The notes beneath the pieces were generated by a model. The model was given only the letters and a program-made list of their open reading frames with translations. It was not told the DNA's origin and searched no databases. Source: Bacillota bacterium (GTDB lineage: Bacteria > Bacillota > Negativicutes > CTSoil-072). From it: a stretch of DNA of 64,000 nt. The stretch spans positions 1-64,000 of the forward strand of contig JAGFZV010000008.1 in assembly GCA_017889545.1 (NCBI GenBank), written 5' to 3'. Positions 1 to 64,000 of this stretch are shown here, piece after piece (position 1 is the first letter of the stretch; each line of letters opens with the position of its first letter). The position numbers were made by a program, and so were the translations under genes.

Positions 1-294
<294 letters not shown>

Positions 295-390
295 AGTATT
301 ACAGAGCTTTGATGGCTCTTATTTCATTCATTTGTTGCATCGCTTTCGCGATGCGGTTCCACGCACATCTGGCTTTTTTTAACCTTACAT

Positions 391-410
391 TGTTCAGTTT
401 TCAAGGAACA
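391..410 (-). promoter_or_regulatory. boxA-like antitermination element in rRNA leader
   Basis: On the minus strand the leader reads TGTTCCTTGAAAACTGAACA, which resembles the boxA-type element (CTTTGAAAACT) found in leaders and spacers of Firmicutes rRNA operons, where the Nus complex assembles. It lies about 100 bases before the 16S 5' end and downstream of both predicted promoters. Confidence 0.6.
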
Positions 411-464
411 CCCGGCTTTCTTTCTGCCGGCTTTCCGCTTCAGCTTGCACTGTCACGGAGCTAC

Positions 465-494
465 ATCTTAACACACTTTTTTACTGCGTGTCAA
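465..494 (-). promoter_or_regulatory. rRNA promoter P2
   Basis: On the minus strand a consensus -35 TTGACA (489-494) is followed after 18 bases by TAAGAT (465-470). Transcription would start near 458, giving a leader of roughly 165 bases before 16S. Confidence 0.7.
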
Positions 495-584
495 GCGTTC
501 TTTTGCTTTTTGTCTGCCGCGTTTCGGCGACTTTCAAATAATAACACAACTTCCAAAGTTCAATTACTTCTCTCCCGGGTTTTT

Positions 585-613
585 ATAATACCATTTTTTC
601 GTTCAAACGTCAA
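585..613 (-). promoter_or_regulatory. rRNA promoter P1
   Basis: On the minus strand TTGACG (608-613) is followed after exactly 17 bases by TATTAT (585-590). With P2 this makes the tandem promoter arrangement usual for rRNA operons. The -35 box overlaps one arm of the adjacent inverted repeat. Confidence 0.6.
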
Positions 614-657
614 TAAATATTCGCGCAATTTAGAATATTTTGCGCGAATATTTATTG
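611..657. repeat. 18-bp perfect inverted repeat between fumarase and rRNA promoter
   Basis: Arms 611-628 and 640-657 are perfectly complementary around an 11-base loop. The element lies 58 bases past the stop codon of the fumarase beta gene and directly abuts rRNA promoter P1. It could form a transcript end for the fumarase operon, although no clear T-run follows on the minus strand, or it could be a protein-binding palindrome at the rRNA promoter. Confidence 0.6.
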
Positions 658-714
658 TTATTCTTGCAAAATACAATGTTTCCTCGGGTGCTTCTAATAA
701 ACCAGCTTACACCG

Positions 715-1272
715 TCATTCTTGACAATATTGCTTTTGACCAGCTTCATAAAAGTTATTCCCTGCGCTGTCAATAACGACAATAACCGGAAAATCTTCTA
801 CCGTCATTGCCGCCAACGCTTCCGGTCCTAATTCTCCATAGGCCAGCACTTCATATTTTTTTATGGCTTTCGCAATTAATGCGCCTGCGCCGCCGGTTGC
901 GGCAAAATAAACGACACCATGTTTTTTCATAGCTTCCACAACTGCCGGCGCCCGATAGCCCTTGCCGATCATGCCTCTTAGCCCCTGTTCAAACATCTTC
1001 GGCGTATAACTATCCATTCTTCCACTGGTCGTCGGGCCGGCTGAGCCAATCGGTTTCCCCGGCTGGGCAGGTGATGGCCCTACGTAATATACCACTTGTC
1101 CGGTAAAATCTACCGGTAATTTTTCACCCCGTTCTAATGCTTCCACCATTTTTTTATGAGCTGCATCACGCGCTGCATAAATAACACCAGAGAGGAATAC
1201 AATATCTCCTGCCTTTAATTCGCGTGCCCTCGCCTCGCTAAGCGGGGTGGTAATTCGAATCGGTTCTGTCAT
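715..1272 (-). CDS. class I fumarate hydratase, beta subunit
   Basis: This 185-residue protein matches the C-terminal (beta) half of the two-subunit, oxygen-sensitive [4Fe-4S] hydro-lyases: fumarase class I or L-tartrate dehydratase. It shows the family segment GSAGPTTSGRMD (around residues 76-87), which lies in the substrate-binding region, and the ATGGAGAL segment near residue 127. It follows the alpha-subunit gene after 12 bases and both share the minus strand, so they are one operon. Fumarase interconverts fumarate and malate. L-tartrate dehydratase is the main alternative and cannot be excluded by motif reading alone. The start ATG at 1272 has a GGGGGAG ribosome site just upstream. Confidence 0.9.
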   Translation of the reverse strand: MTEPIRITTPLSEARARELKAGDIVFLSGVIYAARDAAHKKMVEALERGEKLPVDFTGQVVYYVGPSPAQPGKPIGSAGPTTSGRMDSYTPKMFEQGLRGMIGKGYRAPAVVEAMKKHGVVYFAATGGAGALIAKAIKKYEVLAYGELGPEALAAMTVEDFPVIVVIDSAGNNFYEAGQKQYCQE

Positions 1273-1284
1273 TTTATTCTCCCC

Positions 1285-2130
1285 CTATAATTCAATCTGC
1301 GCATGCCGGGCAGCATGACAGTTGATATTGACCGCAACCGGCAATCCGGCGATGTGGGTCGGATACCATTCAATATTAACCGCTAAAGCGGTAATCCGTC
1401 CGCCTAATCCCTGTGGACCAATACCCGTTTTATTGACCATTGACAATATTTCCTCTTCCAGTTTTGCATATTCCGGATGATCATTTCGCTGGTTAATTGG
1501 CCGAATAAGGGCTTTTTTCGCCAATAATGCGGCTTTTTCCATCGTGCCGCCAATCCCAATACCGAGTACCATGGGGGGGCAAGAGTTCGGACCGGCTGCT
1601 TTAACCGTATCCAGTATGAATTTTTTCACTCCGTCAACTCCATCGGCAGGCACCAGCATCTTAACTGCACTTTTATTTTCACTGCCTGCACCTTTGGGCG
1701 CTAATGTAATTTTTAATTTATCGCCGGGCACCACGGAATAATGGATAATTGCCGGAGTATTGTTTTTTGTGTTAATGCGGTTGAATAATGGCTCTGCAAC
1801 GGCTGATTTGCGCAAATAGCCTTCCACGTACCCTTTCGCAACGCCAGCATGAATCGCATCTTCCAAACTGCCGCCATCAATATGGACGTCCTGCCCAAGT
1901 TCCACGAAGACGACCGCTAACCCAGTATCCTGACAAATTGGCATCCCTTCTTCCCGGGCTATACAGGCATTTTTCACCAGTTGCCCGATAATTTCACGGC
2001 CTAGCGGCGATTCTTCGCGGCTTTGCCCGGCTACAAGGGCATCGTATACATCCTCAGATAGATAATAGTTGGCATCGATCGCCAGTTTCGCCACCGCTTG
2101 CGTAATCGTTGCAATATGAATCGAACGCAT
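1285..2130 (-). CDS. class I fumarate hydratase, alpha subunit
   Basis: This 281-residue protein is the N-terminal (alpha) half of a two-subunit [4Fe-4S] fumarase/tartrate dehydratase. Cysteines typical of the cluster site are visible in MPICQDTG, in the PNSCPPMVLGIGIGGTMEKA segment and in a late INCHAARHA segment. The start was placed at 2130 rather than at the upstream in-frame start because GGAGG sits eight bases before this ATG. It is transcribed divergently from the LysR gene, with about 155 bases between the two starts, so that regulator may control it. Confidence 0.92.
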   Translation of the reverse strand: MRSIHIATITQAVAKLAIDANYYLSEDVYDALVAGQSREESPLGREIIGQLVKNACIAREEGMPICQDTGLAVVFVELGQDVHIDGGSLEDAIHAGVAKGYVEGYLRKSAVAEPLFNRINTKNNTPAIIHYSVVPGDKLKITLAPKGAGSENKSAVKMLVPADGVDGVKKFILDTVKAAGPNSCPPMVLGIGIGGTMEKAALLAKKALIRPINQRNDHPEYAKLEEEILSMVNKTGIGPQGLGGRITALAVNIEWYPTHIAGLPVAVNINCHAARHAQIEL

Positions 2131-2244
2131 GAAAATCCCTCCATTATGTTTTGAGTTCACCATCATGAAATTTTTTAACAAAACAACCAATTTACTATTT
2201 GCAGAATATCATCCCTATTAATATAAATAAAGCATATTCAAATT

Positions 2245-2270
2245 ATGATATAATAGTTATAAGCTATCAT
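2245..2270. promoter_or_regulatory. dyad in fumarase/LysR divergent promoter region
   Basis: ATGATA (2245-2250) and TATCAT (2265-2270) form an inverted repeat with a 14-base gap, just upstream of the LysR start and overlapping a TATAAT (2249-2254). Its place between divergent genes fits an autoregulatory LysR-type binding site. No experimental support is visible. Confidence 0.4.
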
Positions 2271-2285
2271 TATGAGGTGTTTGCC

Positions 2286-3191
2286 ATGGAATTTCGTCAA
2301 TTAGAATATTTTCAAGCCGTCGCTAAATTAAGCAACTTCACAAAAGCGGCTGAACAAATGTACGTCTCACAGCCATCGATCACAAATGGGATCCATCACT
2401 TGGAACAAGAAATCGGCGTGCAATTATTTGACCGCAATCAAAAAAAAGTAAGGCTAACCGCCGAGGGGCAGGTTTTTCTGCAGCGAGCGGAAAAAATTTT
2501 ACTTGCAGTTAATGATATGGTCACGGAAATGCAGGATTTTCGCAATCTCAACAAAGGAACCATACGCCTTGCTTTGCCGCCAATGATCGGCGCTTACTTA
2601 TTTCCTAATATTTTTCCTTATTTCCAGAAAGCTTTTCCATCACTGGAATTAATAGTTTTCGAAGAAGGCTCTTTAGCCGCTCGGCGGATGGTTGAAAAAG
2701 AAGAAGTTGACTTGGGATTGATGGTCCTGCCGGCCTCTTCCGATTCGCTAATAAACACTCTCCCGTTTTTCAAGGAAAAAATTGTTCTGTGCACCTCCAA
2801 AACCCATCGCCTAAGCCGTGAAAAACTGATTTCATTCCGCCAACTGCAAAACGAAAAGATCATTTTACTAAAAGAAGATTCCTATCATCGTCGCCTTATT
2901 ATTAATGAATGTCAGAAAAATAATTTTTCACCTCAAATCGTATTTTCGTCCAACCAGGTCCAAACAATTAAAAGTCTCGTAGCGAATAATGTCGGAGTTT
3001 CTTTTTTAATGAACATGGTAATACGTTCTGAAAAGAATCTTATTAGCATTCCGTTAGAGCCCAATATCGAAATCAGCATTGGGTTGATCTGGAAAAAAAA
3101 CAAGTACTTGTCCAAAGCTTCTCAGGCGTTTATTGATTTCATTACCGATTATATTAATTCACCGGAATTTAAAAAAGTGCGCTTCTCCTGA
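2286..3191 (+). CDS. LysR-family transcriptional regulator
   Basis: The 301-residue protein has the standard LysR layout: an N-terminal winged helix-turn-helix (MEFRQLEYFQAVAKL start, then AAEQMYVSQPSIT around residues 21-33) and a C-terminal periplasmic-binding-like effector domain from about residue 90. The start is set at 2286 because GAGGTG precedes this ATG and it matches the usual first residue of the family; an in-frame upstream extension is unlikely. It is divergent from the two fumarase genes, which are the natural target. The effector cannot be read from the sequence. Confidence 0.9.
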   Translation: MEFRQLEYFQAVAKLSNFTKAAEQMYVSQPSITNGIHHLEQEIGVQLFDRNQKKVRLTAEGQVFLQRAEKILLAVNDMVTEMQDFRNLNKGTIRLALPPMIGAYLFPNIFPYFQKAFPSLELIVFEEGSLAARRMVEKEEVDLGLMVLPASSDSLINTLPFFKEKIVLCTSKTHRLSREKLISFRQLQNEKIILLKEDSYHRRLIINECQKNNFSPQIVFSSNQVQTIKSLVANNVGVSFLMNMVIRSEKNLISIPLEPNIEISIGLIWKKNKYLSKASQAFIDFITDYINSPEFKKVRFS

Positions 3192-3203
3192 TCCTTTTAA
3201 AGC

Positions 3204-3237
3204 GACGGCGAAAACCGTTGGTTGCACTTATGTCCAT
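3204..3237. repeat. dispersed intergenic repeat, copy A
   Basis: The segment from GACGGC to TCCAT closely matches 16131-16163. Their last 23 bases (from CCGTTGG to TCCAT) differ at two positions. Both copies are intergenic, one after the LysR gene and one after dsrC. Confidence 0.5.
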
Positions 3238-3266
3238 CAGAAGATTAGTCGCACTTATTTCGAGCT

Positions 3267-3305
3267 ACAGACTGTTGATCCCTGAATAAGGGGCTTACAG
3301 TCTGT
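3267..3305. repeat. hairpin after LysR gene
   Basis: ACAGACTG (3267-3274) pairs with CAGTCTGT (3298-3305), with an inner CCCT/AGGG pairing. No T-run follows, so it is not an obvious intrinsic terminator; it may be an RNA-stabilising or processing hairpin at the end of the LysR transcript. Confidence 0.4.
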
Positions 3306-3340
3306 GCGAAGGGGAAAATTTATACTTCCTGATGGACCAA

Positions 3341-3386
3341 AAAAAGTTAGTCCGTATCACTTTGAAGTGGCACGGACTAACTTTTT
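3341..3386. terminator. bidirectional intrinsic terminator
   Basis: A perfect 15-base stem (3341-3355 with 3372-3386) has A-runs on one side and T-runs on the other, and an inner CACTT/AAGTG stem. It lies between the convergent LysR and DUF4127 genes and can end transcripts from both. Confidence 0.9.
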
Positions 3387-3392
3387 ATATCG

Positions 3393-4949
3393 TCATTTGT
3401 CGACCGTCACAAACACTTCAAACATTCGGTTCCAAGGAAAAGTTGCGTGTAATTCTGCTGTCGGAAGTCCGTATAGATACCGGCTGGCAAACTTATGAAA
3501 TTTCTTTTCGGCAGCCAGCACCAGCAAAGATTGCCGTTCATCAAGCATCACAAGGCTTCCACCCTGCGGATAGTTGATTTCCTTATTCAGCTCAGCACGA
3601 ATATTGGCCTGGTAAGCCCAGTCATCAAGATAGCGCACCGCTAATAACCGTAAACGATCATGGTCTGTCATCGAAGCTGCCAACATACCTTGGCCGATCG
3701 CATAGCCTGCCGTGTTGCTGGCAGTGTTCCAACCTGAATACGCAGCCAACTCTGGCAATAATTCCTGTGCAGACAGATGCATCAGCAGAGAATTGTCGGC
3801 TCCATTTCCAAAGGCAATATCGGCGACAGCCACCTTCTTGCCAGCCTGCAGCCACAATTTTGTCTCAGCTGCAAATGCCATTGTCTCTGCTGAAACCCTT
3901 GTCCTATTCAAAGCTGAATCTGCTTCATGCGTTTTCCCATCCGCCGGAGTATTCACCATCAATATCAGTTCCGCCAAAGCCGGAGTCAGCAATGGTACCC
4001 CGCCGGCAGCCAGAATGTGATCAAAAATAGTTTTCCCCGCAGGTTGATCTTCATAGGAAGGTATGGTAGAAGGACCAATTCCCGGGGCATAACGTACTAC
4101 TACAACCGGAATCCGGTTATGGAATTCATTCACTGCCCGGGTTAATAGAATCATGCCCAACTGATCCGCTCCTGGGAAAGAGGCAAATCGTCCGTCACTG
4201 CCCGCAGCTTGTTTCAGCAAAGCCCTGGTTTCTTTATGCGACTGTGAATACGGCGCCGTATCGTCACGACCAAGAATTAAATAGTTTAATTCGCCCTTTT
4301 GCATCAAGTAAATCAATTGAGTATTGATCTGGAAATTTTTATCCCGACGCGCCTGCCAATCCGCCATCACCTCAAGCGGAACTTCACTCACAAGAGCCGC
4401 TAACTCTTGTGCTTCTTGCTTGGTCAAACTTTGTACTTCTTTTTTATCTCTCAACGCTGAAATTCGAAAAATACGGTACCCATATTGTTCATAGTATGGA
4501 GGTTCCACCCCGCCTGCCGTAAATTGAGGCGTCCGCATGACCGTGCTGAAAACATATATTCGTGCGTTAGGGTGCAATCTTCGCAGATGTGTAAACCGTT
4601 CAACCCGTTTTTGCAGGGTTTCCGTTGACAGTTCATGCACCCGGGAAGGAACCAGCCCTCCATACAGCATCGAATCTGCCGATAAAACCAGTGAATCTGC
4701 TTCCAAAGAATGTTCTTCCACCCAGTTCCAAAGGCCGTCTGCATCCCCCCATTGATTGCGCGCAGCCAGTAATTCTTCCGGCGGAGTAAGTAACGTCGCG
4801 CCAGCCGCCTCAAAAGTATCCGTCACATATTGGAGACTGACGGGCCGATTATCTGCCGGTACATATAATAGTTTCTGCGCTTGAACCGGAACCACCGCCA
4901 GCCAGAAAAGCAAAAGCATCAATCCCGCCAGGCGGCATATCCGGTTCAC
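3393..4949 (-). CDS. DUF4127 family secreted protein
   Basis: The 518-residue product has a cleavable-looking N-terminal signal sequence (hydrophobic core [13 protein letters not shown], then AQA) followed by a domain matching the DUF4127 family, including [14 protein letters not shown] near the start and [13 protein letters not shown] around residue 92. The biochemical role is unknown. The GTG start overlaps the gyrA stop codon (GTGA), so it is translationally coupled to gyrA and forms its 3' partner. Coupling of an exported protein of unknown function to DNA gyrase is most likely incidental to genome layout. Confidence 0.8.
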
Positions 4950-7378
4950 TCATCCACCTTCTTTTCTAATGTGGCGACAGCAACAACCGTATCTTTTTCA
5001 CCTGTCTTCATTAATTTGACACCTTGCGTGCCACGCCGGATGACAGATATTTCTTCTATGTCAATCCGTATGACAATCCCTTCACTCGAAATCAGCATCA
5101 ATTCCTGCCCGGGGCGAACTAATTTAATTCCTACCACCTCGCCGGTTTTCTCGCTGATTTTGCTATTGATCGTTCCTTTTCCGCCTCGTCCCTGCAATCT
5201 GTATTCATCCACCAACGTCCGTTTGCCGTAGCCATTTGCAGTAAAGGTCAATAATTCATAATCTCTTTTAACGGTATCCATCCCAACCACATTGTCCTCC
5301 GGCTGCAGACGAATGCCGATAACCCCATGTGTGGATCGGCCCATGACCCGAACGTCTTGTTCTGCGAAACGGATAGCCAGACCTGACTTGGTCCCCATGA
5401 TAATTTGCTGTTCGCCGTCCGTCAGCTTTACTCCTATCAGATCGTCATCCTCGTCGAGTACAATAGCAATTAATCCGGTCCGGCGGGCGGTATCAAATTC
5501 CATCAGTTCCGTTTTCTTCACAACGCCTTTGCGAGTCGCCATAAATAGATATCGTTGACCGGTGAATTCTCTAATCGGGATAATGGCTGTGATCGTTTCC
5601 TTCGGCTCCAGGGGCAGAAGATTAATACTCGCGGTTCCCTTTGATGTGCGGCTTGCTTCCGGCAGTTCGTAGCCTTTCAAACGATATACCCGCCCACGGC
5701 TGGTGAAAAAGAGAATATTGTGATGCGTTGTCGCTATAAATAAATGTTCTACAAAATCGGCTTCTTTCGTCCCCATACCGGCAACGCCACGTCCACCGCG
5801 TTTCTGACTGCGATACGTATCAACAGGCAAGCGTTTTACATACCCATGATGAGTCACTGTAATCACAATGTCTTCAACGGCAATCAAATCTTCCATATCC
5901 ATACGTGACACATCACTAGTAATCACTGTGCGACGTTCATCCCCAAAACGTTTCCGTACATCCAGCAATTCTTCTTTGATCAGATTGAGCACTTTTTGTT
6001 CATCTGCCAAAACGGCCTCCAGCCACTCAATTGTTTCCATGACATCGCGATATTCCTGTTCGATTTTTTCTCTCTCTAATCCGGTTAAGCGCTGCAGACG
6101 CATTTCCAAGATCGCTTGCGCTTGCTTTTCACTTAAGGAAAATCCTTCAATTAGAGCGGCACGGGCAATATCAACCGTTTGCGACCGGCGAATTGCAGCA
6201 ATCACGGCATCCAAATGATCCAAGGCGATCTTTAACCCTGCCAAAATATGTTCCCGCGCTCTGGCCTTTTCCAATTCAAACCGTGTTCTGCGTGTAATCA
6301 CTTCTTTTTGGTGCTCTATATAATAGCCAATCACTTCATGCAGGTTCAAAGTTCGCGGGCGGCGGTCTACTAGCGCCAGCATATTTATTCCAAAGGATTC
6401 TTGCATCTGCGTATGTTTATACAATTGGTTCAGCACGACATCCGGGTTCGTATCCCGTCTCAATTCGATAACAATCCGCATACCGGTCCGGTCACTTTCA
6501 TCCCGTAAATCGGTAATCCCGTCAATCACTTTATCCCGGACCAGATCGGCAATCTTTTCAATCAGGCGGGCCTTATTCACTTGGTACGGAATTTCTGTTA
6601 CTAAAATACGATGCTTTCCATTGGCCATCTTCTCCACGCGCGCCTGTGCCCGCATTTTCACAACCCCGCGCCCCGTGGTATACGCTTGCTTAATTCCCTC
6701 CCGCCCTAAAATCAAGCCGGCGGTGGGAAAATCCGGCCCTTTGATCACTTGCATCAATTCGCTGATGGTGACGGCGGGGTTATCAATCATCATCACCACG
6801 CCATCCACGACTTCCCGCAAGTTATGCGGCGGAATATTGGTTGCCATGCCAACTGCAATACCGGAAGACCCGTTCACAAGCAAATTCGGAATCTTCGCCG
6901 GCAAAACAGTCGGTTCTTTCAACGACTCATCATAGTTCGGGGCAAAATCCACCGTGTCTTTTTCAATATCCGCCAGCATTTCTTCAGCAATTTTGGACAT
7001 TCGGACTTCTGTATACCGCATCGCCGCGGCAGAATCGCCGTCAACAGAACCAAAATTCCCATGCCCATCCACTTGAAGATAGCGAGTGGAGAAGGGCTGG
7101 GCCATTCGGACAATCGCGTCATAAACAGACGAATCACCATGAGGGTGATATTTACCGAGCACTTCACCGACAATCCTCGCCGATTTCTTGTATGGTTTGT
7201 TTGGTGTCATTCCTGCTTCCTGCATGGCATAGAGAATACGTCTATGAACCGGTTTCAGACCATCCCGGACATCCGGCAATGCCCGCATGACAATTACGCT
7301 CATGGCATAATCAATATATGAACTTTTCATCTCTTCTTCGATCCGTCTTGGCAGTACTTTTCCTAAACCAAAATCCAC
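4946..7378 (-). CDS. gyrA: DNA gyrase subunit A
   Basis: The 810-residue protein has the full GyrA architecture. The N-terminal breakage-reunion domain starts with [17 protein letters not shown]. The quinolone-resistance region is [13 protein letters not shown], with Ser and Asp at the positions corresponding to E. coli 83 and 87, so it looks wild-type. The active-site tyrosine is in AAMRYTE. The C-terminal beta-pinwheel carries the GyrA box QKRGGRG (around residue 530), which separates it from ParC. The GTG start at 7378 follows GAGGTG. gyrB is not in the window. Closeness to a 16S gene is common near oriC in Firmicutes, but no dnaA or origin is visible here. Confidence 0.97.
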
Positions 7379-7436
7379 AATCTCACCTCTAACATCTCAT
7401 TATTGCTAACTAATTTATCTTCCCCATGGAAGATAA

Positions 7437-7481
7437 AAAATCCTGCATAATTAACAGCAAAGAAATATGTTGCAGGATTTT
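7437..7481. repeat. inverted repeat in gyrA/response-regulator intergenic region
   Basis: AAAATCCTGCA (7437-7447) pairs with TGCAGGATTTT (7471-7481), an 11-base stem with a 23-base loop. It lies between two divergent gene starts, so a terminator role is unlikely; an operator or a leader structure for gyrA or the response regulator is more plausible. Confidence 0.45.
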
Positions 7482-7532
7482 ACTCAAATTTTGCCGAATT
7501 GTAAGTATATGGACAACAGTACAGGGAGTTGA

Positions 7533-8543
7533 TTGACTCGCATGAGCGTAGCAAAAATCTTACTCATTGACGACAATGAGTTCAGTCTGTCTACGTTAAA
7601 AAATATGTTATTCGGTTATATCGTACTTACTGCCAAAGATGGACGAACCGGATTGCGGCTAGTCATGTCTGAGTCTCCGGATTTAATTCTGCTTGACGTG
7701 GTTATGCCAGGCCTCGATGGGTATTCCGTATTAACGATTTTAAAAAGTTCTGAGGATACCCGCCACATTCCTGTCGCCTTAATCAGCGCCATCACAGAAT
7801 CGGCCGACCGGGAAAAATTATTCGACAAAGGTGCCGACGACTTCATTACCAAGCCTTGTGCAAAAAATGAGTTGCGCGCCAAAGTCAAGTCGTTATTGCG
7901 CCCTAAACACCTGTATGAGGAACTGCAAAGTGTTACGGACGCCTTTATCTCTATGGCTTTACGTTTTTATTCCAGTAAGCCTTTTTTTGAGAACCATACC
8001 GGTAAAACAGCCGCTTACGCAGAAGCAATCGCCCGCAAAAGAATGGCGCAGCCTCGCGACCGTGAACGGGTCAAACTGGCTGCACTTTTATTGGATCTTG
8101 GCAGGCTGGAAATAAAAGATGATATCTTATTAATGTCAGCACCGTTCGGCCCTGAAGAATGGCAAGCCGTAAAAGCACATCCTATCATCAGTGAACAAAT
8201 GTGTTCAAAGATTGTGGCCTTCAAACCTCTCCTGCCTCTAATCCGCCATCATCACGAGCGCTATGATGGAAAAGGCTATCCTGACCATCTAAAGGGCGAA
8301 GAAATTCCTCTTGGCGCACGGATTCTGGCAGTAGCGGATTCTTTTGATGCTTTGACAAGTGATCGGCCCCATCGCAAAGCATTCAGCATTCCCCAGGCGT
8401 TGGACATCATGAAGCAGCATTCAGGTACCCAATGGGATCCGGTGGTCGTGGATATTTTCTTTGACTTATTAAGAACAAATTCCATTCCCATCGAAACCCA
8501 TCAAATCAATATCACGAAAAATAATACAGGAGGTTTTTTATGA
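7533..8543 (+). CDS. response regulator with degenerate HD-GYP domain
   Basis: The protein has an N-terminal receiver domain (about residues 7-125) with the acidic pair in IDDNEFS, the phospho-acceptor Asp in LILLDVVMPGLDG and the conserved Lys in TKPCAKNEL. A C-terminal HD-GYP-like domain follows, with HHHERYDGKGYP and ADSFDALTSDRPHR clearly present. The HD signature normally written HDIGK is here LDLGR, so the metal-ligand His and the Lys are replaced. The phosphodiesterase may be inactive or altered. The start is uncertain: TTG at 7533 or ATG at 7542. The stop overlaps the start of the butyrate kinase gene (ATGA), implying co-expression. Confidence 0.85.
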   Translation: MTRMSVAKILLIDDNEFSLSTLKNMLFGYIVLTAKDGRTGLRLVMSESPDLILLDVVMPGLDGYSVLTILKSSEDTRHIPVALISAITESADREKLFDKGADDFITKPCAKNELRAKVKSLLRPKHLYEELQSVTDAFISMALRFYSSKPFFENHTGKTAAYAEAIARKRMAQPRDRERVKLAALLLDLGRLEIKDDILLMSAPFGPEEWQAVKAHPIISEQMCSKIVAFKPLLPLIRHHHERYDGKGYPDHLKGEEIPLGARILAVADSFDALTSDRPHRKAFSIPQALDIMKQHSGTQWDPVVVDIFFDLLRTNSIPIETHQINITKNNTGGFL

Positions 8544-9610
8544 GTTTTTTGATTTTAACAATTAATCCAGGGTCAACTTCCACAAAAATCGGTGTCTACA
8601 AGGATACCCAAGAACAATTTTCTCAAAATCTCAGTCACAGCGCTGCAGAGATCGCTCAATTTTCCAGTATCGCCGATCAATTTGCCTATCGTCTGGGAAA
8701 GATTACCGATTTTTTAAGCGAAAAAGGGCTGTCCATCAAAGATTTTTCGGCCATTGTGGGCCGCGGTGGATTAATGAAGCCTTTGACTAGCGGCACCTAC
8801 CTGGTCAATTCTGCCATGCTGGCTGATTTGCGATCGGCTGAATATGGCTCGCACGCGTCTAATTTGGGCGCTATACTGGCAGAGCATCTGGCGAAGGAAG
8901 CTTCTTGTCCGGCTTTCATTGTGGATCCGGTTGTTGTCGATGAATTGGATCCCATCTCCCGTATTTCCGGGCTGCCTGAATTCCCACGCCGCAGTCTTTT
9001 TCATGCACTCAACCAAAAAGCGGTTGCTAAACGTTATGCGAAAACGATCCAACGTCCCTATGAAGAGCTCAACTTGATTGTCGCGCATCTTGGCGGCGGC
9101 ATTTCAGTCGGCTGTCATAAACAGGGCCGAGTTGTTGAAGTCAATAATGCTCTGGATGGCACAGGACCATTCTCTCCGGAGCGCGCCGGAACCATTTCCG
9201 CCGGTTCTTTGGCCACCTATATTCTGGACAATCGCCCCGAACAGCCTGCATTGGCCAAAATGCTGGCTGGAACTGGCGGCCTCGTCGCACATCTGGGTAC
9301 AAATGACGCCAGAGAAGTGGTTGCGCGCATTGAAGCCGGGGATGAAAAAGCAAAATTAGTCTTTGATGCAATGATTTATTCAGTTTGCCGCTATATTGCC
9401 GCCGCCGCTATCCCGGTTTGCGGCAAAATAGACCAGATCCTAATCACAGGTGGCATCGCCTACTCCAAATACGTGACTGATAAAATTAAAGAGTATGTTG
9501 GGTTTCTCGCCCCAATCACCGTTATGCCAGGTGAAGATGAATTACAAGCCTTGGCCGAAGGCGCTTATCGTGTTCTTACCGGTGAAGAAACTGCCAAAGA
9601 ATATAAATAG
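8540..9610 (+). CDS. buk: butyrate kinase
   Basis: The 356-residue protein belongs to the acetokinase/ASKHA superfamily: ILTINPGSTSTKIGVY at the N-terminus binds phosphate, LIVAHLGGGISVG around residue 181 and ITGGIAYSK near residue 300 are the other nucleotide-site segments. Length and the SRISGLPEFPRRSLFHALNQ segment fit butyrate kinase (butyryl phosphate + ADP to butyrate + ATP) rather than acetate kinase, which is about 400 residues. AGGAGG lies just before the ATG, and the start overlaps the response regulator stop. No phosphotransbutyrylase gene is adjacent, so the partner must be elsewhere, or the kinase may act on branched-chain acyl phosphates. Confidence 0.93.
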   Translation: MSFLILTINPGSTSTKIGVYKDTQEQFSQNLSHSAAEIAQFSSIADQFAYRLGKITDFLSEKGLSIKDFSAIVGRGGLMKPLTSGTYLVNSAMLADLRSAEYGSHASNLGAILAEHLAKEASCPAFIVDPVVVDELDPISRISGLPEFPRRSLFHALNQKAVAKRYAKTIQRPYEELNLIVAHLGGGISVGCHKQGRVVEVNNALDGTGPFSPERAGTISAGSLATYILDNRPEQPALAKMLAGTGGLVAHLGTNDAREVVARIEAGDEKAKLVFDAMIYSVCRYIAAAAIPVCGKIDQILITGGIAYSKYVTDKIKEYVGFLAPITVMPGEDELQALAEGAYRVLTGEETAKEYK

Positions 9611-9636
9611 GACTGCTTGATTAATAATGTAAGCCG

Positions 9637-9683
9637 AACAGCCTGTTATTCTCCCTGTCAGGAAGGGGGACTTGCAGGCTGTT
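9637..9683. terminator. terminator between convergent buk and PAP2 genes
   Basis: AACAGCCTG (9637-9645) pairs with CAGGCTGTT (9675-9683) followed by T's on the plus strand. The right arm lies inside the 3' end of the PAP2 coding region. Confidence 0.7.
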
Positions 9684-10824
9684 TTCGCTCATGCCAAGCC
9701 AACAGGGAAATGCAAAATGCCAGCCATGTCGCTCCGGCAGCATAACCAGCCAGCACATCGCTTGGATAATGGACACCCAGATAGATCCTGCTAATCCCAA
9801 TCATCATAACAAGTATCCCAGTCAATAAAAAAACGAGCATTCGTCCGAAGAATGTGGGGAAAAGACGACTTAACAAATAGGCGCTTATGCCATAGAAGCA
9901 TAGGGCAATCATGGCATGACCGCTGGGAAAACTATAGCCGGTTGCAGAAATGACCGGCAACACATCCGGGCGAGGTCTGGCAAATATATTTTTTAATAAA
10001 ATATTCAAAAGCACGCCTCCTCCCAGGCAAACGCCAATCGCCATCCCTTCTCTCCGCCGGCGGTAAAATGCCTGTACAGCCACCAGGACCAGCGCGGTCA
10101 GTGCAAGGAAGTAAGCCGATCCGGCGCCCGTGAAGGCCAGCATGATTTTATCCCAGAACGGGCTTGCATAGTATCGCACAACCCATATGATAAGGCTGTC
10201 GACCAAATCCATCTCATTGGCCCACAGTGTTTCCTGCGCCAAATGAAAAAACAACAGCAGCATCGTCATGCACGCAGCCATTCCGAACAAAAGATACAAA
10301 CCAGGTTTTCGCTCTTTAAGAAATAACATCGTTTCCTGCAGTCGCCGGTAAAGTGGGATCATCAGCAGGTATCGGGTCCCGATGATGAAGGCCATGGCTG
10401 CAAGCGGGATGCCGACAACAATAGACATCAATACAGTGAGCACAATACCATTCGTAAGTCTCGATCCGCCCCCAAGGACAAGGTGCAGAAAACTTTGGGC
10501 ATATGATCCTGCCTCATAGCTCATTCGTCCATTTAAAACCAGAGCAACTCCTTCAATCCGCCCAGTCTGAGAAACCAGAAGATCGCCATTCAGTACAATT
10601 ACTCTTTTTAAAACAGTCCCTGCAACGTAAACATCGCCATTCACAGCCAGTGCCGTTCCCACAGTTTGCTCAGAATGTATTACAATGCCCTGCTGAGAAA
10701 ATACATCCGGATACTGTGCCGCACCTTCCTGCAACTCTCCATATAAAATCCCGGCAACAATGCCAACGATAACAAACATACTTACAATGATAAAAAGAGC
10801 TCTCCCTCGAACACTTTTAACCAA
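9658..10824 (-). CDS. membrane PAP2-family phosphatase with N-terminal beta-solenoid-like domain
   Basis: The 388-residue membrane protein carries the three PAP2 phosphatase motifs in its C-terminal half: KNIFARPRP, PSGHAM and SRIYLGVHYPSD. After one N-terminal membrane segment (about residues 8-28) there is a ~90-residue stretch with short hydrophobic repeats (ALAVNGDVYVAGTV, VIVLNGDLLVS, ALVLNGRMS) that resembles a polymer-forming or bactofilin-like solenoid facing outside, then several membrane helices. Likely substrates are undecaprenyl pyrophosphate or lipid phosphates. The start is TTG at 10824, with GGAGGG six bases upstream. It is a single-gene unit, convergent with buk. Confidence 0.8.
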   Translation of the reverse strand: MVKSVRGRALFIIVSMFVIVGIVAGILYGELQEGAAQYPDVFSQQGIVIHSEQTVGTALAVNGDVYVAGTVLKRVIVLNGDLLVSQTGRIEGVALVLNGRMSYEAGSYAQSFLHLVLGGGSRLTNGIVLTVLMSIVVGIPLAAMAFIIGTRYLLMIPLYRRLQETMLFLKERKPGLYLLFGMAACMTMLLLFFHLAQETLWANEMDLVDSLIIWVVRYYASPFWDKIMLAFTGAGSAYFLALTALVLVAVQAFYRRRREGMAIGVCLGGGVLLNILLKNIFARPRPDVLPVISATGYSFPSGHAMIALCFYGISAYLLSRLFPTFFGRMLVFLLTGILVMMIGISRIYLGVHYPSDVLAGYAAGATWLAFCISLLAWHERKQPASPPS

Positions 10825-10973
10825 GCCAATCCCTCCACCGGATCAAAGTTCCTATTCCATTACTATCATTCTTCCAGAACCAAGCTATCCCTTTTTTTCA
10901 CCCATTCAGACACGCATGACTAAAATTTCAGTGGATTTATACTGGCAATTATGAAGATCCCATTCATTTTAGG

Positions 10974-10987
10974 AGGAAGCGCTTCCT
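10974..10987. promoter_or_regulatory. 14-bp perfect palindrome upstream of M20 peptidase
   Basis: AGGAAGCGCTTCCT is a perfect palindrome upstream of the predicted promoter of the peptidase gene. Its position suits an activator or repressor site; the protein is unknown. Confidence 0.4.
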
Positions 10988-10999
10988 GCAACAGAGAAT

Positions 11000-11028
11000 T
11001 TGTTACTAACAACTTTAATTTCTAATAA
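11000..11028 (+). promoter_or_regulatory. promoter of M20 peptidase gene
   Basis: TTGTTA (11000-11005) and TAATAA (11023-11028) are separated by 17 bases. The -35 box is part of a 13-base palindrome TTGTTACTAACAA, which could be an operator. Confidence 0.5.
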
Positions 11029-11054
11029 TAAACTACCTAATGGAGGTTCACCGC

Positions 11055-12182
11055 ATGATCAATCAAGAAAGAATCATTGCCGATTTTATGGGACTTGTTC
11101 AAATTAATTCCCCCACAAAAAACGAAAGACAAATTGCTGACTTACTAACTGATCGTCTGACACAGTTCGGCTGTACAGTCGATGAAGACCGTGCCGGTGA
11201 AAAAATAGGCGGTAACGCCGGCAATCTTATCGCCTATTTGCCGGGAACCATGCCAAATGCGCCTGTTCTACTGCTCGGAGCTCATATGGACTGCGTTTCC
11301 CCTTGTGAAAATGTTCGACCGCAGCGCAAAGACGGTCGGATCACATCTTCTGGTGATACCATTCTTGGCGCCGATGATAAAGCCGGGATCGCAGCAATTC
11401 TCGAAGCTTTGCAAACAGTTGAAGAGCAACAGCTTCCTCACGGCGACATCCAAATCGTTTTCTCCATCGCGGAGGAAGGCGGCTTATATGGCGCAAAACA
11501 TATTGACCGTTCCCTATTAAAAGCATCGTTCGGCTATGAACTTGATTCCAGTGGACGACCGGGTGAGATCATCACAAAAGCACCCGGTCAAAATCAAATA
11601 AAAATTACCATTCACGGCAAAGCTGCCCACGCCGGTATAGCGCCAGAATCTGGCATCAATGCGATTACGATCGCCGCCACGGCGATCGCACAACTGCGCC
11701 AAGGCCGCATCGATGAAGAAACAACCGCCAATATCGGCGTGATCCATGGCGGTATTGCCACAAACATTGTCCCCGACCTTGTTGAAGTGATTTGTGAAGC
11801 CCGCAGTCGCAATCTTAAAAAAATGCAGATGCAGACGGAATATATGTGTGAGGCTTTTAAACAAGCCGCTGAAGTGAACGGCGCAAAGGCAATTATTGAT
11901 CTTGAAAAAAAATATGATCCGTATGTCTTGTCAGAAGAAGCCTCCACTGTGAAAATAGCCTGCCAGGCAGCAAAAGCCGCTAATCTGGCGCCCCGTTTTG
12001 AGTCTACGGGCGGCGGCAGCGATGCCAATTTTTTCAATCTCTATGGAATAGAAACTGCTGTTATTGGAATTGGAATGCAAAAATGCCATACAACGGAAGA
12101 ATTCATTGAAGAAGAGGATCTTTGCAACACCGCAAACTGGGTCGTAGAGATCATTAAAGCAACAGCTAAAGCGACAAAGTAA
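11055..12182 (+). CDS. M20 family metallopeptidase (PepT-like)
   Basis: The 375-residue protein is a zinc-dependent M20 exopeptidase of the tripeptidase T/aminoacylase type. Ligand and catalytic motifs are visible: LLGAHMDCV (metal His with catalytic Asp), ILGADDKAG (bridging Asp), SIAEEGGLYGAK (catalytic and metal Glu), and FESTGGGSDAN late in the protein. The dimerisation lid domain occupies roughly residues 180-290. The start is set at 11055 because GGAGG precedes this ATG by eight bases; the upstream in-frame ATG includes the ribosome site itself. It likely trims di- or tripeptides in the cytoplasm. It is a single-gene unit with its own promoter and terminator. Confidence 0.9.
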   Translation: MINQERIIADFMGLVQINSPTKNERQIADLLTDRLTQFGCTVDEDRAGEKIGGNAGNLIAYLPGTMPNAPVLLLGAHMDCVSPCENVRPQRKDGRITSSGDTILGADDKAGIAAILEALQTVEEQQLPHGDIQIVFSIAEEGGLYGAKHIDRSLLKASFGYELDSSGRPGEIITKAPGQNQIKITIHGKAAHAGIAPESGINAITIAATAIAQLRQGRIDEETTANIGVIHGGIATNIVPDLVEVICEARSRNLKKMQMQTEYMCEAFKQAAEVNGAKAIIDLEKKYDPYVLSEEASTVKIACQAAKAANLAPRFESTGGGSDANFFNLYGIETAVIGIGMQKCHTTEEFIEEEDLCNTANWVVEIIKATAKATK

Positions 12183-12207
12183 TCCTTCCCTGCATCTGGC
12201 AAAGCAT

Positions 12208-12255
12208 AAGATCAAAGCGGCCGTACAGATTACATCGTGCGGCCGCTTTGATCTT
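12208..12255. terminator. bidirectional terminator hairpin
   Basis: A perfect 16-base stem (12208-12223 with 12240-12255) surrounds a 16-base loop, between the convergent peptidase and TauE/SafE genes. T-richness on the plus side is modest. Confidence 0.75.
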
Positions 12256-12261
12256 GTGCTC

Positions 12262-12639
12262 TTATTTTTTTATACTGCGAAATTCAACCAATATCATTTT
12301 TAGCGCCGTTATGATCACAAAAATTCCGAATAAATGCCGCAAAACATCTGCCGGAACTTGTTGAGCAAATCCCGAACTGATGAATGCCCCGCAGACTGCC
12401 CCAATGGCTAAATACGCACCTAATCGATAATTGCACAAACGGTATTTGTGTAACTGGATCACACCGACAATAGCAGTTGGAATAATGACCAGCATAGATA
12501 TGCCTTGTGCAATATGCTGCGGGATATTCAGCAAAAGGACCATAACCGGCACAAAAACAACGCCGCCTCCGATACCGAGTAATCCGCTCAATAATCCAAC
12601 CACAAGACCCAATAATACAAGAAGCAGTATTGTAATCAT
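12262..12639 (-). CDS. half-size TauE/SafE family permease, second half
   Basis: This 125-residue hydrophobic protein has about four membrane helices and the family segment LLGIGGGVVFVPVMVLLL near its start. Full TauE/SafE permeases (about 250 residues) consist of two such repeats; here each repeat is a separate gene. It overlaps the upstream half by four bases (ATGA), so the two are co-translated and probably assemble as a heterodimer. Members of the family export sulfite, sulfoacetate or related anions. Position next to the sulfite reductase locus makes a sulfur anion a reasonable but unproven substrate. Confidence 0.85.
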   Translation of the reverse strand: MITILLLVLLGLVVGLLSGLLGIGGGVVFVPVMVLLLNIPQHIAQGISMLVIIPTAIVGVIQLHKYRLCNYRLGAYLAIGAVCGAFISSGFAQQVPADVLRHLFGIFVIITALKMILVEFRSIKK

Positions 12640-12992
12640 GACAGCACCATTTTCAAACCGATGACCAAAAGCATTATACTGAATAACCTGCGAAGGTATT
12701 TTTCCGGCATCCGGTACATTAGCTTAGCGCCAAAGTAAGACCCGATCATGCTTCCTGCGATGATGTAGCAGGCTACTTGAAAATCAATATTCCCATGCGC
12801 GGCATAAACCGCAAACCCTGCTATTGAAGTGGGAACGACAATAAACAACGAGGTGGCCTGCGCGGAACGATGATCCAATGCGCAATAGCCAGTCATAATC
12901 GGAACAAGGAATGCCCCGCCGGCAATTCCCAGCAAGCCGCTAAAAATCCCAATCCCAAAACCATACGAAATATAACGGATCACCTGTGTCAT
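12636..12992 (-). CDS. half-size TauE/SafE family permease, first half
   Basis: The 118-residue protein has about four membrane helices and the LLGIAGGAFLVPIMTGYCAL segment corresponding to the N-terminal repeat of TauE/SafE transporters. GGGGAG lies upstream of its ATG. It is the first gene of a two-gene unit with the gene at 12262-12639. The dsr terminator (13075-13113) separates it from dsrK, so read-through would be needed for co-transcription with the sulfite reductase locus. Confidence 0.85.
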   Translation of the reverse strand: MTQVIRYISYGFGIGIFSGLLGIAGGAFLVPIMTGYCALDHRSAQATSLFIVVPTSIAGFAVYAAHGNIDFQVACYIIAGSMIGSYFGAKLMYRMPEKYLRRLFSIMLLVIGLKMVLS

Positions 12993-13074
12993 GGTTACTA
13001 TCTCCCCGCATTCGCTGCAATAAACTTTGCATATACCGCTAACTAAATTTCGTCAAACTTTTTATTGTTCCTGC

Positions 13075-13113
13075 AAAAAAGGGACGCCACAGCTTTTATC
13101 CCCTGCGGCGTCC
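13075..13113 (-). terminator. terminator of dsr operon
   Basis: On the minus strand GGACGCC/GGCGTCC pairs, extended by CAG/CTG across one mismatch, and is followed by TTTTTT (13075-13080). It starts 15 bases after the dsrK stop codon. Confidence 0.88.
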
Positions 13114-13128
13114 TACTATGCTGTCTTT

Positions 13129-14736
13129 TTAAAATTCCTCTTCCCAACTGATAAACGGCTCCGGAATGTCGACCATCGCATTAACCATTAATTCAACCAG
13201 TCCAGCGTAAATGATATTGTATTTTTCTCTAAATCCAAAATGTTCAATTAGAGAATCCCGAGCTGCACCTTTGCAGTTTGAGCACGGTGCACAATAATAT
13301 TTAGGAATAGAAGGATCCAGGCAATCTTTAAATGCTTCCAGAACCTGACGCGCCTTATGACGCGAAGCGAGATTATCTCGCCAATTTGGGAAATTTTGCG
13401 TATTCATTACGGCAAAACCACTGCCGCCGCCGCAGCAATAATTATCCACTCCGCAATTGGGCATCTCCCGAAACATTCCCGGCGCCATAATATGTTTCAA
13501 AATATTACGTTGCGGAGAAATAATCCCCATTAAACGCACCATATTACAAGGGTCATGCAAGGTCACCGGGAAATTATTGCGCGATGGGTCAAATTTAATC
13601 TTGCCCGACGTCACAATCGACTCCAAGAGCGGCAAACAACCTTCCCGCGGAATAGCCAGATCGCCAACTGCCAACCGGTCGGCAATCGAAACTAATGCCT
13701 TTGTCGCATGCCCGCACTCGCCAACAACAATTTTCTTGACGCCTAGTTTTTTAGCGGCTTTAATTTGGCCAAGCGCGACGCGGGCAAACTGAACGTCATC
13801 ATACCATACGCCGTAATTCACGCCTTCATAGCCCATGGAATCACTGGAAAGCGTCCAGTTTAATCCAGCTGCTTCAAACAGAATAGCGAATGCAGCCGGG
13901 TTCTCCGGCCAAGATACATATTCGCCGGCATTATGGATCAACAATATGTCGGCTCCTTCTTTATCTACCGGGATTGTAATCCGCCGACCGATTTTTTCTT
14001 CGATGATATCTTCGATGAATTCGATAGAATCCTTGAATGCCACCGGGTTCATGCCAGTCGAAGAACCCACGCGAAGGTGCTGCATTGATCCAGACCTATG
14101 CACATTCTCCGGAGCAATCCCCATTTCCTGGCTGAATATTTTGCGAAGCTCGCGTGAAAGCAACGCATTATCGACGCCAATCGGACACACAGAAGCACAA
14201 CGACGACAAATCGTACAACGGTATACCAATTCGGCTAAATGATAGACAACACGCCAATTGAGTTCCAAATCAGCGCCAACCCATTTACCAAGCAATTTCC
14301 CTGAGGTTGAGAAATAACGTTTATAAATCCGGCGCAATACTTCTGGACGAAAATTCGGCCGATAAATATCTTTCCGCCCGCTTTCTACATAAATCGGGCA
14401 GGCCTCATTACAGGTATTGCACTGCATACAATACTCTGTACTCAGTACACTTGGCTGCAGGAAGCCCCAGTTGTTTTCCTTGACAAAAAGTTTTTCCAAA
14501 CCCTTAAGAAATGAATTAACAATTGCTTCTTCTTCTTCTTTGGTCTGTGGAATAGGCAAGCTAAGCGCGGAAAATCCATCCAACGAAAAATCATACTTCG
14601 CCAAGGTCTCCGGCTTTATTTTTTTAAACTTAATATCTTCCAAGTTTTCGCCTGGGATTGGCAAAAGATCTTCCGGGTTTAACGGAGAAAGAACCTCATC
14701 GTCCGAACCAAAATCTTTAATTAATATTTTCTTCAT
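13129..14736 (-). CDS. dsrK: DsrK, HdrD-like iron-sulfur subunit of the DsrMK complex
   Basis: The 535-residue protein has two N-terminal [4Fe-4S] motifs (CMQCNTCNEACP around residue 103 and CTICRRCASVCP around residue 173) and two C-terminal cysteine-rich CCG-type motifs, including GVDNYCCGGGSG and the following CAPCSNCKG, which in the HdrD family bind the catalytic cluster. Length and sequence match DsrK of sulfite/sulfate reducers, which moves electrons from the menaquinol-linked DsrM to the DsrC trisulfide on the cytoplasmic side. It overlaps dsrM by four bases (ATGA) and is the last gene of the locus. This is the longer, canonical-looking K of the two here. Confidence 0.9.
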   Translation of the reverse strand: MKKILIKDFGSDDEVLSPLNPEDLLPIPGENLEDIKFKKIKPETLAKYDFSLDGFSALSLPIPQTKEEEEAIVNSFLKGLEKLFVKENNWGFLQPSVLSTEYCMQCNTCNEACPIYVESGRKDIYRPNFRPEVLRRIYKRYFSTSGKLLGKWVGADLELNWRVVYHLAELVYRCTICRRCASVCPIGVDNALLSRELRKIFSQEMGIAPENVHRSGSMQHLRVGSSTGMNPVAFKDSIEFIEDIIEEKIGRRITIPVDKEGADILLIHNAGEYVSWPENPAAFAILFEAAGLNWTLSSDSMGYEGVNYGVWYDDVQFARVALGQIKAAKKLGVKKIVVGECGHATKALVSIADRLAVGDLAIPREGCLPLLESIVTSGKIKFDPSRNNFPVTLHDPCNMVRLMGIISPQRNILKHIMAPGMFREMPNCGVDNYCCGGGSGFAVMNTQNFPNWRDNLASRHKARQVLEAFKDCLDPSIPKYYCAPCSNCKGAARDSLIEHFGFREKYNIIYAGLVELMVNAMVDIPEPFISWEEEF

Positions 14737-15665
14737 TTTTTATCTTCCTCCTTACGGTCAGCAGGTATTTGGTCAACCCATGCAGCGTCTGACGTAATAT
14801 GAGGCGCATTCCAGTTCAATTTATAATGTAAGGAAGCAATTACATCCTGCTCAAGTTTGCTTCCCGGCTTCATCGACTCATCATCCCACATGATATCGTG
14901 ATAAAAATAATATTTAGCTACGAAATGAAGCATACGGCTAAACGGCAAATAAAGCAAAAATACAGAAAACCAAAAAATCTCCATTGCAATCAGCAAATCC
15001 GGTGCCACAGGCTTCAAGGTAACCAGTGACATCGTATGGCTGCGGATCCAATTGTAGCCGGGGTCAACGTTCCACCAGGCCAGCAACGCACTGCCAAAAA
15101 CCAACAACATTAAATAGAGATTAACATACGTAATAAAATCGGCCATATCGCGCATCCCTTCATCGAAATAGCGCATCCATAAAAGACCAATCGTTCCAGC
15201 CAAACCTGTAACCGCACCGGCAACTCCGCAAAGAATTGTAGCGTAATATAAAACAACAGCCAAAGTTGACGGCGATGTTTTATATACCGGTATGCCAGCC
15301 AGTTCCACTATAGCGCCGCAAATCACCAAAGCCATCCAAACGGCGCATAAATAAATCCCGGCATGAAGCGGAAATGAACTTTTCCATATTTTCGGGTTAT
15401 TTTTAAAGGCTCGCTTAATAAATAAAATTTCCTGACCCATTTCCCACAATTCATGCATCAAATGAACTTGCGGCTTGAGCTTGCTGAAATCTACTTTTTG
15501 ATATTTTGAACCTTCTGGACCTTGGTGCGGCACCGGATAGAGATCCCACCGCAAGTGGCGCGGCATAGAAGAAAAGTATAAGATTTTCTTTCCTGTTACT
15601 ACAACAAAGGTAATCACCGCTATATACAAAAGTGGTCCAGAAATAAACCAAGTTAACGAATCCAC
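14733..15665 (-). CDS. dsrM: DsrM, membrane cytochrome b subunit
   Basis: The 310-residue integral membrane protein has an N-terminal helix, a cytoplasmic loop rich in charges, and about five further helices of the NarI-like cytochrome b type with candidate heme histidines (for example SFPLHAGIYL and FSRMLHFVAKYYFYHD). In DsrMK it oxidises menaquinol and passes electrons to DsrK. The GTG start at 15665 is seven bases after GGAGG. It is coupled to dsrK downstream. DsrJ, O and P are absent, as in Gram-positive sulfite/sulfate reducers. Confidence 0.88.
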   Translation of the reverse strand: MDSLTWFISGPLLYIAVITFVVVTGKKILYFSSMPRHLRWDLYPVPHQGPEGSKYQKVDFSKLKPQVHLMHELWEMGQEILFIKRAFKNNPKIWKSSFPLHAGIYLCAVWMALVICGAIVELAGIPVYKTSPSTLAVVLYYATILCGVAGAVTGLAGTIGLLWMRYFDEGMRDMADFITYVNLYLMLLVFGSALLAWWNVDPGYNWIRSHTMSLVTLKPVAPDLLIAMEIFWFSVFLLYLPFSRMLHFVAKYYFYHDIMWDDESMKPGSKLEQDVIASLHYKLNWNAPHITSDAAWVDQIPADRKEEDKK

Positions 15666-15718
15666 ACGTATTCCTCCTTACTACTATCTTTGTTTGAATA
15701 TACTGCCGGCTTGCTTTA

Positions 15719-16075
15719 TCACAACATACCCCACCCGCGGGTATACTCGAGAACAATTTGGAACTCCCGATCCTGAAAACCAGCGGATAACAATAATTGT
15801 TTGGCTTCAAACGCCTCTACTGTATTGGAATACGCATACACAACACCCGGCGCGGCTTCAAAGGAAAAACCTTTTTCCTTCAATACGTCCATCATGCCGG
15901 CAATCCGATCCGCATGTTCTTTCTGTCGCTTTCCGATTTCACGAATAATCTGAGGATCTATCTTTGTTTCGCGCTTTAACTTTCCTTGCCGGTGGTCATC
16001 GCACTCCATTTGCATCGAAACCCGCGTTAAATAGGTAACAACAGGCGGAGTGCCCATCTGCTTATCTTCCTGCAC
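15719..16075 (-). CDS. unknown 118-residue protein in the dsr operon
   Basis: I do not recognise this protein. It is soluble, charged and largely helical in the middle (IREIGKRQKEHADRIAGMMDVLKEKG, residues about 44-69, too long for one helix without a break). It has one cysteine (near residue 25, in MECDDH) and a C-terminal part that could be a small alpha/beta fold. It is not DsrD, which is a shorter winged-helix protein. The GTG start has GGAGG seven bases upstream, and it sits between dsrC and dsrM on the same strand, so a role in DsrMK/DsrC function is an inference from position only. Confidence 0.75.
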   Translation of the reverse strand: MQEDKQMGTPPVVTYLTRVSMQMECDDHRQGKLKRETKIDPQIIREIGKRQKEHADRIAGMMDVLKEKGFSFEAAPGVVYAYSNTVEAFEAKQLLLSAGFQDREFQIVLEYTRGWGML

Positions 16076-16130
16076 CGCTATCCCTCCTGCAAGTGATTAG
16101 AAAACCCGGCTTACGCCGAGCTTAATTGCC

Positions 16131-16163
16131 GATGGCAAAGCCGTTGGCTGCACTTATATCCAT
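16131..16163. repeat. dispersed intergenic repeat, copy B
   Basis: This copy matches 3204-3237, with two differences in its last 23 bases and a one-base gap earlier. It lies in the 184-base gap between dsrC and the unknown 118-residue gene. Confidence 0.5.
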
Positions 16164-16194
16164 TTAGATAAAATCCATTATTGCAGCATATATT

Positions 16195-16241
16195 TTTAAT
16201 TCCCGGGTAGCAGGCATAACGCCCACCCCCCAGGAATTAAA
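16195..16241 (-). terminator. hairpin downstream of dsrC (attenuator or partial terminator)
   Basis: TTTAATTCC (16195-16203) pairs with GGAATTAAA (16233-16241), with further GGG/CCC pairing inside. It follows the dsrC stop by about 18 bases on the minus strand. There is no long T-run, so it may stabilise the dsrC mRNA end or partly reduce read-through into the last three genes. Confidence 0.5.
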
Positions 16242-16259
16242 TTTGCTTTTACAGGATAA

Positions 16260-16577
16260 TCACACGCAACCGGTTGGCTTCGGCAAACCTGCAAGTTTAC
16301 AGGCTCCTTTAGCCGGTCCTGTAGGAAATAACTCATAGATTTGCTTTAAGGTAAGGCCGGTATCTTTACACATTTTGCGAACCATTGGCGCCATGCCGAA
16401 TTTTTTAAAATACTCGCGAAGATAATTAATGACTTTCCAATGCTCTTCCGTTAATTCTTCAACATCTTCCGATTTAGCGAAAATAGACACAATTGCTTCA
16501 TTCCAGTCAGACGGTTCAACCAGAAATCCGTCCTCATCCAATTCGACTTGTTTTCCTTCAACAGCTATAAAACTCAT
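16260..16577 (-). CDS. dsrC: DsrC, sulfur carrier protein
   Basis: The 105-residue protein matches DsrC/TusE. The flexible C-terminal arm ends GACKLAGLPKPTGCV and has both functional cysteines, the penultimate one and the one 11 residues before it. Having both marks it as a true DsrC rather than a TusE-like homologue. DsrC takes sulfur from sulfite reduced by DsrAB as a trisulfide, which the membrane DsrMK complex then reduces to sulfide and reduced DsrC. It lies 43 bases after a DsrK-like gene, between the two MK modules, and is followed by a stem-loop, which fits separate control of its abundance. Confidence 0.95.
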   Translation of the reverse strand: MSFIAVEGKQVELDEDGFLVEPSDWNEAIVSIFAKSEDVEELTEEHWKVINYLREYFKKFGMAPMVRKMCKDTGLTLKQIYELFPTGPAKGACKLAGLPKPTGCV

Positions 16578-16620
16578 AATAAATCTCTCACTTTCTTATC
16601 GTAATTATTTTATAATTTTT

Positions 16621-17970
16621 TTACTCTTCTTCAGGTTTGTCATATATCATCGCTTTGCCGACCAGATCCATAACGCCACCCTTTTCAAAACCTTCAAGCC
16701 CGTAATGCTTCATCACCGTAGGAATCTGTGCTTTGCAAATTGAGCAAGGGATAGCCAAATAATCGATCTGACCCAATGCTTTGATTTGTTCGGCTTTTTT
16801 CTTGCCCAGCTGCATGCGGATTTCCAGCATTTCATCCATCAGCAGTCCGCTGCCGCCGCCGCAGCAAAAATTGTCAGCGCCCGTGGGCGTCATTTCAACA
16901 AATTCCTCAACGCAGGCCCGAATAATCCGGCGCGGCTGCTCAATAATGCCGCCGCCACGGGAATAGTTGCAGGGATCATGGAGCGTTACCTTCATTGGCA
17001 ATTTGCGCAACGGCAATTCATGCAGATGTTCATCACAATATTCTAATACATGCATTATTTTGAAAGGTACAGGGCCGCTTGCCCCTTCGGTGTACATCTT
17101 GGCGGCCCGCCAGCCATGTCCGCATTCACCCTGGACGACCAGGGATGCGCCCAATTCCAGCGCCGCAGCGTTTAAACGCTGGTTTTGCTCTCTCATCACG
17201 TCCAAGTTAAACAGCAAACCAAAGTTAGCGGCTTCCAGAACCGAAGACGGAATGGTCCAATTGACGCCCAAATGATGAAACATTTTGGCAACCCCGATCA
17301 TTGTATCGACATTCGTGAAAAAATCAGCCGATGAAGGAACATACAAAATATCCGAATTTGGTTTGTCGACCGGAATCTTGATGTCCAACCCCGTTTCTTC
17401 CTGCATTTCCTCTTCCATAAACTCGACACAATCCAAACAGGCGAGCTTCGATATGCCCATGTTATTGCCCGACTTAATCATTGCCGAAGCGATGGACTGC
17501 ATGAATTTCGGCATAATGCCCAGTTCGGAAAGAATATGCCGGGCCGCAATTGTCACTTCCGCCGTATCGATCCCAAAAGGACAATACCGGGCACATCGTC
17601 TGCATTCATTACATTGATAAAAATAAGTCACCCATTTACTCAACGTTTCTTCGTCGAATTCTTCAGCGCCATTAAACCGGCCAAACATTTTTCCGGCCGT
17701 CGTAAAATAGCGTTTGTATACCCGCCTCATCAGCTCCGCGCGAGCCGCCGGGAAGTTATTATAGTCCCCGGTACCCAAATAGCTGTGGCACTGTTGCGCG
17801 CAGTTCCCGCACTTGGTACAAGTTTCCAGCATCACCATCAACGAACGCATCGAATCCCGAAGCTCGGCCATTTTTTCCAATGTACGCTGTTTATGATCTT
17901 CTGGTCTAGTTACAGTAAACCCGATCGCGTTCACATCAGATTCTTTCGCTAAATTTAATGGAGGTTTCAC
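16621..17970 (-). CDS. second DsrK-like (TmcB/HdrD-like) iron-sulfur protein
   Basis: This 449-residue paralogue of dsrK has two ferredoxin motifs (CTKCGNCAQQCH around residue 51 and CNECRRCARYCP) and C-terminal CCG-type motifs (GADNFCCGGGSG, then CSICKAQ). Note that its first ferredoxin motif ends in CH rather than CP. It lacks the ~60-residue N-terminal extension of the canonical DsrK at 13129-14736, which is closer to the TmcB/HmcF kind of HdrD-like subunit. It is coupled to the DsrM-like gene (GTGA overlap) and probably forms a second quinone-linked heterodisulfide or trisulfide reductase. Whether it acts on DsrC or on another thiol partner is unknown. Confidence 0.82.
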   Translation of the reverse strand: MKPPLNLAKESDVNAIGFTVTRPEDHKQRTLEKMAELRDSMRSLMVMLETCTKCGNCAQQCHSYLGTGDYNNFPAARAELMRRVYKRYFTTAGKMFGRFNGAEEFDEETLSKWVTYFYQCNECRRCARYCPFGIDTAEVTIAARHILSELGIMPKFMQSIASAMIKSGNNMGISKLACLDCVEFMEEEMQEETGLDIKIPVDKPNSDILYVPSSADFFTNVDTMIGVAKMFHHLGVNWTIPSSVLEAANFGLLFNLDVMREQNQRLNAAALELGASLVVQGECGHGWRAAKMYTEGASGPVPFKIMHVLEYCDEHLHELPLRKLPMKVTLHDPCNYSRGGGIIEQPRRIIRACVEEFVEMTPTGADNFCCGGGSGLLMDEMLEIRMQLGKKKAEQIKALGQIDYLAIPCSICKAQIPTVMKHYGLEGFEKGGVMDLVGKAMIYDKPEEE

Positions 17971-18746
17971 GCGTTGTTCCCCCCCTTCCCAATCTTAAAC
18001 CGCACATCCCGTTTCACCCCGGAAGGTGTAGGATACACCGGCGGCGCCTCAATAATCGTAGCCCGGTTCACCAAAAACCCTGCCATATGAACCAGCTTGG
18101 AAAAAGGGAAGTATATCAATAATATATTCACTAAGAAAAAGTGGCTGACAAATACCCATTCCTGAGGGATCGGTATTGGGCGAAAAGTCATTAAAGCGCC
18201 GAGATACGTCCGAATTGCCGGCAGATCGACCTCAATCGAGGTAACCCGCATATGCATCCCACTGACCACAATCGCGACCAAAAGCAGAATGTCAAAATAA
18301 TCCGCGGGGTCTGACAACCGTTTTACTTCAGGAATAGCAGTCCGTCTGTAAAACAAAACCAATATCGCCACAAAAAATACAGTACCAGCGACAATTCCCA
18401 ACAATGCGGAAAGTTTGGAGCTATCCGTTGGTGATAAACCAATCAGAGTAAACTGGTGAGTAAGAAAATAAATGCCTACAAGATGACCCACAATAATCAT
18501 CGCCAGAGCCACATGCATCAGCCAAGCCCACAGCCAAAGCTGCTTGTCGCCTCTGCGCAAGCTTTTAAACAACAGCAATTCTTCGCTGACCGCGGCCACC
18601 CGGCCAGCAGTCGATGAAGGCGTCGGAAACAGAGTAATCTGAAACGGTACCGGTGCCTTCATCCACGTCCCTATGCGCAAAACCATGCCAACGATAAAGA
18701 CGGTTGCTGCAATATACGGGAACACCTGCCCGATAAAAAACAGCAT
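17967..18746 (-). CDS. second DsrM-like (TmcC-like) membrane cytochrome b
   Basis: The 259-residue membrane protein has about six helices of the NarI/DsrM type with His residues in several helices (for example LWAWLMHVALAMIIVGHLVG and FVSHFFLVN). The start is moved to 18746 because AGGAGG lies seven bases before this ATG; the longer in-frame start lacks a ribosome site and would place that site inside the gene. It pairs with the overlapping DsrK-like gene. A 170-base gap with a stem-loop separates it from dsrB, so it may be expressed at a lower level than dsrAB. Confidence 0.8.
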   Translation of the reverse strand: MLFFIGQVFPYIAATVFIVGMVLRIGTWMKAPVPFQITLFPTPSSTAGRVAAVSEELLLFKSLRRGDKQLWLWAWLMHVALAMIIVGHLVGIYFLTHQFTLIGLSPTDSSKLSALLGIVAGTVFFVAILVLFYRRTAIPEVKRLSDPADYFDILLLVAIVVSGMHMRVTSIEVDLPAIRTYLGALMTFRPIPIPQEWVFVSHFFLVNILLIYFPFSKLVHMAGFLVNRATIIEAPPVYPTPSGVKRDVRFKIGKGGNNA

Positions 18747-18844
18747 ACTCAAACCTCCTGCCGGAAAAATATAAGTACTATTCATTCGAAAAAATCAGCT
18801 TCCATGGCACCATCTCTACGGTCTTCAAGTTTTATAGCCAGCAA

Positions 18845-18869
18845 GGCCTCGACTATTGAAGTCGGGGCC
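18845..18869 (-). other. hairpin between dsrB and the DsrM-like gene
   Basis: GGCCTCGAC (18845-18853) pairs with GTCGGGGCC (18861-18869) with one G-U. No T-run follows on the minus strand. It sits where expression of dsrAB would be uncoupled from the membrane subunits, so a processing or stability role is plausible. Confidence 0.5.
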
Positions 18870-18915
18870 TCACGGGCTGTTAGCGAAAACAATCACCAAG
18901 TGCCTGGTAAGGAAC

Positions 18916-19977
18916 TTAGAATTTAAACTGGGTAGTCGACCGGAAGGTCGTCTTCGCCGTAGTAAAGTCGTCAATATGCTGGTTTGTAAACGGCAAATCA
19001 GTTAACGTAAAGAACCGCTCCCAACCAATCCGGCCAATCCATTCACCCATACGTTCGCCTTTTTTTGCGTTGACGGCCCATACTTCGATTAAATGTTTTA
19101 CTGCATCGGTGACTTCCGGCCAGCGCGGCGCGTTGTTCGGTAAAAACGGGATCGCCAATTTAGAAAACATTGGTGCGGTGCGGGCATTGGATACCTTGCC
19201 GCCAACCCAGATAGAAACTCCATCCTTAGCTGGGTTCATAATTTTCATTGCCGGGCAAACAACCGTACAGTTGGCGCACATCATACATTTTTCTTGGTTT
19301 ACTGTTACGCTCTTGGTCCGAGGATTTGGCTTAATCGCACCGGTCGGACAAGAAGCCACCGTATTAGGAATCTCACAAATCTTGCTGGCCAGTTCATCAT
19401 CAATCCGCGGCGGAGTCCGATGGATGCCGACTACGGCAATATCCGAGCAATGGCAAGCTCCGCACATATTGATACAGCAAGCGACCGCAATGCGGCAGCG
19501 TGCCGGCAGCGCAATTTTGCCGGTAAAGTAATCTTTAACATCGTCCATAATGCTCTTCGTAATACCGGAAGCATCGGTAACTGCACTTTTACAGTGAATC
19601 CAGCCCTGCGTATGCACGATGTTACTGATCACATTGCCAATACCACCAACCAAATACCCTTTATCATCCAATTCATCCAGCAATGGATCTACGTTGTTTG
19701 CATCAGAAACCAGAAATTCAACATTATTCCGAGTCGTAAAACGAAGATATCCATCGCAGTATTTTTCGGCAATATCGCTAATTTCCCGAATAAAATCACC
19801 ACTGACCAAACGCGGCGACGCCATCCGAACCGAGTGTAAAACCGCACCGCTTTCGCTAACATGGCGCAATACGCCTTGTTGGGGAACCTCATGGTATTTC
19901 CATTTGCCATAATTTTCTTTGATCACCGGCGGAATTAATTCCCGAAAATCGGGAGGCCCAAAATCTGTTTTAGCCAT
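18916..19977 (-). CDS. dsrB: dissimilatory sulfite reductase, beta subunit
   Basis: The 353-residue protein has the sulfite reductase half-domains, the cysteine set [14 protein letters not shown] (about residues 167-180) that binds the siroheme-linked [4Fe-4S] cluster, and a ferredoxin domain with [12 protein letters not shown] around residue 236. DsrB and DsrA form the A2B2 enzyme that reduces sulfite by stepwise electron transfer with DsrC. The start overlaps the dsrA stop by eight bases. Length and motifs match DsrB of reducing organisms, but the reductive versus oxidative type cannot be settled without a tree. Absence of dsrEFH nearby favours the reductive direction. Confidence 0.95.
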
Positions 19978-21166
19978 TGTTTTCTACCTCCTCTGGACTC
20001 CAATAAATGTATGGATTGGATCTCGGTTCACGCACCATCTGCGGCAATGGTTTCAGATCAACAGCTTTTAAGAAAGTAACCAAGCCCATACGCTCAATCA
20101 ACTCACTGATCCGTTCACGGTTTTTACCATGTTCAGCCCACCAGTCAATGATTTTATCCAGAAGGTCCTTGAACTCGGTGTAAGGAGCTTCCATTTTCAT
20201 AAACGGTACAAGCACCCAACCAATCATGGCGCCTTTAACAATCGCAACTTTACCACCAACCATCAGAGTCGCTCCTTCTTCAGTGCCGACTCGCAATGCT
20301 TTTGGCATTTCATTAATGCAGTGCATGCAACGAACGCAATCTTCCGGAATAATATTCAATACACCTTTTTCCGCGTCCCAGCTAAGGCACTTCGACGGAC
20401 ATTTTACAATAACGCGGTCGACAATATTAAAGCCTTTTTCCACATACTCTTCACGGATCGCTTTATTATCAATCCGCAGCGTATCGCGCCATGTTCCGAC
20501 AATCGCCAAGTCGGAACGAGCCGTAGAAGCGCAGCAGTCATTCGCACATCCAGCGACTTTAATCTTGAATTTATAACCGAAAGCCGGACGATGAATTTCA
20601 TTTTGATAATGCAAAGTCAAATCACGAATAATATCCGTAGCATCTATGCAGGCTTTTTCGCAGCGTGCTTTGCCAACACAAGAACTGAGAGTACGCATCG
20701 CACCACCGGAACCGCCAAGGTCAAAGCCGATGTCAGCAAGCTCATCAACGCACGGCTGCAAATTTTCGGTAGTGGTTCCCAACAAAATGATGTCGCCTGT
20801 CGAACCATGCATGTTATATAATCCGCTGCCATATTTGTCCCAAACATCCGCCAACTGACGCAGCTTGTCCGCCGTGTAGAAGAAGCCGGCAACCTGGTTC
20901 ACACGGACCGTGTGAAATTCAGCAACATCAGGAAACTCTTCCGGCGAATCGGAATAACGTCCGACAACGCCGCCGCCATACCCTTTAACGCCAACAATGC
21001 CTCCATGTTTCCAGTGGCCTAGATTCTCTCCGTAGGATTTTTCCAACTGGTTTAGCAAGTCTTTTGCGTTCTTTTTCGTAGCGGCAGCTTTTTTTATTTC
21101 TGTGACAAAACTCGGCCAATCGCCTTTTTCGAGCTCATCTAACAATGGTGTCTTTTTATCTTCCAT
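19970..21166 (-). CDS. dsrA: dissimilatory sulfite reductase, alpha subunit
   Basis: The 398-residue catalytic subunit shows the siroheme [4Fe-4S] ligands CVGKARC and CANDC (around residues 163-211) and the ferredoxin domain with the characteristic [17 protein letters not shown]. Substrate-binding Arg and Lys residues fall in the [11 protein letters not shown] region. Start set at 21166, where GAGAGG precedes the ATG by eight bases; an in-frame GTG nine bases upstream is less likely. It is the second gene of the locus, 26 bases after a ferredoxin gene, an unusual position for a ferredoxin in dsr operons. Confidence 0.95.
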
Positions 21167-21192
21167 ACAGCTCACCTCTCCATCCTATCATC

Positions 21193-21378
21193 TTAATATT
21201 CATCTAACTTAACAGCGCCCACTGGGCAAACCAGCACACAGCTCTCGCATCCCATGCAATCGTCGCCGACTACTTCTGCCTTGCCGTCATCATTCATACC
21301 CAATATCTGCGCCGGACAGCCTCTGACACATTCGCCGCAGCCTACACAAACTTCAGGATCAATCGTCACTACATACAT
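21193..21378 (-). CDS. 2[4Fe-4S] ferredoxin, first gene of the dsr locus
   Basis: The 61-residue protein is a bacterial-type ferredoxin with two clusters: CVGCGECVRGCP (residues 11-22) and CMGCESCVLVCP. A strong AGGAGG sits upstream of the ATG. As the first gene of the operon, directly before dsrA, it is a candidate soluble electron donor to DsrAB. That is inference from position; the physiological donor to DsrAB is often unknown. Confidence 0.92.
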   Translation of the reverse strand: MYVVTIDPEVCVGCGECVRGCPAQILGMNDDGKAEVVGDDCMGCESCVLVCPVGAVKLDEY

Positions 21379-21407
21379 TTCTTACACCTCCTTAACACAT
21401 AAAAGTA

Positions 21408-21422
21408 GCGCGCAAATCGCGC
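21408..21422. promoter_or_regulatory. short palindrome in the dsr leader
   Basis: GCGCG and CGCGC flank a five-base spacer about 30 bases upstream of the ferredoxin start. It may be an operator or a small leader hairpin. I could not identify a convincing -35/-10 pair for the dsr operon in 21379-21690. Confidence 0.3.
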
Positions 21423-21682
21423 ACCGCGAAAATACTTTTTATTCCTCTTTAAAAGCATCTCGCAAAAGTTACCCTTTACTAACGCATGGTTTGCCTGGTT
21501 TTTTACAAAAATCGACACATCGCTTTTGTTTGTTTTGCATTCAGCTCATGTTTTGTCACATTTTGTCGACAGTGATGGTTTTCGCCAAGATTGTGAAAAA
21601 TCCTTCTTTCGATTAGATAAAAAAATTAAATTGTTTGAAAATATTAAATTTACCGTCCGTAGGCTAAAGTAAATATTGTGTC

Positions 21683-21754
21683 TTAATTCTTTTCTACGTT
21701 TAGCTTACCGAAAAGAAGCCGTCTTGTGAAATCGTTATTTAAAATGTCAGACAT
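21683..21754 (-). CDS. candidate small protein (23 aa) in tandem repeat copy 1
   Basis: The downstream member, as transcribed, of two near-identical small ORFs. It begins MSDILNNDFTRRLLFGKLN and continues four residues to a stop just past the repeat border. Within the shared 22 codons the two copies differ only at a synonymous TTT/TTC position, while the non-coding flank has several changes. That would fit selection on the peptide, but the sample is tiny. No clear ribosome binding site precedes the ATG (only GAAAG directly before it), so translation is uncertain. Confidence 0.3.
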   Translation of the reverse strand: MSDILNNDFTRRLLFGKLNVEKN

Positions 21755-21895
21755 CTTTCAAGCCGATACCAGAAAACTTGTTGCTTCAAAACAGAGCTGC
21801 AGTTTTTTCTACGTTTAGCTTACCGAAAAGAAGCCGTCTTGTAAAATCGTTATTTAAAATGTCAGACATCTTTCAAGTCGATGCCAGAAAAACTG
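21691..21895. repeat. two tandem 90-bp direct repeats upstream of the dsr operon
   Basis: Copy 1 (21691-21780) and copy 2 (21806-21895) differ at only a handful of positions and are separated by 25 unique bases. They lie between the aroH terminator and the dsr locus. Each holds one small minus-strand ORF. A role as duplicated regulatory sequence or duplicated small RNA is also possible. The rest of the 578-base gap (21379-21690) shows no other gene. Confidence 0.9.
21786..21869 (-). CDS. candidate small protein (27 aa) in tandem repeat copy 2
   Basis: It shares its first 22 residues with the 23-residue ORF at 21683-21754 and ends TAALF from unique sequence beyond the repeat. The ATG lies about 34 bases downstream of the aroH terminator hairpin on the same strand, leaving little room for an own promoter. 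Without a good ribosome binding site this is a tentative call. Confidence 0.3.
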   Translation of the reverse strand: MSDILNNDFTRRLLFGKLNVEKTAALF

Positions 21896-21902
21896 TTTAT
21901 TT

Positions 21903-21960
21903 ATAACAGCAAATAGGGTTCGGAAGGAGGATCACCCTTCCGAACCCTATTTGCTGTTAT
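21903..21960 (-). terminator. long hairpin overlapping the aroH stop codon
   Basis: A perfect 25-base stem (21903-21927 with 21936-21960) and 8-base loop includes the aroH stop codon. A TTTTT run follows about 10 bases past the stem on the minus strand. Very stable; it should end the aroH transcript. Confidence 0.85.
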
Positions 21961-22316
21961 TCGGCTAGATCAGGACGAAGCGTTACCGCATTGCGCAAGT
22001 AAATGTGCTTGATCTCCCGCAATGACGCTTTTGTATTCACGAGCATCAAAATTCGAAGGCATTGAGGAACTCCCCAAGGATTATCGATTTCTTGCGTGCC
22101 AAATACAGGAACTTCTGCAAGGCCCAAATTTCTGGCACTAGCAGCCGGAAAAGCAGCATTGAGATCAGGCGTTGAACTAAATATAATTGCGGCAATATCG
22201 TCGGTAATCACTTTATTTTCTGCGATCATTGCTTTTAGCAATTCTTGCGCTGCCGTTATAATTTCTGCTTTATCGTTCTTTTCTACCGTAATCGCTCCAC
22301 GTATGCCTCTTACCAA
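21957..22316 (-). CDS. aroH: AroH-type chorismate mutase
   Basis: The 119-residue protein matches the monofunctional chorismate mutase of the Bacillus AroH fold, which converts chorismate to prephenate. The signature RGIRGAITV at the start supplies an active-site Arg; FSSTPDLNAAFPA and the late HIYLRNAVTLRPDL segment supply others. The start is TTG at 22316, with GGGAG ten bases upstream. It stands alone, between the GNAT gene and the dsr leader. No shikimate pathway genes are adjacent. Confidence 0.9.
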   Translation of the reverse strand: MVRGIRGAITVEKNDKAEIITAAQELLKAMIAENKVITDDIAAIIFSSTPDLNAAFPAASARNLGLAEVPVFGTQEIDNPWGVPQCLRILMLVNTKASLREIKHIYLRNAVTLRPDLAE

Positions 22317-22377
22317 AACGGATCAACTCCCACTCGTATTGTCATGATATTCAAATATTTCCCGGGCAATAACCCAA

Positions 22378-22836
22378 TCACAAATCAAGGCCCATATAGC
22401 GGACTCCCTCTAACGGATTAAAGCAATAGGGTTCAATTTCCCGGAAACCCAGCGAGTGGTACAACGCCTGAGCAACCGTCATCATCGCCAACGTATCCAG
22501 AACAATTTGACGATAGCCGATTTTTCTTGCATCGTCAATAATGCGCTCCGTCAGTTGTTTGGCCAACCCCCGCCCCCGAAAAGCCGGACGCACATACAAC
22601 CGTTTCATTTCGCATTGTACTTCATTTAATGGCCGCAGCGCAATGCAACCTGCCGGTATTTCATTGAGAACAGCCAAATACAAACACCCCCGTGGAGGAG
22701 CATATTTCCCCGGCAGAGACTGCACTTCCTGTTCAAACTCCTGGAAACATAAATCAATGCCGATCATTGCCTGGTATTCGTGCAACAATTCTTGTATTTG
22801 ACGAATATGATGCCCACTGCTCACTGTCACCAGCAT
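22378..22836 (-). CDS. GNAT family N-acetyltransferase
   Basis: The 152-residue protein has the GNAT acetyl-CoA site: the CEMKRLYVRPAFRGRGLAKQL segment carries the R-x-x-G-x-G/A phosphate loop (RGRGLA, about residue 95). The rest of the fold (LAVLNEIPAGCIALRPL beta hairpin, QALYHSLGFREI near the end) is standard. The ATG at 22836 follows AGGGG by seven bases. The acceptor substrate is unknown. It is followed by aroH on the same strand after about 60 bases. Confidence 0.88.
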   Translation of the reverse strand: MLVTVSSGHHIRQIQELLHEYQAMIGIDLCFQEFEQEVQSLPGKYAPPRGCLYLAVLNEIPAGCIALRPLNEVQCEMKRLYVRPAFRGRGLAKQLTERIIDDARKIGYRQIVLDTLAMMTVAQALYHSLGFREIEPYCFNPLEGVRYMGLDL

Positions 22837-22995
22837 AAGCAATCCCCTTTACGAAAAGGTTTCCTTCACTTAATTGAAAACCAATACTCCATACTTTGCA
22901 GAATTCGACATAAAAATTCTTAACCCTTGTTATCCGGCCCGATTACTGCTCGCCTCATCCGCTGCAAAGTTTCATTCATTTATATTTTCCATGAA

Positions 22996-25542
22996 TCAAT
23001 CATGCCATAAAATTTGCGCAGTTTCCAGCGGCACAGAAACACCCGGACAACGAGGCATTACACGGACCGTATAGTCGGAAGCGGAACGAACAGAAGCGAT
23101 TTTCGCACTATACACATACCCGCCTAAAGCCCCCTCCAAAGGAAACGCCATTTCCATTTCATGCCGGCCTGGATTATAGCCATTGTATCCTTCTGCATAC
23201 AGTTCAACCCGCACCGATTGGGGATCAAATTCATTAAGATAAATTTGAATACTAAATTGATGGTTTTTTTCGTCACTGACCACTTTCATTTCACCAAAAC
23301 GCAAAGACGGCCAATTTTCTTCCAACTTTCGCTGCCAATTCACAATCGCGCGGCCAATCTCGCCCTTATTTTGGGCCCGCTGTTGAAAAGCGCTCGCAGC
23401 CGGCAAATAATGTTGTTCCGTATATTCTCTAACGACGCGGTTGGCGGAAAAATAAGGGGTTAATCTTGCCATGCTCTCGCGGATCCTCTCCACCCATGCT
23501 ACAGGGATCCCCGTGTCGCCACGGGAATAAAACTCTGGGATCACTTCATTTTCCAGCAAATCGTATAGGGCATTCGCTTCCATCGCATCCCAGGCCGGAT
23601 CATCACCATGCTCCTGCCCATCTCCGATGGCCCATCCAACTTCCGGAGTATACGCTTCCGCCCACCAGCCGTCCAACTCGGAAAGATTGAGACCTCCATT
23701 GACCAATATTTTCATGCCGCTTGTCCCGCTGGCCTCCCAGGGCCTCCGCGGCGTATTAATCCAAACGTCAATACCCTGCACCAAGTGCTCTGCCAAACGC
23801 ATATCATAGTCACTGAGAAAGATCACGCGGGGACGTATCTCCGGCCTGCGAATAAAATGAGTCCATTCTTTGATCAATTCTTGTCCGGCAAGGTCCCTTG
23901 GGTGGGCTTTGCCGGCAATCACCAACTGAACCGGCTGCCGCGAGTTCGTTAGCAAGCGAGTCAATCGTTCCGGATCATTGAGCAGCAGGTTTGGTCGCTT
24001 ATAGGTTGTAAAGCGCCTTGCAAACCCTAACGTTAACACATTCGGATCAAAAATATGCTTAATAGCCGCAAGACTGTCGGGCGAAGCGCCGCTGGCGGCC
24101 ACCTGCCGTAAAAGGCGCCGGCGAATATATCCAACAAGCGTAAGACGGGACGTTGTGCGCATTGTCCATAATTGATGATCCGTAAGCTGACGAATCTGCT
24201 TTGCCAATGTTTCTGTCTCGCCCAACCAACGATCTTTCCCGCACGCGTTTGTCCACAACTCATCTGTCTCCTGTGAATCCCAGCTTGGCATATGCACCCC
24301 ATTTGTGACGTAGCCAACCGGAACTTCTTCTTTTGGCCACCGGGGAAAAATCGGCTCAAAAATATGCCGGCTAACCTGGCCATGCAAACGGCTTACTCCA
24401 TTGACAGCACCACTGCCGCGGATTGCCAAATACGCCATGTTAAAATTCTCATCTGCGCTATTTCGATCCTGACGGCCTAACGCTAAAAAATCACGCAAGG
24501 CAATTCCAAGTTCATTTTTTATATATCCGCCGAGATATTGCCGTACAAGTGCCGATGAGTACCGGTCAAAACCGGCCGCTACAGCGGTATGCGTAGTAAA
24601 AATGTTGCCGGCGCGAGTGATCGCCAGGGCTACGGAAAAAGGTTGATCGTTCTCTTTCATAAACGCTCGTGCCCGTTCTAAAACAGCAAACGCGGCGTGG
24701 CCTTCATTCAAATGGCAAACATCCGGTTGAATTCCAAGCGCGGTCAGCAGTCGCCACCCGCCAATTCCCAAAATCATTTCCTGCATCAGCCGCACCTCGG
24801 AGCCGCCTCCATACAATTCACTGGTGATCCCGCGATGGACAGGCGGATTTGCCGGATCATTACTATCCAGCGAATACAATTTTGCATTGCCCACCTGAAC
24901 CTGCCAAGCCCGTAACCAAATTGAGAAGCCGGGCAATTCAAACTCCAGGCGCAGCCATTCGCCTTTTTGATCCCGCAGCGGAGTAATTGGCAACTGTCCC
25001 GGGTCATTATAAGGAAAAAGAGCCCGCTGAGCGCCAGTCCGGTCAATAACCTGCCGAAAATACCCCTGCTGATACAAGAGTCCTACACCAATGATTGGCA
25101 CTCCCAAATCACTGGCCGCTTTGAGTTGATCCCCTGCAACATTCCCCAAGCCGCCGGAATAAATGGGCAATGCTTCGCTTAGCATAAATTCCATGCTGAA
25201 ATAAGCGATACACGACAGCGATGCCTGCGGATAATTTTTGGGGAACCAAGTGGGGGTCTCAAATACACGCCGCTGCTCTTGCATAATGTCTTCTATTTTC
25301 TTGCGGAAAACCGGATCCGCCAAAAAACGTTCAATCCGTTCCCGGGAAACCGTTTGCAAAACAACCCAAGGATTGTGAGTAAGATCCCATAGTACCGGAT
25401 CAAGCTGATTCCAAATTTCATCCGTAATATGCTTCCACGACCAAGATATGTCCAAGGCTAGGCTGGCAAGGATGTCAAAACCTTTTACCTCGGCTGGCAG
25501 CAGGTTATAAACCGGATTACTGGCTCGTCCCGAACTTTTCAT
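22996..25542 (-). CDS. glgP: alpha-glucan phosphorylase
   Basis: The 848-residue protein belongs to the glycogen/starch phosphorylases of the alpha-glucan family type with an N-terminal DUF3417 region (starting NPVYNLLPAEVKGFDILASLALDISWSW). The catalytic part shows AYFSMEFMLSEALPIYSGGLG, HLNEGHAAFAVLERAR and the PLP-lysine region EASGTSGMKILVNGGLNLS. It releases glucose-1-phosphate from storage glucan. A further ~130 residues after the catalytic domain are present. There are no other glycogen genes around. GGAGGAGGAG precedes the ATG. The terminator-like hairpin of the upstream larA-like gene ends only about 30 bases before the start. Confidence 0.93.
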   Translation of the reverse strand: MKSSGRASNPVYNLLPAEVKGFDILASLALDISWSWKHITDEIWNQLDPVLWDLTHNPWVVLQTVSRERIERFLADPVFRKKIEDIMQEQRRVFETPTWFPKNYPQASLSCIAYFSMEFMLSEALPIYSGGLGNVAGDQLKAASDLGVPIIGVGLLYQQGYFRQVIDRTGAQRALFPYNDPGQLPITPLRDQKGEWLRLEFELPGFSIWLRAWQVQVGNAKLYSLDSNDPANPPVHRGITSELYGGGSEVRLMQEMILGIGGWRLLTALGIQPDVCHLNEGHAAFAVLERARAFMKENDQPFSVALAITRAGNIFTTHTAVAAGFDRYSSALVRQYLGGYIKNELGIALRDFLALGRQDRNSADENFNMAYLAIRGSGAVNGVSRLHGQVSRHIFEPIFPRWPKEEVPVGYVTNGVHMPSWDSQETDELWTNACGKDRWLGETETLAKQIRQLTDHQLWTMRTTSRLTLVGYIRRRLLRQVAASGASPDSLAAIKHIFDPNVLTLGFARRFTTYKRPNLLLNDPERLTRLLTNSRQPVQLVIAGKAHPRDLAGQELIKEWTHFIRRPEIRPRVIFLSDYDMRLAEHLVQGIDVWINTPRRPWEASGTSGMKILVNGGLNLSELDGWWAEAYTPEVGWAIGDGQEHGDDPAWDAMEANALYDLLENEVIPEFYSRGDTGIPVAWVERIRESMARLTPYFSANRVVREYTEQHYLPAASAFQQRAQNKGEIGRAIVNWQRKLEENWPSLRFGEMKVVSDEKNHQFSIQIYLNEFDPQSVRVELYAEGYNGYNPGRHEMEMAFPLEGALGGYVYSAKIASVRSASDYTVRVMPRCPGVSVPLETAQILWHD

Positions 25543-25571
25543 AATCTCCTCCTCCCCGAATATAAAATAAA

Positions 25572-25617
25572 GTCAGGCTGTATATGTTGACAAAACAACA
25601 TCCGATGACAGCCTGAC
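25572..25617 (-). terminator. terminator between the larA-like gene and glgP
   Basis: GTCAGGCTGT (25572-25581) pairs perfectly with ACAGCCTGAC (25608-25617), with an inner ATGTTG/CAACAT stem, followed on the minus strand by CTTTATTTTATA. It lies just before the glgP ribosome binding site, so it might act as an attenuator as well as a terminator. Confidence 0.8.
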
Positions 25618-25651
25618 CAAATCCTTTGATATTTATCGTACCTGTTAACTA

Positions 25652-26965
25652 TTAGCCGATGGTAGGCCGTCCACTAGTTAGAGGGACTGTGTTCGCGCCT
25701 TGCGGCATAACAATGAATTGCGGTTTGGCATCTGCGCATTTTTCATAGGCTATTTTCAGCGCTTCTTCCATTGTTTCTACCGGGATCATATTCGCTTTTT
25801 CTACCAAATCTTTATTTTCTTTTTTCGTGATCATAATAAACGTCGCAATCTCGCTGCATTCCATTTCTTTAAAGGCAACATAGCCAGGAATGGTAAACGC
25901 ATCGCGCAGAGCTTTTTCGGCCATCCGAATGCCGCCAAGCTTGAACCAATCAGAGAATTCCAGCGGTTCGTAAATATCCGGACATTCACTCAACAAAATG
26001 ACCACGCCGCCTCGTTTGACCGCATAACAGGCATTGTCCATCGTTTTCCCGGTCTGATATAAGTTGATATCTTTCGGGTAACCGCCGGCCGTAGTGACGA
26101 CGATATCCGCTTTGGCTGGAATTTCCACCCCATAGATTTCATCAACCAGTTTCACGCCCTCTTGCCAAGCAGAAATCCAGTTACCGGCAAAGATGCCTGC
26201 CACTTTTCCTTCTGCGTTGGGAACGAGATTGATCATGAAATCCGGTTTCGCAAATGCTGCAACTTCGACCATGTCTTCATTACATGCATTGCCCTTTGTT
26301 TTTCCTGAAATGGAATCCGGGTTGGATCCGTCACCCAAGTTAGGCCCCAGTCCCCACAAGTGACTTTGACGAATCGTCTTAATGGAACTGCATCCGGGCA
26401 TAATGCTTTTTCTGCCGCCGCCATATCCCACCAAATAATGGTAAATTATTCCCCCTGTCAAGATCACCCGGTCCGCTTCCGCTACCACCCGGTTTAGCGA
26501 CACTTCTGTTCCCCGGCTGGTTTTACCCATGTAAACCATATTGGGTTCATCATAGGCATCATGGTTCATTACCCGCACCCGATGGCAAACGGTCTCGCCG
26601 CATAGCATCCGAAACTCTTCATCGCTGTTCAGCCGGTGCCCGCCAACAACAATGAGGATCGTAATATTTTGATCTGGCACCCCGGCCGCATTTAATTCAT
26701 CCAGCATGATCGGCAAAATCAAATCCATCCGCTGCCATATCCGAGTAATATCGCTCACCAAAATCACTGCCGTTTCGCCTGGACGGACCACTTCACGCAA
26801 CGGCGGAGAATCAATCGGATGCATTAATGCTGTTTTTACGGCAGCATTCAGGTCCGAAATGGGCGGATACTCCTTGCCCAAAATTTCACAAATAACTTGC
26901 TCCGCGGGGATAGTAAGCGATAATTTTGTTTGACCATATTTTAATTCAAAATTTTTGTCGGTCAT
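25652..26965 (-). CDS. larA: LarA-family nickel-pincer protein (lactate racemase-like)
   Basis: The 437-residue protein is of the LarA (DUF2088) family. It has ILIVVGGHRLNSDEE (around residue 105), with a His at a position matching a catalytic one, and GGIIYHYLVGYGGGRKSIMPG (around residue 170) with the active-site His and the Lys that holds the nickel-pincer nucleotide. LarA interconverts D- and L-lactate, but many homologues racemise or epimerise other 2-hydroxyacids, so the substrate is uncertain. LarB, LarC and LarE, which make the cofactor, are not in the window. The start is at 26965, where GAGGAGG precedes the ATG by six bases. Confidence 0.85.
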   Translation of the reverse strand: MTDKNFELKYGQTKLSLTIPAEQVICEILGKEYPPISDLNAAVKTALMHPIDSPPLREVVRPGETAVILVSDITRIWQRMDLILPIMLDELNAAGVPDQNITILIVVGGHRLNSDEEFRMLCGETVCHRVRVMNHDAYDEPNMVYMGKTSRGTEVSLNRVVAEADRVILTGGIIYHYLVGYGGGRKSIMPGCSSIKTIRQSHLWGLGPNLGDGSNPDSISGKTKGNACNEDMVEVAAFAKPDFMINLVPNAEGKVAGIFAGNWISAWQEGVKLVDEIYGVEIPAKADIVVTTAGGYPKDINLYQTGKTMDNACYAVKRGGVVILLSECPDIYEPLEFSDWFKLGGIRMAEKALRDAFTIPGYVAFKEMECSEIATFIMITKKENKDLVEKANMIPVETMEEALKIAYEKCADAKPQFIVMPQGANTVPLTSGRPTIG

Positions 26966-27306
26966 ACGACGCCTCCTCATTTTATTTATGTTATTATTCT
27001 ATCTTAAATTCATTCACAAGAGAAAAAATCCTGCCTGTTTTTAAAAAATTCCGTCGATTTACAGACTATTTTTTAAAATCCGGCAGTAGTTTTTTTATTG
27101 CCTCGGCAAACAGGATCGTTATCATCCTTCATTCTTCTAATGCTTGTCACTTGGCGATGTTTCTGTATAGCGCTCATTATCTCATATCTGTCTTCACAGG
27201 GAAAGCGGGTTTTAAAATATGAGCAATGCAAAAAGTCCGTTCGCAAGAAACCGCAATTGGTTCCCTGAAAACGGACTGCATCACCTAGTAGCCCTGACAC
27301 CATACA
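26966..27306. other. intergenic region between hyd and larA units
   Basis: This 340-base stretch holds the terminator of the hydrogenase operon (27229-27277) and then an AT-rich leader of the larA-like gene. I see no gene and no confident promoter. Open frames on both strands here have no ribosome sites or recognisable products. Confidence 0.6.
27229..27277 (-). terminator. terminator of the hydrogenase operon
   Basis: On the minus strand AGTCCGTT pairs with AACGGACT (27270-27277 with 27234-27241), with an inner GGAACC/GGTTTC stem, and is followed by TTTTTGC. It lies about 30 bases after the stop of the last small [2Fe-2S] gene. Confidence 0.85.
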
Positions 27307-27546
27307 TTAATGAATGTATTCCTCAATTTTTGCCAACAAATGACTTGGCGTCATCCCCGAAAGCATTGTCCCATTGATTCGTACGCTTGGTCCTTTGCGG
27401 CATTCGGGAAAACAAGCCACTTCACACAAATTAATCTGGTTCCGTTTCTCTGCCGGGAGCCTCTCGATCGCATCGAGCAAAGCTTGAGCTCCTAAAAGAT
27501 AGCAGGAAGTCCCCATGCAAATTTCCACAAGCACCGGTTTCATCAT
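27307..27546 (-). CDS. thioredoxin-like [2Fe-2S] protein, second
   Basis: This 79-residue protein has the thioredoxin-like [2Fe-2S] ferredoxin cysteine pattern: CMGTSC near the N-terminus and CEVACFPEC in the second half. Such domains occur in NuoE and in the N-terminus of HydB; here it is a free-standing small protein. It overlaps the preceding small gene (ATG/TGA region) and is the last gene of the hydrogenase operon. It may carry electrons for, or be an accessory subunit of, the hydrogenase. An in-frame GTG three bases upstream is a less likely start. Confidence 0.8.
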   Translation of the reverse strand: MMKPVLVEICMGTSCYLLGAQALLDAIERLPAEKRNQINLCEVACFPECRKGPSVRINGTMLSGMTPSHLLAKIEEYIH

Positions 27547-27806
27547 CACTTACTCCATTCACCGGCTTTGGACAACACATTGTTCGTGAAAAATTCTCTC
27601 GCCGTTGATCCTGATACGCTTTGCACTTCACCATCGTCAATTTGTACCGATACTCCCTGCGTACAGTGTCCAAGACAAAAAGCCGCCTGTACTTCAACCT
27701 GATTAGAAAGACCAAATTCTTCTGCTAATTGTTGGAATGAATTGATCACATTGTAAGATCCTTTGAGATGGCAGGCACTGCCTATGCAAACATTGATTTT
27801 CATCAT
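27546..27806 (-). CDS. thioredoxin-like [2Fe-2S] protein, first
   Basis: The 86-residue protein has the same pattern as the next gene, CIGSACHLKG near the start and CLGHCTQGV in the second half. Its early start overlaps the hydA stop, but AAAGGG is better placed for the ATG at 27806, so that start is used; 27815 is the alternative. Two such small proteins directly after hydA is a notable arrangement and suggests extra [2Fe-2S] subunits of the complex. Confidence 0.8.
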   Translation of the reverse strand: MMKINVCIGSACHLKGSYNVINSFQQLAEEFGLSNQVEVQAAFCLGHCTQGVSVQIDDGEVQSVSGSTAREFFTNNVLSKAGEWSK

Positions 27807-27811
27807 ATTGC

Positions 27812-29500
27812 TCATCCCTTTCGATGGTACTTTACATGAAGAAGCTTGTGTGTTTTCCCTTTCAACAAGCCGCCGTAAAGAGCCATAATCACTGGATTTT
27901 CTTCTGATCGCTTAATGTTGCTCATCCGGTCCGCTTCATAAAGACCTGCGCTTCTGCTTTTCTTGCTATCCCCATGTGCAACCGGCTGTCCCGCTCCGCA
28001 AATGCATCCGCCGGGACAAGCCATCACTTCAATAAAGTCATAACTCTTCTCCCCGCTTTGGATTTGTTTGATCAAATTATCCGCATTTTTCAAACCGCTG
28101 ACAATCGCTATCTTGACCTCGCGACCATTGAAATCCAGACTTGCTTCCTTGACGCCATCCATTCCGCGGATCCCTGTAAAAGCAATGGCCCGCAAAGCGG
28201 AAATGGATTTATCATCGGATATTCTTCTTACAACGGCCTCGGTAACCCCGCCTGTCACGCCGAAGATCACGCCCGCACCGCTCGTCGTGCCGAACGGCAT
28301 GTCAACGGCTTCCGGTTCTATTTCCGAAAAGACAATGCCCGCTTCTCTTATCATCTGTATTAGTTCCTGCGTACTGATCACATAATCAACATAAGGAATT
28401 CCGTTTTCTTTAAATTCATCGCGTGATGCTTCCGCTTTTTTGGCAGTACAAGGCATCACCGCAACAACAACAACTTTTTTATGGGAATGGCTATAGTGTT
28501 CCTTCAGCACCGATCCAAACATTTGCATCGGCGAGCGGCAAGTAGAAATATTTTCCATAAGCTGCGGATAATTAAATTCAGCATACTTTACCCAAGCCGG
28601 ACAGCAAGAAGTGAATAATGGCAATTTCTCACCTTTTTGAAGGCGCCCCATAAATTCTCCGGTTTCTTCCAATACAGTGAGATCTGCGCCAACGGTAGTA
28701 TCAAATACCTCGTCAAAGCCAATCCGACGCAAAGCAGCCACAATCCGCCCCATTGCATTTTTCCCTTCCGGCAGACCAAATTCTTGCCCGATTCCGACTC
28801 TGACGGCAGGAGCAATTTGTACAAGTACCTTGGTATCCTCAGTACTGAGTTCCTTCCACAAATTCACAGTATCATTTTTGACAACGATTGCACCGGTTGG
28901 GCAAACAGCTGCGCATTGGCCGCAACCTACACAATTCGTGTTGGCGATTGGTTCGTCAAACGCTGTTGTCACGCGCATTTTTGAACCGCGAAAAGCAAAA
29001 TCGATCGCTCCGACATTCTGCACTTCTTCACACATTCGTACACAGTCGCCGCAAAGAATGCATTTGTTTTTGTCGCGCGTAATGCATAACGACGAAGAGT
29101 CCATTTCTGAATCGGTTGACGTGTTGTTAAACCGGACTTGTTTGATGCCAAACCGCTGTGCCAATTCCTGCAATTTGCATTTGCCGTTTTTTTCGCAAGT
29201 CGTGCAATCCCGGCAATGGTTCGCAAGAAACAGTTCCAAAATCATTTTTCTATATTTTCGCAGGCGCGGCGTATTCGTTCGCAGTTCCATGCCAGCCTTC
29301 GGCGGGGTCGAACAAGCAGCATGGATCGCGCCCCGCTTATCCTCCACAACACACATGCGGCAAGCGCCGTAAACAGACAGTTCCGAGTGATAGCAAAAGG
29401 TGGGTAAATCAATTCCCGCTTTACGGATCACATCCAGAACATTTTTTTCTCCTGAAATTTCTATCGGCATATTATCTACTATCATGAATTCCGTGTTCAC
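27812..29500 (-). CDS. hydA: [FeFe] hydrogenase catalytic subunit HydA
   Basis: The 562-residue protein has, in order, an N-terminal [2Fe-2S] domain (CYHSELSVYGACRMC), a His/Cys3 [4Fe-4S] site (around HCRDCTTCEKNGKC), two ferredoxin clusters (CILCGDCVRMCE and CVGCGQCAAVCP) and the H-cluster domain with all three signatures: TSCCPAWVKYAE, MPCTAKKAEASR and ACPGGCICGAGQP. This layout is that of trimeric, NAD(P)-linked and often electron-bifurcating hydrogenases. The GTG start has GGAGG upstream, right after hydB. The C-terminus resembles the small-subunit extension. Confidence 0.96.
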   Translation of the reverse strand: MNTEFMIVDNMPIEISGEKNVLDVIRKAGIDLPTFCYHSELSVYGACRMCVVEDKRGAIHAACSTPPKAGMELRTNTPRLRKYRKMILELFLANHCRDCTTCEKNGKCKLQELAQRFGIKQVRFNNTSTDSEMDSSSLCITRDKNKCILCGDCVRMCEEVQNVGAIDFAFRGSKMRVTTAFDEPIANTNCVGCGQCAAVCPTGAIVVKNDTVNLWKELSTEDTKVLVQIAPAVRVGIGQEFGLPEGKNAMGRIVAALRRIGFDEVFDTTVGADLTVLEETGEFMGRLQKGEKLPLFTSCCPAWVKYAEFNYPQLMENISTCRSPMQMFGSVLKEHYSHSHKKVVVVAVMPCTAKKAEASRDEFKENGIPYVDYVISTQELIQMIREAGIVFSEIEPEAVDMPFGTTSGAGVIFGVTGGVTEAVVRRISDDKSISALRAIAFTGIRGMDGVKEASLDFNGREVKIAIVSGLKNADNLIKQIQSGEKSYDFIEVMACPGGCICGAGQPVAHGDSKKSRSAGLYEADRMSNIKRSEENPVIMALYGGLLKGKTHKLLHVKYHRKG

Positions 29501-29504
29501 AACG

Positions 29505-31379
29505 TCAGTCCTCCTTTATTGCCTTGAACGCGCATGATTCTATACAGGCGCCGCACTTTATGCATTTTCCGGCATCGATCACAAATGGTTCCTTAATCTT
29601 GCCGGAAATTGCTCCCACCGGACACACCCGCGAACATTTTGAACATCCACGGCAAAGCGTTTCATCAATCACGATTTTTTTCAATTTTTGACAAGTTTTG
29701 GTCGGACAGCGTTTTTCTACCACATGAGCTTCATATTCATCCCGGAAATATTTGATCGTACTAATAACCGGAAACGCAGCCGTCTTGCCAAGACCGCATA
29801 ATGCCGTTGCCGAAATCATATCGGCAAGTTCCAGCAGCATATCAATATCTTCCAGTTCCCCTTGCCCGGAAACAATTTTCTCGAGAATTGCCAACATTCG
29901 TTTCGTACCTTCACGGCAGGGCACACATTTTCCGCAAGATTCATTTTGGGTAAAGTTCATAAAAAACCGCGCTACTTCGACCATGCACGTGTGTTCATCC
30001 ATCACCACAAGTCCGCCGGAGCCAATCATCGCTCCTGCTTTTGTTAGCGAGTCAAAGTCAAGCGGCATATCAAGATGTTCTTGCGTCAAACAACCGCCCG
30101 AAGGTCCGCCGATCTGCACTGCCTTGAACTCGGCGCCGCCGCGCATTCCCCCGCCGATATCATAAATGACTTCGCGCAATGTCGTGCCCATGGGCACTTC
30201 AATCAGGCCCGTATTTTCAATATTGCCTGTTAGTGCGAATGCTTTTGTGCCGGGACTGTTTTCCGGACCAATTTTTTTATACCACTGCGCGCCATTTTTA
30301 ATAATCAGCGGAACATTGGCGAATGTCTCCACATTATTAAGAACGGTCGGTTTACCGAAAAGCCCTTGTTCCACCGTCCTAGGCGGCTTAACCCGCGGCA
30401 TACCGCGCTTCCCTTCAATCGAAGCCGTCAACGCGCTTCCTTCACCGCAGACAAACGCGCCTGCCCCTTTACTGATTTTGATATCAAACGCATGGCCGGA
30501 TCCAAGGATATTTGCCCCAAGCAGCCCATATTTTCTTGCCTCCGCAATCGCACCTTCCAAACGCTCGACGGCTAGCGGATATTCGGCCCGGACGTAAATA
30601 TAACCTTCTGATGCGCCGCAAGCAATGCCGGCAATCATCATGCCTTCCAGCATTCGATGCGGATCGCCTTCCATTACGCTTCGATCCATAAATGCGCCCG
30701 GGTCACCCTCATCTCCGTTGCAGACAACATATTTCATGGCTTCTTTTTGCCGCATAACCTGTTTCCATTTATGACCGGTCGGATATCCGCCGCCGCCCCG
30801 TCCGCGCAAGCTGGCATCCTCAATCGTTTTTACAATTTCTTCTGGTTTCATATCAAAGAGCGCTTTTTCAAATGCCTTATAGCCGCCAATCGCTAAATAC
30901 TCCGTGATGGACGTAGCATCAATATGACCGCAATGCTCTAACACCATCCGGCTTTGATTTTTATAAAAAGGGATCTCTTCCTGAGTCGGAAACGTTTCTC
31001 CGTTTTTCTTATACCCAAGACGTTCAACAAACCGATCGCCTAAAATTGATTCCGTTACAATTTCCGCACAATCTTCCGGTTTCACTTTTGTATACAGCCA
31101 ACCTTGCGGTTCCAGCCGGACAAGCGGTCCCATCTCGCAAAAACCGTGGCAGCCACTTTTTTTGATCGCTACAGTCTCATCATGCGGTTCTATTTCCAAC
31201 GTCACTGAACAATGCAGTCCTTGTGCTTCTGTTAAGCGTTTCAACTCGGCATAGATCTCCAGCGACCCGCCCGCCACGCATCCCGTTCCGGCACAAACCA
31301 GGATTTTCTTTTTTTGCGCATCAAATGACGCTTTATAAATTTCGCCTGCATTCTTAAGCTCTTCCCTGTTTAAAAGCAT
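29505..31379 (-). CDS. hydB: HydB, NuoF-like flavin subunit of multimeric hydrogenase
   Basis: The 624-residue protein has an N-terminal thioredoxin-like [2Fe-2S] domain (CAGTGC, later CHGFCEMGP), a NuoF core with FMN and NADH sites (RGRGGGGYPTGHKW, VCNGDEGDPGAFMDR), the N3-type [4Fe-4S] motif CGKCVPCREGT, and two C-terminal ferredoxin clusters (CRGCSKCSRVCP and CIKCGACIESCA). It oxidises or reduces NAD(P)(H) in the HydABC complex and is where flavin-linked bifurcation is centred in related enzymes. The start at 31379 follows AGGAGG, which lies inside the end of hydC. Confidence 0.95.
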   Translation of the reverse strand: MLLNREELKNAGEIYKASFDAQKKKILVCAGTGCVAGGSLEIYAELKRLTEAQGLHCSVTLEIEPHDETVAIKKSGCHGFCEMGPLVRLEPQGWLYTKVKPEDCAEIVTESILGDRFVERLGYKKNGETFPTQEEIPFYKNQSRMVLEHCGHIDATSITEYLAIGGYKAFEKALFDMKPEEIVKTIEDASLRGRGGGGYPTGHKWKQVMRQKEAMKYVVCNGDEGDPGAFMDRSVMEGDPHRMLEGMMIAGIACGASEGYIYVRAEYPLAVERLEGAIAEARKYGLLGANILGSGHAFDIKISKGAGAFVCGEGSALTASIEGKRGMPRVKPPRTVEQGLFGKPTVLNNVETFANVPLIIKNGAQWYKKIGPENSPGTKAFALTGNIENTGLIEVPMGTTLREVIYDIGGGMRGGAEFKAVQIGGPSGGCLTQEHLDMPLDFDSLTKAGAMIGSGGLVVMDEHTCMVEVARFFMNFTQNESCGKCVPCREGTKRMLAILEKIVSGQGELEDIDMLLELADMISATALCGLGKTAAFPVISTIKYFRDEYEAHVVEKRCPTKTCQKLKKIVIDETLCRGCSKCSRVCPVGAISGKIKEPFVIDAGKCIKCGACIESCAFKAIKED

Positions 31380-31380
31380 C

Positions 31381-31857
31381 TCAGTTTTCCTCCTTGAGTT
31401 TTGCAAGAAGTTCTTCCACTTTTTCCGGCGTCATAGCACCGTACACCTTGTCATTCACCGTAAGAACCGGTGCCAGGCCGCATGCTCCAACACAGGAAAC
31501 GGTTTCAACCGTGAACAGAAGGTCGTCCGTGGTGACCTTGCTCTCGGATAGTTTCAGTTCCTTATGCAGCTTTTCAAGTATCGGAATGGATTTTCTGACA
31601 TGGCATGCAGTTCCATCGCAAATTTTGATCACATATTTGCCTTTGGGTTCCAGTGAAAAATTTTCATAAAAGGTTGCAATACTATATATCTTTGCCGTGC
31701 TAATCCCGAGATTCGCTGAAAGATAAGGAAAAATTTCTTTAGGAAGATATCGATATTTCGCCTGTGTGTCTTGTAAGATTGGAATAATTTGATTTGACTC
31801 ATACCCATGGCTCTGTAAAATTGCGTCAATTTCTTTGCAATCAAATTTTGTCTGCAT
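31381..31857 (-). CDS. hydC: HydC, NuoE-like [2Fe-2S] subunit
   Basis: The 158-residue protein is a NuoE/HydC homologue with a helical N-terminal part and a thioredoxin-like [2Fe-2S] domain (CDGTACHVR and CVGACGLAP). With HydB and HydA it forms the NAD(P)H-linked hydrogenase. Start at 31857, preceded by AGGAGG; a longer in-frame frame exists but covers the ribosome site. It is the first gene of the operon and is directly downstream of a promoter flanked by Rex-like sites. Confidence 0.93.
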   Translation of the reverse strand: MQTKFDCKEIDAILQSHGYESNQIIPILQDTQAKYRYLPKEIFPYLSANLGISTAKIYSIATFYENFSLEPKGKYVIKICDGTACHVRKSIPILEKLHKELKLSESKVTTDDLLFTVETVSCVGACGLAPVLTVNDKVYGAMTPEKVEELLAKLKEEN

Positions 31858-31878
31858 AACATGACCTCCTAATGCTAT

Positions 31879-31896
31879 TTGTGAAATTATTAACAT
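31879..31896. promoter_or_regulatory. Rex-like operator, promoter-proximal
   Basis: TTGTGAAATTATTAACAT matches the Rex consensus TTGTGAANNNNTTCACAA on the left half and approximately on the right. It lies between the predicted transcription start and the hydC ribosome site, where Rex binding would block transcription when NADH/NAD+ is low. Confidence 0.6.
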
Positions 31897-31916
31897 GCCG
31901 AAGTTTAACATGTTTT

Positions 31917-31945
31917 ATTTTACATGACAAAATTCTGTATTGCAA
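31917..31945 (-). promoter_or_regulatory. promoter of hydCBA operon
   Basis: On the minus strand TTGCAA (31940-31945) is followed after 17 bases by TAAAAT (31917-31922). The start site would be near 31910, leaving about 50 bases of leader. Confidence 0.65.
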
Positions 31946-31951
31946 TACTAT

Positions 31952-31969
31952 TTGTGAAAAAATTCTCAA
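31952..31969. promoter_or_regulatory. Rex-like operator upstream of the hyd promoter
   Basis: TTGTGAAAAAATTCTCAA differs from the Rex consensus palindrome at one of the conserved positions. It abuts the -35 region of the hyd promoter. Together with 31879-31896 it brackets the promoter. Confidence 0.7.
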
Positions 31970-32095
31970 TTAATATGATAAGCAAGTAAATTCCAACAAT
32001 ACCGCTGTCTTCTTCTTTATTGTATTGGCTATTTACTTTCGAAAAAACCGTGTTCCTTGATTCAGCCGTTAGAAAAATTTGCCTTGACAGACAAA

Positions 32096-32142
32096 AAACA
32101 AGGGAGCGAACACCGCTTTTTACAGCGCTTTCTCCCTTGTTT
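32096..32142 (-). terminator. terminator of the aco operon
   Basis: A perfect 11-base stem (32096-32106 with 32132-32142), extended inside by GCG/CGC, is followed by TTTTTTG on the minus strand. It lies about 25 bases past the DUF6506 gene. Confidence 0.88.
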
Positions 32143-32167
32143 CGAACTACAATTCGTTTTGGTTGAG

Positions 32168-32467
32168 TTATTTAAATAACTCATCGCCGCTCTTGCCATT
32201 GAGCCCGGGATGACCGTCAAATCTGACCACGCCGACCGGTATTTGGGGTATCGCTTTTTTTATAGCAGCCGTTCCCTCAATTCCAAAGCCACCGCAAAGT
32301 TCTATTGCACCAATCCCTTGCTCGACCAACTCTTTGGCAGCTTGACAGGCAGCCTCGTAGTTTTTCACCCCTACTACTGTCAATTCTACCATCGGAGTTG
32401 TCACTGCAGCGCGATGCTGTTTGGCATCCGCCTCCGGGGCAATAAATAGAAATGCAGCTTTTAACAT
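32168..32467 (-). CDS. DUF6506 family protein
   Basis: This 99-residue protein matches the DUF6506 family (MLKAAFLFIAPEAD start, ELCGGFGIEGTAAI and VVRFDGHPG segments). No function is established that I know of. It is the last gene of the acetoin dehydrogenase operon, 38 bases after acoC, with AGGAGG before its ATG. The GG-rich middle and a small-molecule-binding-like pattern suggest a sensor or chaperone, but this is speculation. Confidence 0.75.
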   Translation of the reverse strand: MLKAAFLFIAPEADAKQHRAAVTTPMVELTVVGVKNYEAACQAAKELVEQGIGAIELCGGFGIEGTAAIKKAIPQIPVGVVRFDGHPGLNGKSGDELFK

Positions 32468-32505
32468 TATTTTTCCTCCTTACGCCACTTGTAAAACTTT
32501 ACTTT

Positions 32506-33723
32506 CTATACGAACATTTTATATGGCGCTTCTATTAGCTTCATTAATACTGCCATAAATTCCGCCGCGGGAGCTCCGTTAATAATCCGGTGGTCGTAGG
32601 CCAGCGACAAACCGATCATGGGACGGATAACAACCTGGTCATCAACCACCACCGGCATCTTGAGTATTCGCCCGATACCAAGAATTGCTGATTCTGGCTG
32701 ATTAATTACAGGTGTGAAATAGTCAACTGATCCATATGCGCCAAGATTCGTTACAGTAAAACTACCGCCTGACATTTCCTCCATTTGCAGTTTGTTTTGT
32801 TTTGCCCTTTGAGCCAAGTCTTTTATTTCTTTGCTGATTTCCAGCACTGTTTTTTGATCGGCATTGCGAACAACCGGAACAACCAGACCTTCCGGCAAAG
32901 CAACCGCAACACCGATGTTGATATCCCGCCACACTTTAATTTGCCTGTCGCAAAGAGAAACGTTCATACGCGGTTTACTTTTTACCGCCATAGCGACTGC
33001 TTTAACCAACAAATCCGTAAAGGATATTTTGTCGTTAGCAGCCAAATCGCTGTTAATATTCGTCCGCAATGCAACAAATTGCGACAAGTCCACGCTGACA
33101 TGATGAGTGACTTTCGGAGCAATCGCCCAACTCTTTGCCATATTTTCCCCAATCACTCTCTGCATGCCTTCGTAGGGAATCACTTCCAACGTCGATGGTT
33201 CTTCGGCTGAAGTTGGCGCGAGAACGGATTTAGCAGTTTCTCGTGCCGCAATGGCCGCTTCAATATCTTCTTTCATTATACGGCTTTCTGGATTGTTTTT
33301 GGCAAGAAGGGTATAGTCAATCCCATGCTCTTGCGCCAATTTACGCGCAATGGGTGAAATTTTTATTCGTTCAGCGCCAGCGCTTATCGCTCCCGCCGGA
33401 ACTTCGGCTGCCTGAACAGCGATTGTTCGAGCAACGGGTTCTTGACTAACCGGTTCCGGTGCCAAAAAAGTTCCGACATCTTCCCCCGGTGCGCCAATAA
33501 TCCCCATCACCTCGCCAATCAGCAGTTTGGTGTCAGGTTCAGCGATAATTTTTAGCAAAACTCCATCGACGGGCGATTCAACCACATTATTTATCTTGTC
33601 GGTCATGATCTCAACGACCGCTTCCCCTTGTTTAAGACGGTCACCTTCTTTTTTAAGCCATTTGCCAACGACGCCTTCTTTCATTGATAAGCCTAGTTTA
33701 GGCATATTGATTTGGGTCGCCAT
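32506..33723 (-). CDS. acoC: acetoin dehydrogenase E2, dihydrolipoamide acetyltransferase
   Basis: The 405-residue protein has one N-terminal lipoyl domain with the modified lysine in MTDKINNVV (about residue 43), a proline/alanine linker, a peripheral-subunit binding domain (SPIARKLAQEHGIDYTLL around residue 125), and a catalytic acyltransferase domain ending with LAYDHRIINGAPAAEFM, which carries the catalytic His. It forms the core of the acetoin-cleaving complex with AcoA/AcoB, transferring the acetyl group to CoA. No E3 gene is nearby. GGAGG lies seven bases before the ATG. Confidence 0.92.
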   Translation of the reverse strand: MATQINMPKLGLSMKEGVVGKWLKKEGDRLKQGEAVVEIMTDKINNVVESPVDGVLLKIIAEPDTKLLIGEVMGIIGAPGEDVGTFLAPEPVSQEPVARTIAVQAAEVPAGAISAGAERIKISPIARKLAQEHGIDYTLLAKNNPESRIMKEDIEAAIAARETAKSVLAPTSAEEPSTLEVIPYEGMQRVIGENMAKSWAIAPKVTHHVSVDLSQFVALRTNINSDLAANDKISFTDLLVKAVAMAVKSKPRMNVSLCDRQIKVWRDINIGVAVALPEGLVVPVVRNADQKTVLEISKEIKDLAQRAKQNKLQMEEMSGGSFTVTNLGAYGSVDYFTPVINQPESAILGIGRILKMPVVVDDQVVIRPMIGLSLAYDHRIINGAPAAEFMAVLMKLIEAPYKMFV

Positions 33724-33751
33724 GATTAACCTCCTTACACTGACTTTTCAA

Positions 33752-34756
33752 TTATTCTGCCGGCGGCAGGCGAGAATAGCCTTTTCCAACTGCTTCATGC
33801 AAAGCCGATCGAATATTAACCACTTGCGGTCCGTCAAATGCCAGTTGCACAAAGACATTATCCTTTTCCTGGACTTCAATCTCCCGTTCGCCATCCAATG
33901 CAATTACGCAAGGCGCTTCCCGTATCGCAACCCTCTCTCCGATCATAATCCGCCGATAACTATTCACCTGAACCACTTCGATCAATCCCGGGGCGATCGG
34001 CGCCCTGACCAACGTTCCATTCGAAGCAAAATCAATCGTCAGACCGCAATTTTCTTGCGCGCTAACCGGCTGCAAATTTCCAGCGATCGAAGAAATTCCA
34101 ATATTATGCGGCTCCCCCTGCGTAACCAAAACTTGCACGATCCGCTCAACATCCCATACCGCCCGTGATCCGATAAATTCATCTTTTAAAATCACAACAT
34201 CGATTAAAGCGCTGTCGATTGCTTCGCCATTTTTATAAACAATTAAGCGTTTGCTGGGCTGTACGGCAGGAAATCCGCTAACAGTTCCTTTGGCCACCAC
34301 GCCGCCGGCAAGCCCCGCTATCGTCCCTTCCACCATAACAGAAAATACATTATTCGTTCCGGTGGAGATTGGCAAAATTGGAATCGTTCCGCACCCTTTG
34401 GCAACAAGACGGTTCGTGCCGTCGCCGCCCAAAGTAATGATGCAATCCACCCCTAGGCTTGCCATAAGCAAAGACGCTTGCAACGTATCACGCTGAGTTC
34501 CGGTAATGCAAATATCTGCCGGCGAAACTTCCATCTGCAAGCGATGTTTCTCCGAAATCCCTTCGGCGGCCTTAGGAACAATTCCGTAATAATCTGGCAT
34601 GAACACGACCTCTCTAATGCCGGTAGACGCTAAACTCAATAATACACGGCGAACGATATTCACTTTTTCCAGATTATCAAAAACAGCGCCATAAGCAACC
34701 AGTCGCCGGATATCTTTACCCGAAGCCGGGTTCGCAATAATCCCTACTAAAGCCAT
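33752..34756 (-). CDS. acoX: AcoX-like ATP-NAD kinase family protein
   Basis: The 334-residue protein has the NAD kinase-like fold: GIIANPASGKDIRRLVAYG at the start, CIITLGGDGTNRLVAKG around residue 111 with the GGDG motif, and PISTGTNNVFS. Such proteins in acetoin operons are called AcoX; their exact substrate is not settled. It is between acoB and acoC on the same strand. Confidence 0.85.
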   Translation of the reverse strand: MALVGIIANPASGKDIRRLVAYGAVFDNLEKVNIVRRVLLSLASTGIREVVFMPDYYGIVPKAAEGISEKHRLQMEVSPADICITGTQRDTLQASLLMASLGVDCIITLGGDGTNRLVAKGCGTIPILPISTGTNNVFSVMVEGTIAGLAGGVVAKGTVSGFPAVQPSKRLIVYKNGEAIDSALIDVVILKDEFIGSRAVWDVERIVQVLVTQGEPHNIGISSIAGNLQPVSAQENCGLTIDFASNGTLVRAPIAPGLIEVVQVNSYRRIMIGERVAIREAPCVIALDGEREIEVQEKDNVFVQLAFDGPQVVNIRSALHEAVGKGYSRLPPAE

Positions 34757-34785
34757 TTCTCCACCCCCGCCCGCCTGTCTACGGA

Positions 34786-35757
34786 TTAAAATAAACTTTT
34801 GACTGCGGCTACAATTTTTTCTACACTCGGTAAATACGCCTGTTCCAAAACCGGACTAAACGGAACTGGCGTATCCGGTGCGGTAACCCTCTTAATCGGT
34901 GCATCCAATAGATCAAAACCATGTTCCGCCACAATAGCGGAAATTTCACCACCAAATCCGCTTGTTTGAACCGCTTCCTGAACGATAACCAATTTATTGG
35001 TTTTTCCGACGGATTGTAAAATGGCTTCTTTGTCTAGTGGAACTAGTGTGCGCGGATCCAATACTTCGGCCTGAATTCCTTCTTTTGCCAATATTTCTGC
35101 AGCCGCCAAAGCTTTCTGGACCATCCAGGACCAACTGACGATGGTGATATCCGATCCGGTTCTCTTAATATCCGCTTTGCCAAGCGGTAAAACATATTCT
35201 CCCTCCGGAACATCGCCGCTTAGGCCAAACAACTGTTTATGCTCAATGAACACGACAGGGTTGTCGTCACGAATGGCCGCACTCAGCAATCCTTTGGCAT
35301 CTGCAGGCGTAGAAGGCATGACTGTTTTCACTCCGGGAATATGCGTAAACCAAGCTTCCATCGATTGAGAATGCTGCGCAGCTGCGCTCATCCCGGCACC
35401 GCATGGAGTCCGCAAAACCATTGGAATTTTGGCCTTGCCGCCAAACATATACCTCATTTTAGCCGCCTGGTTGAATAATTCATCCATACATACGCCGGTG
35501 AAATCTACAAACATGATTTCAGCAATTGGCCGCAGCCCGGCCGCAGCAGCGCCAACTGCCGAACCAATAATCGCCGTCTCACTGATCGGTGTATCGATGA
35601 TACGACCTGGCCCGAATTCTGCAAATAATCCGGCAGTTACTCCAAAACAGCCGCCAAATTTGCCTACATCCTCACCTTGCAAGTAAACATTCGGATCCCG
35701 GAGCATTTCGACTCTCATGGCATCTCTGATTGCTTCCGCATATGTCATTTGTTTCAT
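34786..35757 (-). CDS. acoB: acetoin dehydrogenase E1 beta subunit
   Basis: The 323-residue protein is a transketolase-like E1 beta subunit with MTYAEAIRDAM at the start, QGEDVGKFGG, DTPISETAIIGSAVGAA, and a C-terminal lobe (VQEAVQTSGFGGEISA). It pairs with AcoA to bind thiamine diphosphate. The start is the ATG at 35757; an in-frame GTG nine bases upstream directly abuts the ribosome site and is unlikely. Pyruvate or branched-chain 2-oxoacid dehydrogenase is an alternative by sequence, but the operon content and regulator favour acetoin. Confidence 0.9.
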   Translation of the reverse strand: MKQMTYAEAIRDAMRVEMLRDPNVYLQGEDVGKFGGCFGVTAGLFAEFGPGRIIDTPISETAIIGSAVGAAAAGLRPIAEIMFVDFTGVCMDELFNQAAKMRYMFGGKAKIPMVLRTPCGAGMSAAAQHSQSMEAWFTHIPGVKTVMPSTPADAKGLLSAAIRDDNPVVFIEHKQLFGLSGDVPEGEYVLPLGKADIKRTGSDITIVSWSWMVQKALAAAEILAKEGIQAEVLDPRTLVPLDKEAILQSVGKTNKLVIVQEAVQTSGFGGEISAIVAEHGFDLLDAPIKRVTAPDTPVPFSPVLEQAYLPSVEKIVAAVKSLF

Positions 35758-35780
35758 CACATTCACCCTTTCTTCAAAAT

Positions 35781-36743
35781 TTAACCGGCATAAACGTCTG
35801 TCAAAACATCTGTTAACGCAGGAAGCGGGCTGCTTTCCGCATATTTGACTGCCGCTTCTATCTGTTCCGCTGCAGAAGCTTGGATTTGATCCAACTCCGT
35901 CTGTGTCGCATACTTCAGCTCAATCAATCGCTTCGCTAATCTGGGAAGAGGATCTTTTTCCAACCAGGATTGCTGTTCGGCAGGATCTTTATAAATCGCC
36001 GGGTCGCCTTCAAAATGACCGCGCTGACGCCACGTTTTACATTCGATCAGACTGGGACCGTCGCCGCGGCGAGCCCGTTTTATAGCCTCTGAAGCAGCTT
36101 CAAAGACTGCAATGACATCATTTCCGTCAACGGTAATTCCTGGAATGCCATATGATGAAGCCCGATCAGAAATATCGCAGATATTCATATGATCACGCTG
36201 ACAGAGAGAAATTCCATACATATTGTTTTCACAGACAAATACAACCGGCAAGTTCCAAATCGAAGCCATATTCAGCGATTCATGAAAGGTTCCTCGATTG
36301 GAAGCCGCATCGCCAAAAAAACAAACTGCTACTGCATCGCTTTTGCGGTATTTACTGGCAAACGCCGCCCCGACAGCGATTGGCAACCCGGCGCCGACAA
36401 TTCCGTTCGCACCTAGTATGCCAAGATCAACGTCAGCAATATGCATGGACCCGCCTTTTCCTTTACAGTAACCGGTCGCCTTTCCAAATAATTCAGCCAT
36501 CATTAGATCCACTTTTCCGCCTTTGGCTATGAGATGGCCATGTCCTCTATGCGTGCTTGTAATATAGTCCTTGGTTCCCAGGTTTGCACATACACCTGTA
36601 GCTACCGCCTCTTCCCCCAAATAAAGATGAACAAACCCCGGCAGTTTATTCTCGGCAAACAATGCTACGGCCTTACTCTCAAAGGCTCTGATTGTCATCA
36701 TTGTTTCATAAAAACCCAGTAATTTTTCTTTAGTGAGTTCCAT
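35781..36743 (-). CDS. acoA: acetoin dehydrogenase E1 alpha subunit
   Basis: The 320-residue protein has the thiamine diphosphate-binding motif GDAASNRGTFHESLNMASIWNLPVVFVCENN split by the conserved GDA and NN ends (about residues 165-195; written here in two parts for length: GDAASNRGTFHES and LPVVFVCENN). The RGHGHLIAKG segment binds near the cofactor pyrophosphate. It forms the E1 heterotetramer with AcoB and decarboxylates or cleaves acetoin to hydroxyethyl-ThDP plus acetaldehyde. GGAGG is eight bases before the ATG; the codon just upstream (TTG) is an unlikely start. Confidence 0.9.
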   Translation of the reverse strand: MELTKEKLLGFYETMMTIRAFESKAVALFAENKLPGFVHLYLGEEAVATGVCANLGTKDYITSTHRGHGHLIAKGGKVDLMMAELFGKATGYCKGKGGSMHIADVDLGILGANGIVGAGLPIAVGAAFASKYRKSDAVAVCFFGDAASNRGTFHESLNMASIWNLPVVFVCENNMYGISLCQRDHMNICDISDRASSYGIPGITVDGNDVIAVFEAASEAIKRARRGDGPSLIECKTWRQRGHFEGDPAIYKDPAEQQSWLEKDPLPRLAKRLIELKYATQTELDQIQASAAEQIEAAVKYAESSPLPALTDVLTDVYAG

Positions 36744-36790
36744 CAATGTCTCCTCCTTATTTTGTCGTTTTCGCCTATCCTTGCGCTGGA

Positions 36791-37156
36791 CTAAAAATCG
36801 ACATTCACATAAACCGTAAGAGCAGCCACCGCAATCACAATCGTGTCACCCGGCCCGAGCGCCGGCAGCGTTAATCCTGCCGCACTTAATCCGCCTTCGG
36901 TTACTTCCAATTGCGTTTTCCCGAAGGGAACAGCGGAAAGAACTGCCAGCCGATCAATCTTTTCCGGGTGAGGGCAGCCGATTTTCACTTCAATATCCAT
37001 TCGATTCGGATCTTGAATATGTAGTATGTCAAACAAACCGCACAAACAACTGTGGGAGATCGCGTCTTTTATTGCCCTTTGTGCAGCTTTTGTGACATCA
37101 CCGCCATGCAAATCCGCTCCCATGCCAAACTCCACAATATAACGCTCACGCCTCAT
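36791..37156 (-). CDS. Lin0512 family protein
   Basis: The 121-residue protein matches the Lin0512 family (VEFGMGADLHGGDVTKAAQRA and IGCPHPEKID segments). Its function is unknown. It is the first gene of the aco operon, directly after the sigma-54 promoter, with GGGGGG before the ATG. Presence at both ends of this operon of small uncharacterised proteins (this one and DUF6506) is notable. Confidence 0.8.
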   Translation of the reverse strand: MRRERYIVEFGMGADLHGGDVTKAAQRAIKDAISHSCLCGLFDILHIQDPNRMDIEVKIGCPHPEKIDRLAVLSAVPFGKTQLEVTEGGLSAAGLTLPALGPGDTIVIAVAALTVYVNVDF

Positions 37157-37229
37157 TCATTCCCCCCCTTTCGTTCCGGAGTAATTTGCATCAATAAATG
37201 AATATAGGAAACTCCACTTATTAATAACA

Positions 37230-37244
37230 GCAAGTTTTATGCCA
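37230..37244 (-). promoter_or_regulatory. sigma-54 (-24/-12) promoter of the aco operon
   Basis: On the minus strand TGGCAT, five bases, TTGC matches the -24/-12 consensus (TGGCAC-N5-TTGC) with one change and the right spacing. It lies 74 bases before the first gene of the aco operon and next to acoR, which encodes a sigma-54 activator. Confidence 0.8.
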
Positions 37245-37259
37245 AAATATTCTGACAAT

Positions 37260-37308
37260 ATTAATAAAGAAAAAATCCGCGCTTCTTGCGGATTTTTTCT
37301 TTATTAAT
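37260..37308. terminator. terminator of acoR
   Basis: A perfect 21-base stem (37260-37280 with 37288-37308) with a 7-base loop and long T-runs in both directions ends the acoR transcript just before the aco sigma-54 promoter. Confidence 0.92.
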
Positions 37309-37360
37309 TGTTGGCTTGCAAACCAATGTAGCTCACTGTTGCAAAAAAATGTCCTCTTAT

Positions 37361-37388
37361 TGTAGCGTCATAATACACCAATGCTACA
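37361..37388. promoter_or_regulatory. candidate AcoR upstream activating sequence
   Basis: TGTAGC (37361-37366) and GCTACA (37383-37388) form an inverted repeat, about 120-145 bases upstream of the -24/-12 promoter, a usual distance for enhancer-type binding of a sigma-54 activator. Another TGTAGC lies at 37327-37332 next to TTGG/CCAA arms. Binding by AcoR is inferred. Confidence 0.45.
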
Positions 37389-37412
37389 CATTTCATCGAT
37401 CGCTATATTTTT

Positions 37413-39425
37413 CTACCCATCAATCGTATACTGGCGCATTTTTCTGTATAAAGTGCTTCGTGCAATCCCTATTTCCTGAGCCGACCGACTGATATTGCCT
37501 TCTTGCCGGGCCAATGTATTGATAATTAACTTCCGTTCCGCTTCCTCCGCCTGTTTCCTGCTCAGTTGCCAACTGGTCACTATTTTATCAGAGAGAGGGA
37601 GAGACTGCTTTGCAGCCTCCGCTCTTTGCACTGAACTTTTGAGCAATTCTGCCGGTAAATGAACCAGGGAGATCCGGGGGCCTTCCGCCAAACTGACAAC
37701 TCGCTCGGCTATATTATGCAGTTCTCGGACGTTACCCGGCCAATGATAACGCCGCAGCTGGAGAATGACCTCGGGGTCCAGTTCATAATGCCAATCACGC
37801 TCGCGGCTAATCCGATCTAAAAAATAACGAAAGAGCATTATCGTATCTTCCCCACGGTCCCTCAAGGGGGGAATCACAATTCGGACAACATTTAAGCGAT
37901 AATACAGGTCATTGCGGAAAGTGCCTTTTTCAACCGCCTCAAGCAAATTTTTATTCGTCGCACAAATCACGCGCACATCAACCGTGATGACTTTATCACC
38001 GCCAATACGAACGACCTTGCGTTCCTGCAAAACCCGCAGCAGCGCAATCTGTTCATCCATTGTCATATCGCCAATTTCATCCAGAAAAAGCGTCCCTCCG
38101 TCCGCCATCTCAAATTTCCCCGGTTTTCCCCCCCTCTTAGCGCCGGTAAACGCGCCATCCTCGTACCCGAATAGTTCACTTCCAACCAATTCTCGCGGTA
38201 TAATTCCGCAGTTAATCGCAACAAACGGTCCGTCAGCAGTAGCGCCATGATTGTGGATCGCTTGGGCAAAAATTTCTTTGCCGACACCGCTTTCCCCCTC
38301 CAACAGCACATTGATCTTGCTGTTTGCCGCCAAAGTCGCGGTATGCACCGCATCACGAATTTCCTTGCTTTCACCGACAATATCGTTAAACTTCAGTGTG
38401 CTGTAATTCCCGCTAAATCGGTTGACTAGCTTTCTAACTTGTTGAATAGGCTGAAGAAGAATAACTCCGCCAGTCACTAAACCCATTTCATCAATAATCG
38501 GTTCACCGCTTACCAAGCAATGGATCAGCCCGCGTTTCGTCTCCACCATAATTTCCAGATCAGAGTACGACTGCTTATTATTAATTATTTTTCGCGTCCA
38601 TGAACTTTCTTTGCCAAAAATTTTTTCTACCATTGTTCCCAAAAGCTCTCTGTCGGCGCCAAGTATTTTGTGGGCAACCGGATTTAATTCCTGGATAATT
38701 CCCAAGCGATCCACCATAATCAGCCCTTCCGACATGGTGTTAAAGATATTGGTTAGCCGGCTGTTGGTCACCGTCAACTCGTGATTCTGGCTTTGGATGG
38801 TCATCTGGGCTGTAATCGCAGCACCGGCAGCAACCACCATCCCCAATGTATGGAGATGGGTTCCTCTTGATGGGCCGGATAAATTCAAAATACCTATCAT
38901 TCGTCCATGAGGATTGCAAACAGGAGCGGCAGAACAAGTCCAGGCATGATGTTTTTGGCAATAATGCTCAGCCCCGGAAACTTGCAGCGGTCTTTTCAGC
39001 GCAATGGCAGTGCCGATTGCATTCGTACCCACTTCTTGTTCCGTCCAATTCGCTCCCTGGAAGAAACGCAATGCGGCAGCCTGCTCTAAAACATCAGGGT
39101 CGCCCATGGTCTCCATCACATATCCCTCTTCATCCGTCAAAAGAACGATAAATCCCGATCCTGCAACAAAATTATACAGATTATCCATGAACGGCTTGGC
39201 AATCTCAATGATTGTCTTCTTCTCTGCAAGTAATTTTTTGAGTTCTACAGGGTGTAGTACGCGATGACCAACACCATCATAAGGATCAACGCCGGCAGTA
39301 TAACATCGGTCCCAGGATGCTGCAATTTCCGGGCGCACCACGTTCGGCTCCAATATTCGCGAAAGAATAAACCGGTTCCAGTTCGCTAAAATTTGTTCAT
39401 CCTTATTATGAATGCTTTCCAACAC
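37413..39425 (-). CDS. acoR: AcoR, sigma-54-dependent transcriptional activator
   Basis: The 670-residue protein has an N-terminal GAF-type sensory region (about residues 60-200), a PAS domain (about 215-320), the AAA+ sigma-54 interaction domain with Walker A GESGVGKE, the GAFTGA loop (in YEDGAFTGAKRG) and Walker B GTLFLDEIGDM, and a C-terminal Fis-type helix-turn-helix (GNISRSAQEIGIARSTLYRKM). It is the classic AcoR architecture that activates acetoin catabolism genes in response to acetoin. The GTG start follows AGAGGTG. Its operon target is immediately downstream. Confidence 0.93.
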   Translation of the reverse strand: MLESIHNKDEQILANWNRFILSRILEPNVVRPEIAASWDRCYTAGVDPYDGVGHRVLHPVELKKLLAEKKTIIEIAKPFMDNLYNFVAGSGFIVLLTDEEGYVMETMGDPDVLEQAAALRFFQGANWTEQEVGTNAIGTAIALKRPLQVSGAEHYCQKHHAWTCSAAPVCNPHGRMIGILNLSGPSRGTHLHTLGMVVAAGAAITAQMTIQSQNHELTVTNSRLTNIFNTMSEGLIMVDRLGIIQELNPVAHKILGADRELLGTMVEKIFGKESSWTRKIINNKQSYSDLEIMVETKRGLIHCLVSGEPIIDEMGLVTGGVILLQPIQQVRKLVNRFSGNYSTLKFNDIVGESKEIRDAVHTATLAANSKINVLLEGESGVGKEIFAQAIHNHGATADGPFVAINCGIIPRELVGSELFGYEDGAFTGAKRGGKPGKFEMADGGTLFLDEIGDMTMDEQIALLRVLQERKVVRIGGDKVITVDVRVICATNKNLLEAVEKGTFRNDLYYRLNVVRIVIPPLRDRGEDTIMLFRYFLDRISRERDWHYELDPEVILQLRRYHWPGNVRELHNIAERVVSLAEGPRISLVHLPAELLKSSVQRAEAAKQSLPLSDKIVTSWQLSRKQAEEAERKLIINTLARQEGNISRSAQEIGIARSTLYRKMRQYTIDG

Positions 39426-39594
39426 GCATTCATCACCTCTGCTTTCAAATGGGTGATTTATTTCTCGATATTTGTCGCAATGTTCAAAAAACTATTACGT
39501 ATATTATTCCCCATTCCTCTAAAAAACCCTATCAGAAGAATAATCTTTTTAAAAAATCCGCTGTATTGACGTTACTATTCCCACGCATCGGCTG

Positions 39595-39623
39595 TCGACA
39601 AGCAGCCGCAATCCAATTATACT
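39595..39623 (+). promoter_or_regulatory. promoter of the cupin gene
   Basis: TCGACA (39595-39600) and TATACT (39618-39623) are separated by 17 bases. The -35 lies within a CGGCTG/CAGCCG dyad, a possible operator. Confidence 0.5.
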
Positions 39624-39672
39624 AAAGCTAAATTGCATGCGCCGAGAATGAATGAAGTTGAGGAGGAACGTC

Positions 39673-39990
39673 ATGAACCTATTTCATTTGCCGCCGCTTT
39701 CTTCTAATGAAGAATTGTGCGAATTATTATTGTCTGACCACGGGATCCGTATCGAACGGATTATTTCCACCGGGCAGGCATCGCCGACTGATTTTTGGTA
39801 TGATCAGGAGTGTGACGAATGGGTTGCGCTTCTCCAAGGCCAGGCTAGGTTGACCTGGCTTGATGGTCGCACACAAAATTTGCAGGCCGGCGACTGGCTA
39901 TTCATTCCGGCCCATGAACGTCACCGGGTGGATTGGACTTCGCAAGATCCTCCTTGCATTTGGCTAGCCGTTCATGGCAAATTGCGTTGA
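39673..39990 (+). CDS. small cupin-domain protein
   Basis: The 105-residue protein is a single cupin barrel: DFWYDQECDEWVALLQGQARLTW matches the first cupin motif region in loose form, and LQAGDWLFIPAHERHRVDWT the second with its metal-binding His. Typical of small sensor or isomerase cupins of unknown substrate. Start at the ATG at 39673 because GAGGAGG sits directly upstream; the longer in-frame ATG would include that site. Confidence 0.8.
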   Translation: MNLFHLPPLSSNEELCELLLSDHGIRIERIISTGQASPTDFWYDQECDEWVALLQGQARLTWLDGRTQNLQAGDWLFIPAHERHRVDWTSQDPPCIWLAVHGKLR

Positions 39991-39999
39991 TTGATTACT

Positions 40000-40224
40000 T
40001 CAAGCCTTGCCAATATAAGCAAACCGTTTTTTTTCCTGACTGTCAACAATCAACGTTTCTTGAAACATCTCTTTGGGCCGCACCCATAGGCCGCGTTCAC
40101 CATATAACGCTTTATACAAAACCAGTCGCTCCATCGTTTCACTATGAGTAACTTCTCCGAGCACTTCGTACCGGTTGCCTTTATAATGCTCATAAATACC
40201 CAGGATAATTTTGTCATCTTGCAT
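40000..40224 (-). CDS. DUF1653 family protein
   Basis: The 74-residue protein matches DUF1653 (GIYEHYKGNRYEVLGEVTHSETMERLVLYKALYGERGLWVRP). This is written in sections: YEHYKGNRYEVLG, then HSETMERLVLYKALYG, then LWVRP. Its function is unknown. AAGGGG precedes the ATG. It converges on the cupin gene with nine bases between their ends. Confidence 0.85.
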   Translation of the reverse strand: MQDDKIILGIYEHYKGNRYEVLGEVTHSETMERLVLYKALYGERGLWVRPKEMFQETLIVDSQEKKRFAYIGKA

Positions 40225-40309
40225 TGATTACCCGCCCCTTTCCCACTATACTGAAATAATTAAGCAGCTTCTGTACATTCGCCTGCTATTCTATTCTGGA
40301 GTGATTTGT

Positions 40310-41677
40310 TTGAACCTGTTGTCTCCCGTCAGTCTTGCTTGTTTAGTTCTGGGTTATGTATTTTTTTATCTCTTGTATTCTTTTTTTCCTTCCACACTAT
40401 GGCTGATTTTCATCAATGCCATTGTCGTTACTGTGCTTATAACCTGCTTTCATAAACTAAAACGATCTTACCAACTTCTTTCCGGATCATTGATCGTAAT
40501 CGGCGTCTATTTTCTCCTCAGCAATCACGCTGCCGGTTCGGATTGGCTTTACGCTGTAATGCCGAATGCCGGTGTGGCTTCTTTACTAATCACAGTCCCT
40601 TTACTGGGAATGACGCTCTATTTTGAGCCTTATTTGGAATGTCTGCAGGAAGTAATGCCAAGGTATATTCAAAAACCTTTTCACTTTTACTCTGTCACAG
40701 CACTGTTCGGCGCCTTCTTATCTTCTCTTCTGAATATCGCTGCCATTCCTTTCCTTTTTCAGCTGTTTTCCGGCGTAGCCCAAAAATATCCGCCGCGCTT
40801 ATTTTATCATGCAATGTCACGCGGTATTTCAATGAACCTAATGTGGTCGCCGAGCTGGGTATCCGTTGCCGTTTCCCTTCAGGCTTCACATCTCAGTTGG
40901 CGCGAATTAATGCCCCTTGGGATTCCTCTTGCATTGGCAGGAATCATATTATCTCTCCTGCTTGGCCGATTGGAACTCTTCTTTCGTCCTCTGCCAAGCA
41001 GCCAGCACCCCCAATCAGCCAATACTCCTATCGATCCGGCCAAAATAAGATATCTCTATAAGCTGGCGGCACAAATGCTGCTGATTATTATCTTTATTCT
41101 ATTACTCGAGGTCATTACCCACAAAAGCGCATTGGTAACCGTTCCCTTAGTTTCCTTGTCCGTCCCTTTATTGCTGGCACTCTTGTTACGGCGAACAGCC
41201 GTATTTAAAAACCGGTTCCACACGTACTTCACGATACAATTGCCCAAAATGTACTCCAACCTTATTTTGTTTTCTGCCATCGGCATATTTGGCTATGGAT
41301 TGGGTATGTCCGAAATCCGTCACTTACTGCCGTCAACCATCCAACAGCTCGGTATTACTTCGCCGTTTCCCATGATCCTCCTTCTGATGAGTCTTGTTGG
41401 AACAGTTGGCCTTTTCGGCATTCACCCCATTGTCAGTATCTTTACCCTTTCTGTCGCAATAACGCCGGCATCCGTCGGTTTATCTCAACTGCAAATGTGC
41501 GGCGCATTTTTAAACGGCTATATGCTGTATACAATGCTATCGCCATTTGCCGGTACTGGGATTATATTTGCCGCCATAACCAAAACGAACAGCATTGACA
41601 TGAGTCTGAGATTAAACTTCTCTTACGCCCTATTGTTTGGTTTTATCAATACTCTGCTGTTGGTTTCTTTTTTCTAA
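40310..41677 (+). CDS. multi-pass membrane protein, possible permease
   Basis: The 455-residue protein is very hydrophobic, with about 11-12 membrane helices and few conserved polar motifs; MSRGISMNLMWSPSWVSVAV near residue 175 and FGIHPIVSIFTLSVAITPA near residue 370 look like re-entrant or substrate-site segments of anion or ion permeases (ArsB/NhaD or CitM-like superfamily). I cannot name a substrate. The TTG at 40310 is chosen as start because GGAG lies eight bases upstream and the preceding in-frame stretch lacks a ribosome site. It is a single-gene unit. Confidence 0.7.
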   Translation: MNLLSPVSLACLVLGYVFFYLLYSFFPSTLWLIFINAIVVTVLITCFHKLKRSYQLLSGSLIVIGVYFLLSNHAAGSDWLYAVMPNAGVASLLITVPLLGMTLYFEPYLECLQEVMPRYIQKPFHFYSVTALFGAFLSSLLNIAAIPFLFQLFSGVAQKYPPRLFYHAMSRGISMNLMWSPSWVSVAVSLQASHLSWRELMPLGIPLALAGIILSLLLGRLELFFRPLPSSQHPQSANTPIDPAKIRYLYKLAAQMLLIIIFILLLEVITHKSALVTVPLVSLSVPLLLALLLRRTAVFKNRFHTYFTIQLPKMYSNLILFSAIGIFGYGLGMSEIRHLLPSTIQQLGITSPFPMILLLMSLVGTVGLFGIHPIVSIFTLSVAITPASVGLSQLQMCGAFLNGYMLYTMLSPFAGTGIIFAAITKTNSIDMSLRLNFSYALLFGFINTLLLVSFF

Positions 41678-41733
41678 ATCCGCCATCGCGGTTTCGATTG
41701 TACAGCACTTCGATGAAACCGTAAGTGCGAAGC

Positions 41734-41759
41734 AAAAAAAAAAAGAGCCCGAAGGCTCT
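41734..41759 (-). terminator. terminator of the small gene at 41768
   Basis: On the minus strand AGAGCC, a four-base loop, GGCTCT is followed by a run of 11 T's. A compact, strong intrinsic terminator directly past the stop codon. Confidence 0.9.
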
Positions 41760-41767
41760 AGATCAGA

Positions 41768-42034
41768 TTATTTGTAGATACTTTTAATAAGAAAATCTCC
41801 CTTTTCACACATAAAGGAGGGAAAATTGCTTTCTTTTTCTAAGGCCATAAGCCTCGCTTTCACTTCTGCAAGCGTTTCCCCTAGTGTCAGGCTGTTGTTT
41901 GTCTCATGTTCAGTCAATATGAATTTACCATTCGAAATTATAATTTGCTCTTTCATGTCAAGGCTAAACCAAAAACGCGAAGTAAACACTTGTTTCCCAA
42001 ACCCCCCTTTCGATATTTTTATATACTCTTCCAC
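41768..42034 (-). CDS. hypothetical small protein
   Basis: I do not recognise this 88-residue protein. It is soluble and hydrophilic, with a GKFILTEHETNNSL segment, a helical LAEVKARLMALEKE stretch and a C-terminal FPSFMCEKGDFLIKS. The start is uncertain: GTG at 42034 has only a weak upstream A/G-rich stretch. A strong terminator immediately after the stop supports a real transcript. Confidence 0.55.
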   Translation of the reverse strand: MEEYIKISKGGFGKQVFTSRFWFSLDMKEQIIISNGKFILTEHETNNSLTLGETLAEVKARLMALEKESNFPSFMCEKGDFLIKSIYK

Positions 42035-42129
42035 AAAAAATTTTTTTTTCCTGCTAAAAACACTATATATCGTTATCCGTAAATAACTTCATACAGTATA
42101 TAGCGCATTAAACGCCTTACGAAAATTAT

Positions 42130-42540
42130 TTAATCATCTAATAACAGCAGAACTACATCACGTGCGATCTGCGCAATTATTTGATTATGATATTCATTTT
42201 CTCTCCAGCATCGATCATTCCAGTCTTGTTCAGATTCATACTCCCGGCGTTGTATTTCACGCATATGCCTTTCATACTCCAAATTTTCTCGGTATAGGCG
42301 TTCATTTTCTTGCCGCTCATGGCGTAACTGCGCACGAGTTTCCTGATCTCGCTTTTGTTTCTGCCATTGATCTTGATGTTGATCCCGTTTCTGGTCTTGC
42401 CACCGATGGTGTTGCTCTTGTCTCTGGTCTTGTCCCTGTGCATTTCTAGGTGAAGCTTCGAGTACCGATGCACTTATCCCAAACTGCATAATACCCACTA
42501 AAAGCGAATAAGCAATCACTTTTTTCATCGTTTTCTTCAC
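42130..42540 (-). CDS. secreted Gln/Arg/Glu-rich coiled-coil protein
   Basis: The 136-residue protein has a signal sequence (KKVIAYSLLVGIMQFGISASVLEA), here split as KKVIAYSLLVG and IMQFGISASVLEA. A long charged middle rich in Gln, Asp, Arg and Glu follows (from about residue 37 to 110), likely an extended helix or coiled coil, and a C-terminal IIAQIARDVVLLLLDD. No family recognised. The GTG start at 42540 follows GGGGG by eight bases; GTG 42549 and ATG 42519 or 42528 are alternatives. It may act in the periplasm. Confidence 0.65.
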   Translation of the reverse strand: MKKTMKKVIAYSLLVGIMQFGISASVLEASPRNAQGQDQRQEQHHRWQDQKRDQHQDQWQKQKRDQETRAQLRHERQENERLYRENLEYERHMREIQRREYESEQDWNDRCWRENEYHNQIIAQIARDVVLLLLDD

Positions 42541-42802
42541 GATAACCACCCCCTACGATCTTATATGTTCCTATTGTATCTAGAAAATGTGACGAACCTA
42601 TGAAGAAAATGTGAAGATTAAGTGAAAAAACCGCCCTAAAGGACAACCGACATCCTCCAGAATGGAGAAGGAAGTTATCAATTTGTATAGAAGTGCTTTT
42701 TAAGAAAGCAGAACTATCCTATTCTAAATCTGGGAGCAACGGATCAAATCAGAGGAAAACCGTATACCCCGTTTCAACAATTTTATGAGGAGGTATGGGA
42801 GA

Positions 42803-43102
42803 ATGCAATATATAGTTATGGCTTATGATGGCACGGATGAAAAGGCGCCGGAAAGAAGATTAGCGGTAAGAGAAGAACATTTAAAATCCGTAGAAAAAAG
42901 ATTTAATGATCGAGAGCACCTGTATGGTGCTGCCATGTGTGATGATGATGGAAAAATGATCGGTTCAATGATGGTAGTAGATTATCCATCAAGAGAAGCA
43001 CTGGATAACTGGTTGGAGGTTGAACCTTATGTTGTAGGAGATGTCTGGAGGAAAATCGCCATACAACCTTGCAAAGTGGCACCGCTCTTTATGAAACCTT
43101 AA
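42803..43102 (+). CDS. YciI family protein
   Basis: The 99-residue protein matches the YCII family: MQYIVMAYDGTD at the start, the His in EEHLKSVEKRF, and MIGSMMVVDYPSREALDNWLEVEPYV; written here as MIGSMMVVDYPSREA and LDNWLEVEPYV. Members are small ferredoxin-like alpha/beta proteins, mostly of unknown function, with a conserved His-Asp pair. Start at the ATG at 42803, with GGAGG nine bases upstream. Confidence 0.85.
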   Translation: MQYIVMAYDGTDEKAPERRLAVREEHLKSVEKRFNDREHLYGAAMCDDDGKMIGSMMVVDYPSREALDNWLEVEPYVVGDVWRKIAIQPCKVAPLFMKP

Positions 43103-43247
43103 GATTGATAGAAGGATCGAATTTTCTTAAAATACGCTGAAGAGATGTCTTGGAATAAGTTATTAATGGGAAGTCGCTTACTACTTGAACCTTGTTTGGT
43201 AACAAAAAAGGTGAATACAAAGGTCTGGTATCTGGAATTTTGGCATA

Positions 43248-43281
43248 TTAAAAGCCGTTCAAATTGCTGAACGGCTTTTAA
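43248..43281. terminator. terminator between the YciI gene and tRNA-Gln
   Basis: A perfect 14-base stem (43248-43261 with 43268-43281) flanks a 6-base loop, with A/T-rich ends on both sides. It can end transcripts of the convergent YciI gene and tRNA-Gln. Confidence 0.8.
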
Positions 43282-43359
43282 TTTCCCCGCTATTACACTA
43301 AACTGCACACCTAAGGCTGTTTTTAGTGGTTTTTCAGAGCAAGAATCCAGTAAAATCAA

Positions 43360-43434
43360 TGGCTGGGGCGCTAGGATTCGAACCTAGGAATATCGGAGTC
43401 AGAGTCCGATGCCTTACCGCTTGGCGACGCCCCA
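43360..43434 (-). tRNA. tRNA-Gln (anticodon CUG)
   Basis: The reverse complement folds as a 75-base tRNA: U1-A72 followed by GGGGCG pairing at the acceptor end, a D arm, anticodon stem TCGGA/TCCGA enclosing loop CTCTGAC with anticodon CTG, the T arm with GGTTCGAATCC, discriminator G73 and encoded CCA. The weak U1-A72 pair and G73 are the known identity elements for glutaminyl-tRNA synthetase. It lies about 230 bases from glnS, transcribed divergently. Confidence 0.97.
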
Positions 43435-43462
43435 ATATGACCCAAACAGTTAGTACGTTGCT

Positions 43463-43491
43463 ATTTTATACCTACCCGACAATGTTGTCAA
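43463..43491 (-). promoter_or_regulatory. promoter of tRNA-Gln
   Basis: On the minus strand consensus TTGACA (43486-43491) is followed after 17 bases by TAAAAT (43463-43468). The start would be about 20 bases before the mature tRNA. Confidence 0.7.
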
Positions 43492-43662
43492 ATTTTTCGC
43501 CGCAAACCTGGACTGATTACTGAAAAACGCTATCCTGAACGGCGTAAATCGGTAAAAAACAACTATTCCTGTCTAAATCCATTGTATTGACTCTTTGGTG
43601 GAAGGAAATAGCCGATGAACGGCGAACAAAAAATGAATAATATAAACGAAGGAGTCACTACA

Positions 43663-45366
43663 ATGACCACAAACCCGTTGCAACCAACCAATTTCATTCA
43701 AGCCATCATTAACGAAGACTACAAATCGAACAAATACGGCGGCCGCGTCCACACCCGGTTTCCGCCTGAGCCGAATGGCTATCTTCATATCGGCCATGCA
43801 AAATCCATCTGCTTAAATTTCGGCCTTGCAGCAGAGAATCAGGGTCTCTGTAATTTACGCTTTGACGATACCAATCCCGCAAAGGAAGAAGTTGAGTATG
43901 TAGACTCGATCCAGGCTGACGTCCGCTGGCTCGGTTTTAGCTGGGATGATCGCCTCTTTTACGCCTCTGACTACTTTGACCAGTTCTATCATTATGCCAC
44001 GCAACTCATTCGAGCAGGCAAAGCCTATGTGTGCGATTTAACTGCCCAGCAAATGCGGGAATATCGCGGAACACTAACGGAACCCGGCAAAGACAGTCCT
44101 TACCGGAACCGCTCAATCGAAGAAAATCTCGACTTATTTGAGCGGATGAAAAATGGCGAATTTCCTGATGGCTCAAGAGTGTTACGAGCCAAAATCGATA
44201 TGGCATCACCAAATATGACCATGCGCGATCCTGCCCTCTACCGGATTCTCCGGGCCCACCACCAACGTACCGGCGACAAATGGTGCATCTACCCTATGTA
44301 TGACTACGCCCATCCCATTTCCGACTCCATTGAGGGGATCACTCACTCCATCTGCACATTAGAGTTTGAAGACCATCGGCCGCTTTATGACTGGGTGCTC
44401 GAAGCCCTGCAAATCTATCGGCCGCAGCAAATCGAATTCGCCCGGCTTAATTTAACCAACACGGTAATGAGCAAACGCAAATTGCGGGAACTCGTCGAAC
44501 AGGGCTTTGTCAGCGGCTGGGATGACCCCCGCATGCCAACCATTTCCGGATTACGCCGTCGCGGCTATACTCCGGAAGCAATCCGCGATTTTTGTGAACG
44601 GATTGGCGTCGCCAAGAGCAATAGCACCGTTGATGTGGGCCTATTGGAACACTGCATCCGGGAGGACTTGAATTTGCGGGCGCCGCGCGCCATGGCTGTA
44701 TTAAATCCTTTAAAAGTGATCATTGATAATTATCCTGCAGACCAGGTTGAAGAATTAACCGCCGAAAACAATCCGGAAAAACCGGAAATGGGAACTCGTA
44801 TTATCCCCTTTTCCCGTGAACTGTTCATTGAAAAAGATGATTTTTGTGAAAATCCGCCGAAAAAATTTTTCCGTCTGGCACCAGGACAGGAGGTCCGCTT
44901 AAAGCACGCCTATATCATCAAGTGCGAATCCTTCGTCAAAGATGAGCAAACCGGGGAAATCCTCGAAGTTCATTGCACTTACGATGAGGGTTCGAAAACC
45001 GGCGGACCGACCAGCGCTCGCAAAATAAAAGGAACCCTGCACTGGGTTTCAGCGCCGCATGCTATCCAGGCTGAAGTACGCCTCTATGATTACTTGCTGG
45101 CAACAGATTCGCAATCTAATCCGGAAGATGCGATTGAAACGGAAGAAGCCAACGACTTTAAAGACGCTTTTAATCCTAAGTCGCTGGAACGATTAGCGAA
45201 CTGCATGTTGGAGCCAAGTTTGCAAAACGCAGCTTGCGGCAGCCGCTATCAATTTTTGCGCCTCGGTTATTTCTGTGCCGACCTAATCGATTCCACAGCG
45301 GGTTCGCTTGTATTTAACCGCGTTGTCGGCCTGCGTGATTCATGGGCCAAAGCGCAAAAAGGATAA
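43663..45366 (+). CDS. glnS: glutaminyl-tRNA synthetase
   Basis: The 567-residue protein is a class I GlnRS with the HIGH motif in [10 protein letters not shown], the RFPPEPNG segment that discriminates GlnRS, the KMSKS-like loop VMSKRKL and the C-terminal two-barrel anticodon-binding region. The start is set at 43663 (GGAG eight bases upstream; product begins like other GlnRS), but an in-frame ATG at 43615 also has a ribosome site (GGAAGG) and would add 16 residues. GlnRS is not universal in Firmicutes, many of which use the Glu-tRNA(Gln) amidotransferase route, so it may have been acquired. No T-box leader is visible. Confidence 0.95.
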
Positions 45367-45377
45367 GCCTTCATGCT

Positions 45378-45893
45378 ATGAAAACAGTACCTGATGTCAT
45401 CCGCCCGTCTCTCACCATCTTGTTTATCGGCTTTAATCCCAGCCTATTATCAGCGGAACGGGGCCACCATTTTGCAGGCCCCTCCAACCGCTTTTGGGGC
45501 TTGCTGTACGATGCCGGGTTGACCGAGCGCAAATTCCGTCCGGAAGAAGACCAAAAGCTGTTGGATTGTGGTTACGGGATCACAAATATTGTTGCTCGCC
45601 CTACGAAAGCGGCCGCTGAAATCACTCGTGCCGAGTACGAGGAAGGCCGCATCGAATTGCGAAAAAAATTGACGGAATACAGACCCAAAATTGCTTGCTA
45701 TGTCGGGATCGGTGTTTACCGCCAATTCTCCCGCTTGTCTTCCGTTGCCTGCGGGCTGCAGCCTGCCAGCGTTGTAACGGGCATCCGTGATTTTGTTGTT
45801 TCTTCTTCGAGTGGGCTAAACCGCATCCCGCTCGATCAACAGCGTTTTTGGTTCGGCGAATTAAAAACGCTGGCACTATTTTCCCCTTTTTAA
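45378..45893 (+). CDS. mug: G/U mismatch-specific uracil-DNA glycosylase (Mug family)
   Basis: The 171-residue protein has the Mug/TDG fold signatures: FIGFNPSLLSAERGHHFAGPSNRFW at the start (written as FIGFNPS and GHHFAGPSNRFW), and SSSGLNRI late in the protein in place of NPSGLN. These two loops hold the catalytic Asn/Ser region and the minor-groove wedge. It removes uracil or thymine from mismatches opposite G. It starts 11 bases after glnS and probably shares its transcript. The divergent motif lettering (GFNPS versus GINPG) is within family variation. Confidence 0.85.
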   Translation: MKTVPDVIRPSLTILFIGFNPSLLSAERGHHFAGPSNRFWGLLYDAGLTERKFRPEEDQKLLDCGYGITNIVARPTKAAAEITRAEYEEGRIELRKKLTEYRPKIACYVGIGVYRQFSRLSSVACGLQPASVVTGIRDFVVSSSSGLNRIPLDQQRFWFGELKTLALFSPF

Positions 45894-45989
45894 AGAAGGA
45901 TTTTCATCAACTTTGTCAAATAAGATATGTGCGATAGATATCTGAAGGTATCTGAATGGGTTGGTATTTCATTATGTTGCAATGAAGTG

Positions 45990-46040
45990 GCTACGAAAGT
46001 CACATCCTGAATGAATTGGGATGATTCGTAGCTTTATTTT
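45990..46040 (+). terminator. terminator or attenuator hairpin before the cbi operon
   Basis: GCTACGAA (45990-45997) pairs with TTCGTAGC (46025-46032), with an inner CATCC/GGATG stem, followed by TTTATTTTATTT. It could end the glnS-mug transcript or attenuate the cobalt transport genes that begin 30 bases later. Confidence 0.65.
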
Positions 46041-46061
46041 ATTTACCTGGGAGTGATTATC

Positions 46062-47087
46062 ATGCATATGGCCGATGCATTACTTTCGCCGGCTGTCGGC
46101 GGAGCAATGTGGACTGTAACAGCCGGTTTGGCTGCTTATTCAGCAAAGAAAGTCCAAAAAAATCTTGACGAAAAGAAAGTCCCCCTTATGGGTGTATTGG
46201 GTGCGTTTATTTTTGCGGCCCAAATGATCAACTTTACTATTCCTGCAACCGGTTCCAGCGGACATCTGGGTGGCGGCATGATCCTCGCTATATTACTTGG
46301 TCCGTGGGCGGCTTTTCTAACCATAGCGTCCGTCTTAACTGTTCAGGCTCTGTTTTTTGCTGATGGAGGGCTTTTGGCATTAGGCTGCAACGTCTTCAAT
46401 TTAGGTTTTTTCCCCTGTTTCATCGCTTACCCTTTCATTTACAGACAAATCGTCGGTACCGATCCCTCCCAGCGTCGGCTCTTTTTTGCCATAACCACGG
46501 CCTCCGTTGTTGGTCTGCAATTAGGCGCGTTCAGCGTCGTTCTGGAAACTTTTTTCTCTGGCCTTTCTGAGTTGCCCTTTACTGCATTCCTACTATTAAT
46601 GCAGCCGATTCATCTGGCAATAGGGTTTGTTGAAGGCCTGATAACCACTGCCGTTATTCTTTTTATCTGGCGGGAGCGTCCTGAGATCATCCGAGTGGAA
46701 CCACTCGGAAAATTAGCCATAAAACCCATATTGGTGAGTCTATTGGCAATTACTCTTGTCACGGCCGGCATATTCTCTTCGTTCGCGTCGTCTGATCCTG
46801 ATGGATTGGAGTGGTCAATTTCTGCGATTACCGGCCAAGAGGAATTGGAGAATTCCACCGGCTTGCATAACATTCTCGCCGAGATACAGAAAAAAACTTC
46901 TTTTTTTCCTGATTATACTTTAGCAAGCTCGGCAGCAACCGCCGAAGCGGAATCTCCCGGTAAGAAATCAGCATCCTGGCCGACCGTCGACAACGGTACA
47001 TCCGCCGCCGGAATTGCCGGATCGGTACTTACTTTATTGTTGGTTGGCCTAATTGGCAAAGGCCTGCAATTGACTGCCAAACATTAA
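46062..47087 (+). CDS. cbiM: cobalt/nickel ECF transporter, CbiM fused to a CbiN-like domain
   Basis: The 341-residue membrane protein starts MHMADALLSP, matching the N-terminal His region of CbiM/NikM that binds the metal ion, and has the CbiM helices through about residue 200. After a linker, the C-terminal ~120 residues contain the PDGLEWS-type segment (residues about 245-251) seen in CbiN/NikN proteins, and a final helix. So it is a fused substrate-binding component. Cobalt or nickel is likely; which one cannot be read. The ATG at 46062 is used because GGAG lies eight bases upstream. cbiQ and cbiO follow directly. Confidence 0.9.
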   Translation: MHMADALLSPAVGGAMWTVTAGLAAYSAKKVQKNLDEKKVPLMGVLGAFIFAAQMINFTIPATGSSGHLGGGMILAILLGPWAAFLTIASVLTVQALFFADGGLLALGCNVFNLGFFPCFIAYPFIYRQIVGTDPSQRRLFFAITTASVVGLQLGAFSVVLETFFSGLSELPFTAFLLLMQPIHLAIGFVEGLITTAVILFIWRERPEIIRVEPLGKLAIKPILVSLLAITLVTAGIFSSFASSDPDGLEWSISAITGQEELENSTGLHNILAEIQKKTSFFPDYTLASSAATAEAESPGKKSASWPTVDNGTSAAGIAGSVLTLLLVGLIGKGLQLTAKH

Positions 47088-47101
47088 TTTTAGGAGTACA
47101 T

Positions 47102-47911
47102 ATGATTAATTTGCACTCGCGCTGGATGGATCTTCGCCGTCTCGATGAACTCGCTGCCAATGATACGGAAATTCATCGGCTCAACCCTTGCACCAAAATA
47201 GTTACAACCGCGATTTTTTTAATCGTGGTTGCTTCTTTTTCTAAATACGAGCTGATTAGCCTGTTCCCCTTGTTTTTATATCCTCTGACATTGATGAATC
47301 GAGCTGCCTTGCCTTTTTCCGTAATAGCAAAACGAGTTTTTGCCACCATGCCATTCGTTCTTTTTATTGGTATTTTCAATCCTTTACTGGATCATACGCC
47401 CGGCTTTCAAGTTGGTCCATTCCTGATTTCTAATGGTTGGATCTCTTTCTTCTCTATTCTTCTGCGATTTATATTGGCAGTGACTTCTGCGCTCATTTTA
47501 GTGGCAACAACCGGGATGGATAAAATCGGCTCAGCTCTGTTAAGAATGCATGTCCCAAAAATGTTTGTCATTCAGTTGATGTTTATGTACCGCTATTTGT
47601 ATGTCCTTCTCGACGAATTGTCCCGCACCTTACTGGCCTATTCACTGCGTTCTTTTAACGAAACAGGTCTTCCGTTCCGCGTCTGGGGGCCCATGCTGGG
47701 ACAGCTCCTGCTTAGAACAATCGACCGGGCACAAAGAATTTATCAGGCGATGCTCTGCCGGGGCTTCAGCGGCGAGGTCCGCCTGCTTCGCTACAATGCC
47801 TTGGCAAAGAAAGACATTGCATACTGTTTAGGCTGGTCAGCCTTTTTTTTGGCAGCCCGTATTTATAATATTCCGCAGTGGTTAGGCGCCCTGCTCATCG
47901 GGAGGTACTAA
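47102..47911 (+). CDS. cbiQ: cobalt/nickel ECF transporter, CbiQ transmembrane subunit
   Basis: The 269-residue membrane protein is the ECF T component: about five helices, with the conserved cytoplasmic coupling helices including YQAMLCRGFSGEVRL near residue 220 (the A-R-G type motif). It couples the CbiO ATPase to the CbiM substrate component. AGGAG lies before the ATG. Its stop overlaps the cbiO start (TAATG). Confidence 0.93.
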   Translation: MINLHSRWMDLRRLDELAANDTEIHRLNPCTKIVTTAIFLIVVASFSKYELISLFPLFLYPLTLMNRAALPFSVIAKRVFATMPFVLFIGIFNPLLDHTPGFQVGPFLISNGWISFFSILLRFILAVTSALILVATTGMDKIGSALLRMHVPKMFVIQLMFMYRYLYVLLDELSRTLLAYSLRSFNETGLPFRVWGPMLGQLLLRTIDRAQRIYQAMLCRGFSGEVRLLRYNALAKKDIAYCLGWSAFFLAARIYNIPQWLGALLIGRY

Positions 47912-48669
47912 TGAGCCATCATATCATTGAAATTAAAGATATTGAATATATGTATCCGGATAAGACCAAAGCGTTGGATGGACTGTCGCTTCGCATTTTG
48001 CATGGTGAAGCCGTCGCCATCGTCGGTGCAAACGGCGCTGGAAAATCGACTTTGCTATCCCACCTCATCGGCGTGTTGATTCCTTCGTCCGGTACAGTTC
48101 GAATTGGCGACTATCCGCTCAACAAAGAAACACTCACGCATATCCGCCGAAGCGTTGGCATGGTTTTCCAAAATTCTGACGACCAGTTATTTATGCCCAC
48201 CGTTTTTGATGATGTTGCATTTGGCCCGCTCAATATGGGCCTGCCGCCTGAAGAAGCCACGCAGAGGGCCTTGGATGCCCTTAAAACGGTTGATGCGGTT
48301 CACTTGAAGGATCGACCGCCTTATAAGCTGTCCGGCGGCCAGAAGCGATCTGTCGCCATTGCCTCCGTTCTGTCCATGCTGCCGGACATCCTCGTCATGG
48401 ATGAACCAAGCGCAGGCTTAGATCCTTACTGCCGAAGACAATTGATCACGCTCTTGCAATCGTTCAAACATACGAAAATTATCGCTACCCATGATCTTGA
48501 TCTTGTGATCGATCTCTGCGAACGGACAGTCGTGCTATCGAACGGCAAAATAATTGCTGACGGTCCGACCTTGCAGATTTTTAATGATGATGTCTTGCTG
48601 CAAAAAGGCCGCCTTGAAAAGCCGCTGCGCATGCAGGGCTGCCCCATTTGCAAGCCCGCGATACGCTGA
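47911..48669 (+). CDS. cbiO: cobalt/nickel ECF transporter, CbiO ATPase
   Basis: The 252-residue ABC ATPase has Walker A GANGAGKST, the Q-loop in VFQNSDDQLF (the ECF-type NSDDQ sequence), ABC signature LSGGQKRSVAIA, Walker B ILVMDEPSAGLDP and the switch His in IATHDLDL. It powers CbiMNQ. The start at 47911 is next to GGAGG and overlaps the cbiQ stop by one base; the longer in-frame frame runs inside cbiQ. The C-terminal MQGCPICKPAIR has two Cys, of unclear use. Confidence 0.94.
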   Translation: MSHHIIEIKDIEYMYPDKTKALDGLSLRILHGEAVAIVGANGAGKSTLLSHLIGVLIPSSGTVRIGDYPLNKETLTHIRRSVGMVFQNSDDQLFMPTVFDDVAFGPLNMGLPPEEATQRALDALKTVDAVHLKDRPPYKLSGGQKRSVAIASVLSMLPDILVMDEPSAGLDPYCRRQLITLLQSFKHTKIIATHDLDLVIDLCERTVVLSNGKIIADGPTLQIFNDDVLLQKGRLEKPLRMQGCPICKPAIR

Positions 48670-48724
48670 CAGCATTATCCATTATCGGATTATTCGGATG
48701 CGATTAAAAAGGGGGAAGAACGAA

Positions 48725-49816
48725 ATGAAAAGTAACTATAAAAGAATTGGGGTTCTTACCGGCGGTGGAGATTGTCCGGGTTTAAACGCCGTAATCCGGG
48801 CGGTTGTTAAAACCGCAATGGCAAACAACGTAGAAGTTATCGGTATATACAACGGTTATAACGGGCTGGTTAATAACCAAATGATTAAAATGGAAGACTA
48901 TCATGTAGCAGGAATACTTGACAAAGGCGGTACGATCTTAGGAACAACCAACCGCGACAATCCTTTTCATTTCTGCATCACAGAAAAAGGCGAAAAGGTT
49001 TTCGTTGATAAATCACACCAAGCCTTAGAGAATCTTAAAGCACGTGAAATTGAAGCGTTAGTTGTCATTGGCGGCGACGGCACAATAAAAATTGCCAACG
49101 ACTTTTGTTCGCTGGGATTATCTGTCGTTGCAGTTCCGAAAACAATTGACAACGACATCCCCCTGACAGAAAGAACATTTGGATTTGATACAGCAGTTCA
49201 TGTGGCAACAGAAGCATTAGACCGATTACGTACTACCGCTGAATCACATCACCGGGTGATGATCCTGGAGGTTATGGGCCGCTATGCGGGCTGGATCGCT
49301 CTGCATTGCGGAATTGCGGGGGGGGCAGACGGTATTTTGATCCCCGAAATACCTTATCAACTCGATGCAGTTGTGGACACAATAAATAAACGCATCAGCA
49401 GAGGAAAACTGTTCAGCCTGCTCGTGGTGGCGGAAGGGGCGAAGCCTGTCGGAGGCGACGTAACTGTAGCCCGAATCGTCGAGAATAGTTTCGAAAAAAT
49501 TCGTCTTGGCGGTGTTGGGCAAAAAATAGCCCATCAGATCGAAGACCTGACGGGCATCGAGTCGCGCTGCACCGTTCTTGGACATGTACAAAGAGGCGGA
49601 ACACCCACTTCCTATGATCGCGTACTTGCGACTCGCTACGGAGTTGCTGCTGTAAATGCATTGCTTAGCGGCCATCATGCCCATATGGTAGCCTTACAAA
49701 GAAATGAAATTATTACTACATCAATTGGCGTGGTCGCCGGCAAGCCAAACAATATTTCCCTGGATAACAAACTTCTTCAAGCAGCATCCTTAACCGGCGT
49801 TTGCTTGGGACAGTAA
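48725..49816 (+). CDS. pfkA: 6-phosphofructokinase (GGDG / PKTIDND type)
   Basis: The 363-residue protein is a PfkA-family kinase with GVLTGGGDCPGLNAVIRA at the start, VIGGDGT around residue 115, PKTIDNDIPLTERTFGFDTA and EVMGRYAGWIAL. In the family, Gly in GGDG favours ATP, whereas the Lys in PKTIDND is found in both PPi-dependent and group III ATP-dependent enzymes; so ATP use is the better guess, not certain. The catalytic Asp lies in TIDND. The start follows GGGGGAAG. The stop lies within the downstream terminator. Confidence 0.92.
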   Translation: MKSNYKRIGVLTGGGDCPGLNAVIRAVVKTAMANNVEVIGIYNGYNGLVNNQMIKMEDYHVAGILDKGGTILGTTNRDNPFHFCITEKGEKVFVDKSHQALENLKAREIEALVVIGGDGTIKIANDFCSLGLSVVAVPKTIDNDIPLTERTFGFDTAVHVATEALDRLRTTAESHHRVMILEVMGRYAGWIALHCGIAGGADGILIPEIPYQLDAVVDTINKRISRGKLFSLLVVAEGAKPVGGDVTVARIVENSFEKIRLGGVGQKIAHQIEDLTGIESRCTVLGHVQRGGTPTSYDRVLATRYGVAAVNALLSGHHAHMVALQRNEIITTSIGVVAGKPNNISLDNKLLQAASLTGVCLGQ

Positions 49817-49866
49817 GGAATAAAAAATGATCCAGCTCAAAAAGCTGGATCATTTTTTATTCCTTA
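49814..49866. terminator. 24-bp bidirectional terminator spanning two stop codons
   Basis: A perfect 24-base stem (49814-49837 with 49843-49866) around a 5-base loop includes the pfkA stop codon on one arm and the stop codon of the convergent gene on the other, with T6-type runs both ways. Confidence 0.95.
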
Positions 49867-50217
49867 CTCATCCGGTGTTACTTCCGAAAAATAAATTACA
49901 CTGACAATATCTTCTTCCGTAATTTTATGCATATATAGTTTTTCAAAAAATTCAATCAGCTTTTCCGCAGACGTAATTTCAGGATTTTGATGAACCAGGT
50001 CTTCCGCCGTCAGTTGGGAAAACTTCTTAATATACACTTTATCGATGAAAGCAGTGTAAAGTTTCTTTTTGGGGCTTAATTTTTTGCCAAAAGTGATCCA
50101 AACAATAGAATTCTCAGGATACTCGTTTCTTACGTCTCCCAAACGAATAGTACAGTTTTTAATACGGGCGCGTAATAATTCCTCATGATACGGTGATTGA
50201 AAATTGAGTGCAAACAT
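49864..50217 (-). CDS. ASCH/PUA-like domain protein
   Basis: The 117-residue protein resembles ASCH-type domains: LLRARIKNCTIRLGDVRN, an early RNA/nucleotide-binding-like loop, then NSIVWITFGK, LYTAFIDKVYIKKFSQLTAEDL. The similarity is by pattern, not certain. It begins MFALNFQSPYHEE at 50217, with GGAGG upstream; a longer in-frame frame covers the ribosome site. ASCH domains are linked with RNA modification or translation regulation. Confidence 0.6.
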   Translation of the reverse strand: MFALNFQSPYHEELLRARIKNCTIRLGDVRNEYPENSIVWITFGKKLSPKKKLYTAFIDKVYIKKFSQLTAEDLVHQNPEITSAEKLIEFFEKLYMHKITEEDIVSVIYFSEVTPDE

Positions 50218-50301
50218 AGCGTCCTCCTCCTGAAAAGTAATTTTTATTGTATTATACACCATTTTGGGGTTCTGCAGAGCAATCCACAGCGGCTTTCAAG
50301 C

Positions 50302-50748
50302 TTAATTCAGCAAAGTTTTTATGATATCCGCTCTGCTGATAATGCCTATAACTTGACCACCGTTTACTACGGGAATACGTTTAATATCATGCTCCAGCAT
50401 TAAACCGACAATCTTGTCTATCTCCGTATCTTCCGAAACCACAATTGTTTTGGCGGTCATGATTTCTGAAGCCGTACCAGCCATTAACTTTTTAAAATCT
50501 GCATTATAGCGTTCCACATTGCGATAATAAATAATAGCGCCCAAAATATTAATGAAATCAGGAATTCTTGGATTATTTTCCTTGTAAAGAAGATCTCCTT
50601 CCGTCACGATTCCCACCAAATTACCATTCGCAGCTACCACCGGAACGCCAGAAATTTTGTTCTCAATTAATACGGTTGCAATTTCACGAATTGTCGCCTC
50701 CGGGCTAACCGTGATGACATCCTTTACCATAATATCCTTCGCTTTCAT
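50302..50748 (-). CDS. CBS-domain pair protein
   Basis: The 148-residue protein consists of two CBS domains (about residues 5-60 and 80-145): KAKDIMVKDVITVSPEATIRE, GVPVVAANGNLVGIVTEGDLL, and EIMTAKTIVVSEDTEIDKI, RIPVVNGGQVIGIISRADI; each quoted in short parts. CBS pairs bind adenosyl ligands and act as energy sensors, usually regulating partner proteins. No partner domain is fused. The start at 50748 follows GAGGTG by six bases. Confidence 0.92.
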   Translation of the reverse strand: MKAKDIMVKDVITVSPEATIREIATVLIENKISGVPVVAANGNLVGIVTEGDLLYKENNPRIPDFINILGAIIYYRNVERYNADFKKLMAGTASEIMTAKTIVVSEDTEIDKIVGLMLEHDIKRIPVVNGGQVIGIISRADIIKTLLN

Positions 50749-50800
50749 CGCAATCACCTCATTAGATATATTCTATATTGTCTGAAAATATCCTTTACAC

Positions 50801-50836
50801 AACGAAAAAAGCGCTGTTTCCAGCGCTTTTTTCGTT
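50801..50836. terminator. terminator of the aor operon
   Basis: A perfect 16-base stem (50801-50816 with 50821-50836) and tetraloop TTTC with six T's within the arm on each strand. It lies about 20 bases after the MoaD-like gene and upstream of the CBS gene on the same strand, so it separates the two units. Confidence 0.92.
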
Positions 50837-50855
50837 CAGGCTTATTATTATTTTT

Positions 50856-51080
50856 TTAACCGCCGCAAAGCATGCCCAGCACATGAATATGATCTTCGTC
50901 CTCGATACTGCTTTGCAGCTCTGCTAACTTTTTATTTACTAGAACCATGCCTACCTCGCTTAGGTTCACGCCGGCTTCCGCAAGCAGCTCACCAACCGTG
51001 CATTTTCGATAAACAACAGAGAATTGCCTTTCGTTGCGTGAGCTGGCTGTAATACCGGAACTCAACTCAATCGTCACCAT
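50856..51080 (-). CDS. MoaD/ThiS-like small protein of the aor operon
   Basis: The 74-residue protein has the ubiquitin-like ThiS/MoaD pattern and ends MLCGG, with the terminal Gly-Gly that is adenylated and thiocarboxylated to donate sulfur. Next to an aldehyde:ferredoxin oxidoreductase gene such proteins are thought to supply sulfur for the tungsto- or molybdopterin. It starts four bases after the aor stop and is the last gene of the operon. Confidence 0.85.
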   Translation of the reverse strand: MVTIELSSGITASSRNERQFSVVYRKCTVGELLAEAGVNLSEVGMVLVNKKLAELQSSIEDEDHIHVLGMLCGG

Positions 51081-51083
51081 TGC

Positions 51084-52892
51084 TTATTTGTCCAATCCCA
51101 ATTTCGCCAGAGTCTCTAATGTCGGAATGCCGTTATTATCCCAGCCCATTACCGCATAATAAGCATCCAGCATCGGCTCTAAATCAACTTTTTGCCCTTT
51201 GCTTTCTCCGGAAGACATCGTCTCTTGCGTAAACCGTTTGGGCAATGTATCTTCTTTCCGGGAAAAACCATTTTTAACATTAAACATCCGCTCCATGTTA
51301 AAAATCCGTTCCGCATTGAAAAGCATTTTTGCTTCTGTCAATTCGTAACCAGTAACCAGTTTAAAAGCTGCCAACTGATCGGGTCTTGGCAATCCATTTT
51401 GGCAAGTAGCACAAATACCAAACGAATCTACTGCCGCAAAATTCAGTTGTGTGCCGCGAACCATATTTTCCTTACCCGCTTCTTCAAAACGTGTTCCTGC
51501 TCCCATTTCACCGCCAAAGACAGGAGCCACCATATGATGCGCCCCTTTAGGCGATGTTGCATACGTCAAGGCCATTCCTTTGGCTCCACGCGGATCATAT
51601 GCAGCAAAAGCCATTCCTTTGGAATGGATAGCAAGGTCCGGTACGCCCCATTTTTCCGCGGCATACACGGGTCCTTCGGCCAAGATAGCGCCGATACCTT
51701 GACGGTAAGCGATCATCTCCAGCAATTTCGCTTCTGCAGCCCCGTTGCCGAAATTAAGTTCCAATCCATCTGTATCTTGTACTGTCAAAATTCCTTTTTC
51801 AAAACATTCCATTGCTAAGCCGATACAGCCGCCGGCAGACATGGAATCCATCCCGAGAGCGTCGCATACCTCAGAAACTTTCAGAACATCTTCCCAATTC
51901 GTCAATCCGCAGTTCGTACCCAACAACGCCAACGTTTCGAATTCCGGTCCTTCCAATTGCACATTGCCAAACCGGTCTGATTCTGTTTTGCAATTTTTGC
52001 TGCAGGCAATTGGGCAAGCGAAGCAGGCCGCATCTGTATAGACAACGCTATCGCGGAAGGAAGCCCCTTCAAAAATCTTCGATGCTTCCGCATAGCCTTC
52101 ACTAAAATTATTGGTGGCTAAAAATCCGGCATTGTTAATGTGCTCAACTAATTCATTCGTTCCATGCAACCGGCGAATTTTTGCTTTTGCGTTTTGCGCC
52201 GCAGCCGCATAAGCACGTTCGGTCAGCTCCATAAGCCCCTTCGGATCAGCAACCGCCACATCCTTCGATCCTCTTACCGCAATTGCTTTCAATCCTTTGG
52301 AACCCATCACGGTACCACAGCCGCCGCGGCCAAATTCACGATATACGTCCGCTGTGATGCAGGCATATTTGACTAAATTTTCACCGGCCGGTCCGATACA
52401 AGCAACGTGAATATTATGATCCGCCCCTAACTCTTGACGAATCAAATCATCTGTTGCTTTGATATCCTTACCCCATACATTTGCCGCCGATCGAATTTCG
52501 ATTTTCTCATCATCAATCCATAAGTATACCGGTTCCTCTGATTTTCCCTCAATAATGATTCCATCGTACCCGGCATATCGCAGTTCTGGTCCAAAATGAC
52601 CGCCGGCCAAGGAATAAGAATAGGTATTGGAAATAGGCGACTTAAATGCGACGTTAATCTTATTATTGCCCGGAACGAGTGTGCCGGCAAATGGGCCATT
52701 AAAGAAAATTAATTTGTTTTCTTCTCCCAACGGATCACAGAAGGGGGAAACTTCTTTATTGAGATAATAAGCCGATAGACCCCGGCCTCCAATATATTCG
52801 ATAAACATTTCCAACGGTAATTCTTCTGTTATAAAGGTTTTTTTGCTGAGATTGACGCGCAGCAACCGTCCTGCAATACCAATGTTGTTCAT
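51084..52892 (-). CDS. aor: aldehyde:ferredoxin oxidoreductase (tungsten-dependent family)
   Basis: The 602-residue protein is of the AOR family. The N-terminal domain binds the bis-pterin tungsten cofactor (LLRVNLSKKTF, GGRGLSAYYLN, GPFAGTLVPG); the [4Fe-4S] cluster ligands are CFACPIAC (C-x2-C-x3-C, around residue 289) with a later Cys in SFGICATC. It interconverts aldehydes and carboxylic acids with ferredoxin, usually reducing acids when reductant is abundant. GGAGG lies upstream of the ATG, directly after the ferredoxin gene. It is the canonical AOR cysteine spacing, unlike the paralogue at 62161-63903. Confidence 0.93.
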   Translation of the reverse strand: MNNIGIAGRLLRVNLSKKTFITEELPLEMFIEYIGGRGLSAYYLNKEVSPFCDPLGEENKLIFFNGPFAGTLVPGNNKINVAFKSPISNTYSYSLAGGHFGPELRYAGYDGIIIEGKSEEPVYLWIDDEKIEIRSAANVWGKDIKATDDLIRQELGADHNIHVACIGPAGENLVKYACITADVYREFGRGGCGTVMGSKGLKAIAVRGSKDVAVADPKGLMELTERAYAAAAQNAKAKIRRLHGTNELVEHINNAGFLATNNFSEGYAEASKIFEGASFRDSVVYTDAACFACPIACSKNCKTESDRFGNVQLEGPEFETLALLGTNCGLTNWEDVLKVSEVCDALGMDSMSAGGCIGLAMECFEKGILTVQDTDGLELNFGNGAAEAKLLEMIAYRQGIGAILAEGPVYAAEKWGVPDLAIHSKGMAFAAYDPRGAKGMALTYATSPKGAHHMVAPVFGGEMGAGTRFEEAGKENMVRGTQLNFAAVDSFGICATCQNGLPRPDQLAAFKLVTGYELTEAKMLFNAERIFNMERMFNVKNGFSRKEDTLPKRFTQETMSSGESKGQKVDLEPMLDAYYAVMGWDNNGIPTLETLAKLGLDK

Positions 52893-53321
52893 TTATATAA
52901 CCTCCTTTGCAATTTCCTCATAGGAAAGTACCCCTTGCGGACAATGTTGGACACATTGCGGATCTCCGCCGCAAAGGTCGCATGTGAAAACATGTTTTGC
53001 CGCCGGAAAAGCCTTCATTGCATCATACGGACAGGCTCGAATACATGCCTTGCATAAAATGCATTTGTTTTCATCGACAATAATCGCTCCGGTATTCTCA
53101 TCCCTGCTCAATGCACTGATTTTTGTCGGGCAGGCCGCAATACATGGCGCGTCTACACACTGGTGGCAAGCTACCGGGTAGTTCATAAGATCATCATGGC
53201 TGCGGGTAACACTAATACGTGATTTCTTGGGATTCATTACATTATAATGGCTGATGGTACACCATTGTTCACAAATTTTACACCCGGTACATTTCTTGGG
53301 TTCAGCGCTGAGTACTTTCAC
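52893..53321 (-). CDS. 4Fe-4S ferredoxin subunit associated with AOR
   Basis: The 142-residue protein is of the HycB/DmsB-type polyferredoxin family, with several CxxCxxC motifs: CTGCKICEQWC, a middle CHQCVDAPCIAACP, CILCKACIRACP and CDLCGGDPQC. It probably transfers electrons between AOR and other carriers. The start is GTG at 53321, with GGAG eight bases upstream; GTG 53330 is an alternative. It lies between iclR and aor. Confidence 0.88.
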   Translation of the reverse strand: MKVLSAEPKKCTGCKICEQWCTISHYNVMNPKKSRISVTRSHDDLMNYPVACHQCVDAPCIAACPTKISALSRDENTGAIIVDENKCILCKACIRACPYDAMKAFPAAKHVFTCDLCGGDPQCVQHCPQGVLSYEEIAKEVI

Positions 53322-53351
53322 TGGTAACACTCCTTTTTTATTGAAAATTTT

Positions 53352-54101
53352 TTAGATGTCCTTTGATATATCATCGGCAGTGGAAATTAGAAGTTTTTTG
53401 CAGATAATCAGTTTTTCGGGCGTCAGCCTTTCTGTAGGTCCTAACAGACTTAACCCGGCTATTACCTGTCCTAGGTGATTGTGTATCGGGACCGCGATAC
53501 TTCGCACGCCGATAAACCCTTCTTCATTGTCCACTGCAAATTTTTGTATTCGGATCTCCTCCAGTTTGCGGCAGAGTTTTTCTTTATCGGTGATCGTATA
53601 TTGCGTTGATGGTTGCAACGGTTCTTGTAAAAGCTTTGCCAATTCCGCCTTGCTGCTATGCGCCATCAATACCATACCAATCGCTGTAGTATGCGCGGGC
53701 AGACGAAAGCTGCGGATATTCGCCCGCAATACTTCCGGACTTTCTACCCGCTGAATGTGCAGTATTTCCTTGCCGTCCAAAACGCCTAAATTACAACTTT
53801 CCCGCGATAATTCGGCTAACTTCGCCATGTAAGGATACGCTATATTTTTCAAATCTGTATTTTTAGCAATTGCATCCTGCAAATCCAATACTTTAGGCCC
53901 TAAAGAATATCCTTCCGTTTTTTTATTCTGTTTTACGTACCCTCTTATTTCCAACGTGTTCAATAAGCGGTAAATTGTGCTGCTCGGGATTTTGAGGTTC
54001 CTGGCAATTTCCAAACAACCCATTTCCACTTTCGCAGTTCCTAAATATTCCAATAAATCCAACGCTTTAAATATAGCCTTAACCGTTTCTTCTCTCGCCA
54101 T
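53352..54101 (-). CDS. IclR-family transcriptional regulator
   Basis: The 249-residue protein has an N-terminal winged helix domain (KAIFKALDLLEYLG, then NLKIPSSTIYRLLNTLEIRGYV) and a C-terminal GAF-like effector domain (from about residue 80, with IGMVLMAHSSKAEL, EGFIGVRSIAVPI). It is the first gene of the operon with the ferredoxin, aor and moaD-like genes, 30 bases before the ferredoxin start, and likely regulates it. Its ligand, perhaps an aldehyde or acid, is unknown. Confidence 0.92.
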   Translation of the reverse strand: MAREETVKAIFKALDLLEYLGTAKVEMGCLEIARNLKIPSSTIYRLLNTLEIRGYVKQNKKTEGYSLGPKVLDLQDAIAKNTDLKNIAYPYMAKLAELSRESCNLGVLDGKEILHIQRVESPEVLRANIRSFRLPAHTTAIGMVLMAHSSKAELAKLLQEPLQPSTQYTITDKEKLCRKLEEIRIQKFAVDNEEGFIGVRSIAVPIHNHLGQVIAGLSLLGPTERLTPEKLIICKKLLISTADDISKDI

Positions 54102-54194
54102 TCACTAACACGCCTTTATTAAAAAATTACTCCCTACCCCTAGCTGATCCTTTTAAAAATATTCTACAGTTGAACATTTATAAGACTATGCCAC

Positions 54195-54217
54195 ATTGCG
54201 GGATATTGTCCCGCAAT
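54195..54217. other. hairpin between iclR and photolyase genes
   Basis: ATTGCGGGA (54195-54203) pairs perfectly with TCCCGCAAT (54209-54217) across a 5-base loop, followed on the plus strand by TTTTATTTATT. No gene precedes it on that strand, so it may be an operator for the divergent genes or the end of an undetected short transcript. Confidence 0.45.
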
Positions 54218-54341
54218 TTTATTTATTGTTTATTTTCGCTATTTTCTTTAAGATTCCTTTTTTTAATTCAGCAAAAAGTATAAATTTTTTCTGATTTTCG
54301 TTTTTGCGCAGCCATATTATCGAGTAGGAGTCCAGCGAAAT

Positions 54342-55754
54342 TTGTCGAAAGAGTCCTATATTCCGAATAAACCAAATCCTTTAGCGCAAAGGAAGGTGCT
54401 AACATTGCAAGAAAGGGTCAGACTGCTCCAACAAGGCCAACGCAGCAACCAGCCTATTCTCTATTGGATGTTTCGCGATCAACGCCCTGATGACAATTGG
54501 GCGCTGCTTTTCGCGCAAAAAATGGCCCTGGACAACAAAGAGTCTATTCATGTCCTTATCTGTTTTGAGTCCCCTTGCCCTTTAAGCCGCCGACAATACG
54601 AATTTATGGCTGCTGGCTTAAAAGAAACTGAACTCGCATTACGGGCAAAAAACATTTCATTTACTTGCGTGATCGGTGACCCTGCAACCGTGATCCCAAA
54701 ATTAATTATAAAAAGAAATTTTGGCTGTCTTGTGACCGATTTTTCACCACTGCGTCAAAAAAAACAATGGAACAAGCGAATTGCAGATACTATTTCTATT
54801 CCCTTTTATGAGGTCGATGCACACAATATTGTTCCTTGCTGGCTGGCTTCACCAAAACAAGAATATGCAGCCTATACCCTTCGCCCCAAATTGCATCGTG
54901 TTTTAAAACAATATCTTATAGATTTCCCCCAATTACTCCGTCATCCCTATGTGGATGGGTTGGAAAGCCCACTTACATCTTGGGAACGGATCCAAGACCA
55001 ACTTTCTTTGAATGAAGCCGCACAACCAGTTCACTGGCTTGCTCCAGGCAGCCGTGAAGCATACAAAACGCTGCTGTCGTTTTTAGAAACCCGACTGTCG
55101 GATTATCATAAAAATGTTAATAATCCTGCTGTCGAAGGGCAATCTCAATTGTCCCCTTATCTCCATTTCGGGCAACTGGCTCCGCAACGGGTTGTACTGG
55201 AACTGTTGCGGCACAATCCTATGGATAGCTCCACTGAAAAATTCCTGGAACAAATTGTTATCCGGCGGGAGCTGGCAGACAATTATTGCCTTTACAATCA
55301 AAGTTATGACCATTTCTCCGGCTTTCCTTCCTGGGGCCAGGAGACTTTGCGCCAACATGCCGGCGATAATCGGCCTTATCTATATTCACAACAGGAATTG
55401 GAAAATCATCTTACACATGATCCGCTGTGGAACGCCGCCCAATTAGAAATGGTTGAAAACGGAAAAATGAATGGCTATGTACGCATGTACTGGGCAAAAA
55501 AAATACTGGAGTGGACTGCAAATCCCGAAGAGGCTTTGGCCATTGCTATTTATTTAAACAACCTTTACGAATTGGATGGCAATGATCCTATCGGTTACGC
55601 AAATATGGCCTGGTGCATTGGCGGTGTCCATGACCGGCCGTGGCCGCAACGACCTATTTTTGGTAAAATCCGCTATATGAATTACGCAGGCATGCGGCGA
55701 AAATTTAACATCAATGAATACATCAACCGAGTACTTGCCAGAAAAAACACATGA
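54342..55754 (+). CDS. phr: class II CPD photolyase
   Basis: The 470-residue protein matches class II deoxyribodipyrimidine photolyases: YWMFRDQRPDDNWALLFAQK in the N-terminal part (quoted as YWMFRDQRPDDNW), SPYLHFGQLAPQRV, FLEQIVIRRELADNYCLYN, and the C-terminal WAKKILEWTANPEEAL and YANMAWCIGGVHDRPW. It repairs UV-induced pyrimidine dimers using reduced FAD and light. The TTG start follows AGGAG by 11 bases. Such enzymes occur in some strict anaerobes but are not typical of Clostridia, so transfer is possible. Confidence 0.93.
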   Translation: MSKESYIPNKPNPLAQRKVLTLQERVRLLQQGQRSNQPILYWMFRDQRPDDNWALLFAQKMALDNKESIHVLICFESPCPLSRRQYEFMAAGLKETELALRAKNISFTCVIGDPATVIPKLIIKRNFGCLVTDFSPLRQKKQWNKRIADTISIPFYEVDAHNIVPCWLASPKQEYAAYTLRPKLHRVLKQYLIDFPQLLRHPYVDGLESPLTSWERIQDQLSLNEAAQPVHWLAPGSREAYKTLLSFLETRLSDYHKNVNNPAVEGQSQLSPYLHFGQLAPQRVVLELLRHNPMDSSTEKFLEQIVIRRELADNYCLYNQSYDHFSGFPSWGQETLRQHAGDNRPYLYSQQELENHLTHDPLWNAAQLEMVENGKMNGYVRMYWAKKILEWTANPEEALAIAIYLNNLYELDGNDPIGYANMAWCIGGVHDRPWPQRPIFGKIRYMNYAGMRRKFNINEYINRVLARKNT

Positions 55755-55774
55755 CCACTCTATAGCATGATGAA

Positions 55775-55834
55775 ATGAGAAAACCCGGATTGTGCCGTCG
55801 CTGTCAAAGCTTAGCACAACCCGGGTTTTCTCAT
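55775..55834. terminator. bidirectional terminator between photolyase and pyruvate carboxylase
   Basis: A 21-base stem with one mismatch (55775-55795 with 55814-55834) flanks an 18-base loop, with T's on both strands. Confidence 0.9.
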
Positions 55835-55855
55835 TGGTTAAAGTACAGTGATCAT

Positions 55856-58800
55856 TTATCCTTTTGGTAATTGCTTTGCTACTTCCATCAATAAATCACC
55901 TGTTTGGCTTGGATCTTTTGGTTTCACATATACTTCTTTAACATATCCGTCAAAAGGAGCTTGGATCGTCGTCTCCATCTTCATTGCTTCCGTGACGAGC
56001 AGAACATCCCCTTTCTTTACCCGGTCTCCTTTTCCTACCAGCACTTTTAACACGGTACCTGACATGGGCGCGCCAATCTGCCCAGGGTCATCTTTATCCG
56101 CTTTGACCTTGGTCACCACAGCGGTCTGCATGCTGATATCTTTCACAACAACTTCCCGCCCCAGCCCGTTGAGTTCAAAACTGACAATTCTCGTTCCGTC
56201 CAAATTCGCAGACCCAATCGAAATCAATTTAATAACAAGCGTCTTTCCTTCCTCAATTTTCACTTTGATTTCTTCTCCCGGACTCATGCCGTAAAAGAAA
56301 GTATTTGTATCCAACACGGATACTTTCCCATATTTTTTGGTTGAATCAAGCCAATCTAAAAATACTTTTGGATACAGGGCATACGATAACACATCGTGAT
56401 CACTGGCCGGGTGCGGCATGGTATTATTCAAAACACGACGAATTTCCGGGAAGTTAATTGGTTCTAATAATGCTCCCGGCCGTTGGGTAAGCGGCTTCTT
56501 GCCTTTTAAGATGATTTTTTGCAATTCTTTAGGAAAGCCTTGATACGGCTGCCCTAATTGACCTTCAAAAAATTCGACAACGGAATTGGGGAAATCCAGG
56601 AATTCGCCCCGCTCGTAAATATCGTCTTCCGTTAAATTGTTTTGCACCATGAACAAAGCCATATCCCCGACTACCTTCGACGATGGCGTCACTTTAACAA
56701 TATCGCCAAACATATCATTTACTTTTCGATAATAATTCTTGACGTCTTCCCACTTGCTTTGCAACCCGACTGCTTTGGCTTGCTGTCGTAAATTACTGTA
56801 TTGTCCTCCCGGCATTTCATGCAAATAAACCTCTGCATTGGGGAAACACGCCCCGGATTCAAAATCCCGGTAATACGGCCGGACGTCTTCCCAATAGTGA
56901 GATAGTTCATTGAGCGCCTTAATATCCACTTTGGGCTGCCGAGGAGTATTGGCTAATGCAAAATAGAGTGAATTCACACTAGGTTCGGAAGTCATCCCTG
57001 CCAAGGAAGCAATCGCCAAATCGACAATATCAACGCCCGCTTCGATCGCACGGACATATGTATAAATCCCATTGCCGCCGGTATCGTGACTGTGTAAATG
57101 TACCGGTATATTGATCGCATCTTTTAGACTGGAAACAAGCTGGTATGCTGCTTCCGGCTTAAGGACGCCGGCCATGTCTTTGATCGCCAAAATATGCGCC
57201 CCGGCCTTTTCCAATTCCTTGGCCATGGATACGTAATAATTCAAATCGTACTTAGAGCGTCTTGGATCGAGGATATCACCGGTATAGCATATTGATGCTT
57301 CCGCAATTTTATTATGATCCCGGACTGCTTCAATTGCACATCGCATGCCTTCTATCCAGTTCAAACTGTCAAAAATCCGGAACACATCAATGCCAGCCGC
57401 CGCTGATTTTTCAACAAAAGCTTGGATCACATTGTCCGGATAATTGGTATAACCAACGGCATTCGATCCCCTTAACAGCATCTGAAATAAAATATTGGGC
57501 GCTTCGCTCCGCAACAAGGCCAGACGCTCCCAGGGATCTTCTTTTAAAAACCGGAAGGCTACATCAAAAGTTGCTCCACCCCACGTTTCCAGCGAGAAAA
57601 GATTTGGCAGTAATTTTGCAGTAGGACCGATAATTTTTAACATGTCGTAGGTTCTCATCCGCGTAGCAAGCAAGGACTGATGAGCATCCCTGAAAGTCGT
57701 ATCAGTGACCAATACTTCTTTTTGTTCCTTAATCCAGCGCACCAAGCCATCAGGTCCCTGCTCATCCAAAATCTGTTTGGTTCCGGGCATAAGTTGAGTA
57801 TTCATCAGCTTCGGCATTCTGGGATCGGAAAAAACTGGCTTCTCACGTTTTGGCAAACCTTCAAAGCCATTTACTGTCACATTGGCAAGATAACTCAAAA
57901 TTTTCGTGGCACGATCTTTTCTTTCGGTGAATACAAACAATTCCGGTGACGTATCAAGAAAAGATGTACCATAAGTGGCTGTAACAAATTTTTCATGCTT
58001 TACTACATTGTCCAGAAAAGCAATGTTCGTTTTTAAGCCGCGGATCCGGAATTCACCCAAACAGCGGCGCATTTTTGCAATCGCATCTTTATGAGTGAAA
58101 CCCCATGTTGATACTTTTACTAATAAAGAATCATAGTATGGCGTAATTACAGACCCGGCGTAAGCGTTTCCTGCGTCAAGGCGAACTCCAAACCCGCCGC
58201 TGCTGCGGTACACCGATATTTTTCCCGTATCCGGCATAAAATTATTCGTCGGATCTTCCGTGGTCACACGGCATTGGATCGCGTGACCATTGCAAAAAAT
58301 CTTTTCTTGGGCCGGAATACCGATTTCTTCACCGTGCAATTCACATCCATCGGCAATTAAAATCTGCGCACGAACAATATCTACGCCTGTAATCATTTCT
58401 GTAATTGTGTGCTCGACTTGGATCCGGGGATTCACCTCGATAAAATAAAATTTTCCATCCGGAGTAACCAGAAACTCCACGGTTCCGGCATTAATATAAC
58501 CTACATTTTTCATCAGCTTTACAGCTGCGTCGCAAATCTCTAACCTTGTTGCCTCCGATAAAGCAAGACTAGGCGCAATTTCCACTACTTTTTGATGACG
58601 ACGCTGTACAGAACAGTCCCTGTCAAACAAATGAACAATATTTCCCTGTTCATCTCCGAGAATTTGCACTTCAATGTGTTTGATTTGTTCCAATAGTTTT
58701 TCTACATATACTTCATCATCGCCAAAAGATGTCTTGGCTTCCGACTTAGCGCGAAAATAAGCATCTTGCAAAGAATCCCAGCCGCGCACAATGCGCATCC

Positions 58801-59308
58801 CCCGGCCACCACCGCCTAGGGACGCCTTTATGATAATCGGAAATCCGAATTTTTCTGCAAATACTTTTACTTCCTCAAGACTGCTAACCGGACCGTCCGT
58901 GCCCGGGACCATTGGTATTCCTGCAGCCAACGCTTGTTTGCGGGCATTGATTTTATCGCCAAAATTCTGCAAATGTTCCAAGCGCGGCCCAATAAATATG
59001 ATGCCTTCTTCCACACAGCGTTTTGCAAGTTCAGAGTTCTCCGATAAAAACCCATATCCTGGATGGATTGCATCAACATCGTGTTCTTTAGCGATTTTTA
59101 TAACCGACTCAATATCCAAATATGCTCCGGTAGGGCTTTTTCCCTCACCCACCAAATACGCTTCATCCGCTTTATAGCGATGAAGTGACAAAATATCCTC
59201 GCTAGCGTAAATAGCAACGGTGTGAATCCCTAATTCATGACAAGCGCGGAAAACACGGATCGCTATTTCGCCGCGATTTGCCACAAGAACCTTATTTATT
59301 TTATTCAT
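55856..59308 (-). CDS. pyc: pyruvate carboxylase
   Basis: The 1150-residue protein carries all three domains in order: biotin carboxylase (ATP-grasp, KASLGGGGRGMR around residue 160, IHPGYGFLSEN near 77), the carboxyltransferase domain with DTTFRDAHQSLLATRMRT (around residue 545), and the C-terminal biotinyl domain with the modified Lys in VTEAMKMET. It makes oxaloacetate from pyruvate in the cytoplasm. The start is the ATG at 59308, five bases after GGAGG; a longer in-frame frame has no such site. It is a single-gene unit. Confidence 0.97.
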   Translation of the reverse strand: MNKINKVLVANRGEIAIRVFRACHELGIHTVAIYASEDILSLHRYKADEAYLVGEGKSPTGAYLDIESVIKIAKEHDVDAIHPGYGFLSENSELAKRCVEEGIIFIGPRLEHLQNFGDKINARKQALAAGIPMVPGTDGPVSSLEEVKVFAEKFGFPIIIKASLGGGGRGMRIVRGWDSLQDAYFRAKSEAKTSFGDDEVYVEKLLEQIKHIEVQILGDEQGNIVHLFDRDCSVQRRHQKVVEIAPSLALSEATRLEICDAAVKLMKNVGYINAGTVEFLVTPDGKFYFIEVNPRIQVEHTITEMITGVDIVRAQILIADGCELHGEEIGIPAQEKIFCNGHAIQCRVTTEDPTNNFMPDTGKISVYRSSGGFGVRLDAGNAYAGSVITPYYDSLLVKVSTWGFTHKDAIAKMRRCLGEFRIRGLKTNIAFLDNVVKHEKFVTATYGTSFLDTSPELFVFTERKDRATKILSYLANVTVNGFEGLPKREKPVFSDPRMPKLMNTQLMPGTKQILDEQGPDGLVRWIKEQKEVLVTDTTFRDAHQSLLATRMRTYDMLKIIGPTAKLLPNLFSLETWGGATFDVAFRFLKEDPWERLALLRSEAPNILFQMLLRGSNAVGYTNYPDNVIQAFVEKSAAAGIDVFRIFDSLNWIEGMRCAIEAVRDHNKIAEASICYTGDILDPRRSKYDLNYYVSMAKELEKAGAHILAIKDMAGVLKPEAAYQLVSSLKDAINIPVHLHSHDTGGNGIYTYVRAIEAGVDIVDLAIASLAGMTSEPSVNSLYFALANTPRQPKVDIKALNELSHYWEDVRPYYRDFESGACFPNAEVYLHEMPGGQYSNLRQQAKAVGLQSKWEDVKNYYRKVNDMFGDIVKVTPSSKVVGDMALFMVQNNLTEDDIYERGEFLDFPNSVVEFFEGQLGQPYQGFPKELQKIILKGKKPLTQRPGALLEPINFPEIRRVLNNTMPHPASDHDVLSYALYPKVFLDWLDSTKKYGKVSVLDTNTFFYGMSPGEEIKVKIEEGKTLVIKLISIGSANLDGTRIVSFELNGLGREVVVKDISMQTAVVTKVKADKDDPGQIGAPMSGTVLKVLVGKGDRVKKGDVLLVTEAMKMETTIQAPFDGYVKEVYVKPKDPSQTGDLLMEVAKQLPKG

Positions 59309-59655
59309 TTTATCCTCCCCACAACTAAACAAAATGGTTAGTTTACAAAAAAGTATTATTATCGTATCAATTTCGCGCAAAAAAGTAAAGATAAATAAAT
59401 AAAGTATACTTGTATACCGCAAGATATCCGCCTAAAAAAAACAATGCTTTTTAGTAAAAATGAAATCATTGGTTTTGTTGAATAAATTCAATAAATAGTG
59501 CAGGAATTCAGAATATTTAAAAGAATAATATTTGTACAATGAAATTTATTAATATCTCACCTTTAAGACAGGCATGATCCTTAGTCCAAAACTTAATTAA
59601 CTCTATCTCCACAAAAACGGGTAATATATATGGCTATTGCCAAGGGGGTTAAGCG

Positions 59656-60084
59656 ATGGCAAACCAGGATTTTAAATCTGCTGCAGCTAAGTTGCTGGCT
59701 CAACATTCTTCTAATACGGAGAAAATCATGCCAAAGTCCCTAATTAACGAGAAAGAAGCGACAGTATCACCACCTGTTAAACTTTCAGTGCAAGAAACGC
59801 AAACAGAGTGTCAGCGAAAACGACCCGTAGTCGATCAGGAGCGCATCGTTTTGCCGGTATGGGATTCCCATGAAGAAGCCGAAGAAAAAACTGTTGTCTA
59901 TTCAAGCAAATGGAAGCTTCCACAAAGCAGCATGAAGGTTTCGATTATGCTTGGCCTCATTGTATTCTTTAGTTTGATCATGGTATTTTTCTTGCCGCCA
60001 ACAAAAATTGGCATTGTTGGAAACATTTTGTTAGGTATTTTAGCGGGAAGTGGGTTCGGATATATTATCAACAGGGAACTATAG
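59656..60084 (+). CDS. small membrane protein, partner of the ParA-OmpA fusion
   Basis: The 142-residue protein has a ~90-residue cytoplasmic part followed by two predicted membrane helices (about residues 95-114 and 119-139). Its N-terminus DFKSAAAKLLAQH closely resembles DFKIAVAKVLSHH at about residues 240-255 of the next gene, and its juxtamembrane KLPQSSMKVSIMLGLI resembles KLPNQKRTSMGLKVSVMIGLL in the same protein (the two share the KLP, LKVS/MKVS and GL elements). No family recognised. GGGGG precedes the ATG by seven bases. It is 173 bases upstream of the ParA-OmpA gene on the same strand. Confidence 0.7.
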   Translation: MANQDFKSAAAKLLAQHSSNTEKIMPKSLINEKEATVSPPVKLSVQETQTECQRKRPVVDQERIVLPVWDSHEEAEEKTVVYSSKWKLPQSSMKVSIMLGLIVFFSLIMVFFLPPTKIGIVGNILLGILAGSGFGYIINREL

Positions 60085-60222
60085 GGTTTCTTAGAATAAT
60101 TGAAAGTGTCCCAATGCGATAGAAGCTTTAACGGAATTCGTTTTACATGGAGCAATAACTTGTTTCCCTACTGGCTTAATTGCTGGCAGGTTTTTTACCC
60201 ATATCTGCACTAACAATTGTTT

Positions 60223-60257
60223 AGGAAGGGGGAAAGGCTTGTTAAAGCCGATTAACG
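60223..60257 (+). promoter_or_regulatory. ribosome binding site with spacer hairpin
   Basis: AGGAAGGGGG (60223-60232) is about 25 bases before the ATG at 60258, too far for ordinary initiation. Between them GGCTT (60236-60240) and AAGCC (60245-60249) form a tetraloop hairpin, which would bring the site to a normal distance. Upstream codons in frame are closed by a stop, so 60258 is the first start. Confidence 0.45.
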
Positions 60258-62072
60258 ATGATCATTATTTGCTTTGTAAATCAAAAAGGCGGCGTGGGCA
60301 AGACTACCTCTGTGATGAACATAGGTGCTGGGCTAGCTAAATTATCCAACCGCGTCTTGCTGATCGATCTTGACCCGCAAGAAAGTCTCAGCTATTGGCT
60401 TGGTATGACGGATGCGGATAAAACTATTTTTGATTTTTTTGACGGCAAAGCAAAGTTAGAGTCTTGCATCACTCCGCATACAGGTGGTTTTGACGTCATT
60501 CCTTCGAAGGAGATGCTGGCAACAATAACACCTAATGTTTATCAACTTAAGCGGGCCTTAGTCAATCTTGATTATGATTTTGTCTTGTTGGATTGTTCTC
60601 CCACTCTGGGAATGACGACGTTGGCAGCGCTTACAGCTGCGCACTGGGTTATCATTCCAATGTGTCCAGACTTACTGAGTATTAAAGGAATGAGTCAGTT
60701 ACTCGGGACCATTCAAACCATTCGAGAGCAAACCAACTCTACCATAATCTTAAAAAATGTTATCGCAACACGCTATGACAGTTGCCATAAAATGCATAGA
60801 GAGGTCTTAGAACAAATTGATGCTTTTCTCGATGGAGTGCCTGTCTACACCGTGCGGGAAGATATTTCCGTTTCGGAAAGTCCGGTTTCAGGTATGAGCG
60901 TAATGGATTATAGACCAGAGAGTACCGGCGCTGAAGATTATATGGCTATTGTTAAGGGCTTAATCGATAGCAAGCATGATTTCAAAATTGCGGTAGCTAA
61001 GGTATTGTCTCATCATTTTCCTAAGCAGGCGGATACTGTTTCCAGATCATCGGTTAACCAACATGCAGCGGCAATAGGATCACCTATCATGATTCCAGTA
61101 TCGGAAGAAAAAGAAGAAGAGCAAGCTATACCAGTTTCTCCTCCTATTCAAGAAGAACCGGCAAACGCACCGCCTGTCATTATCCCGGTGCCGGAAGAAA
61201 AAGAAGAAGAGCAAGCTATACCAGTTTCTCCGCCTATTCAGGAAGAACCGGCAATAGCCCCGCCTGTCATTATCCCGGTGCCGGAAGAAAAAGAAGCAGA
61301 GCAAGCTGTACCAGTTTCTCCGCCTACTCAGGAGGAACCGGCAATAGCCCCGCCTGTCATTATCCCGGTACCGGAAGAAAAAGAAGAGGAGCAAGCTATA
61401 CCAGTTTCTCCGCCTACTCAGGAGGAACCGGCAATAGCCCCGCCTGCAACTCTGAGCCGCTGCAATAAGAAGCTCCCTAATCAGAAGCGCACTTCAATGG
61501 GACTGAAGGTCTCGGTTATGATCGGCCTCCTTCTGTCAGCTACTGCAATCACTGTATTGCTGGTGCAATCCTCTCCGACCGCACAGCAACCGGCAGCAAT
61601 GCAGCAGCAGGTAGAAGCACAGCAACCGGAGCCAACGCAGCCGCAGGCAGCAACGCAGCAACAAGCAGCAACGCAGCAACAAGCAACAACGCAGCCGCAA
61701 GCAACAACGCAGCCGCCTTCACCGGTGATCAAACCAGACAAGATGATCTTAAAAGGCGTTCAATTCGATTATGATAAAGATACTCTACAGCCGCAGTCTT
61801 ACCCGATTCTCAATAACATTGTCACATTGGCCAAACAGAATCCTTCATGGACCTTCCGTTTAACCGGCCATACCGACAGTTGGGGCGATGAGGCCTACAA
61901 TATGGATCTTTCCTTGCGCAGGGTGCAAAGTGTCAAACGATACTTAATTAGCCAAGGAGTAGCGCCTAACCGACTTGTTATAGTGGGAAAAGGCCGAAGT
62001 GAAAGGATCACAACAAATGATACTGCCGAAGGACGAGCCCAAAATCGCCGCGTAGAACTAGAAGTCGAATGA
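60258..62072 (+). CDS. ParA ATPase - repeat - transmembrane - OmpA fusion protein
   Basis: The 604-residue protein joins four parts. Residues 1 to ~250 are a ParA/MinD-type ATPase with deviant Walker A KGGVGKTTS, Walker A' LIDLDPQESLS and Walker B FVLLDCSPTLG. Residues 279-398 are four 30-residue repeats rich in Pro and Glu. A single membrane helix lies at about 417-436 (LKVSVMIGLLLSATAITVLL). A Gln/Thr/Pro-rich spacer leads to a C-terminal OmpA/Pal-type peptidoglycan-binding domain (~495-604) with the diagnostic GHTDSWGDEAYN, LSLRRVQSV and NRRVELEVE. The topology is ATPase in the cytoplasm, OmpA in the periplasm. No parB is nearby. Function is unknown; anchoring a positioning ATPase to the cell wall is an inference. 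Confidence 0.88.
   Translation: MIIICFVNQKGGVGKTTSVMNIGAGLAKLSNRVLLIDLDPQESLSYWLGMTDADKTIFDFFDGKAKLESCITPHTGGFDVIPSKEMLATITPNVYQLKRALVNLDYDFVLLDCSPTLGMTTLAALTAAHWVIIPMCPDLLSIKGMSQLLGTIQTIREQTNSTIILKNVIATRYDSCHKMHREVLEQIDAFLDGVPVYTVREDISVSESPVSGMSVMDYRPESTGAEDYMAIVKGLIDSKHDFKIAVAKVLSHHFPKQADTVSRSSVNQHAAAIGSPIMIPVSEEKEEEQAIPVSPPIQEEPANAPPVIIPVPEEKEEEQAIPVSPPIQEEPAIAPPVIIPVPEEKEAEQAVPVSPPTQEEPAIAPPVIIPVPEEKEEEQAIPVSPPTQEEPAIAPPATLSRCNKKLPNQKRTSMGLKVSVMIGLLLSATAITVLLVQSSPTAQQPAAMQQQVEAQQPEPTQPQAATQQQAATQQQATTQPQATTQPPSPVIKPDKMILKGVQFDYDKDTLQPQSYPILNNIVTLAKQNPSWTFRLTGHTDSWGDEAYNMDLSLRRVQSVKRYLISQGVAPNRLVIVGKGRSERITTNDTAEGRAQNRRVELEVE
61092..61451 (+). repeat. four tandem 90-bp coding repeats
   Basis: Units start near 61092, 61182, 61272 and 61362 and encode a 30-residue repeat of the form IPV[PS]EEKE[EA]EQA, [IV]PVSPP[IT]QEEPA, [IN]APPVI. 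The units are nearly identical in DNA, so copy number may vary between strains by slippage or recombination. Confidence 0.95.
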
Positions 62073-62105
62073 TCATCTTTTTGGCGGGATAGCATTAGTT
62101 TACTG

Positions 62106-62160
62106 GCAAAAAAAGATGGGCGCAAACATGTCCCATGTCTGCACCCATCTTTTTTTTTGC
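62106..62160. terminator. bidirectional terminator between the ParA-OmpA gene and the second AOR
   Basis: GCAAAAAAAGATGGG (62106-62120) pairs with CCCATC and the following T-run to GC (62144-62160), with an inner ACATG/CATGT stem. It ends transcripts of the two convergent genes. Confidence 0.9.
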
Positions 62161-63903
62161 TTAGAAATTATAAACCTCATCAATTTCTTCCGGCGTGAAA
62201 TCCCACACAGCATTATGCGGAGCACAAGGTTCGTATTCAAAGAACTCCGGCAATCGATCATGCGCATTCGAGAAGCCAGCTGCCTTATTAAAGCCTCGTT
62301 CAACTTTTAATACTGATTTCCCAAGAGCAGTCACATCATCGGCCGTAAGCGATAAGCCATAACGGGCATTAATCATTTCAATCAAGGCATTGAACCCTTC
62401 TGGAATATCCAAAATTGCGAATGCAATAAATAAACACATGCCTGTGCTATCTACCGCCGCAGTAGCAATTTGCAGATTACGGGAAAGCTCGATTTGCCCT
62501 TCTTTTTTAAGCGGATCAACGAAGCCGCCGATTTTCAAAATATTTGTAGCAATAGCATAGCCTGAAGTGTGGTCAGCCCCCATCGGTGTAGTGGCATATG
62601 TCAAACCGATTCCCTTAATCGCCCGGGGGTCATACGCAGGGATCGCCTGATCCTTAACAACCGGAACACGGAACAAACCACAAAGTTTACCAACAATCGA
62701 CGCACCGCCGCCAATAATACGTCCTAATGGAGTAGGAACAGCAATTCCTTTAACCGCTTTCAAAGCAGCTTTTCCATCGCCCCAGGGAAGTAACCCGCCT
62801 TCCATCGCTACTCCAATTGCTACAGAAACATCAATCGAATCTACGCCAATATCATCCATGGCACGGTCTAAATATGCAATATCATCTAACTCTTTAATGC
62901 CTGCATTAGCGCCAAGAGCCCATACTGTTTCGTATTCGAAGCCACTGGTAATATACTGGCCATTTGCGTCTGGATACCACTGAGAACACCTCACAATACA
63001 TCCTGCATGGCAACCATGTGACACTTTGCCTTCACCGCCACGTTCGGTTATCGTAGCATTCAAAGTTTCACCGCTAAACTTATCATTCCAATCTATACGA
63101 CCAGAAGTAAAGTTTTTTGCCGGAAGACCACCAGCTTCATTGACAATATTAACCAACACATCCGTACCATAAGCCGCAAGTGCCTGACCAGTAACAGGAT
63201 GTTTCAACAAAGCTTGTGCAAATGTTTTTGCCGCTGCTTTAAATTCCTCTGGTTTTGCGATCGGGACACTCGCAGGGGCTCCGGTATCATCAATAATGAT
63301 CGCCTTTACCTTTTTTGAACCTAAAACAGCACCCAATCCCCCACGACCAGCGCTGCGAATGTTACTTTCAGGATCTTTAAAAGAAATGTTAGCAGTTGGC
63401 AAGCGATATTCGCCTGCTGGTCCTGCTAAAGCAACACCAACTTTCGGTCCGTATTTCGCATTCAACATTTGAATTGCTTCGTAATTTCCACATCCGCCAA
63501 TAATTTCTGCAGGTGCATCTTCGATTGTAACGCCATTCATAGTGACTCTAACAATATAAAATTTGTCAACATCCGGCATCCCTTCAATGACTAACGCCTT
63601 GATACCCATCTTAGCCATTTTTTGTGAGAAAGTTCCGCCCGTGTTGCTTTCTTTAATGGTACCAGTAAGCGGGCTTTTTCCTCCGACAGAAAGTCTGCCG
63701 GATTGGGCTGCCGTCGTTCCGCTCAGCAAGCCTGGGGCAAAAATCAATTTGTTATTTTTGCCTAGTGCATGACAGGTCGGTTTTACTTCATCAGCAATAA
63801 AATTAGACGTTAATGCTCGACCAGCCAACCCCAAATACTTTTCTGGTGTTTCGAGAATGGAGACCTTTTTTTCTGTCATGTCGACACGAATAAACTTGTT
63901 CAC
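62161..63903 (-). CDS. aldehyde:ferredoxin oxidoreductase family protein, YdhV-like
   Basis: The 581-residue protein is of the AOR family (VNKFIRVDMTEKKVSIL start, GLAGRALTSNFIADEV, GRLSVGGKSPLTG). Its [4Fe-4S] ligands are GCHAGCIVRCS (C-x3-C-x3-C), the spacing of YdhV-type proteins, with a last Cys in DSTGMCLFIAF. The substrate is unknown. The start is GTG at 63903, seven bases after GGGGG; the longer in-frame ATG has no ribosome site and would overlap the leader. No ferredoxin or MoaD-like gene is next to it. It is only about 30% like the AOR at 51084 by eye; this is a rough impression, not a measurement. Confidence 0.88.
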   Translation of the reverse strand: MNKFIRVDMTEKKVSILETPEKYLGLAGRALTSNFIADEVKPTCHALGKNNKLIFAPGLLSGTTAAQSGRLSVGGKSPLTGTIKESNTGGTFSQKMAKMGIKALVIEGMPDVDKFYIVRVTMNGVTIEDAPAEIIGGCGNYEAIQMLNAKYGPKVGVALAGPAGEYRLPTANISFKDPESNIRSAGRGGLGAVLGSKKVKAIIIDDTGAPASVPIAKPEEFKAAAKTFAQALLKHPVTGQALAAYGTDVLVNIVNEAGGLPAKNFTSGRIDWNDKFSGETLNATITERGGEGKVSHGCHAGCIVRCSQWYPDANGQYITSGFEYETVWALGANAGIKELDDIAYLDRAMDDIGVDSIDVSVAIGVAMEGGLLPWGDGKAALKAVKGIAVPTPLGRIIGGGASIVGKLCGLFRVPVVKDQAIPAYDPRAIKGIGLTYATTPMGADHTSGYAIATNILKIGGFVDPLKKEGQIELSRNLQIATAAVDSTGMCLFIAFAILDIPEGFNALIEMINARYGLSLTADDVTALGKSVLKVERGFNKAAGFSNAHDRLPEFFEYEPCAPHNAVWDFTPEEIDEVYNF

Positions 63904-63937
63904 AAAAATCCCCCTTAATAAATTTACTTTAGCCAAA

Positions 63938-63974
63938 CAAAAAAGAGGCCCTAAAAATTAATTTTAGTACCTCT
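63938..63974 (-). terminator. hairpin terminator in the leader region of the second AOR
   Basis: On the minus strand AGAGG pairs with CCTCT (63970-63974 with 63944-63948), extended by CTAAAA/TTTTAG, and is followed by TTTTTT (63938-63943). It lies about 35 bases before the GTG start, so it may end an upstream gene outside the window or act as an attenuator for this gene. Confidence 0.75.
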
Positions 63975-64000
63975 CCCTTTGCACAATGGCGGGCATAGCA

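Follow-up and report, generated by a model that had tools for sequence, protein, structure and literature searches.

The window (the whole stretch of 64,000 nucleotides of DNA that was analysed) encodes a protein in which a ParA ATPase, a transmembrane (TM) helix and an OmpA domain are joined in one chain, and this fusion is a genuine, conserved yet rare architecture. Most likely the protein is a wall-anchored ATPase resembling MinD and HubP, whose ATP-dependent dimer would recruit a small membrane protein as its partner. That it works as a wall-anchored switch of the ParA/MinD type with a membrane partner is a proposal whose chances of being right or wrong appear evenly balanced. The literature searched contained no described system with a ParA-TM-OmpA layout, in agreement with an earlier note on this DNA, which had stated that no system with such an arrangement was known. 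The note had regarded the fusion as a single protein; the fusion is indeed real, but this view missed that it belongs to a two-gene module with a small membrane protein encoded upstream and a motif shared by both products. The features are:

59656-60084, plus strand: small membrane protein of 142 amino acids with the N-terminal motif MANQDFKSAAAKLLAQH, a disordered middle and a two-TM C-terminus (ORF, orthologues)
60258-62072, plus strand: fusion of 604 amino acids in the order ParA, partner motif, linker, TM, linker, OmpA (ORF, Pfam, orthologue L048:790-2265)
60258-60968, plus strand: deviant Walker ATPase domain of the ParA/Soj type, amino acids 1-237 (AAA_31, AF2, Foldseek)
60972-61022, plus strand: copy of the N-terminal motif of the small putative partner, HDFKIAVAKVLSHHF region, amino acids 239-255, 17 residues, helical (sequence comparison, AF2)
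61102-61446, plus strand: four Pro/Glu-rich tandem repeats of 30 amino acids, probably a cytoplasmic linker (TRF)
61494-61577, plus strand: single TM helix, amino acids 413-440, preceded by a K/R cluster (hydropathy)
61578-61735, plus strand: Q/P/T-rich linker, probably periplasmic (sequence, TRF)
61764-62048, plus strand: OmpA/Pal-type domain, predicted to bind peptidoglycan, with D540 and R555 retained (PF00691, PDB matches)
62108-62159, plus strand: probable intrinsic terminator at the end of the two-gene unit, with a AAAAAGATGGGTGC-type hairpin and a T run after it (identified by eye; absent from the list of a simple terminator scan)

The fusion gene is an open reading frame of 604 codons with an ATG start and zero internal stops. 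A Pfam search of the whole protein, as suggested in the earlier note, yielded two matches far over their cut-offs, namely AAA_31 (amino acids 3-163, E-value 3.4e-39) and OmpA (PF00691, amino acids 503-597, E-value 1.3e-21, 77 bits against a cut-off of 27.2 bits). The repeat array comprises 3.8 copies of 90 nt with 94% match (TRF), and amino acids 413-440 are the sole strong hydrophobic segment of the protein. Together these analyses bear out the single unbroken frame with ParA motifs, four 30-residue repeats, one TM helix and an OmpA domain that had been described before. Hydropathy and charge indicate that the fusion is probably oriented with its N-terminus inside and its C-terminus outside. 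With BamA being present in the window's genome the organism is a diderm, and both points support the previous idea of an ATPase tethered to the wall of a diderm cell.

When 380 genomes of the class were searched with profiles of the ParA and of the small protein, the module was found in three of them (the window's genome, G000, as well as G147 and G019) and was fused in two of these three. The search for the same fusion that the note had called for thus uncovered a second case in G147, a genome of another genus and family, whose orthologue of 492 amino acids (L048:790-2265) has the same domain order and is 78% identical to the window protein in the ParA domain and 81% in the OmpA domain. Between both orthologues, each half of the fusion shows a pN of about 0.12, with pS saturated at about 0.8, which indicates strong purifying selection. 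The linker of the G147 protein is short and repeat-free. As the Pro/Glu repeats are absent there, they appear to be a spacer; their former interpretation as a flexible cytoplasmic linker is probably correct, but the repeats as such are not conserved. In G019, an unfused parA overlaps with the beginning of the small-TM gene that follows it, and no OmpA domain is found nearby; the two genes are thus arranged in another order than in the fused forms. Among 398 sampled genomes of the phylum there was no further clear member. Nor does a conserved neighbourhood name a cargo, as the flanks differ in all three genomes.

The OmpA domain of the fusion is predicted to bind peptidoglycan, as the ligand residues are retained. 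In OmpA of A. baumannii, D271 and R286 form the diaminopimelate-binding pair (PMC6572160). D540 and R555 of the fusion align with this pair in an alignment that was placed by hand using the conserved D-x14-R spacing, and the same Asp and Arg are also conserved in P. aeruginosa OprF, which is, among others, a PDB match of the domain. No LysM domain was matched in the fusion by Pfam; the OmpA domain stands in its place. The nearest relative found for this domain is an outer-membrane OmpA protein of a related organism (60%), and the only other OmpA-domain protein in the window's genome is MotB. These two observations, and the fact that the OmpA domain is as conserved as the ATPase, would also fit a static envelope anchor comparable to MotB or TssL, in which dimerisation of ParA would do no more than cluster or gate the OmpA domains and would thereby control wall attachment instead of a cargo. 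This explanation appears rather unlikely: the unfused parA of G019 has no adjoining OmpA domain, which suggests that wall binding is an addition, all Walker residues are retained, and the partner motif is kept in both of its copies.

The proposal of a switch with a membrane partner rests on the small-TM gene (59656-60084), which lies directly upstream of the fusion gene and occupies the same place in G147. Its product of 142 amino acids has no family in Pfam, NCBIfam or PHROGs. The best conserved stretch across the three small proteins are the N-terminal 17 amino acids, MAxx[DE]FKxAAAKLLAQH, with the K, Q and H positions being conserved, and both fusions repeat this motif immediately after the ATPase as HDFKxAVAKxLxxH. 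The link between the small protein and the fusion is based on the comparison of the motifs, the count of a DNA pattern and an alignment of the TM helices. Searched with a degenerate DNA pattern of the motif, the three whole genomes have exactly five sites (two each in G000 and G147, one in G019), all of them within the module, and the reversed pattern, used as control, has none. In a BLASTP comparison, the small protein had no match to the 27-amino-acid motif alone. For the TM helix of the window's fusion and TM1 of the small protein, the alignment score is 43; shuffles gave 18.3 +/- 3.6, and none of 2000 scored as high. The corresponding similarity in G147 is weak (shuffle p 0.10).

ParA/MinD ATPases have three interfaces, one for the dimer, one for the matrix (nucleoid or membrane) and one for a partner, which usually contacts the dimer by a charged N-terminal peptide (PMC10241942; for ParB also PMC12462528). 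The small protein possesses such a conserved, charged and helical N-terminal peptide and is encoded beside the parA gene. By this rule it is probably the partner that acts in trans on the ParA fusion, which would carry a second copy of the peptide in cis, and stimulation of the ATPase would be its predicted role by analogy with other ParA partners. Two features of the motif speak against a partner function: in the AF2 monomer the in-cis copy is undocked and forms a straight extension of the last ParA helix (223-253), and its hydrophobic moment is modest, lower than that of the organism's own ParB peptide. Docking of a partner normally requires the ParA dimer. The position of the motif directly after the last ParA helix, where MinD has its targeting sequence, and its mild amphipathicity might alternatively point to a membrane-targeting helix of the MinD type that is common to both proteins and is not a docking peptide. 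This is unlikely, as the small protein and the fusion both have TM helices already, as the K, Q and H conserved in the small proteins are not demanded by lipid binding, and as the motif in G019 is located at the N-terminus of a separate TM protein and not on ParA.

Regarding the ATPase domain of the proposed switch, the deviant Walker A (KGGVGKTT), A′ (LLIDLDPQ) and B (VLLDC) motifs are present. The signature Lys, the Walker A Lys, the A′ Asp and the Walker B Asp are identical to those of 24 of 24 other ParAs, and all catalytic positions match Soj. Amino acids 1-264 were modelled by AF2 with a pLDDT of 95, and the best Foldseek matches of the domain are Soj structures (TM-scores 0.84-0.91). 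The MinD model TIGR01968 gave 50.7 bits against a cut-off of 212.9 and the archaeal MinD model 97 against 201.75; judged by its sequence, the ATPase is a ParA rather than a MinD. In a tree the three ParAs of the module form one clade on a long branch, well apart from Soj. Their longest invariant run (amino acids 136-154), which exceeds Walker A, would fit a conserved partner site.

In B. subtilis Soj, the basic residues R189 and R218 are needed for non-specific DNA binding (PMC3778016). In columns of the alignment set by hand from Soj motifs, these positions are occupied by C and S in the window's fusion, by G and F in the G147 fusion and by R and S in the unfused ParA of G019, compared to R in 24 of 24 and R or K in 22 of 24 other ParAs. 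The loss of both basic residues in both fusions makes a ParA-style nucleoid gradient unlikely. With the DNA-binding residues lost and a TM helix and an OmpA domain added, the matrix of the fusion is most likely the membrane plus the wall. No parB gene adjoins the fusion; the genome's own soj-parB pair lies elsewhere and is intact. This chromosomal pair (L002, G000 C38:83193) is located about 21 kb downstream on the same contig. Its vicinity to the fusion locus, the Soj-like fold and closest structures and the one DNA-binding residue retained in G019 could be taken to mean that the ParA still binds nucleoid DNA by other residues and tethers chromosome, membrane and wall. With both known basic positions being lost in both fusions and the genome having an intact Soj and ParB of its own, this is very unlikely.

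An assembly or frameshift artefact joining two genes, a doubt raised in the earlier note and conceivable for a draft contig with a tandem repeat within the gene, has a negligible probability, as the independent G147 orthologue has the same order with a different, repeat-free linker, which rules out a chimeric assembly, and as both halves are under purifying selection. The second doubt, that ATPase and OmpA domain might occur apart in all close relatives, was likewise removed by the two fused forms.

Under the proposed wall-anchored switch, the ancestor would have been an operon of parA and, after it, the gene of a small membrane protein. The N-terminal helix of this protein (MAxxFKxAAAKLLAQH) would dock on the ParA dimer in its ATP-bound state, in the way that ParB, McdB and other partners use their N-termini on their own ATPases. 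In the fusion lineage, ParA would have been joined to one copy of its partner (motif, linker and TM1), the C-terminus of this copy would have been exchanged for a linker and an OmpA domain, and a separate copy would have stayed upstream. The middle of the fusion is most simply explained as such a partner copy, as the unfused G019 operon suggests, and the fusion thus most likely consists of ParA, a copy of its own membrane partner and a captured OmpA domain. The ATPase would be kept at the inner membrane, with OmpA fastening it to peptidoglycan. ATP binding would dimerise neighbouring fusion molecules, and the free two-TM partner would be recruited to the dimer by its motif. The in-cis copy may compete or stimulate hydrolysis, which would free the partner. 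The outcome would be a patch fixed to the wall at which a membrane protein is caught and let go, with one polypeptide serving as both the HubP-like landmark and its ParA client. Tentatively, dimerisation of ParA might even be transmitted via the one TM helix to the wall domain of the same chain, so that attachment between inner membrane and peptidoglycan is switched or patterned in addition to a membrane cargo handled via the free two-TM partner, with the ParA cycle running on the wall and not on a nucleoid or lipid surface. Against the partner model stand the weak TM1 similarity in G147, the different gene order of fused and unfused forms, the one of two DNA-binding residues (R/S) kept in G019 and the lack of a conserved third gene for a cargo.

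The module shares features with several known systems. Like Soj/ParA of ParABS, the fusion has the ATPase fold, all catalytic motifs and a candidate partner with an N-terminal helical peptide, but it lacks the DNA-binding basic residues and parB/parS and is covalently joined to a TM helix and OmpA. With MinD/MinE and FlhG it shares a helix directly after the ATPase core and, presumably, action at the inner membrane; their reversible amphipathic tail contrasts with its permanent TM anchor and predicted wall-binding domain. HubP, a wall-binding protein with LysM, TM and acidic repeats, recruits ParA-family ATPases to the pole (PMC8789113). Common to HubP and the fusion are a periplasmic domain of a peptidoglycan-binding type, one TM helix, acidic cytoplasmic repeats and the link to a ParA-family ATPase. 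HubP, however, recruits ParA, ParC and FlhG in trans and has no ATPase domain, whereas the fusion is one chain with OmpA instead of LysM. As in the orphan ParA pairs PpfA/TlpT, ParC/ParP and McdA/McdB, the parA gene adjoins a partner with a conserved N-terminal peptide, most clearly in G019; unlike there, the putative partner is a membrane protein with two TM helices, and two genomes have it fused to ParA. MotB and long TssL also combine a cytoplasmic part, a TM helix and a periplasmic, peptidoglycan-binding OmpA domain, but have no ATPase and are part of an ion-driven motor or a T6SS.

For known A/D ATPases, the matrix is the nucleoid or a membrane surface. In this module the cell wall appears to replace it, with ATPase, partner and anchor in one protein. 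The occurrence of fused and unfused forms within one class offers a natural experiment on the matrix and partner needs of ParA. The module might serve diderm Firmicutes, which lack most of the classical tethers, as a device for polarity or for attachment of the envelope.

Outside the phylum, the survey for fusions covered plasmids, phages and viral contigs. A mobile-element or plasmid origin was rejected, as the best tblastn matches in plasmids and phages cover the ParA part only; no record among the phages and 5000 plasmid records covers 80% of the fusion query. Among the 80 loci listed in the viral scan there were only ParA homologues, a viral scan with the small protein gave no match, and the scan of genome contigs for the fusion gave only one OmpA match, in Fibrobacter. 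The related ParAs L009 and L055 share some positions with the fusions, but were dismissed as they have no motif and no TM partner. L009 (G002, 1468-2253) is a non-Soj ParA with the TYRPDSxGAKDY-type positions common to the fusions; its neighbours, read by eye, are a TPR gene, a CheW-like gene and an MCP-like ORF. The ParA of L055 neighbours an SLH protein and a coiled coil. In L074 (G635, 4590-5695), a ParA is followed by an overlapping gene for a 119-amino-acid coiled-coil protein with a hydrophobic C-terminal tail, close to a large SLH-domain protein; this may be another pair of a ParA and a membrane partner.

The second TM helix of the small protein is glycine-rich (window 60010-60080; L008 2507-2560), and that of the G019 protein weakly resembles the glycine-zipper 2TM domain, below the cut-off. 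Elsewhere in the window, the contig opens inside a 16S rRNA gene (1-294, minus strand), of which the 5′ part only is present, cut at the contig end. A multi-TM protein of 488 amino acids (40211-41677, plus strand) has no Pfam or PHROGs family. Two aldehyde:ferredoxin oxidoreductase-like genes are located at 51084-52892 and 62161-63936 (minus strand), with the second being the weaker match.
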